Source of the DNA: Ferroplasma acidiphilum
Lineage (GTDB): Archaea > Thermoplasmatota > Thermoplasmata > Thermoplasmatales > Thermoplasmataceae
NCBI RefSeq assembly: GCF_002078355.1
Contig: NZ_CP015363.1
Location: forward strand, 1,116,001 to 1,180,000
Length of the DNA: 64,000 nt
Reading direction: 5' to 3'
The position numbers and the translations under genes are program-made. Positions 1 to 64,000 of this stretch are shown here, piece by piece (position 1 is the stretch's first letter; each line of letters opens with the position of its first letter). The notes under the pieces are model-generated. The model saw nothing but the letters and a program-made list of their open reading frames with translations, was not told the DNA's origin and ran no database searches.

Positions 1-941
1 TAGAAATCTGTATTTGTATATATACCCTTAGACCCAAAAGCTTTGACACCTGCTTCTTCAAGCCTTTTTGCAATAGCCAGTATTTTTTTCTGCTCTTCTG
101 TTGTTGAAAGTATATCGGCATATTTCTTGAAAGTTTTCAAACGGGGGTCATATGTCCTGTAAACCCTGTGCCCGAATCCAACAAGCCTTCTTTTCCCATT
201 GAGTATATTGTTTTCAAACCATGCATTAACATTTTCTGGTTCCCCTATTTCCAGAAACTGCCTGTAAGCACCCTCAGCGGCTCCGCCATGGAGTGGGCCA
301 CGCAATGCTGCAATGGCTGATGCCAGTGATGAATACATATCAGATAGTGTGGATGCTGTTACCAGTGCAGCTGTTGTGGATGCCGGTATTTCATGATCCA
401 TATAAAGAATAAGTGCAGAATCCATAGCACTTATTTTATTTTTATCTGCACTTCCAGAACAGGCTTTCAGGAATGTTTCTGCATAACTTTCACCGGGTTC
501 AGGGTCTATTATATTGTTTCCTGATTTGAGCCTGTATATATTTGCAACCATAGAAAGGACAGAGCCCAGAATTTCTGGTATTTTTTCCCCATCATTTTCT
601 TTCGTATATTTATAATTAGATTCTTTAGATGCTTTCGCTGACAACAGTGTCTGCAATATTCCAAGTGAATCAGAGGTTTCTGGCATGGCTCTTAGTATAT
701 CCTTTAAATAATCATCCAGTGCCAGATGGCTGTTTATCTTATTTTGGAAATTTTTTAATTCGGAATCATCAGGAAACTTTCCGAAAAGCATTAGATAAGA
801 AACTTTTTCAAAGGATGATTTTTCTGCCAGTTCATTAATATCATATCCCCTGTATCGCATTATTCCTTTCTGTCCATCAATAAAAGTCAATTCTGTATAT
901 TTTATGTATACGTTTTCAAGTCCCGGGCTAATTTCTTCCAT
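1..941 (-). CDS. Citrate synthase / 2-methylcitrate synthase, 3' end beyond window
   Basis: Condenses oxaloacetate with acetyl-CoA (or propionyl-CoA) in the cytoplasm. About 313 residues are visible from the start MEEISPGLENVYIKY; the C-terminus lies left of base 1. The family signatures LHGGAAE and, near residue 253, GFGHRVYRTYDPR carry two catalytic histidines; the catalytic Asp would be outside the window. A TATA-like TATATATTT around 955-967 overlaps the stop of the upstream MBL gene and fits a leaderless start at 941. A second paralogue begins at 63627, and prpD-prpB lie between them, so one of the two may be the 2-methylcitrate enzyme. Sequence alone does not decide which. Confidence 0.93.
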   Translation of the reverse strand, partial: MEEISPGLENVYIKYTELTFIDGQKGIMRYRGYDINELAEKSSFEKVSYLMLFGKFPDDSELKNFQNKINSHLALDDYLKDILRAMPETSDSLGILQTLLSAKASKESNYKYTKENDGEKIPEILGSVLSMVANIYRLKSGNNIIDPEPGESYAETFLKACSGSADKNKISAMDSALILYMDHEIPASTTAALVTASTLSDMYSSLASAIAALRGPLHGGAAEGAYRQFLEIGEPENVNAWFENNILNGKRRLVGFGHRVYRTYDPRLKTFKKYADILSTTEEQKKILAIAKRLEEAGVKAFGSKGIYTNTDF

Positions 942-970
942 ATAATGTAATGCATTAAATATATAAAAGG

Positions 971-1585
971 TTAGATGCCTGTCCTTAAATCCATTTTATC
1001 GCCATGACCGGGCAGGATTAATGCATCCATGGTACGTATGGCTTTAAGAGATTTCTCTGCATTTTCCGGGTTCGCTGCGAATCCTTTATTGTATCCCGGA
1101 ACACCTTTAAGATTTACAGCGGCATCTCCACTGAAGACTACTTTCTGTTCCTTTAGATAGTATGATGTTGAATCCCTTGTATGCCCAGGCGTTTTTACCA
1201 GTTCAATGCCGGAGATATTCATATCTGAAGATGGTTTCAGGTCCTTCACTTTCCGGGCACGCATAATTGTGGATGCAAATTTAGGCAAGAAAGGTTTTGG
1301 TGGAACAGGTTCAGACCCTGATATAATACTGAGCTCATTAGCAGGGACAAAGATTTCAGGATGGTATTTTTCATAAATTCTGGAAAGTCCCCCTACATGG
1401 TCAACGTGATAATGTGTTATGAGTATTGCATCTAGCTTAATTTTATGATCTTCCAGGTATCCTGTAATTTTCTTACCTGAACCCGGTGTGCCGGCGTCCA
1501 CAATAATGTTCATTCCGTCAATCATTATGAGATACGAATTTGCCATAGCTCCATCTATCTTTTCAATTGAATCTGAAATTTTCAT
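971..1585 (-). CDS. MBL-fold metallo-hydrolase
   Basis: A 204-residue metallo-beta-lactamase-fold hydrolase. The metal-binding signature HYHVDH (THYHVDHVGG, about residue 57) is followed by PGHT, SGDA and LPGHGD, the usual further ligands of the glyoxalase II-like branch. The substrate cannot be named; thioester or lactone hydrolysis is typical of the family. CTTTATAAATAC about 25 bp upstream of the ATG suggests a leaderless mRNA. The gene runs toward the citrate synthase with only 29 bp between them, so read-through is possible although the downstream gene has its own TATA-like box. Confidence 0.85.
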   Translation of the reverse strand: MKISDSIEKIDGAMANSYLIMIDGMNIIVDAGTPGSGKKITGYLEDHKIKLDAILITHYHVDHVGGLSRIYEKYHPEIFVPANELSIISGSEPVPPKPFLPKFASTIMRARKVKDLKPSSDMNISGIELVKTPGHTRDSTSYYLKEQKVVFSGDAAVNLKGVPGYNKGFAANPENAEKSLKAIRTMDALILPGHGDKMDLRTGI

Positions 1586-1687
1586 ACTGGCTATAACTTG
1601 TATGTATTTATAAAGATATCCTATGGCAGTTCATATTTTTCCGAGCTTGATTTAATTTCAATATAAATTAGTTTTTATATATGGCAG

Positions 1688-1715
1688 ATAAATCCCCATT
1701 AATCTTGGGATTTAT
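1688..1715. promoter_or_regulatory. 9-bp inverted repeat upstream of the APC permease
   Basis: ATAAATCCC (1688-1696) and GGGATTTAT (1707-1715) are perfect inverted arms around a 10-base loop. The site lies about 120 bp before the permease start and close to a first TATA-like run (TTTTTATATATGG). It could be an operator or a transcript hairpin; its role is inferred only from position and symmetry. Confidence 0.4.
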
Positions 1716-1837
1716 ATCAGTACAAACCATAGTATATGGCAATTTCCAATTATATTACTATTATAATTATATAAATTTTCACAATTTATACCAAAAAACC
1801 TTTATACTATATAAATATAATACATACAGGTGTCTAA

Positions 1838-3283
1838 ATGGTTATTACTCACACCAAATTAAAGAGAGACTCTGTCGGGCTTTTGCAGGGAATTTTCCAA
1901 TCTCTGGGGCAGGTGGCGCCGGCCGCCGATATAGCTATATTGCTTGTAGCTTCATTTTCAATTTCCGGAGCCCAGACAGTTATGTCTGTAATTATAGGCT
2001 GGATTATATATGCATTATGGATGATTACACCCTATGAATTTTCCAAAATTAAATCAAATTCGGGTAGTTATTATGCATATGCTGCAGGAGCAACTGAAAA
2101 GGGAAGGCTGGGGCCAATAACGGCATTAAGCTTCATGTATTATGATATTACAGGAGCCGCATTTGGAATACTAGGGCTTTCAAGCTTTATATTCCTTATG
2201 GCCCCTGAGGTTACTTCCATACCCTATCTCTGGATTCTGTTTGCAGGTATTTTTACCGCTTTCATTATAATTGTAACATATCTCGGTATCCGGCCCTCAT
2301 TGAATTATACAGCAATAACAGGGTTGCTGGAAATTATGTTTCTCCTGATAGGATCCATAATTATTATTATAAGGGTAGGCGGGCATAATTCTGTGGTGCC
2401 ATTTGAGATTACAGGGCCCTATAGCGTTGGATTTTCATCTATAATGTTCGCTTCTGTTTTCTCAATTCTGGACTTTACAGGTTCAGGTGTAGTTACCACA
2501 ATATCTGAGGAGATAAGCAAGCCGAAGAAAAACATTGGAAAATCTATAATATTTGCTATGGTCCTCACTGCAGTTGCACTTATACCGGCAGCATACGCTT
2601 TAACAGTTGGCTGGGGAGTCAGCAGTATTGGGAGTTTTGCATCACATAGCGATGCTGGTTTAACTGTTTTCTCGAGATACCTTGGACCTATAGGGCTGGT
2701 GCTTTTGATAGTGTTTACAATTAACAGCTATTTTTCAAACGGAGTTTCAAAGGCAACTGCAGTTAGCAGATGGTGGTACTCGGCGGCCAGGGACCATGTG
2801 GTATTTCCAGAAACTATAGGAAAAATTAATGAAAAACACCATTCTCCTGCCAATGCTGCAATAATATGGGCTGGACTTTCATTTGTGCTTGACGTAATCA
2901 TGGGCCTCATTTTTGGCCCGCTCAGTGCCGCCTTTGTACTTGAAGCTGGCACAGGGATCTCTATAGTAATAGTCCATATGATTGCAAATACATCGCTTAC
3001 TCTATATACCAGAAGAGTTAATAGGTTCAACCTGCTGAAACATGGGATATTGCCCTCGCTGGCTACAATCATCGGGCTTGTTGTCATATACTTTACCATG
3101 AGTGATATATTTAAAAAGTTCCTTGTCACTCCAAGCGCAGTAAATGACGCATATTTCGTGTCTTTCGTTGTTACTATCCTGTGGATACTGTTAGGTGGTA
3201 TAGTGGTAACACTTTACTATAGAATTAAAAAGCCTGAAATTCTGAAAGATGCAGGGGAATTCAATATGAAGTCCAGAACATAA
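1838..3283 (+). CDS. APC-superfamily amino acid permease
   Basis: A 481-residue integral membrane carrier of the amino acid-polyamine-organocation superfamily, with about 12 hydrophobic segments. The first helix holds the family-type GQVAPAADIAIL stretch, and an EEISKPKKNIGKS loop follows helix 6. It probably imports amino acids or peptide-derived amines by proton symport, as expected of a peptide-scavenging acidophile; the substrate is not predictable. CTATATAAAT at 1808-1817 is centred about 26 bp before the ATG, so the mRNA is probably leaderless. T-rich runs at about 3284-3311 just after the stop could end transcription. Confidence 0.88.
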   Translation: MVITHTKLKRDSVGLLQGIFQSLGQVAPAADIAILLVASFSISGAQTVMSVIIGWIIYALWMITPYEFSKIKSNSGSYYAYAAGATEKGRLGPITALSFMYYDITGAAFGILGLSSFIFLMAPEVTSIPYLWILFAGIFTAFIIIVTYLGIRPSLNYTAITGLLEIMFLLIGSIIIIIRVGGHNSVVPFEITGPYSVGFSSIMFASVFSILDFTGSGVVTTISEEISKPKKNIGKSIIFAMVLTAVALIPAAYALTVGWGVSSIGSFASHSDAGLTVFSRYLGPIGLVLLIVFTINSYFSNGVSKATAVSRWWYSAARDHVVFPETIGKINEKHHSPANAAIIWAGLSFVLDVIMGLIFGPLSAAFVLEAGTGISIVIVHMIANTSLTLYTRRVNRFNLLKHGILPSLATIIGLVVIYFTMSDIFKKFLVTPSAVNDAYFVSFVVTILWILLGGIVVTLYYRIKKPEILKDAGEFNMKSRT

Positions 3284-3435
3284 ATTTTTTATTATTATAA
3301 CAAAATTTTTATAATTATTATTTTCATAGATATAATTAAAGTTCAGATTTAAACTATCTTATCAGATTAATTGTTTGTACGTTATAACACAGCAATAAAC
3401 ATTAAATTAATATTCGTTTAATTGATTATGCCACT

Positions 3436-3918
3436 ATGGAAATTGTTGCCGTAGAAATTAACAAACCTGAAGATGTGAACATCATATTAGGTTATTCACA
3501 TTTCATCAAAACGGTTGAAGATATGAATGAAATCATAAAAACAACCATTCCAGGGTGTGAATATGCTATTGTATTTTCTGAAGCTTCCGGCGATAAATTA
3601 ATCCGTTATGAAGGTAACAATAAGGAGTTGATAGACTGTGGAATAGAAAATATCAAAAAAATTTCTGCCGGGCACACGTTTATGATACTGCTTAGAAATG
3701 CATTTCCAATTAACATCCTGCCACAATTGAAGATGACGCAGGAGCTCGGGGCTATTTTTGCTGCCACTGCAAATCCTATCAAAGTGATACTTGCGAAAAC
3801 AGAAAATACAAATGCAGTTATAGGCGTTGCGGATGGCTATTCCCCTGTTGGAGTTGAAACAGATAAAGATAAGGAAAAACGCAGGAAATTCCTCAGGGAC
3901 ATAGGTTATAAGTCTTAG
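3436..3918 (+). CDS. Adenosine-specific kinase (DUF355/COG1839 family)
   Basis: A 160-residue single-domain archaeal protein. I recognise the family from the conserved stretches SHFIKTVEDM, FSEASGDKLIRYEGN, AGHTFMILLRNAFPINIL, ATANPIKVI and a C-terminal DGYSPVGVET. Family members bind adenosine/AMP-like ligands and are annotated adenosine-specific kinase; the physiological role is poorly established. Length is normal. The stop codon TAG (3916-3918) shares its last G with the first base of the downstream tRNA-Arg, so the two must be co-transcribed or the tRNA must have a promoter inside this gene. Confidence 0.9.
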   Translation: MEIVAVEINKPEDVNIILGYSHFIKTVEDMNEIIKTTIPGCEYAIVFSEASGDKLIRYEGNNKELIDCGIENIKKISAGHTFMILLRNAFPINILPQLKMTQELGAIFAATANPIKVILAKTENTNAVIGVADGYSPVGVETDKDKEKRRKFLRDIGYKS

Positions 3919-3990
3919 GGCCCGTGGTGTAACGGATTATCATATAGGCCTCCGGAGCCTATAATCCGGGTTCGAATCCCGGCGGGCTCA
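3918..3990 (+). tRNA. tRNA-Arg(CCG)
   Basis: A 73-nt cloverleaf can be folded by eye. Acceptor arms GGGCCCG (3918-3924) and CGGGCTC (3983-3989) pair with one G-U and are followed by discriminator A. The anticodon stem TAGGC/GCCTA encloses CTCCGGA, giving anticodon CCG (Arg, codon CGG). The T arm is CCGGG-TTCGAAT-CCCGG and the variable loop has four bases. No intron is present and CCA is not encoded. A short T-run after position 3990 may help termination. Confidence 0.95.
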
Positions 3991-4524
3991 TTTCATTAAT
4001 GGTAACTGAAATGAACTCATATAACACCTTTTTTATATACATTTAAACTGCTTTGCATTAATTTTATCCTGATATCAACAAATCATTATTTCATTGGTAT
4101 ATTAACAGATTTTTCAGGAAAATAAAAAACAGGAATAAACTATCTGATATTTATATTAACATACCAATTTCCAATATATAAAACCAACGATCTATAATTT
4201 GATAAAAATAACATGGATTTTAATTATATCACCTCATTATATTCCAATTTATATTTATCAATTTCTATATATTCCACTTGATAACTGTCTAAATAATAAA
4301 TGGAGCAGACCAGATTTTATTAATCTAACCATATCATCAGAAGTGTCCAAATTTAGATGGGACATACCAATTATAAATTATAAAATAAATATGACGCGGT
4401 CATGTATAATATTTATATATTGAAACTTGGTATATTTTAATTTAAACAATATTAATTTATTAATAAATTATTTATTAATATTATTACCAATATATATATA
4501 TATATCAAAGTATTTAAAGTTAGT
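3991..4524. other. AT-rich intergenic region with repeated ATACCAA/TTGGTAT motifs
   Basis: I see no convincing gene in these 534 bp; the one 74-residue reading frame has composition typical of AT-rich noncoding DNA. The heptamer ATACCAA or its complement occurs at 4094-4100 (TTGGTAT), 4161-4167, 4364-4370 and 4427-4433, with a near match TTACCAA at 4484-4490. The first two sit inside 13-base inverted copies (one mismatch) of TTAAYATACCAAT. A long TA run at about 4490-4503 is placed to act as the TATA box of the next gene. The repeats look like operator sites for the downstream NTF2-like/MFS pair. Confidence 0.5.
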
Positions 4525-4947
4525 ATGAATAATTATAAAAAATTTGAAATAGATTTTATTAATGCCTGGAATTCACATAATATTTTTGAATTACTAAAAT
4601 ATTATGATGATGATATGTTATATATACATCCAGGAGAAGAACCAAAAATTATAAGGAAAAAAGGTGATTTCGAAGTTTATTTAAAAAAATTTTTTGAGAC
4701 ATTTCCTGATTATACTTTTACATTAATAAACGTTGCATGGAATAATAATGTAGGATTTGGCGAATGGCTCGGAAAAGCCACTTTTAACGGTTTAAGATAC
4801 AACTTAAAAATTAGTAATAAACCTTTTGAGATTTACGGTGTGGATGTTTTGGTTTTAAATAAATCGCACACATGTATAAAGGAAGAACATGTTTATTTTG
4901 ATGTTTTATCTGTACTTAAAGCAGTTGGAATAAATATATTTAAGTGA
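4525..4947 (+). CDS. SnoaL/NTF2-like domain protein
   Basis: A 140-residue small alpha/beta protein of the SnoaL-like NTF2 superfamily. The N-terminal helix FEIDFINAWNSHNIFELLKYYDDDMLYIHPG and the later strands are typical. Members include polyketide cyclases, ketosteroid-isomerase-like enzymes and non-catalytic binding domains; no specific activity can be assigned. It ends 3 bp before the MFS gene and is almost certainly co-transcribed with it, so it may modify or bind the transported compound. Codon use is strikingly AT-rich compared with genes right of 10 kb, suggesting acquisition by transfer. Confidence 0.7.
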   Translation: MNNYKKFEIDFINAWNSHNIFELLKYYDDDMLYIHPGEEPKIIRKKGDFEVYLKKFFETFPDYTFTLINVAWNNNVGFGEWLGKATFNGLRYNLKISNKPFEIYGVDVLVLNKSHTCIKEEHVYFDVLSVLKAVGINIFK

Positions 4948-4950
4948 AAA

Positions 4951-6150
4951 ATGAATAAAAAAATAGTATTTACATCATTGCCTGGATTTACAGCAGCGTT
5001 AGAAGCAACAATGATTCTACTTGCTATACCTGAAATATCAAAGGAATTCAGCATATCATATTCAGAATCGACATTATTAATAATAATATTTGTAATAACA
5101 GAAACATTGCTTGTTATTCCTTTTTCATTAATAGCAGATAAAAAGGGAATAAAAAAGGTAATGATAACCGGTTCATTTATAATGCTAATAGCATCAATCT
5201 TGATTTTTATTTCAAATAATTTTATTGTAATGCTTTTATTAAGGGCAATTCAGGGCATTGGAGGATCAATGGTCATATTAACATCATTATCATATGCATC
5301 ATTAATAAGCTCTGATATAAATAGAGGTAAATCAATAGGGTTAAACCATACAATAATAAGCTTAGGCTATGTTATAGGTCTTCCATTGGGCGGTTTAATG
5401 GCATCAATAAATTATAAGTACCTATTTTTATTTACAGCATTTTTATCATTATTATCAATTATATTAATAATAAATATAGATGAAATAAAAGGAAAATCAG
5501 AAATAGGAAAATCATCATTTTATATTACATTATTATTCTCCGGATTAATATTATCGATATATTATATTCCATTTATAATTATTGCAATAATAGGTTTAGT
5601 ATTATCATTTAGAATTAAATTAAGCAAAGAATTTTCATTATCATCATTTTCAGGATTTTTACATTCTATAACAAGAAATATGCTTGCAGCATACTTTGTA
5701 TTTTTATTGTATTCATTGAAATACAGTCCTTTAATTGTCGGTTTATTGGTTTTAATATATCCATTATTCTTTACATTTACATCATTTATTTCAGGAAAAT
5801 TGCATGATAAATACGGATTAAAAATAGCATCCCTTGGATTTTTATCAATGAGTGTGTTTTCATTGTTATTATTCTTTAATTTTCTATTTCCTGAAGTATT
5901 TTTAGGTTCATCTACAGGAGTTGCAACAACATCAAATACAGCATATACAATGAATTCATTAAATAAAAATGATAGGATAACAGGTTCAGGAATAAGGTCA
6001 TTGCAGGGAATAGTAACAAATGCAATCGGTCTTGGAATAGCCTCAAAATTACTGTTAAATTTGAATTATGTTATATTAATAATAATTATTTTCAATTTAA
6101 CAGCATTATCAATTACATTGATTCTATATAAAAATAAACTAAAATTATAG
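4951..6150 (+). CDS. MFS transporter; stop codon supplied by an IS element
   Basis: A 399-residue major facilitator with about 12 hydrophobic helices. The motif-A loop after helix 2 reads ADKKGIKKVMITG and a helix-4 RAIQGIGGSM stretch matches drug/proton antiporters, so efflux is the best guess. Leucine is mostly encoded by TTA, unlike the genes right of 10 kb. The present TAG stop at 6148-6150 consists of the first three bases of the IS5-type element. Removing the element and one target copy gives the same final residues followed by TAA, so the insertion did not change the protein. Confidence 0.88.
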   Translation: MNKKIVFTSLPGFTAALEATMILLAIPEISKEFSISYSESTLLIIIFVITETLLVIPFSLIADKKGIKKVMITGSFIMLIASILIFISNNFIVMLLLRAIQGIGGSMVILTSLSYASLISSDINRGKSIGLNHTIISLGYVIGLPLGGLMASINYKYLFLFTAFLSLLSIILIINIDEIKGKSEIGKSSFYITLLFSGLILSIYYIPFIIIAIIGLVLSFRIKLSKEFSLSSFSGFLHSITRNMLAAYFVFLLYSLKYSPLIVGLLVLIYPLFFTFTSFISGKLHDKYGLKIASLGFLSMSVFSLLLFFNFLFPEVFLGSSTGVATTSNTAYTMNSLNKNDRITGSGIRSLQGIVTNAIGLGIASKLLLNLNYVILIIIIFNLTALSITLILYKNKLKL

Positions 6151-6216
6151 TGTGTTGCATAATTCATTTCAATTTAATAATTATTCCATAATAAATTTAA
6201 AACTTAAAAGGAAAAC

Positions 6217-6240
6217 CCCCTATATAGTGAAATATAGGGG
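6217..6240 (+). promoter_or_regulatory. Hairpin preceding the copy A transposase
   Basis: CCCCTATAT (6217-6225) and ATATAGGGG (6232-6240) form a perfect 9-bp stem with a 6-base loop. The 3' arm runs into GGGGTGAT, the probable ribosome-binding site for the TTG start at 6250, so RNA folding would hide it. The hairpin is conserved in copy B. Confidence 0.6.
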
Positions 6241-6249
6241 TGATTTGCT

Positions 6250-7176
6250 TTGACTCCACAAATCAATAATAAAATAAATAGAAGTATAAAAAGGTACTGG
6301 ATTGGATCAAACAGGAGATGGGAAAAGTATAATGAATCACTTGCAGATAGAATAGAATACCTTGCAGATCTATCATTCATAAGGGATTATGATTCTCTAT
6401 TGGAGGAAAATAATAATGGTAAAATAGGACATCCATACAAAGTACCCGATGCATTGATAATGTATTTAGCTAGATTAAGATCTATATTCAATGTTCCATT
6501 CAGGTCACTTGAAGGCATGTTAAGGTCCTTAGCAATTATAGCTAATATAAAATCAATATCATATAGTGAAATATTCAGGAGGATAAGGAGAATTAAGCCA
6601 GATCTGAATAGCAATATTAACAGTAAGCTGGATTGCATTATAGATTCTACTGGCTCTAAGATAACAATAAGGGGAGACTATTTAAGGCATAAATGGCATA
6701 GGAAAAGGAATGGATGGCTCAAATTACATGTAATAATATCATTAAAAGATGTTACTGTATTATCATTCACAATTACAGATGAGCATACACATGATTCTAA
6801 AGCTGCTAGAAAACTATTGAGTAAAATGAAAAATAATATTCTAAGAATATTTGGAGATAGGGGATATGATTCAAAGTATATTTACAATATGTTCGGATAT
6901 AATGCAATAATACCTCCCAGGAAAAATGCTTCTACCAAATCCAGAGGTTCATCCACAAGGGCCAGGATTGTAAGATATATTAAAAAGAATTCTATGGAAC
7001 AGTTGAAAGAGAACAATAGCTATGGCAAAAGGTGGCTCGTGGAAATATATTTTTCAGGATTAAAAAGAGTAATGTCAGAGGTAATTAAAGCTAAGAAAAT
7101 AGAGTATATTGTACAGGAATTAGCTCTTAAGGTAGTTAATTACAATATTATGAGGGGGATGACACATGTCTATTAA
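6250..7176 (+). CDS. IS5-family transposase (copy A)
   Basis: A 308-residue DDE transposase. The catalytic triad is visible as IIDSTG (first Asp), FGDRGYDS (second Asp) and VEIYFSGLKR (Glu). The start is TTG (TTGACTCCACAA) preceded at short distance by GGGGTGAT, a strong ribosome-binding site; no ATG lies near. The frame is intact and the protein is about 90 percent or more identical by eye to the copy at 23894-24820, so both may still be active. The transposase lies on the same strand as the MFS gene it follows. Confidence 0.93.
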   Translation: MTPQINNKINRSIKRYWIGSNRRWEKYNESLADRIEYLADLSFIRDYDSLLEENNNGKIGHPYKVPDALIMYLARLRSIFNVPFRSLEGMLRSLAIIANIKSISYSEIFRRIRRIKPDLNSNINSKLDCIIDSTGSKITIRGDYLRHKWHRKRNGWLKLHVIISLKDVTVLSFTITDEHTHDSKAARKLLSKMKNNILRIFGDRGYDSKYIYNMFGYNAIIPPRKNASTKSRGSSTRARIVRYIKKNSMEQLKENNSYGKRWLVEIYFSGLKRVMSEVIKAKKIEYIVQELALKVVNYNIMRGMTHVY

Positions 7177-7197
7177 TTATACAACACACTACTAAAA

Positions 7198-7808
7198 TTA
7201 TAATTTTCTTATAACCCTTTTTCCTGATATCTTATATTTATTCTTTAATATTAAATTTATTGAGAAAACCAATGATTTATGCTCTTCTTCATGTATTTTT
7301 TCCTCTAATGTTTCCGGTGTTTCGTAATCATCTACACTTACAATTCTCTGGTCTATAATAGGCCCATTGTCCACATCATCTGTTGCAAAATGTATTGTAC
7401 ACCCTGAAAACCTTGCGCCTGAATTTATAACCGCTTCGTGCACCTTTTTCCGTAATATCCTTTGCCACCAAAAGCAGGCAATAATGAAGGATGAATATTT
7501 ATTATTTTGTATAAAAATTTGTTTATAATAAAATCGGGAAGTATTTTCATATAGCCATCTAAAACTATTAAATCAGGATTATCTCCTGATATTATTTCGT
7601 ATATTGTTTTATTGTAATCATTATTTTTTGTATCGATTAATACAGGCAATATTCCATTGTCCCTAGCTATTTGCATTACATTTGCCCTTTTATTGTTGCA
7701 TATTAATTTAGTTATTTTCGCATCCTCTATTACATTGTTATCAATTGCATCTATTATTGCCTGAAAGTTTGTTCCATTTCCTGAAGCAAGAACCAAAATT
7801 TTTTTCAT
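7198..7808 (-). pseudogene. purN: Phosphoribosylglycinamide formyltransferase with a frameshift
   Basis: PurN transfers a formyl group from 10-formyl-THF to GAR in purine synthesis. The N-terminal part (from MKKILVLASGNGTNFQAII) reaches NIHPSLLPAFGGKGYYGK and then leaves frame. The rest (VHEAVINSGARFSGCTIHFATDDVDNGPII...) continues in the -1 frame to the stop at 7198-7200. The shift lies in GGAAAAAGGTG (five A, complement of 7445-7449); six A would give an intact protein of about 203 residues. A slip of AAA back by one base would read AAA AAG GTG and rescue the protein. Both halves retain conserved residues, so the lesion is recent, a sequencing error, or recoded. The 3' stop overlaps the IS target duplication. 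Confidence 0.85.
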
Positions 7809-7861
7809 ATAAAGTTATTACAATATTTTAATTAAACTTTTTATAAAAATTATTTAAATTA

Positions 7862-8548
7862 TTAAATGCTATCTACAATAATTTTAAACAATATTTCTTC
7901 CTTTTCTCTTATTTCTTCTAAACTTAAGGATTCCCCTGTAATTAAATTTGAATATACCGTAAGAACTGATAAAGCTTTAAAATTATATAATTTAGAATTT
8001 AAATAAAGAGCAGATCCTTCCATATCCAAATTATCTATGCCTAATTTATTTAATTTATCTATGAATTCATTTGTCCTTACTTTCTGCGAATCAGTAGTAA
8101 AAGCATCTGTAATATAATGTTCATAATCTTTAAGATTCAAATCAAATTTTTTTAATAAATCATAATCAGCAGATAATGATATAGATAAATTGTCCTTAAT
8201 TTCTTCGTTGAATAATCCGCCATTATTATGCGAATATGATATTGGCATTACATATGAACCGGGTTTAATATTCTTATTTATGGATGCTGTCGAACCGAAT
8301 CTTATAATATTTTTTGCCCCTAATTTATAAAGCTCTAAAGTATCCAGTGCAAGCGAAGTATTTCCTATTCCGCTCCATGATAATGTTAGTCTTTTATTTT
8401 CATAAAAACCTGTATATGTATAATATCCCATAAAATCATTAACAAGCTTTATATCGCTTAATTTATTTTTAACCATATTAAAACGATCTACATTTGCTAC
8501 TACTAATGCATTTCCTGCAATATCTCCTTTTTTAGATTTAAAAACCAT
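7862..8548 (-). CDS. Purine-nucleoside/uridine phosphorylase family protein
   Basis: A 228-residue member of the PNP_UDP_1 family, which cleaves nucleosides with phosphate to free base and ribose-1-phosphate. WSGIGNTS, RFGSTASINKNIKPGSYV and NLDMEGSALY correspond to the phosphate and nucleoside pockets; the Met-Glu pair of the last contacts ribose. Length fits the hexameric branch. Purine or uridine preference cannot be told. It is the gene upstream of purN on the same strand, about 50 bp away, so the pair may be a salvage/synthesis operon. Base composition is AT-rich like the rest of this block. Confidence 0.85.
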   Translation of the reverse strand: MVFKSKKGDIAGNALVVANVDRFNMVKNKLSDIKLVNDFMGYYTYTGFYENKRLTLSWSGIGNTSLALDTLELYKLGAKNIIRFGSTASINKNIKPGSYVMPISYSHNNGGLFNEEIKDNLSISLSADYDLLKKFDLNLKDYEHYITDAFTTDSQKVRTNEFIDKLNKLGIDNLDMEGSALYLNSKLYNFKALSVLTVYSNLITGESLSLEEIREKEEILFKIIVDSI

Positions 8549-8591
8549 ATTTTACTATTAAATATTAATATTTAGATAGTGTAAGTAATTG

Positions 8592-9811
8592 TCTGTAAAT
8601 TATAAATGGCCTTGCACAATTTAGATTGGGGTGAAAAAAGTGCAAGACCAATTAAAAGAAGTAAAAGAAAAGATAAAAAGTTATGGATTGAACAGGGAGA
8701 ATATGAGAGATTTAAAGAAATGGATTCTTAATGATCTCATGAATGAGGAAGCAGAGGAACAGATCAATGCATCCAGGTATGAGAGAAATAGCAATAGAAA
8801 GGATTACAGGAATGGGTATAAGCAGAGATCATTGTTAACAACAGATGGAAAGGTTATATTAGATAAGCCACAGTTCAGGGAAACATCTTTCCATACAGCT
8901 GTATTTGACAATTATTCCAGAGTAGAAAAATCAGTAGAATCCATAATACTGGAATCATACCTGAGCGGTGTATCTACAAGAAGCGTTAATAAGGTAATAA
9001 AATCCTTAGGCATAGAAGTATCACCATCCTATGTGTCATCATTATCCTCAAGGCTTGATAAAACAGTAAATGAATTCCTTGAAAGGAAGATTGATGGAGA
9101 ATATAAATTCATATATATAGATGGAACATACCTTAAAATAAGAAATAATGGGAGGTACAGGAATAAGGCAATATACATCTGTGTAGGGATTAACAGTGAT
9201 GGATATCGTGAAGTTCTTGGAGCAAGAATATATGACTCTGAAACTGAAATAGAGTGGGAACTATTCTTTGATGATCTTAAGGATAGGGGATTGAATGGTG
9301 TTGAGATGGTAATATCAGATGGCAATAAGGGTATTAGGGAAGCAGTTAAACAGTCATTCCCTGGATCATCTTGGCAATACTGCCATGTCCATTTTATGAG
9401 GAACTTAAGGAAATCAACGGGAAAACAGCAATGGAAGTTTCTATCATTGCTTATAAAACAGGCACTGGATAATCCTGATATACTCCCTTTACTGCAGGAT
9501 AAGCTTTTTGATAGAGGATTAGATAAATGTTCTACTATGTTCGATAAATACTATGATTCATTATACAACTACAGATCATTCAATACAAATATACAGGGAT
9601 TAAGGAGATTAAGAGTATCCAATACTATAGAACGTTTAAATGCAGAAATAAAAAGAAGGACTAAGAAAATAGGTGCATTTCCATCTGATGATTCTGCAAT
9701 GAGATTGGCAGGCTCAATAATGATAGACATAAATGAGGAGTATGTAACAGGAAGAAAATATATAAATATGGAGGAAATCAACAGTCAGTAAGGCTATTTA
9801 CAATTTACAGA
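8592..9811 (+). mobile_element. IS256-family insertion sequence (about 1.22 kb)
   Basis: Imperfect terminal repeats are visible: TCTGTAAATTATAAATGGCC at 8592-8611, and reading inward from the right end (9811-9792) TCTGTAAATTGTAAATAGCC, 18 of 20 matching. They enclose one intact transposase. I could not find the 8-9 bp target duplication expected of the family, so the insertion may be old or its flanks rearranged. Exact ends are uncertain by one or two bases. Confidence 0.82.
8640..9791 (+). CDS. IS256-family (mutator-type) transposase
   Basis: About 383 residues. The DDE domain is recognisable from FIYIDGTYLKI (first Asp), EMVISDGNKGIREAV (second Asp), WQYCHVHFMRNL (the C-x2-H signature of mutator transposases) and RLRVSNTIERLNAEIKRR near the C-terminus (Glu). 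GGGGTGA at about 8630 sits 6-8 bases before GTG 8640; an in-frame GTG at 8631 would add MKK but lacks such a site. The frame is intact. The element lies upstream of the divergent nucleoside phosphorylase gene. Confidence 0.9.
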   Translation: MQDQLKEVKEKIKSYGLNRENMRDLKKWILNDLMNEEAEEQINASRYERNSNRKDYRNGYKQRSLLTTDGKVILDKPQFRETSFHTAVFDNYSRVEKSVESIILESYLSGVSTRSVNKVIKSLGIEVSPSYVSSLSSRLDKTVNEFLERKIDGEYKFIYIDGTYLKIRNNGRYRNKAIYICVGINSDGYREVLGARIYDSETEIEWELFFDDLKDRGLNGVEMVISDGNKGIREAVKQSFPGSSWQYCHVHFMRNLRKSTGKQQWKFLSLLIKQALDNPDILPLLQDKLFDRGLDKCSTMFDKYYDSLYNYRSFNTNIQGLRRLRVSNTIERLNAEIKRRTKKIGAFPSDDSAMRLAGSIMIDINEEYVTGRKYINMEEINSQ

Positions 9812-9877
9812 AAATAATGTACATTATCAATATTTAAATTATAAGCTATAAATTTTACATAAAAATAAATTAAAAAT

Positions 9878-10075
9878 ATGCCCTATATAGATTATAGCAG
9901 GAAATCTGATAGCATAGAGGACATAATTAAAAATGAGTGCCCTGTATACTCCGGGGATATTATCAGGCGCAGGTTAGCTCTCAGTATTTACTCCACTGAT
10001 TCCGGGAAATCAATGGAGAATAGTATTAATTCGTTAATGGAGAGTTATTATGAAAATACATATACTGGCAAATGA
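9878..10075 (+). CDS. Small hypothetical protein ahead of the lipid kinase
   Basis: A 65-residue reading frame (MPYIDYSRKSDSIEDI...) that I do not recognise. In favour of a real gene: a TATA-like TATAAATTTT at 9847-9856 lies about 26 bp before the ATG, fitting a leaderless mRNA, and the frame overlaps the start of the downstream lipid kinase by 26 bp as in translationally coupled genes. The composition (mixed acidic/basic residues, Ser and Tyr) is protein-like, with no membrane segment. It could alternatively be the transcribed leader of the kinase gene. Confidence 0.5.
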   Translation: MPYIDYSRKSDSIEDIIKNECPVYSGDIIRRRLALSIYSTDSGKSMENSINSLMESYYENTYTGK

Positions 10076-10943
10076 ACATGCAGGTTCTGGAAATGCCTTA
10101 AAGATTATGGAAGAAATAAAATCCATATTAAATCGGTATGAACTGACTTCCTCTTTCACGGAAAAAGATCCTGCAAATTTTATCCAGTTCATGGACGAAA
10201 ATCCAGATATAAAATATCTTATTGCTATCGATGGTGATGGCACTGTAAATTACGCAATACAGGCACTTGCGGGAAAGGATACCATACTCATTCCCGTTCC
10301 AGCAGGTACCGGATCAGACCTGACAAGGACAATAGGCCGTGTTACTGTAAAAGAAATCCCTGAGATTATTTCTGGTGGGAGATTCAGAAAAGTTGATCTC
10401 GGCCTTGTGCACATAAACGGGAAATCCCGGTATTTTATGAATATCATGGAAACAGGCCTTGGTGGGAATGTAATGGTGAGGGTAAATTCCACTGAGCATC
10501 GAACAGGATCCACATTCGTGAAGGCTATCCTTTACTATATTTTAACGATGAAAAGTATTGGGGCTGACATAAAAATCGGGGATGAAATTATACATGAGCA
10601 GATAATAGATATTATCATAGCAAATGGGCAGTATTTTGGCAAGGGCATGCATGCATCCCCCGATTCTAAAATTGATGATGGATTCCTGGATCTGCATCTG
10701 ATAAAATACATGCCAAGGTCACGAATTTTATTTAAACTCCCATCTCTCCGTTCAGGCGCCTACATCTCTGACAAATATGTAATTAACAAAAAAATAAAAG
10801 AAGCAAGCGTGAATTGCAAAAGCATTGTTGAAATAGATGGAGAAATAATAATTGCTGATTCCTTCTCCGTGGAAGTTCTACCGGGTATAATAAATATTTT
10901 TGAGTTGCCCGGAGAGGATAATAGTGCCATAAATAAAATTTAA
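10050..10943 (+). CDS. Diacylglycerol kinase-family lipid kinase
   Basis: A 297-residue protein of the diacylglycerol kinase catalytic-domain family (YegS/BmrU type), which phosphorylates lipid-like alcohols with ATP. The ATP-binding GDGT motif is at residues 62-65 (IDGDGTVNYAIQAL), followed by PAGTGSDLTRTIG and, further on, IDGE. GGAGAGTTATT precedes the ATG. In archaea such kinases may phosphorylate archaeol precursors or be sphingosine/diacylglycerol kinase homologues; the substrate is unknown. It appears coupled to the small upstream frame. Confidence 0.88.
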   Translation: MKIHILANEHAGSGNALKIMEEIKSILNRYELTSSFTEKDPANFIQFMDENPDIKYLIAIDGDGTVNYAIQALAGKDTILIPVPAGTGSDLTRTIGRVTVKEIPEIISGGRFRKVDLGLVHINGKSRYFMNIMETGLGGNVMVRVNSTEHRTGSTFVKAILYYILTMKSIGADIKIGDEIIHEQIIDIIIANGQYFGKGMHASPDSKIDDGFLDLHLIKYMPRSRILFKLPSLRSGAYISDKYVINKKIKEASVNCKSIVEIDGEIIIADSFSVEVLPGIINIFELPGEDNSAINKI

Positions 10944-10999
10944 ATAGAAAATGAGACTGATAACTATACGTATAATTCCAAAAAAAGGTGATGGTTGAA

Positions 11000-11761
11000 A
11001 TGTATGATATAAAAGATAAAGTATGTATAGTAACAGGGTCAGGAAGGGGAATAGGAAAAGCTATTGCGATTAAACTTGCACAGGCAGGCGGGAAGATTGT
11101 GGTTAACGTTAGAACCCATGAGGATGAAGGCATGCAGACGCTGGAGGAGGTAAATAAGGCATCGTCCGGAATTCTTTCAATGGCGGATGTTTCAACAGAA
11201 GAAGGCAGGAAAAAATTATTCAGGGATGCTATAGAAAAACTTGGAAAACCTGACATACTTATCAACAACGCAGGAGTTGGTATTCTCGAGCCATTCGAAA
11301 ACATAGATGAAAAACACATGCAATTGATGTTTAACACTAACCTCTATTCTCCAGTATGGCTTTCCAGAGAGTTCGTTAGCAAGTACGACAATGGCGTTAT
11401 TATAAATATGGCCTCACTGGCAGGCATATCCCCTTTCCCCGGGCTATCTGTATATGGAATGACCAAGGCAGCGCTTATTAGCATGACTAAATATCTTTCC
11501 CTGGAAGCTGCCGGCCACCATATCCGTGTAAATGCTGTTGCACCGGGAGTAGTTAAAACCAGGATGGGCGACAGCCTCCTGAAAATTATGAATCTAGACG
11601 AGAAAAATTTTTCTAAGAAATTTACGCTTACGGGCAAACTCATAGACCCTGATGAAGTTGCAGATACGGTTCTTTATTTGATCAGGAACGAATCTATGAC
11701 TGGCCAGGTTATAACAATAGACTCTGGCGGAGAACAGATGGCAACGGATTATTTCAGATAA
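11000..11761 (+). CDS. Short-chain dehydrogenase/reductase
   Basis: A classical SDR of 253 residues. The cofactor motif TGSGRGIG is at residues 12-19, NNAG at 89-92, Ser at about 139 and the YxxxK pair Y152/K156. The basic residue after the second strand (VRTH) favours NADP(H). Candidates are a 3-oxoacyl reductase or a sugar dehydrogenase such as glucose 1-dehydrogenase; the choice is open. AGGTGAT lies 7 bases before ATG 11000; in-frame GTG 10988 and ATG 10991 are alternatives. A perfect palindrome TATACGTATA is at 10965-10974. Confidence 0.88.
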   Translation: MYDIKDKVCIVTGSGRGIGKAIAIKLAQAGGKIVVNVRTHEDEGMQTLEEVNKASSGILSMADVSTEEGRKKLFRDAIEKLGKPDILINNAGVGILEPFENIDEKHMQLMFNTNLYSPVWLSREFVSKYDNGVIINMASLAGISPFPGLSVYGMTKAALISMTKYLSLEAAGHHIRVNAVAPGVVKTRMGDSLLKIMNLDEKNFSKKFTLTGKLIDPDEVADTVLYLIRNESMTGQVITIDSGGEQMATDYFR

Positions 11762-11886
11762 AGGGTTAATGTACCCATAATAATATTAATATACAGATAC
11801 ATAATATTTTTTTATGTGGGAATTTATAAACGTAAAGCCGGAAAAAATCTATAATAATAACAACAATTCAGAAAGAGGCGATTTAT

Positions 11887-13008
11887 ATGTGGTTTTTTAG
11901 GTCGCCGCAGATAATATTTGGTGATGAATCATTAGGATTTCTGGAATCATTGTCAATAAAAAGAGCTGTTATAGTTTCAGATAAAAATATCAGAAAAGCA
12001 GGCATTGTAGACCTAGTAATAAAGAACCTGCATGGAACAGAATTATTAATAATTGATGATATCCCGGAAGAGCCGGAATACAGAGCTATTGCAAAACACC
12101 TGGATGAGATAAATCAATTCAAACCGGATTATTTTATATCTGTAGGAGGCGGTTCTGTTATAGATAGTTCAAAAATATTATTCTTTAAGTATGAACGCCC
12201 GGATCTCGAATTTTATGATGTTACACCACTTGTTAAACTGAATTTGAGGCAGAAAAGCAAATTAATTTCGATTCCCACAACCAGTGGCACCGGTTCGGAA
12301 TGTACCTGGGCTGCAGTAATTTCAGATGAAATGGAAAATAGGAAAGATGAGCTGGCATCACCGGAAATAATGCCTGACTATGCAATACTTGACCCGCAGA
12401 TGGTTAAATCACTGCCAAAAACCCAGACAATAAATACTGCAACCGATGCTATCACACACGCCATAGAAGGTTACACAAGCAGATGGAACAATCCATATTC
12501 CGATGCCATGGCTGAGAAGGCCATTGAACTAATTATTCCGTCAATAGTTAAACTGGTGAAAGATCCGGAGAATCTGGAGTTGAGAAATAATGTTCATATA
12601 GGGGCATCTATGGCAGGATTATCATTTTCAAATTCCCAGATAGGGCTAGCGCATGCTCTGGGCCATTCTCTAGGTGCAATGTTTCATGTGGCGCATGGAA
12701 AATCTGTTGGCATATTTCTTCCAGGAGTAATTAAATTTAATTATGCGGCAGCCGGGGAGAAGTATCAGAGGCTTAACCTCTTAATTCCTGAAATGTATAG
12801 AGGGAAAACACTGTACGAATCCATAGTTATTATACTCAAAGCTCTGGGGCAAACTATCAGGATATCTGAAACAGGGATAGACGAAAAAGCATTCCGGAAT
12901 AATCTCGATAAGCTTGTGAGCCTGGCATCGGAATCCACGGGAATTGTAACAAATCCAGCGGATGCCAGCAGGGATGACATAACGCGGCTGTTTCTGGATT
13001 CGTGGTAA
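11887..13008 (+). CDS. Iron-containing alcohol dehydrogenase
   Basis: A 373-residue group III (Fe-dependent) alcohol dehydrogenase. SVGGGSVIDSSK binds the cofactor; TTSGTGSECTWAAVI, the metal ligands in DAITHAIEG, AHALGHSLG and HVAHGKSVGI are in the expected order. It would interconvert an alcohol and an aldehyde or ketone with NAD(P)H. GAGGCGAT sits just before the ATG. It follows the SDR gene by 125 bp on the same strand and may work in the same sugar or alcohol oxidation route. Length is normal. Confidence 0.9.
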   Translation: MWFFRSPQIIFGDESLGFLESLSIKRAVIVSDKNIRKAGIVDLVIKNLHGTELLIIDDIPEEPEYRAIAKHLDEINQFKPDYFISVGGGSVIDSSKILFFKYERPDLEFYDVTPLVKLNLRQKSKLISIPTTSGTGSECTWAAVISDEMENRKDELASPEIMPDYAILDPQMVKSLPKTQTINTATDAITHAIEGYTSRWNNPYSDAMAEKAIELIIPSIVKLVKDPENLELRNNVHIGASMAGLSFSNSQIGLAHALGHSLGAMFHVAHGKSVGIFLPGVIKFNYAAAGEKYQRLNLLIPEMYRGKTLYESIVIILKALGQTIRISETGIDEKAFRNNLDKLVSLASESTGIVTNPADASRDDITRLFLDSW

Positions 13009-13271
13009 TCCGAACTGCTCCAGCGAGTTAATTATTTTCTGTTTCGCTGGCAAAAGTCACTGTACATATAGCTTTATACTAAAATCTTTAAAGCATTAAA
13101 ATTTGTTAGCAAAATGATAATTTTCGATTGCCCGTAGAATTTTAAAGCACAACCTCCTGTGCCTTCAGTTCATAGTATTAAATTCACTTGCATTTTCTTA
13201 TTTTAATAAACCAGTTTATAATAAAAAAAGACGAGTATTAAAGGTTAGGATTCATTTATAATAGGGGAAAA
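13009..13271. other. Convergent intergenic region with two hairpins
   Basis: No gene is visible between these convergent genes. Just after the alcohol dehydrogenase stop, CCAGCGA (13020-13026) and TCGCTGG (13044-13050) are perfect inverted arms with a 17-base loop, a possible 3'-end hairpin. Further on, GCACA (13147-13151) and TGTGC (13158-13162) close a six-base loop ACCTCC, so a + strand RNA would display an anti-Shine-Dalgarno-like sequence in its loop. Either may be a terminator; a small RNA is speculative. Confidence 0.35.
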
Positions 13272-14510
13272 TTAGAGCACCATATCCTCGATCTTTGTGC
13301 TTCTGTACCTTCCAGTGTATGTATTATTAATCTTCTTGCCTCCATAAAGTGTTGTGGTGTTTTTATGGTCATATCTTGCTGCCACGATTCTTCCTATTGA
13401 GTCCCCCTTCATAATTCCTCCACCGGTAGAACCGGAAACCACAATTAAATTGATCTCGTTGAATATATATGGCATGAAATCTATGGTGTTGTATGAATAG
13501 TATCCTGCCCATGATGCGGTGATCCTTGAGTCTTCAGATGCCGGGAAATAATTGTCCAGTATTGGCTTTATGTTGTATGTATAAAAATCCGGTTCAGGTT
13601 CTGGATTTTCAGTAAATGAAAAATCTCTGTTAAGTTCATCTGCAAGACTTGTCCAGAATGAATTAGCCTGGGGATAGGGCCTCATGTATACGCCAGTAGG
13701 GAATATTGTAAATGGAAATACACCGGAATCGTTAAAAATATTTTTGCCGATAAGTTTCTGTATTCCCGGTGAGGTTATCTGGAATATCTGCCGCTTTTTA
13801 GGCCTGAGATGTGAATCTATTCCTACAGGATTCAGTAATGCGGTTGTCCAGACATCTGTGCATAACACATAAAAATCAGATTCCAGAATTCCCTTATCGG
13901 TCTCAGCATATTTTATTTCCGATTTCTGCCAGTTAAATGGCTCTCCTGGATAATTTAAAGACGTGTCAGGGGCAAGAACAAGTTTTTTTACAAATGTATT
14001 GAACATGAAATTAACACCCATTTCCAGAAGCCTGTCGTAGTACCATTTTGATAGGAGGTCTGGTTCTATAATGCCTGCATTTTCGTCTATGACAGCAGAT
14101 TTAATTGAGTCTATACCCATGACTTCCCTTGTGTCCTTATCTATATTTAAATTAAAAATTTCCGAAAGGTCTTCGTCTACAAAACGTGAATGAGGATATT
14201 TTGATATAAAATCCCTGGCTTTTTCATGGTCGAATAGGAATAGGTAGCCGGTAAATTTCATCCCCAGGTCGACATCCATATCGTTCTGTAAATGCTTATA
14301 GAAATTTATGGCAGTCTGTGCCATAACCTGATTTTCCCTCAAAGTAAAGAAATCCCTGAATGCAGCTGCACTTTTTGCTGTATTTCCCTGTGAAAAAGTC
14401 TTAAACTTGTCCACCACAAGAATTTTAAGTGACGAATCCTTTTTCTTGAGATGGTAAGCAGAGCTCAACCCTGTTATTCCCGCACCTATAACAACTACAT
14501 CATACTTCAT
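13272..14510 (-). CDS. FAD-dependent oxidoreductase (DAO/sarcosine-oxidase type)
   Basis: A 412-residue flavoprotein of the D-amino-acid oxidase/glycine oxidase fold. The N-terminal FAD motif is VVIGAGITGLSSAYHL (GxGxxG), and a C-terminal SGSTGGGIMKGDSIGRI closes the flavin site. Likely substrates are secondary amines, N-methyl amino acids or glycerol-3-phosphate-like compounds; none can be chosen. TTTATATAAAG is centred about 26 bp before the ATG, so the mRNA is probably leaderless. Convergent with the alcohol dehydrogenase. Confidence 0.85.
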   Translation of the reverse strand: MKYDVVVIGAGITGLSSAYHLKKKDSSLKILVVDKFKTFSQGNTAKSAAAFRDFFTLRENQVMAQTAINFYKHLQNDMDVDLGMKFTGYLFLFDHEKARDFISKYPHSRFVDEDLSEIFNLNIDKDTREVMGIDSIKSAVIDENAGIIEPDLLSKWYYDRLLEMGVNFMFNTFVKKLVLAPDTSLNYPGEPFNWQKSEIKYAETDKGILESDFYVLCTDVWTTALLNPVGIDSHLRPKKRQIFQITSPGIQKLIGKNIFNDSGVFPFTIFPTGVYMRPYPQANSFWTSLADELNRDFSFTENPEPEPDFYTYNIKPILDNYFPASEDSRITASWAGYYSYNTIDFMPYIFNEINLIVVSGSTGGGIMKGDSIGRIVAARYDHKNTTTLYGGKKINNTYTGRYRSTKIEDMVL

Positions 14511-14609
14511 ATCATTGGAAAATTCACAACTTTATATAAATCTATGTTTAGAGAATATAATGGAATGATATTTTTTGTGTGCTTTGCCGGATTACCCTGC
14601 ACAATTTTA

Positions 14610-15317
14610 TTATTTGGCCTGGTGAGGGGCAATATTATATAGTTTCAATAATTCACCTGAATTGATAAATCCCAATTTTAATAGCCCATCTTTTAGTTTT
14701 TCCTGGTATGGCGCATATATAACAATATTTTCGGTCTGCGATTTATATATATTGGCTATAGAGGATATTATATCATAAATAGACCCTTCGTAACCATCTT
14801 TATAATGCAGGCATCCTATAGCGCATGACTTAATATTTAATGAAAGCACCTTTACAGAGCCTAGTATCTCACCGTTTTTGCGTTTAATGAAAATATTATT
14901 ATGCCTATCTTCTTTTCCGGTGCTTCCCGTATCTCTTTCTACGCCATCTGCAACTGTTGTGCCCTCATATTCCCTGATTTTAAGCCTCATTGCCAGTAAA
15001 CCAGAATATTCAACACTAAACCTGGATTGTATTATATCCAGGTTCTTTTTATCTATGTACAGAACCTGGTTGCTTTTAATTTCAATATTTCCTATAACTG
15101 CCTTAAGAGATTTACTGTTTCCATAGAACCACATTTCATCGTGTACAGGGTCAACTGAAAGGATCCCTTTTATTACTCCGTTGTCATATATTATCTTTGA
15201 GTAATCTGGATAATCTTCCAGCAATGAAACGAGCCGTGTATTTTTGTAAGGGTCTTTCATCATGAATTCTGTTGCCATGTATGTATTTTCAGTTTTGAAC
15301 GGAACGATATTTTCCAT
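14610..15317 (-). CDS. Hypothetical protein, possible GNAT-like fold
   Basis: A 235-residue soluble protein. Its layout (two similar alpha/beta halves, each ending with a GFINSG- or MRLKIRE-like element) suggests a divergent pair of acetyltransferase domains, but the acetyl-CoA loop is not clear. It resembles no enzyme I can name. A TATA-like AATTTATAAATA about 25 bp before the ATG supports expression. The gene lies between the FAD oxidase and the divergent DHA2 exporter. Function unassigned. Confidence 0.6.
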   Translation of the reverse strand: MENIVPFKTENTYMATEFMMKDPYKNTRLVSLLEDYPDYSKIIYDNGVIKGILSVDPVHDEMWFYGNSKSLKAVIGNIEIKSNQVLYIDKKNLDIIQSRFSVEYSGLLAMRLKIREYEGTTVADGVERDTGSTGKEDRHNNIFIKRKNGEILGSVKVLSLNIKSCAIGCLHYKDGYEGSIYDIISSIANIYKSQTENIVIYAPYQEKLKDGLLKLGFINSGELLKLYNIAPHQAK

Positions 15318-15455
15318 GTTTGATAATGTATTATTTATAAATTAATATGCCGTATTAAACTGGTAGCAGATACAAAATGAACCAACGCGATTATACAATT
15401 TAGTAATAAATAGTTTAGTAATAATATTTATATAATGTATTGCAATTTTAAACTG

Positions 15456-17156
15456 ATGCAGGAAAAATGGATTGCACTCAGCAACACAACTATAGGACAA
15501 TTAATGGCCACAATAAACACCAGCATAATTATAGTAGCACTTCCATCAATTTTTGTCGGCATTCATTTAAATCCTATGCAGGCCAGTTCATTTCCCTATC
15601 TTTTATGGCTTATCATGAGCTATATGATAGTTCTCTCTGTACTTCTCGTCAGTATTGGAAAACTTTCCGATATATTTGGACGGGTAAAAATATTCAATCT
15701 TGGTTTTTTAATTTTTACCATAGGTTCTATATTGCTTTATATAGCACCGGGAACAGGATACACCGTGGCTCTGGAACTTATAATATTCAGGATTGTCCAG
15801 GCTGTGGGTGGGGCATTCATAATGGCCAACACATTTGCCATAATCACAGATAACTTTTCACCTAAAGAACGTGGTTTTGCAATTTCCATAAACAGTGTGG
15901 CTGCAGTTTCCGGAGTGAGCATTGGTGTGGTCCTGGGAGGAATCCTGTCAACCATATACTGGAGGGACATTTTTCTTATAAGTATACCAATAGGCGTATT
16001 CGGTACTTTATGGTCATTCCTTAAACTGAAGGACGTCCGGGAAAGGGCTGCAAGGCATATAGACATCCCGGGCAATATACTCTTTGCTGTAGGCCTTATC
16101 ATATTGCTCCTCGGTGTAACATATGGCATAACTCCCTATAAGAATAATCCCATGGGATGGACCAACCCGCTTGTGATATCAGCCCTTGCAATTGGGGCGA
16201 TAATGCTGGTTCTGTTCCCATTTGTAGAAAACAGGGTAAAAGGTCCCATGTTTGATATGCGGTTATTCAAATCAAGAAATTTTAGCATAAGCATATTTAC
16301 AGCATTTGTTTCTGCGATGACCATGATGGGGTTAATGTATATGCTCACGCTCATATTTCAGGGAATATGGCTCCCGATACGTGGATACCGGTATGCAGTA
16401 ACCCCCCTATGGGCAGGCATATATATGCTGCCATTGCCAATATTTATGGGCATATTCGGGGTTCTTTCCAGTAAACTTGCAGACCGGTTTGATGCAAGGT
16501 GGCTTACTACAATAGGGCTTTTCATATCTGGTTTTGCCCTGCTTGCACTGGTTGCCTTAACGTATAACTTTTCCTATGTTTTCCTCTCCATTGTAATAAG
16601 TATTTTCGGAATAGGCTATGGCATATTCAATGTTCCCAACTTGACCGTGGCCATGTCATCTGTTCCGGCAGATGAAAGGGGAGCTACGTCAGGAATACTC
16701 AATACTATGAGAAATACTGGATACGCAGCAAGCATAGGGGCATTTTTCTCAATATTGTTGCTTGGGCTTTCATTAACGTATCCTGGGTCAATCACACATG
16801 GGTTGACAGTTGAAAATGCTAGTAGCCTTGTCCAGTATTTCAATAATATTCCACCTACAGAAATATTATTTTCCACATTTCTCGGGCTAAACACTGTAAA
16901 GGATGTTATCTCTACAGTACCAGCAGGTGTTATTTCAGGTCTCCCTTCCGGGGTTATGGACACTATTTCCGGCCATATATGGTTCCCTGAAACTATAGCC
17001 CCGGCTTTCATGACATCCATGCACGACGTATTCTACGTTGGTTTTGGAGCATCGATCATTGCAGGGCTCGCATCGCTCTTCAGAACGCCTTCCGATGGCG
17101 ATAATGAAGCAAAAGTAAGGGATAAGGATGCTCCACGGAACAATAGGTCAAAATAG
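15456..17156 (+). CDS. MFS multidrug exporter, DHA2 (14-TM) type
   Basis: About 566 residues with about 14 hydrophobic segments, the DHA2 drug:H+ antiporter architecture. Motif A is GKLSDIFGRVKIFNLG and motif C is the glycine-rich SGVSIGVVLGGIL in helix 5. It likely exports toxic organic compounds. The frame is open from ATG 15435, but ATATTTATATAATG at 15424-15437 is a TATA box placed 26 bp before ATG 15456, so I take that start (MQEKWIALSNTT). A hydrophilic, charged tail ends the protein. The following GNAT gene is on the same strand 34 bp away. Confidence 0.88.
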   Translation: MQEKWIALSNTTIGQLMATINTSIIIVALPSIFVGIHLNPMQASSFPYLLWLIMSYMIVLSVLLVSIGKLSDIFGRVKIFNLGFLIFTIGSILLYIAPGTGYTVALELIIFRIVQAVGGAFIMANTFAIITDNFSPKERGFAISINSVAAVSGVSIGVVLGGILSTIYWRDIFLISIPIGVFGTLWSFLKLKDVRERAARHIDIPGNILFAVGLIILLLGVTYGITPYKNNPMGWTNPLVISALAIGAIMLVLFPFVENRVKGPMFDMRLFKSRNFSISIFTAFVSAMTMMGLMYMLTLIFQGIWLPIRGYRYAVTPLWAGIYMLPLPIFMGIFGVLSSKLADRFDARWLTTIGLFISGFALLALVALTYNFSYVFLSIVISIFGIGYGIFNVPNLTVAMSSVPADERGATSGILNTMRNTGYAASIGAFFSILLLGLSLTYPGSITHGLTVENASSLVQYFNNIPPTEILFSTFLGLNTVKDVISTVPAGVISGLPSGVMDTISGHIWFPETIAPAFMTSMHDVFYVGFGASIIAGLASLFRTPSDGDNEAKVRDKDAPRNNRSK

Positions 17157-17190
17157 AAAATCTATTTAAATGCTATTAAATTAATCCACC

Positions 17191-17880
17191 ATGATAAGGA
17201 AAGCCAATGTAGAAGACTGGGAATCTATAAGTTCCATTTCGGCAAGGGCAGGATATGATGATTACATTAACAAAGAAGTTGGTATAGCCTATCTGTATGG
17301 GCATGACGTTTACGTACATATTTCACAGGAAATTGATGGTTTTATTAAACTGGAGCCACTTGATGATAAATCATTATGGTTCAGTGGATTGAGAGTAGAT
17401 CCGGAATCACGCAGGAAACGTATAGGGACAAAACTTCTCAAATTCGCACTTGATCATGCTATAAACAATGGTTATAAGTCACTCAGATGCATGGTAGAAA
17501 CAAATAATATTCCATCTATCAGGCTTATGGAATCTTTCGGTTTATCTGTTGTTGATAAATATTTCTTTTTTTCCGGAGGGATAGATATATCCTATTTTGA
17601 AAAATCATATTCTTACAGTGGAAATTATGCCAATAAGGAGTGGAAGTTTGATAGTGTGTATGAGACTGTTTATTCCCAGGGAAATAGGCAAGTTTATCTT
17701 CATGCTGGAAGAATGCTATACTATACCGTATTAAGTGGGGATGAATTCAAATATACTGATGAAGGGTCAACCTGCGCCCCGGAATCAATTGCACCTTTTA
17801 TAAAATTGCAACCTGACTATGGATTTAAATCTGGATATATATTTGAAATGGGAACCTCGCATAGGCCAGATAACTTATAA
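17191..17880 (+). CDS. GNAT-family N-acetyltransferase
   Basis: A 229-residue protein with a clear N-terminal GNAT domain: LRVDPESRRKRIGTKLL is acetyl-CoA-binding motif A (R-x-x-R-x-G), followed by NIPSIRLMESFGL, motif B. The last 90 residues form an additional domain of unknown role. It transfers an acetyl group to an amine of a small molecule or protein; the target is unknown. It follows the exporter gene, an arrangement sometimes seen for drug-inactivating enzymes, but that link is only inference. Confidence 0.82.
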   Translation: MIRKANVEDWESISSISARAGYDDYINKEVGIAYLYGHDVYVHISQEIDGFIKLEPLDDKSLWFSGLRVDPESRRKRIGTKLLKFALDHAINNGYKSLRCMVETNNIPSIRLMESFGLSVVDKYFFFSGGIDISYFEKSYSYSGNYANKEWKFDSVYETVYSQGNRQVYLHAGRMLYYTVLSGDEFKYTDEGSTCAPESIAPFIKLQPDYGFKSGYIFEMGTSHRPDNL

Positions 17881-17923
17881 ATTCATTACGTAGTAATTTC
17901 TATTAACAGCTTTGAATGCTGGC

Positions 17924-18667
17924 CTAGATGCTATACTTATTATGATAATTTCTCGGAGTTATCATGTATTTTCCATATACGTACGTACTTGAATTGCCTA
18001 TTACTATCAGGGTAAACATATCAATATCAGATTGCAGGAAGTTCCCCAGTGTTGATATTTCTACTTTCTGTTCTTTCCTGTAAGCATTTGTCACCAAACC
18101 CACAGGTGTGTCTTTGTTTCTGTATTCAAGCATTATTTCCCTTGCTTTCTTTATAAGTTCTGTTCTTTTTAAACTTACAGGATTATAAAACGCAGTGACA
18201 AAATCACCGGCACCTGCAGCATGGATTCTTTTCAGTATAATATCCTCCGGCGTTAATTTATTGCTAAGGCTTATGGAGCAGAAATCATTCATAAAAGGAA
18301 CTCCCAGCAACGACCCTGCAGAACTTAATGCCGTAATGCCAGGAATTATCTGCAAATCTATTCTGTAATTATGTGATGCAATAATTTCAAAAACGATGCC
18401 TGCCATGCCATATATGGCAGAATCCCCACTGGAAACAATAGATACAGTTTTTCCGGACATTACATATTTTATTGCATTATTTGCACGCCCTATTTCGTCC
18501 GTTACAGGCCCTGATTCTATTTCCTTATCGCTTACAAATTCTTCAATTAACTCTATATATTTGCTATATCCCATAATAATATCGGAGTTTTTCAGGCTTT
18601 CTATGGCATCACCGGTGATTTCCCCGTTGCTGCCTGGCCCGATACCGATTAAATATAACTTAGGCAT
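17924..18667 (-). CDS. cobJ: Precorrin-3B C17-methyltransferase
   Basis: A 247-residue SAM-dependent methyltransferase of the corrin ring pathway (CobJ/CbiH), which methylates C17 with ring contraction. The tetrapyrrole-methylase signatures are GIGPGSNGEIT near the N-terminus, SSGDSAIYGMAG, PGITALSSAGSLLGVPFMNDF and FYNPVSLKR. Length is normal. It stands alone: no other cobalamin gene is in the window, so the pathway is elsewhere or incomplete. GAAGGTC precedes the ATG. It is convergent with the GNAT gene. Confidence 0.88.
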   Translation of the reverse strand: MPKLYLIGIGPGSNGEITGDAIESLKNSDIIMGYSKYIELIEEFVSDKEIESGPVTDEIGRANNAIKYVMSGKTVSIVSSGDSAIYGMAGIVFEIIASHNYRIDLQIIPGITALSSAGSLLGVPFMNDFCSISLSNKLTPEDIILKRIHAAGAGDFVTAFYNPVSLKRTELIKKAREIMLEYRNKDTPVGLVTNAYRKEQKVEISTLGNFLQSDIDMFTLIVIGNSSTYVYGKYMITPRNYHNKYSI

Positions 18668-18780
18668 AGACCTTCATAAATGAATTAATAATATTCTTTG
18701 CTATTTTTTATAAATAAATATACAACACTGGATAAATATGTCTCCATATATAATGGAGCCTTACAGATAATTTTCAATTT

Positions 18781-19638
18781 TTATTTATCATTCGCCTTTG
18801 AGGGCTTATCAGAAATGTTCTTATCGAAGTCCTGATAAAAATCATAGTTTATAACTTCGTATTGCTCCTTCCTGGTCATCATTTGATCAATAATTTTTTC
18901 CTGATTTCCATCTTTTTTGAGTGCATCCAGTGCTAAATCCATAGCCTTTGCAGCTATTCTAAACAATGTAACCGGGAAAATAACTATCCTGTATCCCATT
19001 TCCTGAAATTCCCCTGCTTTTATAAATGGCGTTTTTCCGAATTCAGTCATATTTGCCAGCAATGGGAAGTCTGTATTGTCTGCAAAATATTTGAATTCAG
19101 TGCGATCTGTAAGGGCTTCCGGAAATATTATGTCCGCGCCCTCTTTTATGTATGTTTTAGCTCTGGACAGGGCATCCTCCATGCCTGTTACAGCCCTTGA
19201 ATCTGTCCTTGCAATTATCAAAGCATTCTTTCTTGCTGCATTTGCTGCCCTTATCTTTTCAACCATGTTATCTCTGGATATAACCTCCTTTCCATTGAGG
19301 TGCCCGCATCTTTTTGGTGAAACCTGGTCTTCAATCTGTATAGCAGATGCCCCTGCTTCTTCCAGGAGCTTAACAGTCCTGTATACGCTCAGGGTTTCTC
19401 CAAAGCCTGTATCAGCGTCAACTATGATAGGTATGTCTGTAATTTCGTGTATTCCCCTTACCATATTTGTAAGCTCTGTCAATGTTATTACACCCAGGTC
19501 TGGGAGGCCCATGGATGCCGTTAATCCACCGCCGGACAGATATACAGCCTTGAAGCCTTTCCTCTCTGCCAGCATGGCAGAAAACGGATTATAAACGCCT
19601 GGAACAGATAAAAATTTGTTATCAAGAAGATTAGACAA
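18781..19638 (-). CDS. prpB: 2-methylisocitrate lyase
   Basis: Cleaves 2-methylisocitrate to pyruvate and succinate in the methylcitrate cycle of propionate oxidation. A 285-residue PEP-mutase/isocitrate-lyase family protein: DADTGFG binds Mg, and KRCGH at residues 109-113 holds the catalytic Cys. The start is TTG (complement of 19636-19638) with a strong GGAGGTG about 8 bases before it; it overlaps the end of prpD by 8 bp, so the two are translationally coupled. A KANDK-type charged tail ends the protein. Confidence 0.92.
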   Translation of the reverse strand: MSNLLDNKFLSVPGVYNPFSAMLAERKGFKAVYLSGGGLTASMGLPDLGVITLTELTNMVRGIHEITDIPIIVDADTGFGETLSVYRTVKLLEEAGASAIQIEDQVSPKRCGHLNGKEVISRDNMVEKIRAANAARKNALIIARTDSRAVTGMEDALSRAKTYIKEGADIIFPEALTDRTEFKYFADNTDFPLLANMTEFGKTPFIKAGEFQEMGYRIVIFPVTLFRIAAKAMDLALDALKKDGNQEKIIDQMMTRKEQYEVINYDFYQDFDKNISDKPSKANDK

Positions 19639-20920
19639 GTTCTGACACCTCCCTGTCTTCCATTGTCCACATATCCTTTAAGGAATCTGTAATTCCTGTA
19701 AGCCTGACAAATTTTGATTCAATTTCTCTGTCATCCATAGGATTCTTATAATGCCCTCTGGGTATTTCTATCTCGCTTTCAATCTTCTTTCCATTGCACT
19801 TTGCCTCCAATCTTATTGGCAATTTATCCGGGTACTGTTCTGTGAATTCTTTCAATTCCGTTACGTGGATTTTTCCCATCAGTTCAGAAATCTGCTTATT
19901 TCTTATATCATTATAATTATTTACCCAGAAATCCTTATTGACCAGAGTCGAAGCTATGATGAAAGGAAGACTATGGTCTGCGGTTTCCTTGTTTTCCGGA
20001 TGCCATTTCTCCTTATCAGCAAGTATAGAAACTGCTGCCTCGTAGGTATAAACCTCTATTGAATCGGTATGATGTAAATCAATGTCATTAACAAGTTTCA
20101 ATGAGGCTTCAACTGCAGCCATTGCATGATATTCAACAGGATATTTCTTAACGTATGTCCTCATAATTCCATTAACTTTGCTGCCCTCCAGTTTTGAGAA
20201 ATCCATATCAGGGGCAACTATATTTTTGAACCCCATTTTGCCTGACAGTGGCTCAGTTGGAGATGTAAAACCATATAGTGTTGCCAGGGTTCCGAAAACT
20301 GAATTTCTGGCGCTATTTGCTGCTGCGCCCGCCTTCCACATTGTGAGGCCCCCAACCCTTGGCTGCCTTAATGCCACATGTGGAACAAGAGCTATTGATA
20401 TTGCATTTATTGTCTGGCTTTCATCAAATTCCAGCAACCTGGAAAGTGCTGCTGCCATGGCTATTTCTGTAAAATTAACATGATCATAACCTTTTGCCCT
20501 CAGGGATGTGGAATCGCATAGCCTTGTGCCGATTTCATAACCGACTGCTGCAGCGGTGATCAGGTCTTTCCCTGTTTTGTTGAAAATGGAAGAGAGTGAT
20601 ACCAGTGGGCCAAACATATCGCTTGGATGCAGTGGTTCAAGTGAAAGATATGTATCATTAAAATCCATATATCTTATAAATAAAGAATTTAAGAATGCAG
20701 AATAATCAGGAGATGATGTACCCATGCCTATAATCTTGGCATTGCCTGGATATAATCCTATCATTTTTTTAATTTTTAACGCCGCCGGAGAATCCATAGA
20801 TGAATAGGCAACTCCAAGAGCGTCTATGAATCTTCGCTTTACTTCATGCTTTACGTCTTCTCCTAAACTATTATAGGATACCCCCGTAATAAATTCAGCC
20901 AGTTTATTTTCAATAGCCAT
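19631..20920 (-). CDS. prpD: 2-methylcitrate dehydratase (MmgE/PrpD family)
   Basis: Dehydrates 2-methylcitrate to 2-methyl-cis-aconitate. About 429 residues with the family-type GTSSPDYSAFLNSLFIRYMDFNDTY, HPSDMFGPL and TMWKAGAAANSARN segments. I start at ATG 20920 (MAIENKLAEF): AATATATTA on the minus strand lies about 25 bp before it, giving a leaderless mRNA; an upstream in-frame TTG would add seven hydrophobic residues. It overlaps prpB by 8 bp. The first step of the cycle could be supplied by one of the two citrate synthases at the window ends. Confidence 0.92.
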   Translation of the reverse strand: MAIENKLAEFITGVSYNSLGEDVKHEVKRRFIDALGVAYSSMDSPAALKIKKMIGLYPGNAKIIGMGTSSPDYSAFLNSLFIRYMDFNDTYLSLEPLHPSDMFGPLVSLSSIFNKTGKDLITAAAVGYEIGTRLCDSTSLRAKGYDHVNFTEIAMAAALSRLLEFDESQTINAISIALVPHVALRQPRVGGLTMWKAGAAANSARNSVFGTLATLYGFTSPTEPLSGKMGFKNIVAPDMDFSKLEGSKVNGIMRTYVKKYPVEYHAMAAVEASLKLVNDIDLHHTDSIEVYTYEAAVSILADKEKWHPENKETADHSLPFIIASTLVNKDFWVNNYNDIRNKQISELMGKIHVTELKEFTEQYPDKLPIRLEAKCNGKKIESEIEIPRGHYKNPMDDREIESKFVRLTGITDSLKDMWTMEDREVSELV

Positions 20921-21027
20921 AATAAATAATAACATCAAATAATATATTGTTTGTTATTGAGAAATTGATGATGAGATTAATTGCATCCACGAAAAATTAA
21001 TAAAGAAGATTAAATTAATAGGTTAAA

Positions 21028-21867
21028 TTGGCCAGCAAGAATAATAAAAAAAATAATAAAAGTACAAAGAAAAACACTACCAAAAAAGAAGGCTACGCCG
21101 GATTTATTAAAAGCCGTAATTTTAAATGGACAGTAATAGGTACTGCTATTATAGTGGTTATTGTACTGGTTGCTGTTTTTAATCCCTTCTTTGAACCTCC
21201 GGCAAGTATACACCCTGGCATATATTATAAAGTTTCAGATGGAGACCTTCTATCAAATGGAAGTTCGGCTGTATTCTTTTTATCATGGATAGGGTGCCCT
21301 ATAGGTGCAACAGATTCCTGGGCTATTTATTCTGCGATTAACTCTACAAGTGATATATATAGCCATGTGATACTTCATTCAGCTTACAAGAAAGATATAT
21401 ACTCTAACGGCGTTACAGGCCAGCCGGGATTGTTGTTTAAAGGTAATTTTACCTTTACAACATCGGGCCATAAATTTACCTTTTACCCCTTATATATGTA
21501 TAATCAAACAATGACAGGGACAGTAAATAATACAACTATTAATGGAACGCTTGCTTCATACGGGCTTTCTCTGATAAACCAGACTTATCCTGCAAAGGTT
21601 GCAGCAATGTTCAACAGGTATGCAGCTGATATTACATATAAAGGTCATCTGGAAACTACATTTATTATAACTGGGCCCCACGGAACATACATATTAAATG
21701 CGTTTATGTATGACCCTGTATCTGGCGGAATACTCGGAACTGGTTCACCGGATTATCCAAACTGGACTCCTAATTCTCCGCAATATGTGTGGTCTCATTT
21801 ATCTGAATCAAAAAGTATAACAAAAGCAGCCGGGACATTTATGGGATATCTTGACAAGGCACAATGA
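21028..21867 (+). CDS. DUF929-type membrane-anchored protein
   Basis: A 279-residue protein with a Lys/Asn-rich cytoplasmic N-terminus, one membrane helix (TVIGTAIIVVIVLVAVF, about residues 37-53) and an extracytoplasmic domain rich in Asn/Thr/Ser glycosylation-type sites. FFLSWIGCPIGATDSWAIYSAI resembles the thioredoxin-like DUF929 family (WxGCPxC...W), but the second Cys is replaced, so redox activity is doubtful. The only plausible start is TTG 21028, just before the basic N-terminus. The thioredoxin genes follow on the other strand. Confidence 0.75.
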   Translation: MASKNNKKNNKSTKKNTTKKEGYAGFIKSRNFKWTVIGTAIIVVIVLVAVFNPFFEPPASIHPGIYYKVSDGDLLSNGSSAVFFLSWIGCPIGATDSWAIYSAINSTSDIYSHVILHSAYKKDIYSNGVTGQPGLLFKGNFTFTTSGHKFTFYPLYMYNQTMTGTVNNTTINGTLASYGLSLINQTYPAKVAAMFNRYAADITYKGHLETTFIITGPHGTYILNAFMYDPVSGGILGTGSPDYPNWTPNSPQYVWSHLSESKSITKAAGTFMGYLDKAQ

Positions 21868-22037
21868 AATCCACAACATGCTTCTGGGACAGGGAATTAT
21901 AAAGATATTTCTACCTTTAAAGTTAAAGCTGAATAGTTGGTGAAATCACATACTTATCCATAACTTTGATTTTAATTACAATGTGGAATAGATTCTCGAT
22001 AAAAGATAAATTTACATAAATAAAAAAATAAATACAA

Positions 22038-22994
22038 TTAATTTTTTATAAGTTTCCAGTCACTTTTTGCTGCAACTTTACCCTTTCTCTTCTGAACATA
22101 ATTGTATGCAGAAAGTGCTGCTATAGCTCCCTGGCCGGCAGAGATTACAGCCTGTTTATATGGCGTATCCGTAACATCGCCACATGCAAATACTCCATCT
22201 GTAGAAGTTTTGCAGTATTTATCGACAACTACCTCATTGTTCTCATTCAGATCTACCAGGTTCCTGACAAATTCAGATTTAGCAATATACCCTTTCTCCG
22301 CAAATACACCGGATAATTTTACTGTTTGATTGTTCCCGCTGGATTTGTTCTGGAAAGTAATGGATTCAACAGATTCTGAACCATTAATCGATGCAGGCAC
22401 ACTATCAAAGTATATTTCTTTATTTTCTATGCTATTAACGGTCTGTAGAAGTTCATCCTCTCCTGACAGCTTTTTAGCATTGGTAATATAATAAACTTTT
22501 CCGGCAACCGATGAAAGGTATACAAGTGCTTCTAGTGCATGGCTCCCATTCCCGACTACTGCGACTTCCTTACCTTTAAAAAGCGGACCATCGCAGATTG
22601 CACAGTATGAAATGCCATGCCCTTTTAATCTGGATTCACCTTTTACATCAAGGTCCCTTGGAGTTTTTCCGAATGCGAGTATTAAGGACATGGAAGAGTA
22701 TTCTTTGCCTGCTGTTTTCAGGGAAAATTTATCACCTTCCTTTGAAATCTTTAAAACTTCATCGTACACGAATTCTGTTCCATAATGCTCTGCCTGTTCC
22801 TTGAACTTATTTGCCAGTTCAAATCCGCCGATCATATCAAAGCCAGGATAGTTCTGAATATCTGTTGTCAGCAAAGCCTGCCCGCCTATATCCTTTGTTA
22901 TTACAAGTGTTTTCATGCCCTGCCTTGCAGCGTAAATTGCTGCAGATAGGCCGGAAGAAGCACCGCCAACTATTATGGTATCATAGGAATCCAT
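22038..22994 (-). CDS. trxB: Thioredoxin reductase (FAD-dependent), atypical NAD(P)H site
   Basis: About 318 residues. The FAD motif is VGGASSGLSAAIYA, the redox-active CAIC (YCAICDGPLF) lies near residue 132, and ACGDVTD closes the flavin domain. In the nucleotide domain the usual GGGxSA is GNGSHA and the HRRxxxR phosphate-binding motif is missing (YITNAKKL). The reductase of Thermoplasma acidophilum is reported, as I recall, not to use NADPH, and this looks like the same branch. I start at ATG 22994 after TGTGATATC; the frame extends further upstream but would overlap trxA. It lies 10 bp downstream of trxA. Confidence 0.92.
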   Translation of the reverse strand: MDSYDTIIVGGASSGLSAAIYAARQGMKTLVITKDIGGQALLTTDIQNYPGFDMIGGFELANKFKEQAEHYGTEFVYDEVLKISKEGDKFSLKTAGKEYSSMSLILAFGKTPRDLDVKGESRLKGHGISYCAICDGPLFKGKEVAVVGNGSHALEALVYLSSVAGKVYYITNAKKLSGEDELLQTVNSIENKEIYFDSVPASINGSESVESITFQNKSSGNNQTVKLSGVFAEKGYIAKSEFVRNLVDLNENNEVVVDKYCKTSTDGVFACGDVTDTPYKQAVISAGQGAIAALSAYNYVQKRKGKVAAKSDWKLIKN

Positions 22995-23004
22995 GATATC
23001 ACAT

Positions 23005-23361
23005 TCATGCCAGGCTTTTAATTTTCTGTGCCAGAACTTCCTTGGGTACAACGCCTATTGACATATCAACAGCTTTTCCGTTTTTAAAGAACAGTATTGT
23101 AGGTATGCTTTCTATTCTGTAATTTCTTGATGTAACGGGATTTTCATCCACATTTACCTTTCCGAAGTTGGCAACATTTGCATATTCCTTTGAAAGTTCG
23201 TCAACTACAGGAGATAGGTATCTGCACGGAGCACACCATGCTGCCCACATATCTATGACTGATAACTTCGATGAACTTACGAATGACTGGAAATTTCCAT
23301 CATTCAACTCTACAGGTCCGCTGGTTCCTGAACTTTTGCCAAATACATTATTGTTTTCCAT
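23005..23361 (-). CDS. trxA: Thioredoxin
   Basis: A 118-residue thioredoxin with WCAPC at residues 42-46 and the cis-proline segment SIPTILFFKNG. A 20-residue polar N-terminal extension precedes the fold. It reduces protein disulfides in the cytoplasm and is recharged by the reductase encoded 10 bp downstream in the same operon. On the minus strand TTTATAATATAG lies about 50 bp before the ATG, so a short 5' leader is expected. The divergent regulator gene and an operator-like repeat lie just upstream. Confidence 0.95.
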   Translation of the reverse strand: MENNNVFGKSSGTSGPVELNDGNFQSFVSSSKLSVIDMWAAWCAPCRYLSPVVDELSKEYANVANFGKVNVDENPVTSRNYRIESIPTILFFKNGKAVDMSIGVVPKEVLAQKIKSLA

Positions 23362-23438
23362 TTTAATTACCCTACCACTAGCACAGCTAATCTGATAGCT
23401 ATGTTATTGTTACTATATTATAAAGAAATATTTAACTG

Positions 23439-23469
23439 TATTGTATTATATTGTATAAACAATACAATA
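23439..23469. promoter_or_regulatory. Operator-like repeat between trxA and the winged-helix regulator
   Basis: TATTGTAT occurs at 23439-23446 and again at 23449-23456, exactly 10 bp apart. The second copy forms a perfect inverted repeat with ATACAATA at 23462-23469 around five bases. The three half-sites lie on one face of the helix in the divergent promoter region and are the natural binding site for the dimeric regulator encoded at 23501. Confidence 0.65.
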
Positions 23470-23500
23470 CCGTTATATAGAAATTTGTTATACAGTATAT

Positions 23501-23869
23501 ATGGGTTCATTTAACCAGATACTGGACGAAAATGCAACATGCAGGGACATGTTTGAATATTTCTTTGACCTATCGCCAGCAGATGTAGCTGTGCTTTATT
23601 CCCTTGATAATGAAACAGGGGCAACACTTGATGAGGTTGCAGTGAAGGTACACAAAGACCGGACAACGGTATTCCGGTCCCTTCAGAGGCTTGTTGGAAC
23701 AGGAATTGTAACGAAAAAGAAAAATATCCTTGAAAAGGGAGGATATTATTATTCGTACTCCAGGATTAGCAAAGCAAAAATAATAGAGCTTATCAATAAC
23801 CGTGAGGGAGAATTCCATTCTGTACTGCAATGCCTGCTCAGGGATATGGAGAGTGAATTTAAAAAATAA
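23501..23869 (+). CDS. Winged-helix transcriptional regulator (MarR/TrmB-like)
   Basis: A 122-residue DNA-binding protein. The helix-turn-helix is LDEVAVKVHKDRTTVFRSLQRLVGTGIV (about residues 46-73), followed by a wing (KKKNILEKGGYYYSYS) and a C-terminal dimerisation helix. It is divergent from trxA-trxB and probably controls both directions through the TATTGTAT repeats, perhaps in response to redox state. Only one Cys pair candidate is seen (the N-terminal ENATCRDMF and the C-terminal LQCLLRD), a possible redox switch. Its stop is directly followed by the target site of IS5 copy B. Confidence 0.83.
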   Translation: MGSFNQILDENATCRDMFEYFFDLSPADVAVLYSLDNETGATLDEVAVKVHKDRTTVFRSLQRLVGTGIVTKKKNILEKGGYYYSYSRISKAKIIELINNREGEFHSVLQCLLRDMESEFKK

Positions 23870-23893
23870 GATGCCAATTAGTGTGTTGCATAA

Positions 23894-24820
23894 TTAATAG
23901 GCATGTGTCATCCCTCTCATTATATTATAATTAACAACCTTAAGAGCCAGTTCCTGTATAATATACTCTATTTTCTTAGCTTTAATTACCTCTGTCATTA
24001 CTCTTTTTAATCCTGAAAAATATATTTCTACAATCCACCTTTTACCATAGCTATTGTTCTCCTTCCACTGTTCCATGGAATTCTTTTTTATAAATCTTAC
24101 AATCTTAGCCCTTGCAGATGAACCTCTGGATTTAGTGGAAGCATTCTTCCTGGGAGGTATTATTGCATTATATCCAAACATATTGTAGATATGTTTGGAA
24201 TCATATCCCCTATCCCCGAATATCCTTAGAATATTGCTTTTCATCTTATTCAATAATACTTTTGCAGCCTTAGAATCATGAGTATGCTCATCTGTAATTG
24301 TAAATGATAATACATTAACATCCTTCATTGATATTATCACATGCAATTTGAGCCATCCTTTCCTTTTCTTATGCCATTTATGGCCTAAATAATCCCCTCT
24401 GATAGTTATCTTATATCCAGTAGAATCTATAATGCAATCCAGTTTATTATTAATATTGTTATTCAGATCTGGTTTTATTCTCCTTATTCTCCTGAATATT
24501 TCACTGTATGATATTGATTTTATATTAGCTATAATTGCTAGGGATCTTAACATGCCTTCAAGTGTTCTAAAAGGTATATTGAATATGGATCTTAATCTGG
24601 CTAAATACATTATCAATGCATCGGGTACTTTGTATGGATGGCCTATTTTACCATTATTCTTTTCCTCCAATAAAGTATCATAATCCTTTATGAAGGATAA
24701 ATCTGTAAGGTATTCTACTCTGTCTACAAGTGATTCATTATACTTTTCCCATCTCCTGTTTGAGCCAATCCAGTACCTTTTTATACTTCTATTTATTTTA
24801 TTATTGATTTGTGGTGTCAA
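23894..24820 (-). CDS. IS5-family transposase (copy B)
   Basis: A 308-residue DDE transposase, intact, with the same triad as copy A (IIDSTG, FGDRGYDS, VEIYFSGLKR). Start TTG with GGGGCGAT before it. Differences from copy A include SLVDRVEYLTD for SLADRIEYLAD and GHKWHKKRKG for RHKWHRKRNG, mostly conservative, which suggests both have been kept under selection or diverged as separate imports. Confidence 0.93.
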   Translation of the reverse strand: MTPQINNKINRSIKRYWIGSNRRWEKYNESLVDRVEYLTDLSFIKDYDTLLEEKNNGKIGHPYKVPDALIMYLARLRSIFNIPFRTLEGMLRSLAIIANIKSISYSEIFRRIRRIKPDLNNNINNKLDCIIDSTGYKITIRGDYLGHKWHKKRKGWLKLHVIISMKDVNVLSFTITDEHTHDSKAAKVLLNKMKSNILRIFGDRGYDSKHIYNMFGYNAIIPPRKNASTKSRGSSARAKIVRFIKKNSMEQWKENNSYGKRWIVEIYFSGLKRVMTEVIKAKKIEYIIQELALKVVNYNIMRGMTHAY

Positions 24821-24829
24821 AGCAAATCG

Positions 24830-24853
24830 CCCCTATATTTCACGATATAGGGG
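24830..24853 (-). promoter_or_regulatory. Hairpin preceding the copy B transposase
   Basis: CCCCTATAT and ATATAGGGG form a perfect 9-bp stem with a six-base loop that differs from copy A at two positions. Stem conservation with loop change supports an RNA role. The arm nearest the gene overlaps the probable ribosome-binding site. Confidence 0.6.
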
Positions 24854-24966
24854 TTTTCCTTTTAAGTTTTAAATTTATCATGGGATAATTATTAAATTAG
24901 AATGAATTATGCAACACACTAGATGCCAATCAAAAATATTAATATTGATTAGCAATTATTATAGTA

Positions 24967-25377
24967 ATGATCAAAATACAGGAAGAAAAAATAGACCATG
25001 AAACACTGGTAAATGAAGTTAAAAATGATAAGGCTGGCGCCATCGTCACGTTTTACGGAACAGTTAGATCAATAGATGAAACTTCTGATGACATTATCGC
25101 ATTGATATATGAAGCATATGAGGAGATGGCAATTAAAAAAATACAGGAAATAATAAAAGACGCACAGAAAAAATATCCGGTAATCAATGTAGCTGTGATT
25201 CAGAGAATAGGGCGTATAAATGTTGGTGAGGATTCTATAGGCATAGCTGTTTCATCTGAACACAGGGATAGTGCATTTCATGCCTGTGAATTTATAATAG
25301 ACAAAATAAAAATTTTGCCACCAATATGGAAAAAGGAAGTTTACTCCTCAGGCGAAGTCTGGAGGTCAGAGGCATAG
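24967..25377 (+). CDS. moaE: Molybdopterin synthase catalytic subunit
   Basis: A 136-residue MoaE, the large subunit that transfers sulfur from MoaD thiocarboxylate to cyclic pyranopterin. GAIVTFYGTVR near the N-terminus, the HRDSAFHACEFIIDKIK segment and the catalytic PPIWKKE lysines are all present. Length is normal. Its partners moaA and moaD lie at 40.6-41.8 kb, not beside it. The 3' end overlaps the convergent MFS gene by 37 bp. Confidence 0.93.
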   Translation: MIKIQEEKIDHETLVNEVKNDKAGAIVTFYGTVRSIDETSDDIIALIYEAYEEMAIKKIQEIIKDAQKKYPVINVAVIQRIGRINVGEDSIGIAVSSEHRDSAFHACEFIIDKIKILPPIWKKEVYSSGEVWRSEA

Positions 25378-26696
25378 CCTTTTTTAAAATATTTTGACTT
25401 TCCTGTATAAACTGCTATAACTGTAAAAACTGCAACTATTATGAACAGGATAATAGTGTTGAATTTTAATCCAACAAGAACAAGAATGGCTCCCCCTGTT
25501 AAACCGCTTACGGCTTCTGTAATTTTATTAAACATGTAATTCCAGCCATTGCCTATACCACGTAATGATGTGGGGATAAAACCATTGAGTACCGCATTAT
25601 AAGCCATAGGGCCTGAATAATTCATAAAGATAATAATTATTGAAAATGGAATCACAAGATATACAGGCAGAATTCCAGCGAATGTTATGAACAGTGCAAA
25701 TATTGCTATTGCAGCGATTATGGCAGGAATTACCGATGCACGGTAAATGCCTAAATGCTTAGCCAGTACAGGCGAAATTATTGCGCCGGCAAAACCAAAA
25801 CTGTATATTACAGCATCAGCCCCCAGTATCTGATAAAATGTAAACAGCTTTAAGGTTTCCAGCATGTATGTAATATAAAATGCGAACCCCCAGCCTATGA
25901 ATCCGACTATGCCATTCAGGGAAAAGGCAAAAACCAGTTCCCTGTTAAGGCGATTGTGGAATAATGAAATAAGATTTTTCAGGGTTACATGAGTTTTCTG
26001 GCCGGATTGGTTTATATTTATATCCTCTCCATAAACGTGCTTTATGACATCATGGGTTTCTTTGTATTTTCCATTTCCATAAAGCCAGATCGGGGTTTCA
26101 GTCATTCTTGACCTTAATAAGAGTATTATCGCTGCGAATATACCACCTATGACAAATATATAACGCCAGACCGAATCATTATGTATTATGTGATATAGAA
26201 GAAATACAGAGGCAATGGCTATTAACGCAACAACTGAAAAACTGTATGCCCATAATGAGTAATAACGGTTTCTCTGTTTCCTGCTGATATATTCATAAAT
26301 ATATGAAAATCCGGTTGCAACATCACTTCCAATGGAAAAGCCCATTATGAGCCTGAATAATGTAAATTCAAATATATTAGTAGAAATGGCGATTAAAAAT
26401 GCGAATATAATGAATACTACCATATTATACATTAAAAGCCTTTTCCGGCCAAATTTATCGGTGAGGTACCCGCCAAAAATAGCGCCAGCAATGGCACCTA
26501 TGTTGGCAGCAGCTACTGATATGCCAAGCATGAATCCAACAGGGTGGAGGTCAGCCTTAAAAAAATCAAGGACAAAGCCGAATGAAGTTAAATCCCAGAC
26601 ATCAAGAAATACGCTGGCGGAAGCTATAAATACCATATAGGCACCCTTTATATTATTGTGTTTATATACAAAATCAGCAACCGTATTGGATTCCAT
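25341..26696 (-). CDS. MFS transporter (metabolite:H+ symporter type)
   Basis: A 451-residue major facilitator with 12 predicted helices. Motif A is GGYLTDKFGRKRLLMYN between helices 2 and 3, and the RLIMGFSIGSDVATGFSYIYEYISRKQRNRY segment matches sugar or organic-acid symporters. A central hydrophilic loop (TPIWLYGNGKYKETHDVIKHV) is typical. The substrate may be a hydroxy or carboxylic acid, since the divergent operon encodes a glycolate/D-lactate-type oxidase; that is inference. It overlaps moaE antisense by 37 bp at the 3' end. Confidence 0.85.
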   Translation of the reverse strand: MESNTVADFVYKHNNIKGAYMVFIASASVFLDVWDLTSFGFVLDFFKADLHPVGFMLGISVAAANIGAIAGAIFGGYLTDKFGRKRLLMYNMVVFIIFAFLIAISTNIFEFTLFRLIMGFSIGSDVATGFSYIYEYISRKQRNRYYSLWAYSFSVVALIAIASVFLLYHIIHNDSVWRYIFVIGGIFAAIILLLRSRMTETPIWLYGNGKYKETHDVIKHVYGEDININQSGQKTHVTLKNLISLFHNRLNRELVFAFSLNGIVGFIGWGFAFYITYMLETLKLFTFYQILGADAVIYSFGFAGAIISPVLAKHLGIYRASVIPAIIAAIAIFALFITFAGILPVYLVIPFSIIIIFMNYSGPMAYNAVLNGFIPTSLRGIGNGWNYMFNKITEAVSGLTGGAILVLVGLKFNTIILFIIVAVFTVIAVYTGKSKYFKKGYASDLQTSPEE

Positions 26697-26787
26697 TGTA
26701 CTGGTTAAGCCTCATGAAAATATAAATATTTGCGAATAAGACCAGGAAATAAGAAAGTATTATTAGTTAGCAGGCTTTACATTTATC

Positions 26788-28200
26788 ATGCAAATATCAG
26801 GTAAAAGTGTTATCCAGGAATTGATAGATAAACTTGGAAAGGATATTGTTTTAACAACTAAGGAAGAATTAATACCATATATGAAGGATGCGTCATACAT
26901 TAAGGGAAAGATGCCACTGGCTGTTTGCCTTCCAGAAAATGCAGGCCAGATTTCCAGCATACTCAAAATATGCAATAAATATAAAGTCAATGTTACTGCA
27001 AGAAGCGGTGGCACTTCACTCACCGGTTCATCGGTAGAAAGCTTTGACGGAATAATTATAAGCACCATGAATTTAAACAGAATTCTTGAACTTGATTTAT
27101 CCTCAAGGTATGTGGTATGTGAACCAGGGGTGAGGATAGATATATTGAATATGGAACTTAAAAAGCATAATTTTTTCTACCCTCCTGACCCTGCCAGTTC
27201 AAGGGCATCAACAATAGGCGGTTCATTATCCACCAATGCAGGAGGACTGCGGGCAGTAAGGTATGGAGCCACAAAGGAATGGGTGCTTGGCATGGAAGTA
27301 GTTCTCCCAACAGGGGAAATTATAAGAACCGGGGAATACACACTGAAACGTAGTGCAGGCTATGACCTTACTGCATTGATGATAGGAAGCGAGGGTACGC
27401 TGGGAATAGTCACAAAAGCGGTATTAAAAATTGAGCCATTACCTGAAGCCACTGCAAAAATTATAGGGTTTTACCGTGATATATTATCTGTTGGGAAATC
27501 CATGGATACAATAAAAAGCCAGGGAATTACACCCATAATAGCGGAATTCATGGACCTGCCAACGATAAATTCAATCAAAAAGGCTATGGGAATTGAGGTA
27601 CCTGCATACGCACAGTACCTTCTGATGGTTGATATTGACAGCCCCCCGGAGGCTTTAGAAAGGAAGCTTGCTTCGGCAAAAGATATAATGGGCAAATTTT
27701 CGGAGGATGTAATAGTAATAAGGGATCAGAAAAGGATGGATGAGATATACGCAGCAAGAAAAGGCGCATATTCTGCCCTTCTGGAACAGAGAGATAACAG
27801 CAACCAGCTAATTGTTATAGGAGACGTAATTGTACCATCAAGCCAGCTGGCAGATGCACTTGGTGAAATAGAGGGCTTTGCCAGAACTGATGGATTAAAA
27901 ACCACCCTTTTTGGACATATAGGGGATGGAAACATTCACGCAAATATATTTATGGACAATACAGAAGAGGGCAGAAAAAAGATGGCGAAACTCCAGATGG
28001 ATATAGCCGGGGTAGCTATAAGGCACAACGGATCGGTTTCTGCTGAGCATGGAATTGGAACAGAAAAAAATGAGCTACTTTACGAGGAGTATAAGCAACG
28101 AAATTCTCTATACACGCTTGAAGTAATGAGAATGATAAAGAAAGCGTTTGACCCGAACAATATACTGAACAGGGGGAAGATATTTTATGAACCTGATTAA
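26788..28200 (+). CDS. FAD-linked oxidase, GlcD/D-lactate dehydrogenase type
   Basis: A 470-residue flavoprotein of the vanillyl-alcohol-oxidase fold. The FAD-binding half contains VTARSGGTSLTGSSV, PPDPASSRASTIGGSLSTNAGG and GSEGTLGIVTKA; the C-terminal half has HIGDGNIHANI and SVSAEHGIGTEK, the hydroxy-acid-binding signatures. It would oxidise glycolate, D-lactate or a related 2-hydroxy acid. The stop overlaps the start of the Fe-S partner by 14 bp, so the two form a complex that passes electrons to the membrane quinone pool. Confidence 0.92.
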   Translation: MQISGKSVIQELIDKLGKDIVLTTKEELIPYMKDASYIKGKMPLAVCLPENAGQISSILKICNKYKVNVTARSGGTSLTGSSVESFDGIIISTMNLNRILELDLSSRYVVCEPGVRIDILNMELKKHNFFYPPDPASSRASTIGGSLSTNAGGLRAVRYGATKEWVLGMEVVLPTGEIIRTGEYTLKRSAGYDLTALMIGSEGTLGIVTKAVLKIEPLPEATAKIIGFYRDILSVGKSMDTIKSQGITPIIAEFMDLPTINSIKKAMGIEVPAYAQYLLMVDIDSPPEALERKLASAKDIMGKFSEDVIVIRDQKRMDEIYAARKGAYSALLEQRDNSNQLIVIGDVIVPSSQLADALGEIEGFARTDGLKTTLFGHIGDGNIHANIFMDNTEEGRKKMAKLQMDIAGVAIRHNGSVSAEHGIGTEKNELLYEEYKQRNSLYTLEVMRMIKKAFDPNNILNRGKIFYEPD

Positions 28201-29392
28201 GCAGATAGAGGAAATTACAGATAAATGCATAAGCTGTGGATTCTGTGAAAGTGTGTGCCCTACACTTGAGCCAGATGGGTATAATTCTGTATTCGGTGCC
28301 AGAGGCAGGGTAATCCTGGCTGATTTTGCATTAAAAGAAAATTCGGAAGGGGTTGAACTGGGAAATTCTTTCTATTCCTGCCTTGATTGCTATGCCTGCG
28401 TTAACGTATGCCCTGCCGGGGTAAATGCAGGGGTCGTAAGTGAACTTATGAGGGAGCTTGTAGCTTCCGGAAATAAGGGCAAAAAGAATCCTGTGGCTGA
28501 AATGATAAAAAGCAGCATAATGGAATACGGAAACCCCTTGGGGTTGAAGGAGGAATCAGCCAAATGGGCCGAGGGCATTAAATTTGATGACAGCAGCACA
28601 ATGCTGATTACAGGGCAAATGTACCAGATGATGCCATATACAAGGAAAATCAACAAAGTTAGGAAATATATTGACGAGAATTTTACAATGAACATAGCAT
28701 CTGCAATGATAAAGCATATATCACTTATTAAATTTTCACGGCATTTCTATGATAAGCAACTCAGGGATAAGATGAATGGGGATTTAAAAAATATCGTTTC
28801 CATGCTTCAGAAATCCGGTGTGAAGTTTAATTACCTGGGTGCTGAAGAGCCGTATCCTGGTATGTTCCTGCATGAACTGGGATATGCAAAGGAATTCAAG
28901 GAGTATGCGGAAACTGTATATAACTTGCTTAAAGAAAAGGGTGTGAAGAGAATTATTGCTATAGACCCTCATACCTATGATATTTTCAAGAATGTTTACC
29001 CCGAAGTTGTGAAAGGCTTTAAAATTCCGGTAGTTTATTACACAGACCTGCTCGATCTTGAATACAGAAAATTTAATGGCAATATAACAGTTCAGGAACC
29101 CTGCCATATTGTATTGCATAATAATAATTTTAAGGCTATTGACATATTAAATTCTGTGGCAGAGATAAAACTTCCGGAGAGGAGCGGAAAATCAACAATG
29201 TGCTGCGGTGGGCCAGACGAATTGCTTTTCCCTGATACAGCAAAAAAAGTTTCTATGAAAAGGTATAAAGATCTCAAAGCAAAATCTGATAATGTAATTA
29301 CAATATGTCCATTATGTTACAATAATCTGGCATATGATGAAAATGTTATGGATTTTTCCGAATTTATGGGTAGCCTAATGGTCAAAAAATAA
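28187..29392 (+). CDS. Fe-S-binding oxidoreductase subunit, GlcF type
   Basis: A 401-residue electron-transfer partner. Two 4Fe-4S motifs lie near the N-terminus (CISCGFCESVCP and CLDCYACVNVCP), and two cysteine-rich CCG-type domains follow, one with EPCHIVLHNN and one with MCCGGPDELLFP. This is the layout of GlcF and of heterodisulfide-reductase-like subunits. It pairs with the overlapping FAD oxidase gene. A T-rich region follows the stop. Confidence 0.9.
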   Translation: MNLIKQIEEITDKCISCGFCESVCPTLEPDGYNSVFGARGRVILADFALKENSEGVELGNSFYSCLDCYACVNVCPAGVNAGVVSELMRELVASGNKGKKNPVAEMIKSSIMEYGNPLGLKEESAKWAEGIKFDDSSTMLITGQMYQMMPYTRKINKVRKYIDENFTMNIASAMIKHISLIKFSRHFYDKQLRDKMNGDLKNIVSMLQKSGVKFNYLGAEEPYPGMFLHELGYAKEFKEYAETVYNLLKEKGVKRIIAIDPHTYDIFKNVYPEVVKGFKIPVVYYTDLLDLEYRKFNGNITVQEPCHIVLHNNNFKAIDILNSVAEIKLPERSGKSTMCCGGPDELLFPDTAKKVSMKRYKDLKAKSDNVITICPLCYNNLAYDENVMDFSEFMGSLMVKK

Positions 29393-29508
29393 TATTTTTC
29401 ACTTTATTTATTCAAATTTTGTATATTAAATTACTGCCCCTCATTTCGTTATATACTGATTTCGAAAAATATTAATACTGAAGAGTCATACAAAATGAAA
29501 GTGGTAAA

Positions 29509-30555
29509 ATGCAAGTTGTAAAGATCGGTGGATCAATATTGAAAAATAAGGAGGATTTAAACCTTATAAAACAAAAATTGATAGACTGCCATAATTGCAT
29601 TATTGTTACATCCGCCCTGAAGAATGTAACGAATATGTTGATAGAAGCCTACGAAACAAAAAATACAGGTATTATTGACAGTATTTACCACATGCATACA
29701 GATATGATACAACTTGACAGCAATATAATATCAACCCTTGCAGGGATAAGGGAAGAATTGAAAAAATTAGTTGTTCAGGAAAATTCTCCTTCTTTGCGTG
29801 ACCATATAATATCATACGGAGAGCGTATGTCAACCTTGCTTCTTTATAATTTCTTCAAGGACAACGGGGTTAATGCTTCGTATATAATAGAACCTTTGCT
29901 GGTAACTGATAACAATTATGGAGATTCAAGTTGCCTTATGGATGAAACGGCCAGAAAAATAGAGAATTGCGTTTTCGGAGATTTCACCATAGTGCCTGGA
30001 TTTTATGGTACTACCATTGAAGGAAATATAACAACAGTCGGGCGCGGGGGCAGCGATTATACAGCTATGGTATTAGCTTCCATACTTAATTGCGATGTTA
30101 GAATAATTACAGACGTGCCCGGAATAATGACATCAGACCCGAAATTATTCAAAAATTCCAGGACGCTTGCGGAAGTTTCACTTAGTGAAGTCCTTAAAAT
30201 GTCATATTTTGGAGTTAAGAACTTTAATTACAAAACCTTTATGCCAGTTCTTGGAACAGATATAAACATTACTGTGGAATCACTTTATGTAGATAGTGTA
30301 ACCCGCATAACAAAAAAACCTGTGAATAGCATTAAATGCGTTGCTATGACAAATTATGGAAGGAAAGATAGAAAGAATATGCTTGTGTTTATAGGGCACG
30401 GACTTTCTGACCCGTCTATAAGCAGGGATATAATTTCTAAAATTGGAAAAGACCACCTGTATCATATGGATTCTCTTTCACTCTCCATTCTTGTAGATGA
30501 AGATCTGATAAAGCACAGCAACTATTTCGAAGAGGCGCCATTATGGATAAAATAA
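29509..30555 (+). CDS. Aspartate kinase (short form)
   Basis: Phosphorylates aspartate, the first step to lysine, threonine and methionine. The amino-acid-kinase fold starts KIGGSILKNKEDL (the usual KFGGTS is altered), with ISYGERMSTLLL, TVGRGGSDYTAM and TDVPGIMTSDP further on. At 348 residues it is about 100 shorter than most homologues; only a residual ACT-like stretch (MLVFIGHGLSDPSISRDII) remains, so feedback inhibition may be weak or different. It overlaps the semialdehyde dehydrogenase by 13 bp. Confidence 0.9.
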   Translation: MQVVKIGGSILKNKEDLNLIKQKLIDCHNCIIVTSALKNVTNMLIEAYETKNTGIIDSIYHMHTDMIQLDSNIISTLAGIREELKKLVVQENSPSLRDHIISYGERMSTLLLYNFFKDNGVNASYIIEPLLVTDNNYGDSSCLMDETARKIENCVFGDFTIVPGFYGTTIEGNITTVGRGGSDYTAMVLASILNCDVRIITDVPGIMTSDPKLFKNSRTLAEVSLSEVLKMSYFGVKNFNYKTFMPVLGTDINITVESLYVDSVTRITKKPVNSIKCVAMTNYGRKDRKNMLVFIGHGLSDPSISRDIISKIGKDHLYHMDSLSLSILVDEDLIKHSNYFEEAPLWIK

Positions 30556-31562
30556 AAGTCTCACTTCTCGGGGCAACTGGCATGGTTGGCCAAAAAATGA
30601 TTAAACTTCTGGCAGATCATCCATATATAGAACTGGTAAAGCTAAGCGCTTCTGATTCCCGTATTGGAAAAAAATATTCAGAAACTGTAAAATGGATAGA
30701 GAACGGAAGCATACCCGAAAAATTTCGCGACATGAAGCTTGTATCCACATCACCGGAGGACAATAAGGATGTTGATTATGTACTTTCAGCGCTTCCTCCA
30801 GAGGCTGCTGAACCTGTAGAATTAAAACTTGTTAAAAACGAGATAAATGTCATTTCAAATGCATCTCCATACAGGCTTTCTAAGGATATACCACTCATAA
30901 ATCCTGAAATAAATTTTGAACATTTGAGGATACTGGAGGGAAAAGATACAAAATTCGTAAAAAATCCAAACTGCACATCTGCAATAATGGCAATGCCACT
31001 GGTCAAACTTTTAGGATTTGATTACGATAGAATTTCACTTGTTTCAATGCAGGCCATAAGTGGTGCGGGATTTTCCGGATTGCCATATATGTCCATAGAT
31101 GACAATATAATACCTTATATCCATGGAGAAGAAGAGAAGATACCAGCAGAAATTTCAAAAATGTATGGAACAGTGCAGGATGGAAAAATCAACGGAAAGA
31201 ATATCAGAATGTCTGTAACCTCTGTGAGGGTTCCGGTAAAGGTAGGACATATGGGTGTCCTTAACATGGAAATAAAAAAGGGTGTTGATGTAGAAGAACT
31301 TATTAAAAACCTGAATAATTTTTCACCCCTGAAAGGTTTCAACGGGCTTTACAATGCACCTGCACACCCCATAGTTGTACATAATGAGGCAGATAGGCCA
31401 CAGAACGCAATAGATACATATAATGGCATGGAAGTCCATGTTGGCAGAATTTCATACACTGATAGGAATCTGAGAATGGTAATACTTGGCAATAACCTTG
31501 TAAGGGGCGCGGCTGGAATTACAATACTCACACTTGAACTCATGGAACAGATGAAATTATAA
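30543..31562 (+). CDS. asd: Aspartate-semialdehyde dehydrogenase
   Basis: Reduces aspartyl phosphate to the semialdehyde with NADPH. 339 residues. LGATGMVGQKMI is the nucleotide-binding loop, NPNCTS carries the catalytic Cys, and QAISGAGFSGLP and VRVPVKVGHMG are further active-site stretches, all typical of the archaeal/fungal branch. It starts inside the end of the aspartate kinase gene, so translation is coupled and the two consecutive steps are co-produced. Confidence 0.95.
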   Translation: MDKIKVSLLGATGMVGQKMIKLLADHPYIELVKLSASDSRIGKKYSETVKWIENGSIPEKFRDMKLVSTSPEDNKDVDYVLSALPPEAAEPVELKLVKNEINVISNASPYRLSKDIPLINPEINFEHLRILEGKDTKFVKNPNCTSAIMAMPLVKLLGFDYDRISLVSMQAISGAGFSGLPYMSIDDNIIPYIHGEEEKIPAEISKMYGTVQDGKINGKNIRMSVTSVRVPVKVGHMGVLNMEIKKGVDVEELIKNLNNFSPLKGFNGLYNAPAHPIVVHNEADRPQNAIDTYNGMEVHVGRISYTDRNLRMVILGNNLVRGAAGITILTLELMEQMKL

Positions 31563-31670
31563 TTATTTTCCGTGCTTGCTAAAATATATATTCCATCTAG
31601 ATTTTGAATTTACTGTTAGTCGAGTGAAATATGTTTTCTATTATATCAATATCTGGTTTTTTAGATTATT

Positions 31671-33086
31671 TTAATCCGGGATGCTATTAAACAACTCACC
31701 TATTTTATTTAAATCTACTAATATTATATTTTTATCTATTTCAGATAGTTTAGTTAAATTTTCATCAAAACCAGATTTTGAAAATAATATATATTTATAA
31801 GGTTTAATAAAAACAGATTTATTTTGCAACGAATAAAGCACTTCAATTTTCAAGGGTTTATTTCTCCATTTAACTTCTCCCACAATAATATTTTTATCTT
31901 CAGTTAAAGCTATAATATCAATTTCCTCCTCATTTTTTCCATTATTTTCCAGTTTATTTTTCCCCCACCATGTTCCTATGCCTGTTATATTATCCCCGGT
32001 CAGGTTTTTGCCAAATTTAAATAGTATATTTCTTGAGATATCCTCGAAAATCTTTGATGTGTAAAAATCAAAATCATTTTTTATTATATTCAATAATACA
32101 TTGTAATTATCTATTTCTATTAAATTCTGGTATGGAAAAATATATCTAAAAAAGAAATTGAAATAGTTATTATTTATTTTATATATGCTTTGTTTATTTG
32201 ACTCATTACTGAAAAATGGTTTGCGTTTGCTTATTATTCCGAGTTTAATGAGATTGTCCAGATACTGGGTGATCTCTCCGCTGTTTGTATTTAATAATGA
32301 TGCAATCTCGCCTATTCTATTATGGCCGGTTGAAATTATATTCAATATACTGAAATATTTTGAAGGTTCTTTCAGTTCTTCTTTTAATATAAAAAATGCA
32401 TCATTATAAAAAATTGAATTTTTATTAATAACGGTACTTATTATATCATTGAACTTTTTATTTTTTAATGCACTTAAATAATATGGAAGTCCACCGGTAA
32501 TCGAATAAATTTTAATCAGGTCCTGAACACTATAATACGGAAAAAAATCTTTAATTTCCCATAAATTCATTTCGTTTAGCAATATATTTCCGGTTCTCCG
32601 TCCATATAATGGAGATTCGTAACTTAATATTTTATCGTTTATTATTCCCATCAATGACCCCGTTATGATAATAAAAATTTTCATATCTTTAAAATATAAA
32701 TCATAATATTTCTGCAAAATTGACAGTATAGATTTGTCCTTTGCTACTAAATATGTAAACTCATCAAGCGCAAATATTATTTTCTCATCAACATTTTGTA
32801 AATTTTTTATTAAATATTTAAATAAATCATCCCAGTTAGTTAATGGATTTCTGTAGGTTATATCATCATGAAAAAATTCGGCCATTTCCATTGAAAAATT
32901 TCTTATTATAATATTTATATCCTGCTGCGTTGCAAGCAAATAAATGTATTTTTTTGATTTTATAAATTCTTCTATTAATGCAGTTTTTCCAACTCTTCTT
33001 CTCCCATATATCAATATTAATGAGCTTTCATTGTTTCTGTATTGGCTAGTTAAGTAATTTATTTCATTTTTCCTTCCTATGAACAT
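31671..33086 (-). CDS. Archaeal AAA ATPase with DUF234 nuclease-like tail
   Basis: A 471-residue protein of the archaeal ATPase family (PF01637 plus DUF234). Walker A is YGRRRVGKTALIEEF near residue 30 and Walker B IIFALDEFTYL; a winged-helix region (NRIGEIASLLNTNSGEITQYLDNL) follows. The C-terminus has IDIIALTEDKNIIVGEVKW, a D...ExK arrangement as in PD-(D/E)xK nucleases. These proteins are often linked to mobile elements or conflict systems, with unproven function. AT-rich codon use suggests transfer. AATATTTATAAC is a TATA box about 26 bp before the ATG. Confidence 0.85.
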   Translation of the reverse strand: MFIGRKNEINYLTSQYRNNESSLILIYGRRRVGKTALIEEFIKSKKYIYLLATQQDINIIIRNFSMEMAEFFHDDITYRNPLTNWDDLFKYLIKNLQNVDEKIIFALDEFTYLVAKDKSILSILQKYYDLYFKDMKIFIIITGSLMGIINDKILSYESPLYGRRTGNILLNEMNLWEIKDFFPYYSVQDLIKIYSITGGLPYYLSALKNKKFNDIISTVINKNSIFYNDAFFILKEELKEPSKYFSILNIISTGHNRIGEIASLLNTNSGEITQYLDNLIKLGIISKRKPFFSNESNKQSIYKINNNYFNFFFRYIFPYQNLIEIDNYNVLLNIIKNDFDFYTSKIFEDISRNILFKFGKNLTGDNITGIGTWWGKNKLENNGKNEEEIDIIALTEDKNIIVGEVKWRNKPLKIEVLYSLQNKSVFIKPYKYILFSKSGFDENLTKLSEIDKNIILVDLNKIGELFNSIPD

Positions 33087-33396
33087 AGTTATAGATGATT
33101 TATAATGTTATAAATATTTCCATTTTAATAATTTGTATTATCATAATCTAAATTATCATAATATAGATTATGTTTAATATAAAATAAATAAAAAATATAA
33201 AACAACTTCTCGTCATATTTCTTTTTGATCCCTTGATAGAAAGCTCACTGGCTTTAGCTGTGAGAATATTCCAGTTATCCAGTATAGCTTTTACTTATTC
33301 AGCAAGCAGGTTATACCCGTATTTCCTATATGCGGATTTAACTGCTATTAACCTGGTATGTGGAATTTCTAACATATCCAAATATATCCGGAATTT
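33087..33396. other. Intergenic region with inverted repeat and a possible coding remnant
   Basis: No intact gene. CATAATCTA (33142-33150) and TAGATTATG (33164-33172) are perfect 9-bp arms about 30 bp beyond the ATPase TATA box and could be its operator. From 33396 down to about 33215 on the minus strand one frame continues from the HAD gene: residues such as DMLEIPHTRLIAVKSAYR and, after one TAA, VKAILDNWNILTAKASEL look protein-like, suggesting a degraded gene. An 8-bp hairpin with one bulge (33244-33264) falls inside it. Confidence 0.35.
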
Positions 33397-34035
33397 TTAT
33401 TCATTTATATAATCGATAATCGAATCTATATTGCCACTCAAATTTATTCTAGCAACTCTGGACAGAAGATCGCTATCACTATTAAATGCAATGAAATTAT
33501 TCACAGCTTTATACATAGAATAATCTGATTCCGAATCCCCGAGAGCGATGCAATCCTTAGGAGATACGTTATGCTCTGCCATTATTTTCTCCATTACTAT
33601 ATCCTTTCTCATTGGATTTACCTGTACCTCACCCTCAGGAATTAATTTGCCCTCATGATCAGAAAAAATCCTGTTGGCATATGCTTCATCAATTCCAAAA
33701 CTGTTTTTAAGCCTGTCTGAGAGCCATGAGATGCCTCCCGAAACAATTACTGATATAATTTTATTTTTCTTCAGGTATGCCATGCATTTTTCAATCCCCG
33801 GTATTACGGGTATCTCATCCAGTATGCCTTTTATCTCTTCCATGGTGATTTCTGGATATTTTTCGCGCCATGCAGCTATGTCCATTCTGAAAAAATCGTA
33901 GTAATCAAGCTTTCCACTTATATATTTCAAATAATTTTCCCTGTTGTTTATGCCCAGGCGGTTATTCACATAGAACCAGCTGCTCTTTTCTACTGTAAGT
34001 ACTCCATCCATGTCAAAGAAAATTAATTTGATCAT
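33397..34035 (-). CDS. HAD-superfamily phosphatase, phosphoserine-phosphatase-like
   Basis: A 212-residue haloacid-dehalogenase-fold hydrolase. Motif I is FFDMDGVLT (nucleophile Asp), motif II VIVSGG, motif III the Lys in NPMRKDIV and motif IV GDSESDY. The closest known relatives are phosphoserine and phosphoglycolate phosphatases. I start at ATG 34035, one base after the proS stop, because the longer frame would read back through the end of proS. It is probably co-transcribed with proS; the substrate is not known. Confidence 0.85.
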   Translation of the reverse strand: MIKLIFFDMDGVLTVEKSSWFYVNNRLGINNRENYLKYISGKLDYYDFFRMDIAAWREKYPEITMEEIKGILDEIPVIPGIEKCMAYLKKNKIISVIVSGGISWLSDRLKNSFGIDEAYANRIFSDHEGKLIPEGEVQVNPMRKDIVMEKIMAEHNVSPKDCIALGDSESDYSMYKAVNNFIAFNSDSDLLSRVARINLSGNIDSIIDYINE

Positions 34036-34036
34036 C

Positions 34037-35449
34037 CTAATATGTCCTCGAAAACGCGGATAGTTTCCCTGGACTGCCACATACAATGCACGGACCAGAG
34101 GTATTATCGTTCCTCACTGCACCTAGAGCCGCTTTTTCCGATAAGGATTCTATTTCGTCAGAGCAAGCCTTTGAACCGCACCAGTATGCAGTAACCATTT
34201 TATCTTCCTTTATTTTTTCCAGGCTGTCAATGAATATTTTATTTGCCATATAAAACTCCGATGCTTTTGATTTAATATCGAAATTTACTTCTTTCAGGTA
34301 CTGGTACATATTGCTTATCTCTTCTAACTCAATTTTTATCTTTTTCTTTCTTGTCCTTAATGAAATTGTAAGTGTTTTATCGTTTACCTCCCGCTTTCCT
34401 ATTTCTATTCTCACAGGAACTCCCCTCATTTCCCATTCATTAAATTTGTAGCCCGGTGTGTAATCGCTGTTATCAATCTGGCACCTGATTCCAATCTCCA
34501 TCAACTTTGATTTAATTCCGTTTGAATATTCAATTATTTCATCGTAATTATCTGAAGGTATGGGCACTATTATTACCTGAACCGGTGCAAGTTTGTATGG
34601 CAATACAAGCCCTTTATCGTCTCCATGGATTCCTATTACAGCTGCCATAAGCCTTTCACTGAGTCCGAAAGTTGTCTGTGAAACGTATTTCATATCACCA
34701 TTCTCATCCAGGTATTTTATTCCATAATTTTTAGCGAAATTTTCACCGTATTCGTGTATTGTCCCTATTTGAAGGCTTCTATACCCTGGCATTGGCGTGT
34801 CAAATGCAACTGAATACATAGCCCCTGGAAACTTATCCCAGTCAGGCCGGACATCCATTGAGAAATATATGCACAGGTCATCTGAGAGCCTTTCCATTAT
34901 TTTTAAGTATTCATCCATCTGCTTCTCTGCATCTTCAAAATCCACATGTGCTGTATGTGCTTCGTAAAAATGGATTTCTCTGACACGGATAAATGACCTT
35001 GTGTGCTTTGTCTCATATCTGTATACATTTACTATCTGGTATATTCTGAATGGGAGGTCTGTGTGGGATCTAATCCAGAGTGGAAACATTGTATACATTG
35101 CAGCCTCGCTGGTAGGCCTTAGTGCAAGGTCTATATCCAGTGGTGTGGTTCCGCCCTTTGTCACCCAGTATATCTCGTTTTCAAACCCTTTGACATGTTC
35201 GAACTCAACCTCCAGCTGTTCTCTGGAGATTAATACAGGAAAACTCACCTCTTCTATCCCGCCATCATCCGAGTATTCCCTGAGAAGCGAATCTATGGAG
35301 TGTATTATTTTAAGCCCATAGGGGAGCCAGACATTCATTCCTTTAATGTTATACCGCTTATCGCTCAATTTTGCAATGTCAATAATTTCATTGTACCATT
35401 CACTGAAATCAATTTTTTTATTTTCCATCTGGCATTTATCTTTAACCAT
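34037..35449 (-). CDS. proS: Prolyl-tRNA synthetase (archaeal/eukaryotic type)
   Basis: Charges tRNA-Pro. 470 residues with class II motifs: LRPTSEAAMYTMFPLWIRSHTDLPFRI, a YRYETKHTRSFIRVREIHFYEAHTAH motif-2 loop and QTTFGLSERLMAAVIGIHGDDKG motif 3. The C-terminal domain has a zinc-binding type ending (CGSKACSD...GPCIVCGSPGKLSAF) typical of the archaeal form. The start may be MVKDKCQ or the internal MENKKIDF. The gene is followed by the HAD phosphatase and preceded, 6 bp away, by the TDT transporter. Confidence 0.95.
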   Translation of the reverse strand: MVKDKCQMENKKIDFSEWYNEIIDIAKLSDKRYNIKGMNVWLPYGLKIIHSIDSLLREYSDDGGIEEVSFPVLISREQLEVEFEHVKGFENEIYWVTKGGTTPLDIDLALRPTSEAAMYTMFPLWIRSHTDLPFRIYQIVNVYRYETKHTRSFIRVREIHFYEAHTAHVDFEDAEKQMDEYLKIMERLSDDLCIYFSMDVRPDWDKFPGAMYSVAFDTPMPGYRSLQIGTIHEYGENFAKNYGIKYLDENGDMKYVSQTTFGLSERLMAAVIGIHGDDKGLVLPYKLAPVQVIIVPIPSDNYDEIIEYSNGIKSKLMEIGIRCQIDNSDYTPGYKFNEWEMRGVPVRIEIGKREVNDKTLTISLRTRKKKIKIELEEISNMYQYLKEVNFDIKSKASEFYMANKIFIDSLEKIKEDKMVTAYWCGSKACSDEIESLSEKAALGAVRNDNTSGPCIVCGSPGKLSAFSRTY

Positions 35450-35455
35450 TATATA

Positions 35456-36493
35456 TTATTTTTTAACCGGCCTGCCTGTTATAAAATATGTATTAATCCA
35501 GGAATATACATATAAAATTATAAGGGCTGCGGTAAATGCAATTATTGAATACACAAAAATTTCCAGTTTCGTGTAGTCGTAAATCATGTAATCTGCGAAT
35601 GTGGATACACCAACAGGGAAAACATAAGCCCATACAGTCATGGATTGCCTCTTCTTTATGTGGGTAATCGCTATAGCGCCGGAAACAAGGAAGAGAAATA
35701 AATCGAATCCCCATAATATAACGGAAATGTCTATTGCAAGGTTTAGTGGGACGTTGAAAATTCCTATGTAATTAAACTGGGGCATGAACATAATATTTAT
35801 TATTAGCATGCTTGAAGCTCCCACAGGAATCATTGCTGCTGGAACGGTCTGAAGATAATTTGGCTTATTGCTTATATGTGAAATATATGCTGAAATCCCA
35901 ACAAAAAGAAACTGGAAAAAGGATATCCCAAATGCAACCATAACCATAAAATAAACTGTACGCAGAATTGTTGTGTTATAGTACCCGGACATTGGTGGAG
36001 TTAACATAATGGATGTAAGTATTATATTTGCACTCATAACAACGTTTGGAACAAGAATAGCATACGTTATCCTGTCAAAGCTATACTTATTTGTATATAA
36101 ATTATAATTAAGTATTATATTGATAACCAGTACCAGAATATAAAAGAGGAAAAGAAGATAATAAAACAGGTATGCCACAAATGCGTTTACCCCTACATAT
36201 GCGACATAGAAAAAGGCAAAGGCATAATAAAATATGCCCAGAAATGCCAGAAAGCTTAACTTTGTCATGTCATTATAATCCTCTTTTATAAGTTTTTTAT
36301 TTTTTATATATCTGTAAATCCATGAGGCAAATACAAAAGCAAAAAATATCAGGACGATAAAATATATTATTTTTCCTATGTTAAAAATTAATACGTTGTG
36401 AAAAACAAGGTATATGATAAAAAACGCAAGTGAAACAGATAATGTTCCCAGAACAACGGGAAACCATGTTGAATCCAATCCCTTATAAGCCAT
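35456..36493 (-). CDS. TDT-family (SLAC1/TehA/Mae1-like) transporter
   Basis: A 345-residue membrane protein with about 10 hydrophobic helices. FPVVLGTLSVSLAFF at the N-terminus, PAAMIPVGASSMLIIN in the middle and VWAYVFPVGVSTFADYMIYDY near the end match the tellurite-resistance/dicarboxylate (TDT) family, whose members move sulfite, chloride, malate or tellurite anions. The substrate is undetermined. It ends 6 bp before proS, so it may be read with it, although the two have no obvious functional link. Confidence 0.75.
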   Translation of the reverse strand: MAYKGLDSTWFPVVLGTLSVSLAFFIIYLVFHNVLIFNIGKIIYFIVLIFFAFVFASWIYRYIKNKKLIKEDYNDMTKLSFLAFLGIFYYAFAFFYVAYVGVNAFVAYLFYYLLFLFYILVLVINIILNYNLYTNKYSFDRITYAILVPNVVMSANIILTSIMLTPPMSGYYNTTILRTVYFMVMVAFGISFFQFLFVGISAYISHISNKPNYLQTVPAAMIPVGASSMLIINIMFMPQFNYIGIFNVPLNLAIDISVILWGFDLFLFLVSGAIAITHIKKRQSMTVWAYVFPVGVSTFADYMIYDYTKLEIFVYSIIAFTAALIILYVYSWINTYFITGRPVKK

Positions 36494-36687
36494 TAAACTG
36501 GCAATAACTACATTATTAATAATTTCATCTATTTATTAATGGGTCATTAAGCCGGCAATAATTGGAGGATTAAATATAAGTTTATCTGGCAAAATAGGAA
36601 AGTCAAAGGATATACTTTCATGTTAATTATTACGCAAAACGTATTTAACAGTTAACATTTTTATAGTATAATTCTGTTATATTATTT

Positions 36688-37308
36688 ATGAGAATAGCGG
36701 GACTTATTTCTGAACAGGCGATAGAGAATCCGGTAAAGGTCAATTATACATGGTATGAAAAAGCAAAGGGAATAATACAGTGGAATTTTGAAAACACAGG
36801 CAGTACCACAAGATCATTTATACTTTTAAGGGGAATTACAGAGAACAATAAAGTTTCTGAGATATATGCATTCGGTGACGCTTTCTATCCGCTTTATTAT
36901 AAAAATTTCAATGTTGATTTCGTGACTGAACCGGAACCACTGGCTAACGTTTCGGCCAGAACCAATAATGCTCCCCTGGCAGTTATAGAAAATTCAGATT
37001 CCAGGTTGCTTGTGGCTTTTCTTTACACATTATCAGGTGGCAGCAAGTATTCTGTACTGGAAGGCGGCTGGACGGGAGTAGAACCGGGGGGAATTAAAAT
37101 TGTACTTGCAAAATATTCAGGGACGAAAGATTTTAGCATAAAATATGAGAAAAAACAATGCACATTATATAATGAAGAATCCAGCACCGATTATGGATGC
37201 CCGGATGACCCGTTCACTGTTAAAAGCGCATTGATGAGGGTAAACAACCCCATAAAACCACTATTCAATGACACAATATCTGCAGCTGGCGATAACAATT
37301 GTGTGTAA
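36688..37308 (+). CDS. Hypothetical protein, beta-rich
   Basis: A 206-residue protein I do not recognise. No signal peptide or membrane helix is visible; the sequence is rich in short beta-like stretches with aromatic residues (VNYTWYEKAKGIIQWNF, DAFYPLYYKNFNVDF) and has two Cys near the C-terminus (KKQCTLYN, DYGCPDDP) plus a terminal Cys. TTTTATAGTATAA about 24 bp before the ATG supports expression as a leaderless transcript. Neighbours run away from it and give no clue. Probably lineage-specific. Confidence 0.6.
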   Translation: MRIAGLISEQAIENPVKVNYTWYEKAKGIIQWNFENTGSTTRSFILLRGITENNKVSEIYAFGDAFYPLYYKNFNVDFVTEPEPLANVSARTNNAPLAVIENSDSRLLVAFLYTLSGGSKYSVLEGGWTGVEPGGIKIVLAKYSGTKDFSIKYEKKQCTLYNEESSTDYGCPDDPFTVKSALMRVNNPIKPLFNDTISAAGDNNCV

Positions 37309-37419
37309 ATGCTTTAAAAAGCAATGAAAACAGAAAATGCTGAGGATTACAATAATGCACTTCAATGTATACTAGACCGGCATGACAATTAACCATGAAT
37401 TAAATATAATAAATTATAA

Positions 37420-37725
37420 TTAAGCCATTTTTTGCTTCATGTTTCTCTGGTGTTTTCCTGCATGTTCTGGACTTCTAGTTTTCCATCTTTGAGAAGATTT
37501 TAGAATCCTTATAGCTTCATCAGGTGATCTGGCTGTCTTTAAATTTTCAGCAAGTTCAGGAAAACCCATATAATTTAACCACATAGAAATATGCCCATTT
37601 ATAATGTGGTAACTGGCTGCATCATAATCATAATTGCTAACACACTGTAATTCAGTTATAAGGCTTTCAATATCACAGGCAATCCCTAATATTTTATCAT
37701 ATGACTTAAATAAAAATGGTTCCAT
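37420..37725 (-). CDS. Small hypothetical protein, DUF5752-like
   Basis: A 101-residue protein. The core DAASYHIINGHISMWLNYMGFPELAEN (about residues 35-61) resembles the helical DUF5752 module (YH...SxW...LGxxELAE), an attribution made from memory and uncertain. The last 25 residues are strongly basic. The ATG is preceded at about 25 bp by TTAAATATAAC on the minus strand, and a perfect palindrome lies just beyond that TATA box, so it is probably expressed and regulated. Confidence 0.55.
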   Translation of the reverse strand: MEPFLFKSYDKILGIACDIESLITELQCVSNYDYDAASYHIINGHISMWLNYMGFPELAENLKTARSPDEAIRILKSSQRWKTRSPEHAGKHQRNMKQKMA

Positions 37726-37759
37726 AATATATTATCCCTATGTTATATTTAAGTGTTCC

Positions 37760-37773
37760 TCTAACATGTTAGA
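37760..37773. promoter_or_regulatory. 14-bp perfect palindrome upstream of the small hypothetical gene
   Basis: TCTAACATGTTAGA reads the same on both strands and lies directly upstream of the TATA-like element of the gene at 37420-37725, where an archaeal regulator would compete with TFB/TBP. The rest of the 290-bp interval to surE shows nothing else convincing. Confidence 0.45.
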
Positions 37774-38018
37774 TACGTGCCCGCATTTATATATGAAAAT
37801 GAAGCCTCATTGCCGGTTGCAATATTAAATTCACGACCAATCCTGCCCGATCGACTATGTTGAAAATGCTTCAAATGGCTATGCCACATAAATTAAACTT
37901 GCTATTCCCGGAGCCCCCATGATCAATGCTTTATTTGTGGTTCCTGGATAAATTTTCCACTTTTCCAGCAATATATGCACAATAATTATTAAATATTATA
38001 TGGGTATATTATGGCATT

Positions 38019-38828
38019 ATGATTTTGGTTACAAATGATGATGGTTTTAATGCTGCTGGCATAAAGCAGCTTTATAAAAACGCATCCATGGTGGATGATG
38101 CCGTAATGGTTGCACCGGATAGCATGAGAAGCGCTTCTGGAATGAGTATAACATTTACAAGGCCTATGAGAATACAATCACTGGAAACATATGGAATTAA
38201 TGGATACTGTGTATCAGGCTATCCTGCTGACACAATCACGGTAGCACAGAATATTATATTAAAGGGCAAAAAGATAGATCTGGTAGCAAGCGGGATTAAT
38301 ATAGGCTCTAACATATCACTCAGATCAATATATGCCAGCGGAACTATATCTGCTGCAATTGCGGCTGCATTAAAGGGAATAAAGTCCATCGCATTTTCAA
38401 TGGTTACTGACCAGATAAATGGTAATGAAGGGCCTGATTTTTCAAAGGCTGGAATGTATTCAAGATATATTATAGAAGAATTTAAAAAATCTGGATTTCC
38501 TGAAAACGCAGATATACTTAATATTAATTTTCCTGCACAGATTACAGATGAGACAGAAATCAAGGTTGTCCCCATGGCCGAAAATGTTTTCCATGATTAT
38601 CTTGAGCATAATGTGGACCCCAATGGAAAGGATTACTACTGGCTGGGAAATACCGTAGAAAAAACGCAGGACAGGAATACAGATTACTACGTATTGATGG
38701 AGGAAAATAATATTTCCGTAACTCCTCTCTCTGTGTATGGGCACACTGTAAAAAATTATGAGCCTACAAGGAAATTTTTCGCTGGGATAACAAAAAAGAT
38801 AATTGAAAATGAAGATAGCATGTTATAA
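38019..38828 (+). CDS. surE: SurE 5'/3'-nucleotidase
   Basis: Removes phosphate from nucleoside 5' and 3' monophosphates. 269 residues. The metal-binding TNDDG is at residues 5-9, VAPDSMRSASGMS follows, and GINIGSNISLRSIYASGT carries the Asn ligand and the substrate loop. The enzyme is normally a dimer needing divalent metal. No operon partner is evident; the ABC transporter genes start about 100 bp later. Confidence 0.94.
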   Translation: MILVTNDDGFNAAGIKQLYKNASMVDDAVMVAPDSMRSASGMSITFTRPMRIQSLETYGINGYCVSGYPADTITVAQNIILKGKKIDLVASGINIGSNISLRSIYASGTISAAIAAALKGIKSIAFSMVTDQINGNEGPDFSKAGMYSRYIIEEFKKSGFPENADILNINFPAQITDETEIKVVPMAENVFHDYLEHNVDPNGKDYYWLGNTVEKTQDRNTDYYVLMEENNISVTPLSVYGHTVKNYEPTRKFFAGITKKIIENEDSML

Positions 38829-38933
38829 ATTTTAATAATAGAGCCTGATAGTTGAATTTCTGCCCATGATTGCTGTATAACAGGTCACCCTACGAAATGC
38901 AATATATTATATTATTCATGTTAATAGCCCAGG

Positions 38934-39773
38934 ATGATTCAAATCCGGGAGCTTGAAAAAGAATATGGCAAACACCAGAGAGCCCTCGATCATATAACCC
39001 AGGATCTGGATAGTGGAATAGTATCAATCATTGGCAAAAATGGAGCAGGGAAAACAACTCTTTTGAGAATATTATCCACACAGCTGAAATCATCATCCGG
39101 TGATGCATTCATCGACGGGCTCAGTATTAATAAAGATATTAAAGAAATCAGAAATAAAATAGTAAGCATTCCACAGGAAGCGTCTCCTATAGGAATACTT
39201 ACAGCATATGAGCAGGTTTTTTTATATCTTACAGGGAAGGGATTTTCTTTCCATTCAGCCAGGCAGGAATCCAGAATGGCCTTGAAGGTTGTTGGATTGG
39301 GAGATAAGATGGATGTCCCAACTGATATACTCTCCGGAGGCATGAAGAGAAAAATGTTTGTTGCTATGGCACTGGGATACAATGCTGAAACTGTATTTTT
39401 AGATGAACCCACAACCGGGCTTGACCCCTTATCCAGAATGGAAACATGGGGTGCAATAAAGGAGCTTACAGGAAATGTTGTTCTTACGACACATTATATG
39501 GAAGAGGCTACAGAGTTATCCAGGAAAATATACATGATGGACTCGGGAAAATTCATCGGGTCAGGAACTGCAGATGAACTCCTCTATGATTTAAGGGGTA
39601 AAGTCAGGATAGAATCTAAGGAGCAGATGCAGGGGTCCTATAGAATTGGAAATATATATGTAAAATATGTGGATAAATCGGATTTAGACAGATACGAAAA
39701 TCTTTATTATTCGATTAAGCAGATATCAATAGAGGATTTATTTATAACAAGGGGGGTTGACCTTGAATCTTAG
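38934..39773 (+). CDS. ABC transporter ATP-binding protein
   Basis: A 279-residue ATPase of the ABC-2 drug/polymer exporter class. Walker A is GKNGAGKTT (residues 34-42), signature LSGGMKRKM, Walker B VFLDEPTTGLDP and H-loop TTHYMEEA. The C-terminal 60 residues (RIESKEQMQGSYRIG...) are the usual accessory domain. It overlaps the permease gene by about 11 bp. The exported substrate is unknown. Confidence 0.93.
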   Translation: MIQIRELEKEYGKHQRALDHITQDLDSGIVSIIGKNGAGKTTLLRILSTQLKSSSGDAFIDGLSINKDIKEIRNKIVSIPQEASPIGILTAYEQVFLYLTGKGFSFHSARQESRMALKVVGLGDKMDVPTDILSGGMKRKMFVAMALGYNAETVFLDEPTTGLDPLSRMETWGAIKELTGNVVLTTHYMEEATELSRKIYMMDSGKFIGSGTADELLYDLRGKVRIESKEQMQGSYRIGNIYVKYVDKSDLDRYENLYYSIKQISIEDLFITRGVDLES

Positions 39774-40485
39774 ATTTATACTGTCAATGGCATGGTATTA
39801 TGGAATCAAAACTATTTTCAGGGGCCCTTCCTATTTGATTGCTTCACTGGCAACACCTTTAACCTTGCTCTTTCTTGTATTTGTATTGAGCCATGGGGCC
39901 CTGGTTAAATTTGCTATTGTCGGAGGGTTGATTGCATTTGTTGGTTCTGTAGGCCTTTCCGGTGCTGGAGATTCAGCCTTTTTCAGGCTTCAATTGAGAA
40001 TCCAGGATCTGTATGTTCCGAGCAAAGTTTCTCCATTTGATTATATGGCTGCCTTCACACTGAGCTATCTGGTTTTTTCTGTACCTGGAATAATACTGTA
40101 TATTTATCTCGGGCTCTCTTACCATCTTTTCAACCTGTACGATTCTTCAATGATGTTGCTGGTTATGGTTTTATTGATAATATCTACCACATCTATATCC
40201 TTTATAATATCAGGTTCTATTAAACATTTAAGGAATATATGGGGCATAACCGGTATATTGACCATCATCACAAGCATATTGCCACCAACATTCTATCCAT
40301 ACAGTTATGTTCCAAAGTCATTTTTATACATTATAGCACTTTCGCCTACAACGCCAGCAGCAGTCATTGCCCAGGGTGCATTCGGGCTTTCAGTTCCTAT
40401 GAATTCCATGTTTTACATAATGATAATTGAAACGGTAATCTATACTATACTTGCCAGAATACTTGTCAGATGGAGGGAAAACTAA
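39763..40485 (+). CDS. ABC-2 type permease
   Basis: A membrane subunit of about 240 residues with six hydrophobic segments, partner of the ATPase gene it overlaps. I place the start at TTG 39763 (MNLRFILSMAWYYG) because GGGGGG at 39751-39756 lies six bases upstream as a ribosome-binding site; an in-frame TTG at 39757 is too close to that site. The family exports drugs, lipids or polysaccharides. The C-terminus (RWREN) is short and cytoplasmic. Confidence 0.85.
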   Translation: MNLRFILSMAWYYGIKTIFRGPSYLIASLATPLTLLFLVFVLSHGALVKFAIVGGLIAFVGSVGLSGAGDSAFFRLQLRIQDLYVPSKVSPFDYMAAFTLSYLVFSVPGIILYIYLGLSYHLFNLYDSSMMLLVMVLLIISTTSISFIISGSIKHLRNIWGITGILTIITSILPPTFYPYSYVPKSFLYIIALSPTTPAAVIAQGAFGLSVPMNSMFYIMIIETVIYTILARILVRWREN

Positions 40486-40516
40486 TAACCCGGATATTTA
40501 TACATTTTTTGGATCA

Positions 40517-40534
40517 AAGCATTAAGAAATGCTT
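40517..40534. promoter_or_regulatory. Inverted repeat at the moaA promoter
   Basis: AAGCATT (40517-40523) and AATGCTT (40528-40534) are perfect inverted arms separated by four bases. The 3' arm runs into CTTATATAC, the TATA box 26 bp before the moaA start, so a bound repressor would block transcription factor access. Confidence 0.5.
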
Positions 40535-40562
40535 ATATACTTTTCAGGCAATATGAAATTAT

Positions 40563-41510
40563 ATGTTAAACAGTGTGCATTCAGGGCTGCTTTATGATAA
40601 CTTTGGCAGGCCAGTAAATAGTATGAGAATCCAGTTAAATGCCATATGCAATTTTCACTGTATATTCTGCCACATGGAAGGAACAGAAAGGAGCATGCAA
40701 TATATGACTCCAGAACAGATTGAAAATGTTGTAGCTGTAGCAGCAAGCCACGGTGTAAATAAAATTAAATTTACAGGAGGCGAACCGCTTTTAAGGGAAG
40801 ACATACTGGAAATTGTCAGGAGGACCAGAAAGCATATTACCGGAAATATTTCATTAACAACCAATGGAGTGGAACTTCCTAAACTGGCAAAGGGACTTAA
40901 AGAGGCCGGGCTGGATAGGGTAAATATATCTATGCATGCAATAGATGAGTACAATTTCCATTTTATAACAGACACAAAGAAAAACTTTCTTCCCATAGTA
41001 AAACAGGGAATACAGGCTGCCAGGGATGCGGGTCTTGGGCCTATAAAAATTAATTTTGTGCTTATGAAAAATATCAATGAGGATCAGGTTGATGGAATGA
41101 TAAAATTCTGTGCTGAAAATGATTCTACCCTGCAGTTAATAGAATTCGAGGCTAACAGGGAAAAGGAGCATAGTGAGGAGTATCTTAAATATCACGTTCC
41201 ACTTGAACCCATAGAAAGGAGAATACAGAAACAGGCTATGGATGTGGAGCACAATCCATTGCATAACAGGGAGAGATACACAGTTAAAACCGATTATGGA
41301 GAAGTAAAGATAGAATTTGTAAAACCCATGCGAAATAAAGATTTCTGCAAACATTGCACCAGATTGAGGCTCACGGCTGATGGCCAGTTCAAGACCTGCT
41401 TATTAAGGGAAAATGATTATTTCGACATAAAAGATATGCTCGGTGATGAAAGTGAAATTGATAGCATGTACAGGAAAGCTGTAGAGGCAAGGGTGCCATA
41501 CTGGAGGTAA
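40563..41510 (+). CDS. moaA: GTP 3',8-cyclase (molybdenum cofactor synthesis)
   Basis: Radical-SAM enzyme making the pyranopterin precursor from GTP. 315 residues. The SAM cluster cysteines are C29, C33 and C36 in CNFHCIFC; the C-terminal second cluster is CKHCTRLRLTADGQFKTC. KFTGGEPLLRED and SLTTNG are typical. A TATA box 26 bp upstream implies a leaderless mRNA. It is followed three bases later by moaD; moaE is 16 kb away. Confidence 0.95.
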   Translation: MLNSVHSGLLYDNFGRPVNSMRIQLNAICNFHCIFCHMEGTERSMQYMTPEQIENVVAVAASHGVNKIKFTGGEPLLREDILEIVRRTRKHITGNISLTTNGVELPKLAKGLKEAGLDRVNISMHAIDEYNFHFITDTKKNFLPIVKQGIQAARDAGLGPIKINFVLMKNINEDQVDGMIKFCAENDSTLQLIEFEANREKEHSEEYLKYHVPLEPIERRIQKQAMDVEHNPLHNRERYTVKTDYGEVKIEFVKPMRNKDFCKHCTRLRLTADGQFKTCLLRENDYFDIKDMLGDESEIDSMYRKAVEARVPYWR

Positions 41511-41513
41511 TAG

Positions 41514-41750
41514 ATGAAGATAGTAGTTCTTTATTTTGCCCATGTGAGAGATATAACCGGGTTGCCGCAGGAAGTTTTTGACCTTGAGACAGGCAACATG
41601 GATCTGTTAAGGGAAAAGATTTTCAGCAAATATCCACAGTTGAGAGCCATTAATAATTTGCTCATATCAGTAAATAATGAATATTATTCCGGGCTCCCGC
41701 TCAATGAAAATGACAGGGTTGCATTTTTCCCCCCTGTAAGCGGTGGGTAA
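41514..41750 (+). CDS. moaD: Molybdopterin synthase sulfur-carrier subunit
   Basis: A 78-residue ubiquitin-like MoaD ending in the required double glycine (FFPPVSGG), which is thiocarboxylated and delivers sulfur to MoaE. It begins three bases after the moaA stop and is surely co-transcribed. The N-terminus MKIVVLYFAHVRDITG and the NDRVAFFPPVSGG tail are diagnostic. Confidence 0.93.
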   Translation: MKIVVLYFAHVRDITGLPQEVFDLETGNMDLLREKIFSKYPQLRAINNLLISVNNEYYSGLPLNENDRVAFFPPVSGG

Positions 41751-41765
41751 CCCTGATTTACAAAA

Positions 41766-43217
41766 TTATTTAAAGTATTTTTCCTTCATATAATGTAGTA
41801 GCCCATCGCCCCTGGGATCAACACCAGCTTCTGAATCAGAATCAATTAATATTCCCTGGGCATGGCCCATCATATCGTTAAGGTCATCAACCGGTTCATA
41901 GTGGTTAAGCCTCAATGTACTTTCATAATAAACCTTTGAATCACCGTAAATAGATGCGGGGTATGCAAATCTAGGGTAAGCTATAGCATCCGGCATATTG
42001 CCTCCGAGGTCAATAATCCTTGAAAGTATCTGGACATTGACCTGTGGCTGGACATCACCTCCCATGGTTCCTAAAATTATATCCTTTTTTCCAGAGGCAA
42101 GGATGCTCATAAGTGTGTGGAATGTTTTTTTGCCAGGTTTCAGGCTATTTTTATTTTCACTGTCAAGGGAAAAATAACTGCCCCTGTTGTTCATATTTAT
42201 GCCTGTTCCCTTAATGCTATGCCCTGACCCGAAGCCCATATAATTGCTCTGTATAGCACTAATCTCTATTTCACCATCGAAAATTGAATATGCAGTTGTA
42301 TCGGAAAGATTGGATTTCTGATTTCCCGGTTGATCATTATCCGGTTTCATGTCATCTATGTTTTCCGGTAATTTCACGCCATCGTATACGTACTTCCTGC
42401 GAATATTGTACGCGTCATGCATGGTTTTTATCAAAGTATCGTAATATTCCTGGTGCTCCATGCCCGCAAGATCATAGGCATTCAGGTCTCTTAGCCATAC
42501 AGATGCTGTCAATCCCTGGCTAACAGGTGGATTTGTATAAACATTATACCCCCTGTAATTCACCCTTACCGGTTCTGTGATAGAGGCTTTGTAATCTAAA
42601 AGGTCTTTTTTTGTGATAAGTCCGCCCTTTTCCTTCATATCGGCCTCTATTTTATCAGCAATGTTACCGTTATAAAATGAATCTAACCCTTCCGTTACCA
42701 ATGTTTCAAGAGTATTGCCAAGGCTTTTCTGTACAAGCCATGAGTCAGTGCCCTTATAAATATTATTAAAATCTTCATCCCCTCCATCGAACCGGTTAAT
42801 TGCTCTTACAAGTTTTCTGCTTGGTTCGAAGCCATCCTTTGCGAACTGTATTGCCCTCTTAAAATTTTCACCTATGCCCATCACGGATTTTTCCGCAGCA
42901 ATTTTCCATGAAGCTACAAGTCCGGGAATTGAAAATGACGAGAGACTGCCTCTTTTTGGTATCTCCTGATAGCCATTTCTGGAATAAAAATCGATGCTCG
43001 CTGCGGATGCTGCATACCCGCTTGCATTGATGCAGTAATATCCATTATCCTTTATTGTGGCAAATAAATCCCCTCCAAGCCCGTTAAAATGGGGCTGGAC
43101 GACAACGAGGGCAGATGATGAAGCAAGCATGGCGTCGTAGGCATTGCCTCCCCTTTCCAGTGCTTCCATTCCCGCCATTGTGCTCAACGGGTGGCTTGTG
43201 GCAACATTATATTTCAT
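41766..43217 (-). CDS. Gamma-glutamyltransferase family protein
   Basis: A 483-residue Ntn-hydrolase. The proenzyme processing threonine lies in LSDTTAYSIFDG (near residue 306), preceded by the long alpha part (GGNAYDAMLASSSALVVVQPHFNGLGGD). No signal peptide is visible, so it is probably cytoplasmic. It may hydrolyse gamma-glutamyl compounds or act as an acylase/cephalosporin-acylase-like enzyme; in acidophilic archaea it is usually annotated as gamma-glutamyltranspeptidase. It is convergent with moaD. Confidence 0.88.
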   Translation of the reverse strand: MKYNVATSHPLSTMAGMEALERGGNAYDAMLASSSALVVVQPHFNGLGGDLFATIKDNGYYCINASGYAASAASIDFYSRNGYQEIPKRGSLSSFSIPGLVASWKIAAEKSVMGIGENFKRAIQFAKDGFEPSRKLVRAINRFDGGDEDFNNIYKGTDSWLVQKSLGNTLETLVTEGLDSFYNGNIADKIEADMKEKGGLITKKDLLDYKASITEPVRVNYRGYNVYTNPPVSQGLTASVWLRDLNAYDLAGMEHQEYYDTLIKTMHDAYNIRRKYVYDGVKLPENIDDMKPDNDQPGNQKSNLSDTTAYSIFDGEIEISAIQSNYMGFGSGHSIKGTGINMNNRGSYFSLDSENKNSLKPGKKTFHTLMSILASGKKDIILGTMGGDVQPQVNVQILSRIIDLGGNMPDAIAYPRFAYPASIYGDSKVYYESTLRLNHYEPVDDLNDMMGHAQGILIDSDSEAGVDPRGDGLLHYMKEKYFK

Positions 43218-43346
43218 AGTGCAAATATTTATTCAAACTATATAAATAATTTCAATAAGGTTCCATACGTTAAAGTTAAAATTCAGAACTTTTTATCGCT
43301 ATAAGTAAATATAAACACTTATATACTAAAATTTCACTTTAAGCTT

Positions 43347-43913
43347 ATGAAATCAAAAAAATTGATGTCAGTAATAGTGGCAATTATAATAATTGCAGTG
43401 ATAGCAGGCGGTAGCTACTACGCTTATCATTATGAAACCACCGGAACTATGAAAGTAAGTGCAGCTGATACGCCCACAAATCTTATTGGAGTTATGGATG
43501 TGAATGTTACATTCAGTGCAATTGCATTGCACTCCGATAAAGTATCCTCAAACTCAACAGGATGGACAAACTACTCACTGCATGATAAGACTGTAAATAT
43601 AATGAATTTAAATGCAAGCAACGCGGCATTTCTGTCTAACCTGTCTGTACATGCTGGCTCGTATAATCTGATAAAGATATACATCAAAAATGTAACTATA
43701 TATGTAAATACGTCTGTAACAAGTTTATTTGGAGCAAACGCAACAGTTAGCTTGCATCTGGCACATGATTTTGCTCTTGTGGTTCTTGTACATCCAGTGA
43801 CAGTATCTGCACATTCAACTACAAGCATAGTAACAGATTTTAACCTCTCCAACAACATACATGTATCAAGCCATACATTTAGTATGAGCGCAACAGTAGA
43901 TGTTGTTTCTTAA
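43347..43913 (+). CDS. DUF4382 secreted or membrane-anchored protein
   Basis: A 188-residue protein with an N-terminal basic residue run and one hydrophobic helix (LMSVIVAIIIIAVIAGGSYYAYHY), then an extracytoplasmic beta-rich domain of the DUF4382 family (MKVSAADTPTNLIGVMDVNVTFSAIALH, a pattern I know from this family). Many Asn-x-Ser/Thr sites suggest glycosylation. Function unknown; surface or cell-envelope role inferred. It stands between two unrelated genes. Confidence 0.8.
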   Translation: MKSKKLMSVIVAIIIIAVIAGGSYYAYHYETTGTMKVSAADTPTNLIGVMDVNVTFSAIALHSDKVSSNSTGWTNYSLHDKTVNIMNLNASNAAFLSNLSVHAGSYNLIKIYIKNVTIYVNTSVTSLFGANATVSLHLAHDFALVVLVHPVTVSAHSTTSIVTDFNLSNNIHVSSHTFSMSATVDVVS

Positions 43914-43980
43914 TTTTTATAAATTTTTTATTTCATTGAAATACACAAAAACTTTATTTTAATTATTTACTTCTGAACAG

Positions 43981-45624
43981 ATGAATCCTTTTGAAAAAGC
44001 GAATATTGGTGGAGCAGAAATTAAAAACAGATTTGTCATGGCACCCATGATTTCTAACCTTTGCAATCCAGATGGAACTACAAATGAAAATCATATTAGA
44101 TACCTGGAGGAAAGGGCCCGTGGTGGCTTCGGGCTAATAATCACTGAATACGCTTATGTAGATGACTCCAATGGAAAAGGCTCGCCAAACGAAATGGGAA
44201 TATTTTCCAGGTCACAGTTGCCAAAACTGTCAAGATTGACTGAAAGAATACATTCAGCAGGTTCAAAAATATTTGTCCAGCTTGTACATTCCGGAGGAAA
44301 GGCAAATCCCCATTATAACACCGGTAAAATATTCGCTCCTTCCAGCGTTGATTATATCGGAAGTATACCTGAAGAAATGACAAAAGATGATATCAAAAAA
44401 GTGGAGGAGAAGTTTGTAAACGCTGCTGAACTTGCATACCGGGCCGGATTTGATGGAATAGAACTCCATGGTGCGCACGGGTACCTTCTTCAGGAATTTA
44501 TTTCACCGGCACTGAATAAAAGGACTGATGAATATGGCGGTTCTGTAGAAAACCGGATAAGGATAATAAATGAGATTTCCAGTGCTATAAAATCAAAACT
44601 CAATATGCCTTTAGGAATCAGGCTAAGCCTCTATGAGGATGACGAGGATGGTTATGATGCTGATTACGGAATAGATGTGGCATCCAGGCTGGAAAATATG
44701 GACTATGTGCATTTTTCTTCCGGGAGGTTTGCACCACCGGGGTCTTCTGCCTCTTTCTACTATGACAACGTGCATATAGGTGCAAAGCTTAAGAAAAAAC
44801 TTGATAAAAATACAATGCTTGTAGGTTCCATAAGATCCATGGAAGATATAGAAAAAGCTTTAACCGTTTCTGATTTTGTTGTACTGGGCAGGCAGGCCCT
44901 TGCAGATCCATATACGCCTGTAAAAATTAAAATGAAAATGCCATACAGGGTATGCATAAGATGCAACCAGGCATGCAGAAATCTGGCCAACGCAGAAGTT
45001 AGATGTACCATTAATCCGTACACAGGAATTGAAGAGACAATACAACCTGGCAGGAAATACCATGGTGAAATTGCTATAGTTGGTTCTGGAATAAAAGGGC
45101 TGGAAGCAGCCTTATACTCTGCAAACAAAGGCTTCAAACCTATTATATATGAAGAATCAAGCTTTGGAGGGCAATTCAACGAAATAATTGATAAATACAA
45201 AAAACGTGATTTTACGCCACTGATAGAGTATTACAGGTCAATGCTTGAAAAGTATGGAATAGAAATAAGGCACGAATCCTCAAATACAGGAATATTTTGC
45301 CTTCCTGATAAGGTATATCCGGATATTCTGGATATGGGGGATGTATCAATTGATACGAATATATACAGATATTTCGATGATGCCCTGAGAATAGCTGAAA
45401 AAAATAAGGTTATTATGAGCAATAATTCCCTTAATAGCCTTGAGAGGTCAAGGGTAACCGGGTACCGGAGGCTAGCAGAGAAAGCAGGAATAGAATTCAA
45501 AGATATGGATCACTATGATTTCAAGTTATATGACAGCAGCCAGTACGATATACTTGAGGCCATGAAAAGCGGTAGAAGGGTTATTGAAAACTATATTCTC
45601 GAAAACGAAACAGAATTCCTGTAA
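43981..45624 (+). CDS. NADH:flavin oxidoreductase (old yellow enzyme), short C-terminus
   Basis: A 547-residue protein of the 2,4-dienoyl-CoA reductase/trimethylamine dehydrogenase branch. The N-terminal TIM barrel binds FMN (MAPMISNLCNPDG, QLVHSGGKA, GAHGYLLQEFISPALNKRTD, FVVLGRQALADP). A 4Fe-4S motif CIRCNQACRNLANAEVRC follows (C-x2-C-x3-C-x9-10-C). The C-terminal FAD domain begins IAIVGSGIKGLEAA but is about 100-120 residues shorter than usual and shows no second nucleotide motif. Substrate unknown; enoate or amine reduction is typical. Confidence 0.85.
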   Translation: MNPFEKANIGGAEIKNRFVMAPMISNLCNPDGTTNENHIRYLEERARGGFGLIITEYAYVDDSNGKGSPNEMGIFSRSQLPKLSRLTERIHSAGSKIFVQLVHSGGKANPHYNTGKIFAPSSVDYIGSIPEEMTKDDIKKVEEKFVNAAELAYRAGFDGIELHGAHGYLLQEFISPALNKRTDEYGGSVENRIRIINEISSAIKSKLNMPLGIRLSLYEDDEDGYDADYGIDVASRLENMDYVHFSSGRFAPPGSSASFYYDNVHIGAKLKKKLDKNTMLVGSIRSMEDIEKALTVSDFVVLGRQALADPYTPVKIKMKMPYRVCIRCNQACRNLANAEVRCTINPYTGIEETIQPGRKYHGEIAIVGSGIKGLEAALYSANKGFKPIIYEESSFGGQFNEIIDKYKKRDFTPLIEYYRSMLEKYGIEIRHESSNTGIFCLPDKVYPDILDMGDVSIDTNIYRYFDDALRIAEKNKVIMSNNSLNSLERSRVTGYRRLAEKAGIEFKDMDHYDFKLYDSSQYDILEAMKSGRRVIENYILENETEFL

Positions 45625-45672
45625 AAATTTAAACCATCTAAATTTTTATTAGTGTCATATTAATGATGAATC

Positions 45673-46140
45673 ATGAAAGTTGCAGTTATAATGGGAAGCA
45701 GGTCAGATTTTCCCGTAATGCAGGACGCAGTTAATGAGTTAAAAAATTTTGGCATTGAAGTGGAATACAGGATTGTATCCGCACACAGGACGCCGGAATT
45801 TATGCTGGAATATGCCAGTAATGCCATAAATAATCATATAGAAGTTATTATAGCTGGAGCAGGCGGAGCTGCACATTTGCCAGGCATGGTGGCTTCAATG
45901 ACAACGTTGCCAGTTATCGGGGTTCCGGTGCAATCAAAGGCATTGAACGGCATTGATTCTCTTCTCTCAATAGTGCAGATGCCCCCAGGAGTTCCTGTAG
46001 CTACAGTGTCCATCAATGGAGCGAGGAACGCTGCCCTCCTTGCAGTAAGGATTCTTTCAATAAAATATCCTAAAATAAAGGAAATGCTGCAGGCATTTAT
46101 AGACAACCAGCGGGATACAGTTTTAGGTGATAAACTATGA
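45673..46140 (+). CDS. purE: N5-carboxyaminoimidazole ribonucleotide mutase
   Basis: Converts N5-CAIR to CAIR in purine synthesis. 155 residues with [28 protein letters not shown] and [27 protein letters not shown], all diagnostic of class I PurE. It works with PurK; the stop and next start share ATGA. Confidence 0.95.
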
Positions 46141-47216
46141 AAGTTGGAATTATTGGTTCCGGGCAACTCGGATATATGATGATAAACACTATGAGAAGAT
46201 ACCCCATAGAATTTTATGTGATAGATGATAATAAAGGCCCATCCGCTTTTATTGCCGATAAATTCTTTGATGTTTCACAGTATAAAGAATTTGTTGATTC
46301 CTGTGATTATGTAACCTACGAATTCGAACATATCGATAAAAATATACTGGAATATGCAGATAGCAAAGGAAAATTAAGGCCTTCTATTAAGGCGGTTGAG
46401 CTTAAACAGGACAGGTCACTTGAAAAGAAATACCTGAAAGATCATGGATTTCCCATAGCAGATTACGAATATGCAGAAACTTACAGGGATGCGTTTAATA
46501 AGGCAAAAAATTTTGGCAAAGCGGTAATAAAAAGCTGCAAGGGTGGCTATGATGGGAAAAATCAGTATTTTATTGATAACAGTTCCAGATTTGAAGAACA
46601 TCCTGATATTCCGTACGTGGTGGAAAAATTTATTGATTATGAATATGAAGCTTCTATTATAGCGGTCCGGGATGCAAATGGCAAATTTTACCATTTTGAA
46701 CCATCATTTAATTACAACCAGAATGGAATACTAATTTACAATATCTCCCCCATAGGCAACACCATTGAGATGATCGATATTGCGAAAAAACTTATGGATT
46801 CCCTGGAATATATAGGTGTCATGGGAATAGAATATTACGTGGTGGATGGAAAAGTTATAATCAATGAGTACGCACCACGGGTTCATAACACAGGCCACCA
46901 TACTTTAACCGGCAGTTCTATTTCCCAGTTTGAAGAACATATACTGGCTGTTGCTGGAATGAATATAGTCCGGCCTGATCTGTTTGTGCCCTCCGGAATT
47001 GTAAACATTATAGGAACTGATATTAAAGAAAAGATAGGGCCGGTATTAAACCTCGGGAATACAAATATTTACTGGTACCATAAAAATGAGGTGCGGGGAA
47101 AGAGAAAAATGGGACATGTAAATGTATATGGCGAATCATACAATGCCGTTGAACAAAAAATAAGAGAAATAATAGAAATACTGTACGGAGATAGACTTGA
47201 AGATTTTATTCAATAA
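46137..47216 (+). CDS. purK: N5-carboxyaminoimidazole ribonucleotide synthase
   Basis: ATP-grasp enzyme that carboxylates AIR with bicarbonate. 359 residues. GSGQLGYMM at the N-terminus, [12 protein letters not shown] and [14 protein letters not shown] (ATP-grasp and substrate residues) are typical. It overlaps purE by four bases (ATGA) and must be translated from the same mRNA. Confidence 0.95.
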
Positions 47217-47237
47217 TTTCAAGAATAATTTTCTTTA

Positions 47238-47750
47238 TTAAAGCAACATTACGGCCTTTACTCCTCTGGCTTTTTTAATGCCGTTAAGCACATCTCCTGT
47301 TATGGTATTTGTTGTGACAATAATTGCACGCGGATTGTCCACGAGGTCAGGGTCATCGGCTATGAACTGCCTTACTGATATGCCACTCTCGGCAAGTACA
47401 TTCATTACGCCTGCTATAATACCGGGCATAGATGCATCCGTAGGGATAATTTCAATCACTCCGAATCCCATCTTTGAGCCAGAATTTTCAAAATTTGACA
47501 TGGGCTCAAGATTGCTGAAAAAATCAAAAAGCTCAGGGTCATTTATAATTTTCTGGATCATATTGACAATTACCCTTCGATCAACATGGAAAGCCCGGGC
47601 TATTGAATTTGGCTTAATCTCAATTGATTCACAGAATAACTTCGGCTCATCATATAGAATTTTTACCGATATGCCTATTTTAAGCATTTTTTGCACCACT
47701 TTCTTTTCCGCCGGGTAATTATCGAATACCTTGTTTATGTAGTCCCACAT
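47238..47750 (-). CDS. ACT-domain regulator of amino acid metabolism (COG2150-like)
   Basis: A 170-residue archaeal protein: an N-terminal helix-turn-helix-like half (SIARAFHVDRRVIVNMIQKI) and a C-terminal ACT domain (GFGVIEIIPTDASMPGIIAGVMNVLAESGISVRQFI). The family is predicted to sense amino acids and regulate transcription. Its target is unknown; it is convergent with purK. Confidence 0.78.
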   Translation of the reverse strand: MWDYINKVFDNYPAEKKVVQKMLKIGISVKILYDEPKLFCESIEIKPNSIARAFHVDRRVIVNMIQKIINDPELFDFFSNLEPMSNFENSGSKMGFGVIEIIPTDASMPGIIAGVMNVLAESGISVRQFIADDPDLVDNPRAIIVTTNTITGDVLNGIKKARGVKAVMLL

Positions 47751-47829
47751 AAAAGCTTAATGTAAATGAAGTATTTAAAAATACAATATAAAATATTAAT
47801 TTTTCAAAGTAAATTATTAATTTTTATCT

Positions 47830-48507
47830 TCACTGGGAAGAATATTTTTTAACTAAATTTACAAAAACGTCATAATTTTCCGGTTTGTGGACATTTAAAT
47901 TAGAGTTTTTCATAGTGTTAGCTACGAATTCCACAGGGAATTGCATGGGTAAATGTTCCACAACAAATTTTGCTGCCTCTTCGGGCTTTTCTTTTAATAG
48001 TTTAATGCCCAGATTATACGCATCAACAAATTCCTTCTCGTTATTGTATACAGTTGCTCCGCAACTTCCCGGGATATTTACATTTATCTTCTTCATGTAT
48101 TCTTCTATGCTCACGCCTGAATTATCAATAGCGGGCACGACTACGGTATCTACCTTATTGGAATTCAGTGCTCCCATCAGGTCACTCATATTTTCAAAAT
48201 ATTCTATTTCCACATCCTTTTTGGATTCACCAACGTATGCACGGAAGAGAATATCAGCGGCTCCACCCTTTCTGGTCATCCCTACCTTATATCCAAGTTT
48301 AGGGGCAACCCTTGATAGCCCATTTATGGTTACATAGTCTATTGGCAATCCACTCTTCACGAGAGAGACAGTTGAATCCAGAACAACATCAGGCTTATCA
48401 TTGCCTATTTCTGAAGATTTTTTGAATTCTATATCGATATCTTTACGTTCCATCATTGCTGCTACCAGAGGGTAGCAAACCGGTCCAGGTGCTGCTATAA
48501 CTTTCAT
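47830..48507 (-). CDS. Conserved archaeal protein, binding-protein-like (DUF3834 type)
   Basis: About 225 residues with the layout of a type 2 periplasmic-binding fold but no signal peptide (MKVIAAPGPVCYPLVAAMMERKDIDIEF...GSCGATVYNNEKEFVDAYNLG). I associate it with the archaeal DUF3834 family from memory. It would bind a small molecule in the cytoplasm. I start at ATG 48507 because TTAATTAATATT lies about 25 bp before it; a TTG six codons upstream is possible. Confidence 0.65.
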   Translation of the reverse strand: MKVIAAPGPVCYPLVAAMMERKDIDIEFKKSSEIGNDKPDVVLDSTVSLVKSGLPIDYVTINGLSRVAPKLGYKVGMTRKGGAADILFRAYVGESKKDVEIEYFENMSDLMGALNSNKVDTVVVPAIDNSGVSIEEYMKKINVNIPGSCGATVYNNEKEFVDAYNLGIKLLKEKPEEAAKFVVEHLPMQFPVEFVANTMKNSNLNVHKPENYDVFVNLVKKYSSQ

Positions 48508-48611
48508 ACCATTAAATTGCAACAATATTAATTAAGTTGCTGTCAATTTAATGGATAAAAATAAAATAAATATTATAAACAAAATTCCAGCAGCATCTTT
48601 ACTTATTGTTA

Positions 48612-48998
48612 TTAATCTATTTTATATAATTTAATTAAATTATTAAATATTTCATAGTTGCCAGCAAGGATTTTGCTATTTTTTATTATTTCTTCTATTA
48701 TTTTTCTTCTGCCTTTTGCCATTTCGTATATCTAATTTATTGTGAAAACACGCGGTTCTATATCAATTGGCATATGAGGGTCCATGAATTCTATTTCACT
48801 TCTGGTTGAATCTGTAATTATTATAACATCGGCATCTGAAAATGGAGTACAATCTCCTCTGGCCAGGGAACCAATCAATATAGTCAGCAATGAACCTTTT
48901 TTGATTGAATTATTTCCATATTCAATGAGTTTTTCAAAGATAAAGGGATAATTAATCTCGAATGTTTTTGCTGCAGAATTCAAATATTTCCTTTGCAT
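48612..48998 (-). pseudogene. MNT nucleotidyltransferase antitoxin with an in-frame stop
   Basis: A minimal nucleotidyltransferase of the HEPN/MNT pairs. GSLARGDCTPFSDADVIII is the GSxARG...DxD active-site motif. The open frame ends at TAG 48732-48734 after VFTIN (88 residues), but the same frame continues IYEMAKGRRKIIEEIIKN...LIKLYKID and ends at TAA 48612-48614, giving a 128-residue protein of normal family length with one TAG at codon 89 (GAG to TAG likely). An internal ATG (MAKGRRK) could restart. The start overlaps the HEPN gene by 47 bp. Confidence 0.8.
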
Positions 48999-49341
48999 AA
49001 TTTAAACACCTCTTTGCGTCTTCTATTGAATAGTACTCAAATGGCGAGCCTTCACTGTAATAATCGGGGTATCTTGAACCTATATACACTCTATCGAGCT
49101 CCATTGCTCTGGCAATTATATTATTATCAATATTGAATTCCGTTAGTTGCGATAACATCCTTGATACGGACTGGTTCCATATTTCCTTATTTATTGAATG
49201 GTACAAGGCTATCACTGCTTTCTCAGCAGATTGCTGGGATGCAAAGCAAGCCCATTCGTATTTTTCATTATTTAATGAGCCTTCAGCCTCTTCGAGATCC
49301 CTTTTAGCCTGTTTTAGCCAATCCATCGATCTTGACGGCAT
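48952..49341 (-). CDS. HEPN-domain protein (toxin partner of MNT)
   Basis: A 129-residue helical HEPN protein (COG1895 type): WLKQAKRDLEEAEGSL, YEWACFASQQSAEKAVIALY and RYPDYYSEGSPFEYYSIEDAKRCLNYAKEIFEF are family-typical. HEPN/MNT operons are known toxin-antitoxin modules in which the MNT modifies the HEPN protein. Here the partner gene is interrupted downstream. No classical Rx4-6H RNase motif is obvious to me. Confidence 0.82.
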   Translation of the reverse strand: MPSRSMDWLKQAKRDLEEAEGSLNNEKYEWACFASQQSAEKAVIALYHSINKEIWNQSVSRMLSQLTEFNIDNNIIARAMELDRVYIGSRYPDYYSEGSPFEYYSIEDAKRCLNYAKEIFEFCSKNIRD

Positions 49342-49900
49342 TTACTAACTATAATTAAAGTCTTTATAAGCATTTCTATGATCTTTGTTGGTCTGCAATC
49401 TCTGTTTTTAAATAATTCAATTGCCTTATAGAAATTATCATGGTTCTTATGCGGTAATATATTTATTAATAAATTGACCGTTAAATAAAATAGTGGAATG
49501 CATGTTTTTGAACTAAAATTGGTGAATTAAAATATATAAATTCTGCAGAAACTGGAAAGTACTCGAAATTTAATGCCCCGGTAATAGAATAGCAGAATTA
49601 TTCTTAACCAGGCATAGAGCAACATGGAAATAAGCGTGTCAAAATTTAGCAGTTGCAGGTGTATGCATTTTAAACTTTAATATGTTTTTACTATTTCATC
49701 CACATAACAGGCTTTGTGACTTTCGTGCTTAAAGAATTCGTGTAAAATCAGATATTCAAGGTAGGTTAAATATTGTAAATAATATATATAAAAATTATAC
49801 AGTAGCCACATAGGAAATAATATAAATTCATACATTGGAACTATCAAAAAAAATAGAAAATGATATATTTAAAGTTGAAATTAGGTTTTTTAAGATTTAC
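49342..49900. other. Intergenic region upstream of carA, no clear gene
   Basis: No ORF of convincing size lies in these 559 bp. A 52-codon minus-strand frame (complement of 49677-49835) ending LEYLILHEFFKHESHKACY is protein-like near its end but has hydrophobic, AT-driven N-terminal residues; I do not call it. GATATATTT at about 49862-49870 is placed as the carA TATA box, giving a leader of about ten bases. Confidence 0.5.
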
Positions 49901-50953
49901 ATGAAAAGATATTTATTACTGGAGGACGGCACAACTTATGAAGGCACTGGTTATGGCTATGAGGGCGAGACAAACGGTGAAATAGTTTTTACAACTTCAA
50001 TGTCCGGTTATCTGGAAACTATTACCGATCCATCATATGCCGGTGAAATACTAATTTTTGCCTTTCCGGAAATTGCAAATTACCCCTTAAATCTGGAACA
50101 TATGGAATCCAGTAAGGTGCAGGTTGCAGGAATTATTACAAAGGATGCACATGCTATTTTCTCCGGCGGAGAATCTGGAACAGGATTCAATGAGTTTTTA
50201 AAGCAAAACATGGTACCCGCAATAGACGGGATAGATACAAGGTCACTGGTAGAGAAGATAAGGGAATCTGGCGCAATTAAGGGTTATATAAGAAACAAAA
50301 ATGAATTTCCGGATAAATTTGAAGATACCATGGATCTGGACCTGGTTTCCAGGGTATCAATTAAAAAGTATAAGTATTACAATTCAGGGCATAAAAAAGA
50401 GATACTCTTCATAGATGTTGGAACAAAAAATAGCCTTATTAAGAGGCTAAGTGAAACAGCTTCCCTGCACATAGTTCCATATAACTATGATTTCTTTAAC
50501 ATTAAATTCCACTATGATGCAATTTTTATACCCAATGGTCCGGGAAACCCGGATCACAGTTCTTTAGAGCCATTAAGGGCATTCATAAGGGAGAAGAGCA
50601 GCAGCATGCCTGTAATGGGTGTGTGCCTTGGGAATCAGCTTATAGCACTTTCTATGGGTGGCAAAACAGAGAAAATGAAATACGGGCACAGGGGAATCAA
50701 CCATGCTGTGCTCATAGGAAACAGGGTTTACATTACATCACATAACCATGGATATGCAGTTAATGGAGATTCCCTGAAGGGCACATGCATGGAAATCTGT
50801 GGCACCGATATCAATGATGGTACGGTTGAAATGATAAAGCACAGGGAACTCCCGGTATTTTCTGTCCAGTTTCATCCCGAAGCATACCCGGGGCCCTACG
50901 ATAGTACATGGTTTTTCAATGATATTAAAACAACTCTAGGTGAAAAAATATGA
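49901..50953 (+). CDS. carA: Carbamoyl-phosphate synthase small subunit
   Basis: Glutaminase subunit that feeds ammonia to CarB for pyrimidine and arginine synthesis. About 350 residues from MKRYLLLEDGTTYEG; the open frame extends 22 codons further upstream without family similarity. The catalytic Cys is in MGVCLGNQ, and VQFHPEA supplies the His-Glu pair. The stop overlaps the carB start (ATGA). Confidence 0.95.
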   Translation: MKRYLLLEDGTTYEGTGYGYEGETNGEIVFTTSMSGYLETITDPSYAGEILIFAFPEIANYPLNLEHMESSKVQVAGIITKDAHAIFSGGESGTGFNEFLKQNMVPAIDGIDTRSLVEKIRESGAIKGYIRNKNEFPDKFEDTMDLDLVSRVSIKKYKYYNSGHKKEILFIDVGTKNSLIKRLSETASLHIVPYNYDFFNIKFHYDAIFIPNGPGNPDHSSLEPLRAFIREKSSSMPVMGVCLGNQLIALSMGGKTEKMKYGHRGINHAVLIGNRVYITSHNHGYAVNGDSLKGTCMEICGTDINDGTVEMIKHRELPVFSVQFHPEAYPGPYDSTWFFNDIKTTLGEKI

Positions 50954-53900
50954 ATTCAGACATAAAATGCACACTGGTTATAGGTTCAGGCCCAATAGTA
51001 ATAGGCCAGGCTGCAGAATTTGATTATTCAGGATCTCAGGCCTGCCTGGCATTGAAGGAAGAGGGAATAAAGACAGTACTCCTCAATTCAAATCCTGCAA
51101 CTATACAGACAGACAGAGAAATAGCTGACAGGGTATACATAGAGCCGGTAGACCCGGAAAGTGTGATAGAAATTATCAAAAAAGAAAAAATAGATTCTAT
51201 ACTTCCTTCAACCGGTGGGCAGGTCGGGTTAAACCTTGTTATCCTGCTTGAGAGGCTTGGAATACTTTCCTCATACAATATCAAGGTGCTTGGAACACCT
51301 GTAACATCAATAGAAATTGCAGAAGATCGGAAAAAATTCTTTAACCTGATGAAAAAAATTGGGGAGCCTGTAATAGAATCATATACACTCACAAAAAATG
51401 ATTACAGGGATTTAATGCCTGGCATTAAAAAATATCCATTAATATTGCGCACGGGATTCTCACTGGGCGGATCAGGCGGCGTCATAATTAAGAATGTGAA
51501 GGAGTTGAGCGATTACTGTGATGATTATTTTTCAGTTCATGATGATATGGTAGAGCTTGACGAGTCGTTACTTGGCCTTAAGGAAATAGAGTACGAAATG
51601 ATGCGTGACAATAATGGAAACTGCATTTCAATATGCAACATGGAGAATCTTGACCCCATGGGAGTACATACCGGTGAAAGCATAGTAACAACGCCATCAC
51701 TCACATTGAGCAATGATAGTTACCAGAAATTAAGGACATCTGCTATCCATGTTGTCAATGAAATTGGTGTTATTGGATCCTGCAACATACAGTTTGCCCT
51801 TGACCAGGAGAAAGATGAGTATTACATTGTTGAAGTAAACCCGAGAACATCAAGATCCTCTGCACTCGCATCCAAAGCATCGGGATATCCAATAGCCAGG
51901 GTATCAACTAAAATTGCAGTAGGATATAACTTAAATGAGATAAAAAATCCTGTAACCAAAAACACATATGCTGCATTTGAACCATCAATGGATTACATAA
52001 CTGTTAAAATTCCAAGGTGGCCATTCGACAAATTCTCAGTAAAGAGAGAGATAGGAATTGAAATGAAATCCATTGGGGAAGCAATGGGCATTGGCAGAAT
52101 ATTCGAAGAGGCTTTGATGAAAGCCATATCTTCGCTGGACATTAAACAATCTATACCCATGAGGTTATTTACATCTCCGGAAAAGACAATAGAACTGATG
52201 AAAGTGCCAAATGACCTGAGGTTATTTGCCATATTTGATGGATTATTCCAGGGCATAGGTGTGGATAAAATTTCAGAATTGTCAGGGTATGATAAATTTT
52301 TCATAGTGAAAATAAAAAATATTGTAGATGCCATGGAAACAATAAAAAGGGGTGTAATCCCTGAAAATATGGAGAATCTAAAAATGCTTGGAATTTCAGA
52401 TGAAACTATTTCATATTATACCGGCATTCCACAAACTGAAATAATAAAATATAGAATTGAAAAAAAGATTGTTCCTGTATACAAAAATATAGATACATGC
52501 TCCGGTGAGTTTAATGCTGATACCACCTACCTCTATTCAGCCTATGATACACATAATGACAACAGAATAAGCAATAAAAAGAAAGTTATAGTCATAGGTT
52601 CTGGCCCTAACAGGATATCTCAGGGAGTTGAATTTGACTATGGTGCCGTTAAATCTATACTGTCATTGCGTTCAATGGGATACGAAGCTATAATGGTTAA
52701 CAGCAATCCTGAAACTGTATCAACGGATTTTGATATATCTGATAAACTTTATTTTGAACCTGTTACCCTGGAACATATTTCTAATATTGCCAGTGCAGAA
52801 AAACCTGAGGGAATTATTATTCAGTTTTCAGGCCAGACCGGGCAGAATATGGCATCCGGAATATCGGAAATATTTAACAACATAATTCTGGGAACTAAGC
52901 CGGAAGATATATACAGAATAGAAGAACGTACGATATTCTCAAAGACCTTAAGGAGCCTTGGCATAAAACAACCAGATTTCATTGAAGCTTCAAATATTAA
53001 TGAGCTGGAAGAAAAAATCAAGGGCATTAGCCTTCCTGTAATCATAAGGTCAAGTTTTATTATAGGTGGGAGGGCTATGGATATAATATACGACTATGAT
53101 ATTCTGGTTAGCCGTGTCAGGGAATTATTTATTGAACGCCCGGGCTCACCTGTCCTTGTAAGCAGTTATCTAAAAAATGCAACCGAAATTGATGTTGATT
53201 TTATTTCCTCAGCTGAGAAATCTATAATAGCGGGTATTTCTGTACACATAGAAGAAGCTGGAACACATTCCGGAGATGCGACAATGGTACTTGGCCCCGG
53301 TGTAGTGGATTCTGATACGCTGGAACAGCTCAAAGAAATAGTTGAAAAGATGAGGCAAAATTTTAACCTTTCAGGGTTATCCAATCTCCAGCTGGCAATA
53401 AAGGGCAGTGAAATATATGTTATCGAACTCAATGCAAGATCTTCAAGGTCTGTTCCATTCGTATCCAAGGCAACGGGAATTAACTGGATAGATTCTGGTG
53501 TAAAGGCCATGCTTGGAATTGAGCCGGAACTGAAATACTCTGAACCGGCATCATTCTTTATAAAAGTGCCTGTATTTCCATTCAAAAGGTTCAGGGATAT
53601 GGATGTCATCCTCGGCCCGGAAATGAAATCTACCGGTGAGGCAATGTGTTGCGGAAAAACTTTCCAGGAGGCTATGTCCAAGGTAATAAGAATCATGAAA
53701 AGGGATTTTAAATTAAACTCTGTAATTATTACAGTAAATGATGCAGACAAGAATGAAGCCATAAAAATAGGCAGAAAACTCGCCGCAAAGAATGTTAAAA
53801 TATATGCAACACCCGGTACATATAATGCCATGAAGGATGCAGGAGTAAAATCAAATGTTGTTTACAGGGTCAAAGATTTAAGGTCACCGGGAATCAGCGA

Positions 53901-54105
53901 AATAATAAAAAATGAAGATATATCAATGATAATCAATACGCCTTCAGAATCATATGGCTCTATAAGGGATGGGTTCTCAATCAGAAACCTCGGAATCAAG
54001 AAAGATATTCCGCTCATAACAAATATCAGGTTTGCATCCGAACTTGTAGATTCCATTTTACATGAAAAAAAGGCACAGGTAATGGAATTGACAGAATATT
54101 ATTGA
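50950..54105 (+). CDS. carB: Carbamoyl-phosphate synthase large subunit
   Basis: 1051 residues with the duplicated ATP-grasp organisation: each half begins VIGSGP(I/N) (GPIVIGQAAEFDYSG and GPNRISQGVEFDYGA), carries ATP-binding RSSF-type loops and VEVNPRTSRSSALASKA or IELNARSSRSVPFVSKA, and a C-terminal allosteric MGS-like domain. The length is normal. Translationally coupled to carA. Confidence 0.97.
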   Translation: MNSDIKCTLVIGSGPIVIGQAAEFDYSGSQACLALKEEGIKTVLLNSNPATIQTDREIADRVYIEPVDPESVIEIIKKEKIDSILPSTGGQVGLNLVILLERLGILSSYNIKVLGTPVTSIEIAEDRKKFFNLMKKIGEPVIESYTLTKNDYRDLMPGIKKYPLILRTGFSLGGSGGVIIKNVKELSDYCDDYFSVHDDMVELDESLLGLKEIEYEMMRDNNGNCISICNMENLDPMGVHTGESIVTTPSLTLSNDSYQKLRTSAIHVVNEIGVIGSCNIQFALDQEKDEYYIVEVNPRTSRSSALASKASGYPIARVSTKIAVGYNLNEIKNPVTKNTYAAFEPSMDYITVKIPRWPFDKFSVKREIGIEMKSIGEAMGIGRIFEEALMKAISSLDIKQSIPMRLFTSPEKTIELMKVPNDLRLFAIFDGLFQGIGVDKISELSGYDKFFIVKIKNIVDAMETIKRGVIPENMENLKMLGISDETISYYTGIPQTEIIKYRIEKKIVPVYKNIDTCSGEFNADTTYLYSAYDTHNDNRISNKKKVIVIGSGPNRISQGVEFDYGAVKSILSLRSMGYEAIMVNSNPETVSTDFDISDKLYFEPVTLEHISNIASAEKPEGIIIQFSGQTGQNMASGISEIFNNIILGTKPEDIYRIEERTIFSKTLRSLGIKQPDFIEASNINELEEKIKGISLPVIIRSSFIIGGRAMDIIYDYDILVSRVRELFIERPGSPVLVSSYLKNATEIDVDFISSAEKSIIAGISVHIEEAGTHSGDATMVLGPGVVDSDTLEQLKEIVEKMRQNFNLSGLSNLQLAIKGSEIYVIELNARSSRSVPFVSKATGINWIDSGVKAMLGIEPELKYSEPASFFIKVPVFPFKRFRDMDVILGPEMKSTGEAMCCGKTFQEAMSKVIRIMKRDFKLNSVIITVNDADKNEAIKIGRKLAAKNVKIYATPGTYNAMKDAGVKSNVVYRVKDLRSPGISEIIKNEDISMIINTPSESYGSIRDGFSIRNLGIKKDIPLITNIRFASELVDSILHEKKAQVMELTEYY

Positions 54106-54143
54106 TATAATATTTAATTAACATATAAATTTTAAAGGAAAAC

Positions 54144-54187
54144 ATATAAAGAATACAATTATTATGCTTCTATGAAAGATTTTAAAA
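54144..54187 (+). pseudogene. Severed promoter and first codons of nth
   Basis: ATATAAA at 54144-54150 is a TATA box 25 bp before ATG 54172. The frame ATG AAA GAT TTT AAA is then broken by the IS4-type element at 54188. Deleting the element and one 7-bp target copy joins it in frame to the nth body, giving the N-terminus MKDFKNIYMKIREV. In the present state it encodes a 20-residue dead-end peptide. Confidence 0.8.
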
Positions 54188-54285
54188 CCTTAACTCCACA
54201 AATTTATAGGGAATACATCCATTATTATTTTTAGTCATTATGTTTTTACAGTTATATAGCAATGCAAACATTAATATTATATATT

Positions 54286-54297
54286 CCCTATATAGGG
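54286..54297. promoter_or_regulatory. 12-bp palindrome preceding the IS4-type transposase
   Basis: CCCTATATAGGG is a perfect palindrome three bases before the preferred transposase ATG at 54301. The same C-run/TATA/G-run design appears as a hairpin before both IS5-family transposases, suggesting convergent translational or transcriptional control. Confidence 0.45.
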
Positions 54298-54300
54298 TAT

Positions 54301-55695
54301 ATGGAAGAATGGGTAAAGGATGTACTGCAAGAAGAAAAAAGGAAAAGGAAGATTCCACTTGAGGTGAAGAGGCTAAACGGCAATTATTATTTATACCATT
54401 CAACAACTAAATATGATAAGGAAAAGCATGGTGCAAGGAAAGTATCTGATTACATTGGAAGAATTACAGAGAATGGCATAGTAAGCAATGACAATTCCAG
54501 GTCTGTGTATGAATATGGAAATTCAGAATTAATATACTCTGTATCAAAGGATATAATAAAACTATTGAAGAAATACTTCCCGGATACATGGGAATCAATA
54601 TATGCAATGTCAGTGGTAAGGCTAATAAGCTATACACCGATGAAAAGCATTAAGGAAAGATGGGATAAACTGTACATGTCCAGATATATCAATGCGCATG
54701 TATCGCCCAATACATTGACAGACCTTCTTATTGAAACAGGTTCAGATATCAGCAGCCAGTATGATCTATTCAATGATTTAATGCACGATTCCATGAAGCT
54801 TGCATTTGATCTATCATCAATATTCTCAAGGTCAGAGAATATAAATATGGCAGAGAAGGGGCATAACCATGAGCATGAGTATATACCACAGATAAATATT
54901 GCAATGGTATTTGACTTAGATTACTATAAGCCTGTTTTCCTTAAATCATTGGATGGTTCTGTAAGGGATATAAAATCTTTAAGGAAGGTACTGGAAGAGA
55001 TTAATTTTAATGGAGTATTAGTAATGGACAGGGGGTTTGCATCATATTCCTTAGCGGATGAAATAAATAATAAATTCATAATGCCATTGAGGAGGAATAA
55101 TAAGATTATTGATTATAATGCTATATTCAAGTCAAGCTTCATGTACAGGGACAGGGGAATACTTTGTACATCATATAAATATGGAAAATATTATGTATAC
55201 ATATTTCAGGACCAGCTGTTGATGTCAGAGGAGGCAAATACATTCATATCATTGATAGCTGACAATAAGAAGAGCCAGGATGATTATAATAGTGCATCTA
55301 AAGTATTCGGCAAGATTGCAATATTGTCAAATATAGATGACAAACCTGAAAATATATACCTAATGTATAAGCAGAGGGAAGAGATAGAACAGTCATTTGA
55401 TGCTATGAAGAATGAATTGGAAAATGACAAGTCATACTTGAGCAATGATGATTCCATAAGGGGATATTTCTTTATTTCATTTGTATCATTATACATATAT
55501 TACTCAATATTTGTGTTAATAAGGGCCGCAGGATTGACTGATAAATTATCTGTAAAGGATGCATTATTAAAATATTCAAGGGTTTACAGGATTGTACACA
55601 ACAGTAAGGAAATTATTTCAGAGGTTCCTGCATCATCCGAAAGGATAGATGAACAATTAGGTACAAATATATTCCCTAAAAAGTTGGGGAGTTAA
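54301..55695 (+). CDS. IS4-superfamily transposase
   Basis: About 464 residues. The DDE fold shows DLDYYKPVFLKSLDGS, VLVMDRGFASYSLADEI (Asp) and the YREK signature YKQREEIEQSFDAMK (Y-x2-R-x3-E-x6-K) typical of the IS4 superfamily. I prefer ATG 54301 (MEEWVKDVLQEE), about 21 bp after a TATA-like TATATATT; ATG 54262 adds hydrophobic residues. Frame intact. Confidence 0.88.
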   Translation: MEEWVKDVLQEEKRKRKIPLEVKRLNGNYYLYHSTTKYDKEKHGARKVSDYIGRITENGIVSNDNSRSVYEYGNSELIYSVSKDIIKLLKKYFPDTWESIYAMSVVRLISYTPMKSIKERWDKLYMSRYINAHVSPNTLTDLLIETGSDISSQYDLFNDLMHDSMKLAFDLSSIFSRSENINMAEKGHNHEHEYIPQINIAMVFDLDYYKPVFLKSLDGSVRDIKSLRKVLEEINFNGVLVMDRGFASYSLADEINNKFIMPLRRNNKIIDYNAIFKSSFMYRDRGILCTSYKYGKYYVYIFQDQLLMSEEANTFISLIADNKKSQDDYNSASKVFGKIAILSNIDDKPENIYLMYKQREEIEQSFDAMKNELENDKSYLSNDDSIRGYFFISFVSLYIYYSIFVLIRAAGLTDKLSVKDALLKYSRVYRIVHNSKEIISEVPASSERIDEQLGTNIFPKKLGS

Positions 55696-55712
55696 GGTTT
55701 AAAAATATTTAT

Positions 55713-56342
55713 ATGAAAATCAGGGAGGTATCACCGGAACACCATTTTGAATTTACAGATTCACCGTTCTGGATACTTATAACAACTATACTTTCACACA
55801 GGACAAAGGATATTGTAACAGATCAGGCTGCGCGGTCCTTATATAATAAATACCATGATTCTGTGGGACTCGAAAACGCCGATCCTGCGGATGTAAAAGC
55901 CATTATAAAATATGTGGGGTTCAGCAATGTGAAATCACTGAGGATTATAGAGATTGCCAGAATAATTAACCATGAATATGGTGGAAAAGTGCCTGATACC
56001 CATGATGAGCTTGTGAAACTTCCGGGCACAGGAAGTAAAACTGCAAATATAGTGTTAACCCAGGGATTCAATATTCCAGCTATTGCAGTAGATACACACG
56101 TTTTCAGGGTGTCAAACAGAATCGGATTGGTACATACAAAGAATCCGGATGAAACGGAAGAGGCATTGAAAAGCATAGTGCCTCTTGAGTACCAGGTAGA
56201 ATTTAATCCTGTTATGGTAGAATTTGGCAAAAATATCTGCAAACCCGTATCACCACGATGCAATATATGCCCGGTATCAGATTGCTGTGATTATTTTGCC
56301 CAGAAAAATACCGGCGATACCGCAATAAAATCTAAAAAATAG
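55713..56342 (+). CDS. nth: Endonuclease III, 5' end displaced by an IS element
   Basis: DNA glycosylase/AP lyase for oxidised bases. 209 residues from the internal ATG. LPGTGSKTANIVLTQGF holds the helix-hairpin-helix and catalytic Lys, AVDTHVFRVSNRIG the catalytic Asp, and CKPVSPRCNICPVSDCC the C-x6-C-x2-C-x5-C 4Fe-4S loop. The native start was eight codons upstream and is now on the far side of the IS. Expression must come from transposase read-through (18 bp away) or an IS-end promoter. All catalytic parts remain. Confidence 0.93.
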   Translation: MKIREVSPEHHFEFTDSPFWILITTILSHRTKDIVTDQAARSLYNKYHDSVGLENADPADVKAIIKYVGFSNVKSLRIIEIARIINHEYGGKVPDTHDELVKLPGTGSKTANIVLTQGFNIPAIAVDTHVFRVSNRIGLVHTKNPDETEEALKSIVPLEYQVEFNPVMVEFGKNICKPVSPRCNICPVSDCCDYFAQKNTGDTAIKSKK

Positions 56343-56476
56343 CACGGGTAAAGGAAAATGGTGAAACGAAAGGATAATAAATGGTATGTGTATTATTTGA
56401 ATTAATAGAATTCCGGCAACGGTACCCCGATATATCCTTTCTCACAGGAACATTCAGGGAAGTCATGGTGGTATAA

Positions 56477-58069
56477 ATGGAAAAATATGTTATAGTGGAC
56501 AGATACTTTGATGGATATAAATGGGAGAATAATTCCACAATTTTTAAGGTTAAAAACGGGATTATAGCAGAAAAATATACTGCAAATAAGCAGGATATGG
56601 AAAACATCATGGAGAGTGGCAACGAAGTTCTGGATTTGCGTGGAAAATTTGTTACTCCAGGGTTAATAGACTCCCATGACCATTTTATGCTCACATCCCT
56701 GAAATTGAAATACCAGGTAGATTTCTCAGGTGTGCGCTCATTTGAAGATTTTCGGAGGGTGCTGGAGGAGAACAGAAACAAAATCGTACACGGATGGTTT
56801 CAGGGGTATGGCATTAATGAGTACAACATGAAAGAAAAGAGGTTGCCAGATATAAAAATTATTGACGAAATTATGGGAAACACACCGGTATTTATAACAC
56901 AGATGACAGAACATTACGGCATCTGCAATTCCCGGTCCCTTGAAATAGCGGGAATAGATAGGAATACGGCAGACCCTGCAAACGGCAAACTTGGAAGAAA
57001 TTCAGATGGAAATCCTGACGGGGTACTCTATGAGGCCAATGCAATGGACATGGTCAAGAGCAGAATTCCCGAATATACCTTAGATGATTATATTGAAGCA
57101 ATAATATCCGGGTCTGAAATGTACAGAAAAGCCGGGCTTTCAACGGTAAAGGATATTGGTGGAACAGGAAACGATGTTAACGAAGAAACCAGAATCTGTG
57201 CTTTAAACCGGATAAGCAAAGAGGGAAACCATAAAATAAGAATTGCAGTGGCACTGCCTGTTTACTCGCTAAAGGATGTCAGCAGAAAAATTGAGCTGGC
57301 TAGCATATTGGAGGAAAATCAGCATATCATGTTTGCAGGGTTCAAGATGTTCCTTGATGGAAGCATATTATCCAGAACTGCGTGGATGAAGCATAGCTAT
57401 GTGGGCAGCAAAGGCAATATGGGCATCCCCCTGTGGGACATTAAAAATTTCAGGGAAGGCCTCAAACAGCTTTCGGCTACCGGCCACCACATAAGCATAC
57501 ATACAATTGGAGACCGTGCTATTGAAACTGCACTGGATTCTATTGAGAAATTAAAAAGCTCCGGCATTGCATCCGCATATGCCCTGGTACACTGCTACAA
57601 GCTTGAGGAGAAAACAATAGAGAAAATTAAGAAACTTGATGTGGGTGTTGAAACACAGCTTGCCTTTGTGTATTTTATAGGAGACTCATTGAGTGACAAT
57701 ATAGGGCTCGACCAATCTAAATGCCTGTTTCCTGCAAAAACTATGGTTGAAAAAGGCATCAGGGTATCAAATGGTTCTGACAGCCCGGTGACACCATTTG
57801 ACCCGCTATATGGGATATATTCATCTGTATTCAGAAAAACACTTACAGGGAAAAACTCTTCTGTTTACAGTAACAATGAATCACTTACCATTGAAGAGAC
57901 GGTGAAAACATATACATCTGAAAGTGCAGCGGTAATTGGATGGAATGAAACAGGATCGCTGGAAACTGGCAAATTTTCAGATTTTACTGTCTGGGACCCT
58001 GATCCTGCAACAGCCGGGAAAAATATAGAAGATTATCTGCACATAAATCTTAAATCCATTACCCTTTAA
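56477..58069 (+). CDS. Amidohydrolase, YtcJ-like
   Basis: A 530-residue metal-dependent hydrolase of the amidohydrolase_3 group. FVTPGLIDSHDHFM provides the HxH metal site, HISIHTIGDRAIETALD and ALVHCYKL further His ligands and RVSNGSDSPVTPFDP the catalytic Asp. These enzymes hydrolyse N-substituted amides of many kinds; the substrate is unknown. It follows nth by 134 bp, in which I see nothing else. Confidence 0.86.
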   Translation: MEKYVIVDRYFDGYKWENNSTIFKVKNGIIAEKYTANKQDMENIMESGNEVLDLRGKFVTPGLIDSHDHFMLTSLKLKYQVDFSGVRSFEDFRRVLEENRNKIVHGWFQGYGINEYNMKEKRLPDIKIIDEIMGNTPVFITQMTEHYGICNSRSLEIAGIDRNTADPANGKLGRNSDGNPDGVLYEANAMDMVKSRIPEYTLDDYIEAIISGSEMYRKAGLSTVKDIGGTGNDVNEETRICALNRISKEGNHKIRIAVALPVYSLKDVSRKIELASILEENQHIMFAGFKMFLDGSILSRTAWMKHSYVGSKGNMGIPLWDIKNFREGLKQLSATGHHISIHTIGDRAIETALDSIEKLKSSGIASAYALVHCYKLEEKTIEKIKKLDVGVETQLAFVYFIGDSLSDNIGLDQSKCLFPAKTMVEKGIRVSNGSDSPVTPFDPLYGIYSSVFRKTLTGKNSSVYSNNESLTIEETVKTYTSESAAVIGWNETGSLETGKFSDFTVWDPDPATAGKNIEDYLHINLKSITL

Positions 58070-58071
58070 GG

Positions 58072-58860
58072 TTATGGGTTTCCAAATTCTATTTCAGGTT
58101 TTTCTGCACTTCCGTAAACTTTTCCCATTATATTTTTATTATCATGGTTAAATATTATCGATATATTTTCATTTATAGCTTTTTTTAAGAGTTTTTTCTT
58201 CATCTTCAGTGTTTCAATGGGGTATGAATCTATGGCTGTGATATAGTATGGTTTCAGGTGGAATGATGATGGAAATAAATCCCCGCCATACATATATTTT
58301 TTTGAATTTATTTCAAAGAATATTACCATGTGCCCTTCCGTGTGCCCGCCCGTATTTATAGCTGTTATGTTGCCGGTAATCTTTCTGGAGCCATCAATAG
58401 TTTTAATTTTTCCATGAATTTTGCCAGGAATGTAACTCCCTCTTGTAAAGTCATTTGGATGCCTGAAGGCTTTTAGCTCTTTTTCCTGCATTATTATCTG
58501 CGAGTTCCTGAATAATTTATTTCCAGAGAATATATGGCCATTGTGGTCAAAATGCATGTGTGATAGTATAATGTTATCAACTCCCTTTATATGATAATCG
58601 TTTTCCAGGGAATCTGCAATGTCATTATTTTTCTCCGGCACGAATATTCTACGGAACCTGTCAGAAAAATTATTTCCGATCCCTGCATCCACCAGTATAT
58701 TTTTATCGTTTACACGTAAAAATGGAATATTTGTTGTAATCCTTATTTTATTGTTATTATCACTGATATATTTCGACCATAATACTTTTGGAACTATACC
58801 GAAATAAGCTCCTGAATCAAGCTCATATGTGCCATCGTTTAAAAAATAGATTTCTTCCAT
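58072..58860 (-). CDS. MBL-fold metallo-hydrolase (lactonase-like)
   Basis: A 262-residue metallo-beta-lactamase-fold enzyme of the N-acyl homoserine lactonase-like branch. Metal ligands lie in LSHMHFDHNG, GGHTEGHMVIFF and MYGGDLFPSSFH. The substrate is unknown; the resemblance is to fold and ligand order only. TTTATACTAT about 25 bp before the ATG implies a leaderless mRNA. It is convergent with the amidohydrolase (2 bp apart). Confidence 0.85.
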   Translation of the reverse strand: MEEIYFLNDGTYELDSGAYFGIVPKVLWSKYISDNNNKIRITTNIPFLRVNDKNILVDAGIGNNFSDRFRRIFVPEKNNDIADSLENDYHIKGVDNIILSHMHFDHNGHIFSGNKLFRNSQIIMQEKELKAFRHPNDFTRGSYIPGKIHGKIKTIDGSRKITGNITAINTGGHTEGHMVIFFEINSKKYMYGGDLFPSSFHLKPYYITAIDSYPIETLKMKKKLLKKAINENISIIFNHDNKNIMGKVYGSAEKPEIEFGNP

Positions 58861-58907
58861 AGTTAAATAGTATAAATAAAAATATTAATCTTTTTAAATT
58901 AACGGAA

Positions 58908-59195
58908 TTACGCGTATCTCAACGCGATTCCTTTTCCGAATCTGGGATAGTTCCAGTCAATATTGTCATAGGGGCAGGCTATTCTTGAAGCACCGCATTC
59001 AACACAATTTTCATATCCTATGATTATCCTGTTGTTTTCCCATGTAAAAACATTTGCCGGGCAAATGGATACACACGGCTGTGGCTCGCCAAATCTCTCA
59101 GTGCATTCAAGGCAGGTATTTACATCCTTAATGCCAAGATGTGATTTATCGTCCTTTTTATATCTCAGTGTATATAATTTCTCTTCTGTTCTCAT
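58908..59195 (-). CDS. fixX: Ferredoxin-like protein FixX
   Basis: A 95-residue ferredoxin-like partner of FixC. The cysteines lie in CLECTERFGEPQPCVSICPANVF and CVECGASRIACPYDN, a 4Fe-4S arrangement of the FixX/ETF-quinone-oxidoreductase C-terminal domain. Its ATG follows the fixC stop directly (TAAATG), so it is the last gene of the etfBA-fixC-fixX operon and feeds electrons to the quinone pool. Confidence 0.92.
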   Translation of the reverse strand: MRTEEKLYTLRYKKDDKSHLGIKDVNTCLECTERFGEPQPCVSICPANVFTWENNRIIIGYENCVECGASRIACPYDNIDWNYPRFGKGIALRYA

Positions 59196-60389
59196 TTATC
59201 TCATCCTCATAACAAAACTCATCAGGTCAGGTATAATATTTCTATAATTACCTACCATGGTATTTCTAATTCCAATCAAATCTCCAGCAGCCCAGCCTTC
59301 AAGAAGGGAAGAAACCATGTTTATGTATTCTCCTGCTTTGTTGCTGGTCATGAAATCAGATTCCAATTTTCTTTCTTTAGCTATTTTTGAAATTTCCGGG
59401 TGTTTCATCAGGTTATACCGGTAAACTTCCTTATCGTAGTTCATAACAGCTGCTTCACCTGCAAGTGTTCCGGATGCTATAGCAGGGGTTATCCCATCAA
59501 ATGTGAGCGGGTCTACAAGGCCGATTGCATCCCCACACAGGTATACATTGCCCTTTGCCACATTTGTTTCCGGGAACCCTCCTTCAGGTATAACCTTGGC
59601 TGAGTATTCCCTCAATGAGTATCCCTTCACCTTTTCCGCTATGCCCGTTGTTTCAAGGAATTTATCCAGCAGAGCCTCTGGCCTGATCTTCCTGTCAACA
59701 AGTTCCTTTATTGGAGAACCAATTCCAACTGCCAGGCTATCCTTGTAGGTGTACATGAATCCAGCAACAAGTGGATCTGACATAATCATTCTCCAGGACA
59801 TGCCTGTATCGTCATCTGGAAAACCGAATATATTGTTCAGGTCTCCTTTTTTAATAGAGTATACCATTTTAACGGCCTGTACAGAGTTTGAAGGTGTCCA
59901 GTCAACATTTATTCCTGAGTTCATGGATACAAGGGCATTTACACCCTCTGCAAGAACGAAAGATTTTGCAGCAACATCTCCCCTGTCTGTTGTAAGTGAT
60001 TTTGCAATCCCGTTCTCCCAGTTCAGCTTAAGTGCTGTGGTTTTTGGAATAATAGTAGCACCTGCCTGTTCGGATACAGATGAAAGCCATTTATCGAGTT
60101 TTAATCTTCCGGTTGTGACAAGCCCGTCAGGATGGAAATCAATATTTACAGGCTTATCTTTTTCGTACAGTGAAAGCTTCATGGTATCAACAGTTCTTTC
60201 ATATGGCATGCCTTCCCCGAAAACAGATGTTATGTAATCCTTTCTGACCTCTGCACCTGAAACGTTCTTTGAACCGGGTTCAGGCCCCCTTTCAATAACA
60301 AGAACCTTCTTTCCTTCCGATGCCGCTTTCAGAGCGGCTGCTGATCCGGCTGGACCTGCGCCAACTATAACAATATCATATTCAAGCAT
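59196..60389 (-). CDS. fixC: Electron-transfer flavoprotein:quinone oxidoreductase FixC
   Basis: A 397-residue FAD protein that passes electrons from ETF to quinone, together with FixX. The FAD motif is VIVGAGPAGSAAALKAA; GPEPGSKNVSGAE, CGDAIGLVDPLTFDGITPAIASG and a C-terminal membrane-associating stretch are family-typical. It overlaps etfBA by eight bases (ATGCTTGA). Confidence 0.93.
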   Translation of the reverse strand: MLEYDIVIVGAGPAGSAAALKAASEGKKVLVIERGPEPGSKNVSGAEVRKDYITSVFGEGMPYERTVDTMKLSLYEKDKPVNIDFHPDGLVTTGRLKLDKWLSSVSEQAGATIIPKTTALKLNWENGIAKSLTTDRGDVAAKSFVLAEGVNALVSMNSGINVDWTPSNSVQAVKMVYSIKKGDLNNIFGFPDDDTGMSWRMIMSDPLVAGFMYTYKDSLAVGIGSPIKELVDRKIRPEALLDKFLETTGIAEKVKGYSLREYSAKVIPEGGFPETNVAKGNVYLCGDAIGLVDPLTFDGITPAIASGTLAGEAAVMNYDKEVYRYNLMKHPEISKIAKERKLESDFMTSNKAGEYINMVSSLLEGWAAGDLIGIRNTMVGNYRNIIPDLMSFVMRMR

Positions 60390-62208
60390 TTAAATCACCA
60401 ATTTTTTTAATCAGTTCTGGAACTATCTGGAATATATCACCTACAACTCCATAGTCGCAGTTTTCAAATATCTGGGCATCAGGGTCTGAGTTGATAGCTA
60501 TTATTCTCTTGGAACCCTGTATTCCTACAAGATGCTGTATAGCTCCCGATATTCCCATGGCAATGTATAAGTTAGGCTTTATTGTTGTTCCTGTCTGCCC
60601 TACCTGCCTATCCTTTGGATACCAGTCAGAATCTGCAAGTGGTTTGCTTACACCCACTATTCCACCAATTTTCTTTGCCAGGTCTTCAGCTAATTTTATG
60701 TTGTCTTTATTTACAATTCCCCTTCCAACTCCAACTACAACCTGTGCGGCTGCAAGGGCATTGGTTTTTTCTATATTCTTGTAATCTGTGATTTTGAATC
60801 TGGAAACGGGTTTTTCCAGTTTGTCTTTAATTACCTTACCCTTAAAATCACGTTCTGGCAGTGCTGAGAATACGCCTGCCCTTGTTGTCACCATTACGGG
60901 CTTATTGTTTGGGCATATAATTGTAGATGTTTCCTTTCCACCGAAATCAGGCCTTGTTGCCTGCAACTGCCCTTTTTCATCAACATCAAATATAATGCAA
61001 TCCGCTATTAACCCTGTGTTGACCTTTATTGCGGTTGTGGCTGCCAGTTCCCTGGAATTATATGTTCCCGGGAAAAAGAGTGAGTTCGGCTTATATTTAT
61101 TAATCATCATTCCCAGAGCCTGGGTATAGATATCATTGTCATACCTCTTTGCATTGTCAGTTTCGCAGTAATAGGCTTCATCAGCTCCATACTTAAAGGC
61201 CTCATCAATCAGGTTCTCATCTCCTGTGCCGATTATAATTGCCCCCAGTTTAGTGCTCATCAAATCAGCTACTCTCCTGGCTGCACCAAGAATTTCAAGT
61301 GAGGTTTTGTTCAATTCACCGTCAAAATGGTCTATGTATACCCATATACTATCTTCAACCTTTGTAACCGGTTCAGGTTTTTGATATGCCTCCTCCATTG
61401 CCTTCATTCCTGTAAGGGAACCTTTGATCTTTGATATAAGAAAATCAACCGTTTTGTTTAAATCTTCATTTTTTATAATTTCTGGATTTCTCATTTTAGG
61501 CGGTGGCCTTACCCGTATAACTTTTGTGGGAGATGCTGCTAACCCGATCATTTTCGGGTCAGCGTTTATATCAGTTTTTGAATATCTGGTAACAGGGAAT
61601 GTTATTGATTTAATCATGCCTTCAAGCGTGGCTTCCCTTGGACTGTTGGAATTTTCCGTAATTGTCGCAACAAATGGCATCTTGACCTCTACAGTTTCAG
61701 TATCAAATTCTGTAGTTCTCTGCAATCTGGCAATTTTTGTTTCCATATCTATGTCTATAATTTTATCGGTGTAAGCAACTTCAGGAATTCCAAGCCACAT
61801 TGCTGTTTGTGGGCCTACCTGCTGTGTTTCCCCATCCAGGGCCCTCCTTCCGAATAAAATTATATCAGGCTTTCCTATTTTTTCAATGCTTCTGGATATG
61901 GTATATGATGTTGCCCATGTATCTGATCCAACCATAGCCGCATCTGTAACTAAATAGACATTGTCGGCGCCCATTGCAACGGATTCCCGGAGTGTAATAT
62001 CACCCTTAGGCGGACCCATAGAAACTATTGAAACGGTTCCACCATATTTTTCCTTTAATCTGAGAGCCTCCTCTATGGCGTGCAAATCAGGAGGATTAAT
62101 AATGGCCGGCACGCCCTCCCTGACCAGATTATTTGTTACCGGATCGATCCTTAAATCGTCGGCATCCGGAACCTGCTTTACAGAAACAACAATATTAATG
62201 CCTTTCAT
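60382..62208 (-). CDS. Fused electron-transfer flavoprotein (EtfB-EtfA)
   Basis: A 608-residue fusion: residues 1-255 are the beta subunit (VSVKQVPDADDLRIDP, ALDGETQQVGPQTA), about 285-608 the alpha subunit with FAD-binding RPDFGGKETSTIICPNNKPVMVTTRAG and QVGQTGTTIKPNLYIAMGISGAIQH. ETF takes electrons from acyl-CoA and other dehydrogenases and passes them to FixCX. Fused forms are known in Thermoplasmata and Sulfolobales. Whether it bifurcates electrons cannot be read from the sequence. A TATA-like TTTTTAATA lies about 24 bp before the ATG. Confidence 0.93.
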   Translation of the reverse strand: MKGINIVVSVKQVPDADDLRIDPVTNNLVREGVPAIINPPDLHAIEEALRLKEKYGGTVSIVSMGPPKGDITLRESVAMGADNVYLVTDAAMVGSDTWATSYTISRSIEKIGKPDIILFGRRALDGETQQVGPQTAMWLGIPEVAYTDKIIDIDMETKIARLQRTTEFDTETVEVKMPFVATITENSNSPREATLEGMIKSITFPVTRYSKTDINADPKMIGLAASPTKVIRVRPPPKMRNPEIIKNEDLNKTVDFLISKIKGSLTGMKAMEEAYQKPEPVTKVEDSIWVYIDHFDGELNKTSLEILGAARRVADLMSTKLGAIIIGTGDENLIDEAFKYGADEAYYCETDNAKRYDNDIYTQALGMMINKYKPNSLFFPGTYNSRELAATTAIKVNTGLIADCIIFDVDEKGQLQATRPDFGGKETSTIICPNNKPVMVTTRAGVFSALPERDFKGKVIKDKLEKPVSRFKITDYKNIEKTNALAAAQVVVGVGRGIVNKDNIKLAEDLAKKIGGIVGVSKPLADSDWYPKDRQVGQTGTTIKPNLYIAMGISGAIQHLVGIQGSKRIIAINSDPDAQIFENCDYGVVGDIFQIVPELIKKIGDLNA

Positions 62209-62232
62209 GAAGGTATATACAGAGTTCTATTA

Positions 62233-62261
62233 AAAATCTTTTCGAAAGGAAATAAGATTTT
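62233..62261. promoter_or_regulatory. Inverted repeat at the etfBA promoter
   Basis: AAAATCTT (62233-62240) and AAGATTTT (62254-62261) are perfect arms with a 13-base spacer, and the left arm overlaps the TATA box of etfBA on the minus strand. A second small symmetric site TGTCAAAATGACA (62295-62307) lies further upstream. Likely a repressor-binding region. Confidence 0.5.
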
Positions 62262-62314
62262 ATTTAAAAGCGTAAAAGCAATCCATTAAAATTGTGTCAA
62301 AATGACAAAAATAC

Positions 62315-63055
62315 TTAATTTTTAAAATATTTAAATGTGATTTTATTTTTTCTTATCATGTACAGAAAAATACCAAGCAACAGGGCAATAGATATTACGC
62401 TTAATATGATTTCATTAAAGGTGCTGCCGTAAATCTGGTTGAGGTAGAAAGAACTTAAAAATGGGCTTGCACCTATAACTAACCCGAAAAATGTTCCTGT
62501 AGCACATGCCGGGCATACACCTATGGCGCCTACAAGGGACAGGGGTGTTGCCTTCTTCAATTTTAGCCCCATAATTGAAAAGGCAAATATTGAACTGCCA
62601 AGTATTGATGCGCCTATTAAAGAAAGGACCTGAAAAGGGTAAATATATATGCCTATTATATGCGATTCATAAAACAGGAAATTAGGGGTAAACATTGGAA
62701 GTCCGTATACAAATGTAAGATAATGGTGGTACTTATATCCCGATGGCATGATATGTACCATTCCTCCCGCTACCATAAGAATAATGGTATAAATTGCAAG
62801 AATGGGGTAAAAATGTTTGAGCTTTGGAATAGAATAACGTGATTTTATGAACATATATATCGATATGCCAATAAAGAGGGCACCTAAAATGAATATAATA
62901 TCATCCAGTGAGGTGTATAGCCTGGCAGTACTTGCAGATGCCAGGTAATTATATGATTCAGGGTAAAATAGGTATCCAAATTTTGAATAAAGCTCATAAC
63001 CATTCAAAATTATAATAATGCCAACCATAAAGAGTATGAGACTTTTATTTTTCAT
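62315..63055 (-). CDS. Polytopic membrane protein with CPACA motif
   Basis: A 246-residue protein with about six hydrophobic helices that I cannot assign. A His-containing segment (GGMVHIMPSGYKYHHYLTF, about residues 97-115) and a CxxC loop (GVCPACATGTFFGL, about residues 181-194) could bind metal or heme or act in redox chemistry. The gene lies upstream of etfBA on the same strand, about 105 bp away. Function unknown. Confidence 0.7.
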   Translation of the reverse strand: MKNKSLILFMVGIIIILNGYELYSKFGYLFYPESYNYLASASTARLYTSLDDIIFILGALFIGISIYMFIKSRYSIPKLKHFYPILAIYTIILMVAGGMVHIMPSGYKYHHYLTFVYGLPMFTPNFLFYESHIIGIYIYPFQVLSLIGASILGSSIFAFSIMGLKLKKATPLSLVGAIGVCPACATGTFFGLVIGASPFLSSFYLNQIYGSTFNEIILSVISIALLLGIFLYMIRKNKITFKYFKN

Positions 63056-63199
63056 ACCAGCCCATAAAATTATAATTTATATATTTTATGGATTTTTCTC
63101 TATTCATTAATTGACGATATTTTATTGGTAAATTTCGTTTAATGCTGCCATTTTTTTACCAAACGTAATGTTTAAATTAAATCGTACCATGATTAGCCA

Positions 63200-63625
63200 A
63201 TGACTCTCGAAATAAGTAATATCATGCAAAAACATCCTGCTTATATAGATGGTGCTTCAACTATATATGATGGGGCGAAGAAAATGACTGAAGAAAACAA
63301 AGGGTCTCTCCTGCTTGGTTCCGCCGAATCCATGAAAGGGATTGTTACGGAACGGGATATTATTAAGGCAATTGCCGGAGGAAAGTCTCTGACTGCACCG
63401 GTCGGGGACGTTGCAACAAAGGAGAACTTAATTGTTGTGCATGAGGATGACTCCATAACAAAGGCAGCTGTACTTATGAGCAAACATAATATAAGGCACC
63501 TCATAGTAAAATCGGAAAATGGTGCTGTAACGGGAGTTCTCTCTACAAGGGACCTGATGCGTGAGAGCTATACTTTGAAAGAATTGGCAAACGTAAAAAA
63601 TTCAGATTGGTTTGGAAGTGATTAA
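63200..63625 (+). CDS. CBS-domain protein
   Basis: A 141-residue protein consisting of two CBS domains (each with a GIVTERDIIKAIA or GVLSTRDLMRESY ending), which bind adenosyl ligands such as AMP or SAM. GTTTAAATTAAAT is placed about 24 bp before the ATG for a leaderless start. It is separated by one base from the downstream citrate synthase start, so the two share an mRNA and it may regulate that enzyme allosterically; the interaction is inference. Confidence 0.88.
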   Translation: MTLEISNIMQKHPAYIDGASTIYDGAKKMTEENKGSLLLGSAESMKGIVTERDIIKAIAGGKSLTAPVGDVATKENLIVVHEDDSITKAAVLMSKHNIRHLIVKSENGAVTGVLSTRDLMRESYTLKELANVKNSDWFGSD

Positions 63626-63626
63626 A

Positions 63627-64000
63627 ATGGCAGTAAGTTTGGGATTGGAAGATGTATTCATAAAATATACAGGGTTAACATTTATAGATGGAAACGCAGG
63701 CGTGCTAAGATACAGGGGATATGACATAAACGATCTTGTCCAGAATACTGGATTCGAGGAAGTGTGCTATCTCATGACCAATGGGGAGCTACCGAATAGC
63801 CAGCAGCTGGCAGAATTTAAAAAATCTGTTAAGGAACATTATAAGCTGCCTGACCATGTTATGGAATTAATATCTGACCTGCCAAGGGAAGCGGATACAC
63901 TTACAATGATGGAAACCGCATTTGCCTCTCTCTCCTCAGGTGATTACCAGTGGAATAAGGAAAATGACAGAAAACAGGTTCCAAAAATCCTCGGGGAAAA
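63627..64000 (+). CDS. Citrate synthase / 2-methylcitrate synthase, 3' end beyond window
   Basis: The first 124 residues of a second citrate synthase (LEDVFIKYTGLTFIDGNAGVLRYRGYDINDL), clearly paralogous to the gene at the left edge (LENVYIKYTELTFIDGQKGIMRYRGYDINEL). The catalytic residues are beyond base 64000. It starts one base after the CBS gene stop. One of the two paralogues may use propionyl-CoA to supply the methylcitrate cycle represented by prpD and prpB. Confidence 0.93.
   Translation, partial: MAVSLGLEDVFIKYTGLTFIDGNAGVLRYRGYDINDLVQNTGFEEVCYLMTNGELPNSQQLAEFKKSVKEHYKLPDHVMELISDLPREADTLTMMETAFASLSSGDYQWNKENDRKQVPKILGE

Follow-up and report, generated by a model that had tools for sequence, protein, structure and literature searches.

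A second purN copy with a broken reading frame in an AT-rich, IS-flanked segment of the Ferroplasma acidiphilum genome

Gene content of the locus

The stretch of F. acidiphilum DNA analysed here (64,000 nucleotides, hereafter the window) contains two minus-strand ORFs (Table 1) that match adjoining stretches of the PF00551 and TIGR00639 (PurN) profiles, which bears out the initial annotation of the pair as one split PurN gene, designated here purN2. In PF00551 the 5′ half covers positions 1–118 of 181 with 87.6 bits and the 3′ half positions 121–178 with 50.8 bits (cut-off 26.1 bits), and in TIGR00639 the corresponding values are positions 1–117 of 192 with 105.5 bits and positions 122–191 with 56.5 bits. 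Although the two halves together cover the length of this equivalog profile, no single purN2 protein exceeds its whole-protein cut-off of 150.1 bits, and as each half falls below that value, the locus as read is a broken purN relative and not a working PurN gene. The ORFs overlap next to five consecutive T of the plus strand (7445–7449), and their registers differ by one base at GGAAAAAGG, the five-A run indicated earlier. With 611 bases compared to 612 in the three closest genes, purN2 has its frame broken relative to the intact homologues, as is characteristic of a pseudogene formed by frameshift. The frame break is confirmed as real in the given sequence, being far beyond chance.

Conserved residues were said to be kept in both parts, and this is the case: the motif NxHPSLLP with its asparagine and histidine lies in the 5′ half, and DDVDNGP with its aspartate in the 3′ half. 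Aligned to E. coli chain 1c2t, the 5′ half spans positions 3–117, and residues 2–60 of the 3′ half span positions 121–179; N106, H108 and D144 are the residues which we take to be catalytic.

Table 1 Features of the purN2 locus (positions are those of the window)
Feature	Position	Strand	Description
SnoaL-like protein and MFS transporter	4525..6150	+	25% GC; probable remainder of the AT-rich segment
IS5-family element	6148..7191	+	Transposase 6250–7176; inverted ends 6148–6167 and 7172–7191
3′ half of the second purN copy	7198..7443	-	81 aa from GTG; PurN profile positions 122–191
5′ half of the second purN copy	7425..7808	-	127 aa, ATG; first ~120 residues PurN, last few out of frame
Frame break	7445..7449	-	AAAAA in GGAAAAAGG; one base short compared to 10/10 intact relatives
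Upstream segment, probable promoter	7809..7852	-	Resembles the purN upstream segment of G052, G026 and G060
Nucleoside phosphorylase, second, divergent (PNP_UDP_1 family)	7862..8548	-	Same strand as purN2; 26% GC
IS256-family transposase	8631..9791	+	Other side of the purN2–phosphorylase pair

The GC content is 27.3% in the 5′ half, 32.1% in the 3′ half, 26.2% in the phosphorylase gene and 25% in the MFS and SnoaL-like genes, compared with 36.2% in the window as a whole and 37.3% in purN1, the intact purN gene of this genome described below. The phosphorylase is 38% identical to the other copy in the genome (687912–688586 of the contig), and a few bases separate the end of the IS5-family element from the purN2 stop codon. 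The 12 bases ACTAAAATTATA are found on both sides of this element (6138–6149 and 7191–7202), adjoining its inverted ends; the pair was noticed by eye, is absent from the computed repeat listing and may be due to chance in AT-rich DNA. A contig binned with another Ferroplasma-like species (L044, G062:C104) is 99.8% identical to window positions 7835–11855 over 4021 bases and stops 27 bases short of the purN2 start, which suggests bin contamination as well as a variable site at this point.

The intact purN gene

Searching the whole genome, a single contig of 1,826,943 bases, with PF00551 gave three matches, namely the two purN2 halves and one intact gene, purN1, located 550 kb from purN2 (G000:C1:1673121-1673660) and scoring 153.5 bits. 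purN1 also exceeds the TIGR00639 cut-off (173.2 vs. 150.1 bits). It adjoins a gene which we take to be LysE-like, as purN does in 10 out of 10 genomes of the Ferroplasma group examined, and is thus the canonical purN. With an intact PurN present in the same genome, GAR formylation is retained, so the concern of the initial annotation that one route of this reaction would be blocked proved to be a false alarm. The PurT-type second enzyme expected on the same grounds is not needed, and none scores at or above the TIGR01142 cut-off of 502.15 in the whole genome. The sole match to this profile (82.3 bits), considered as a PurT backup, is PurK at window positions 46137–47216, which is also the best ATP-grasp match in the genome. 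The suggestion to search the genome for purT or another purN was a sound one in that another, intact purN was found, but that purN2 is the extra copy and has a different ancestry had been missed.

Ancestry of purN2

At the DNA level purN2 is 83.1%, 82.7% and 81.7% identical to the purN genes of the Ferroplasma-like genomes G052, G026 and G060, respectively, vs. 72.7% for purN1 of its own genome. The protein tree, which comprises 29 rows (11 from the genus and 18 out of the 29 family loci L004–L032), groups purN2 with the purN of G026, G052 and G060 at a support of 100/100, as a sister to the group and not nested inside it; the fork uniting the three genomes without purN2 has a support of 91/14, weak by SH-aLRT. 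In the tree of the LysE-like gene, the genome carrying purN2 is placed with G064 and with Ferroplasma acidarmanus Fer1 (G009), apart from G026, G052 and G060. The bases just upstream of the purN2 start are like those of the same three genomes and unlike those of purN1. Judging from the tree, the composition and the context, purN2 was probably gained by lateral transfer together with the AT-rich segment. An old duplication with later losses is also possible, since purN2 is a sister to the three genes and not nested among them, and the 91/14 fork is weak.

Of the 61 genomes of the family, 53 have one PurN match and six have none, and a split match is found only in the genome described here; among the 53, the sole match in G007 covers profile positions 20–147 only. 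G060 has one match and, at a contig end (L055, G060:C13:2-133), part of another purN with different affinities, which scores 24.7 bits, below the cut-off; this bin too may therefore contain a strain variant or a second copy of purN. A search for a viral-contig copy of purN2 with one 20-base exact pattern gave 0 matches. No paper joining Ferroplasma with purN as whole words was found in the literature; the available part of the main text of PMC5473848 does not mention purN, purine or frameshift, nor does the available part of PMC12350378 mention purine, formyltransferase or pseudogene.

The purN2 site in strain Fer1

The genome of F. acidarmanus Fer1 (NC_021592.1), which belongs to the same species, is collinear with the window on either side of purN2. 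Window positions 7193–7925 are replaced there by about 1.2 kb containing a Transposase_mut protein (IS256-family transposase), and purN2 is absent. The Fer1 phosphorylase matches only residues 1–210 of 228, its C-terminal end being replaced beside the IS256-family transposase. A purN2 remnant was sought in the insert and rejected, the matches being short (11–32 bases) with E-values of 0.003 or weaker. The absence of purN2 would most simply be explained by a deletion at the IS256 insertion. A neighbouring IS5-family transposase of Fer1 is interrupted by about 290 bases, including an unrelated ORF of 73 aa (L043:6241-6535).

purN2 is dispensable in the sense that its function is covered by intact purN1 and that Fer1 has no purN2. 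The locus is a small, clear case of a spare housekeeping gene copy, probably transferred, of which there is no intact version in either strain of this archaeal species: it is frameshifted in one, and in the other an IS256-family transposase occupies the site where it is missing.

The lost base and the age of the break

The break was originally ascribed to an A missing from a run of six. The locus is indeed one base short at this site, but not one of the 10 intact genes in the genus has six A in a row at this position, and a six-A ancestral run was therefore rejected. In the three closest genes the codon assumed to be for lysine is one for arginine (AGA or AGG), so that it is unproven that the lost base was an A. 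Either the loss of G inside an arginine codon or the loss of A after a change from arginine to lysine would fit the purN2 sequence.

The decay was also described as recent, which agrees with the dN/dS values of about 0.1 in both halves and with the lack of a further stop in the own frame of either half. With G052 as the reference, the 5′ half has a dN/dS of 0.098 and the 3′ half one of 0.100; against G026, G052 and G060 taken together both halves range from 0.07 to 0.15, and these intact relatives range from 0.09 to 0.21 among themselves. Relaxed selection on purN2, which is not seen at these values, is not required of a young pseudogene, and its absence is expected if the break is recent. However, with no excess of amino-acid changes, an error in the sequence or a gene still in use would fit too, so either purN2 was under purifying selection until recently, or it is still used, or the break is erroneous.

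Explanations of the frame break

Taken together, purN2 is very likely a redundant second copy, recently inactivated, that came from a lineage related to G026, G052 and G060 in an AT-rich, IS-flanked segment; it is a case of ordinary gene decay. The gene and its upstream region would have arrived from this lineage as part of the segment, and purifying selection would have maintained purN2 until its frame was broken when one base was lost. Translation would now end a few codons past the break, leaving a 5′ product with neither the C-terminal part nor the catalytic aspartate, which should therefore be inactive; as far as can be judged from the conserved positions, neither half should be active alone. 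As canonical, intact purN1 would supply the enzyme, the loss of purN2 should cost little.

The alternative that survives best is a sequencing or assembly error, the real gene being an intact second purN. An isolated error at the break is possible but unlikely. The A run is short, both halves appear to be under full constraint and 454 reads (34x) were among the data for the F. acidiphilum Y genome, but according to the available text the Illumina coverage was deep too, at 639x and 233x (PMC5473848). In 55,081 bases aligned with Fer1, a comparison that does not take in purN2 because Fer1 lacks it, there are only two indels and none in ORFs, which speaks against the sequencing error listed among the causes in the initial annotation. 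Moreover, the 51 longer ORFs of the window contain 173 runs of five A and 92 of six to eight, and purN2 has longer A runs than the one at the break, one of seven and two of six A, which leave the frame whole.

A good deal less probable is programmed or adventitious −1 slippage, whether ribosomal or transcriptional, giving some full-length PurN2. At A-AAA-AGG the P-site lysine tRNA could re-pair one base back, and there is a real archaeal case, fucA1 of S. solfataricus with A-AAA-AAT (described in the available part of PMC8211752). Under the X-XXY-YYZ rule for slippery heptamers of −1 programmed frameshifting, given in the same text, the zero-frame heptamer A-AAA-AGG fails at the second codon, and the run has five A only. 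No stimulating structure was found 5–9 bases downstream of the slip site, the 101 nt downstream having a z-score of −0.43 in pseudoknot-free folding, with 57 of 200 shuffles being as good. AGG, the codon that follows, is used for arginine more often than any other (327 out of 678 in the ORFs of the window), so there is no hungry codon at the site. In all 10 relatives PurN is read in a single frame and the run is lacking, and the site is therefore not conserved. With the wrong heptamer, no stable structure, a common next codon and no conservation, the programmed −1 frameshifting proposed earlier is not supported at purN2 by these sequence features, although slippage at a low level would be compatible with the sequence. 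A combined version, in which the purN2–phosphorylase pair would be an AT-rich purine module mobile between Ferroplasma lineages and slippage at A-AAA-AGG would yield PurN2 at a low level, is more improbable still; if true, it would make the "pseudogene" a low-expression second enzyme. Least credible of all is a split PurN assembled from two separately translated fragments, for, although the GTG start of the second ORF lies just upstream of the stop of the first and coupled re-initiation is conceivable, adjoining split matches occur in no other genome of the 61 and the GTG is simply a codon for a valine that is conserved in the intact gene.

Comparison with known systems

Like PurN, the purN2 halves match adjoining parts of the TIGR00639 and PF00551 profiles, but unlike PurN they form no single ORF and neither exceeds the TIGR00639 cut-off. 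The canonical purN adjoins the LysE-like gene, whereas purN2 adjoins a phosphorylase gene. According to the available part of its description, fucA1 of S. solfataricus has the heptamer A-AAA-AAT, a putative stem-loop and rare codons, and its full-length product was tested (PMC8211752); purN2 resembles it in that its two ORFs, in −1 register, share an A-rich overlap, and differs from it in having A-AAA-AGG with neither a structure signal nor conservation. According to PMC8211752, frameshift pseudogenes at A/T-rich tracts were described in archaea by van Passel et al. in 2007, and purN2, with no notable difference from these, is like them in being a dispensable gene whose frame is broken within an A/T-rich tract.
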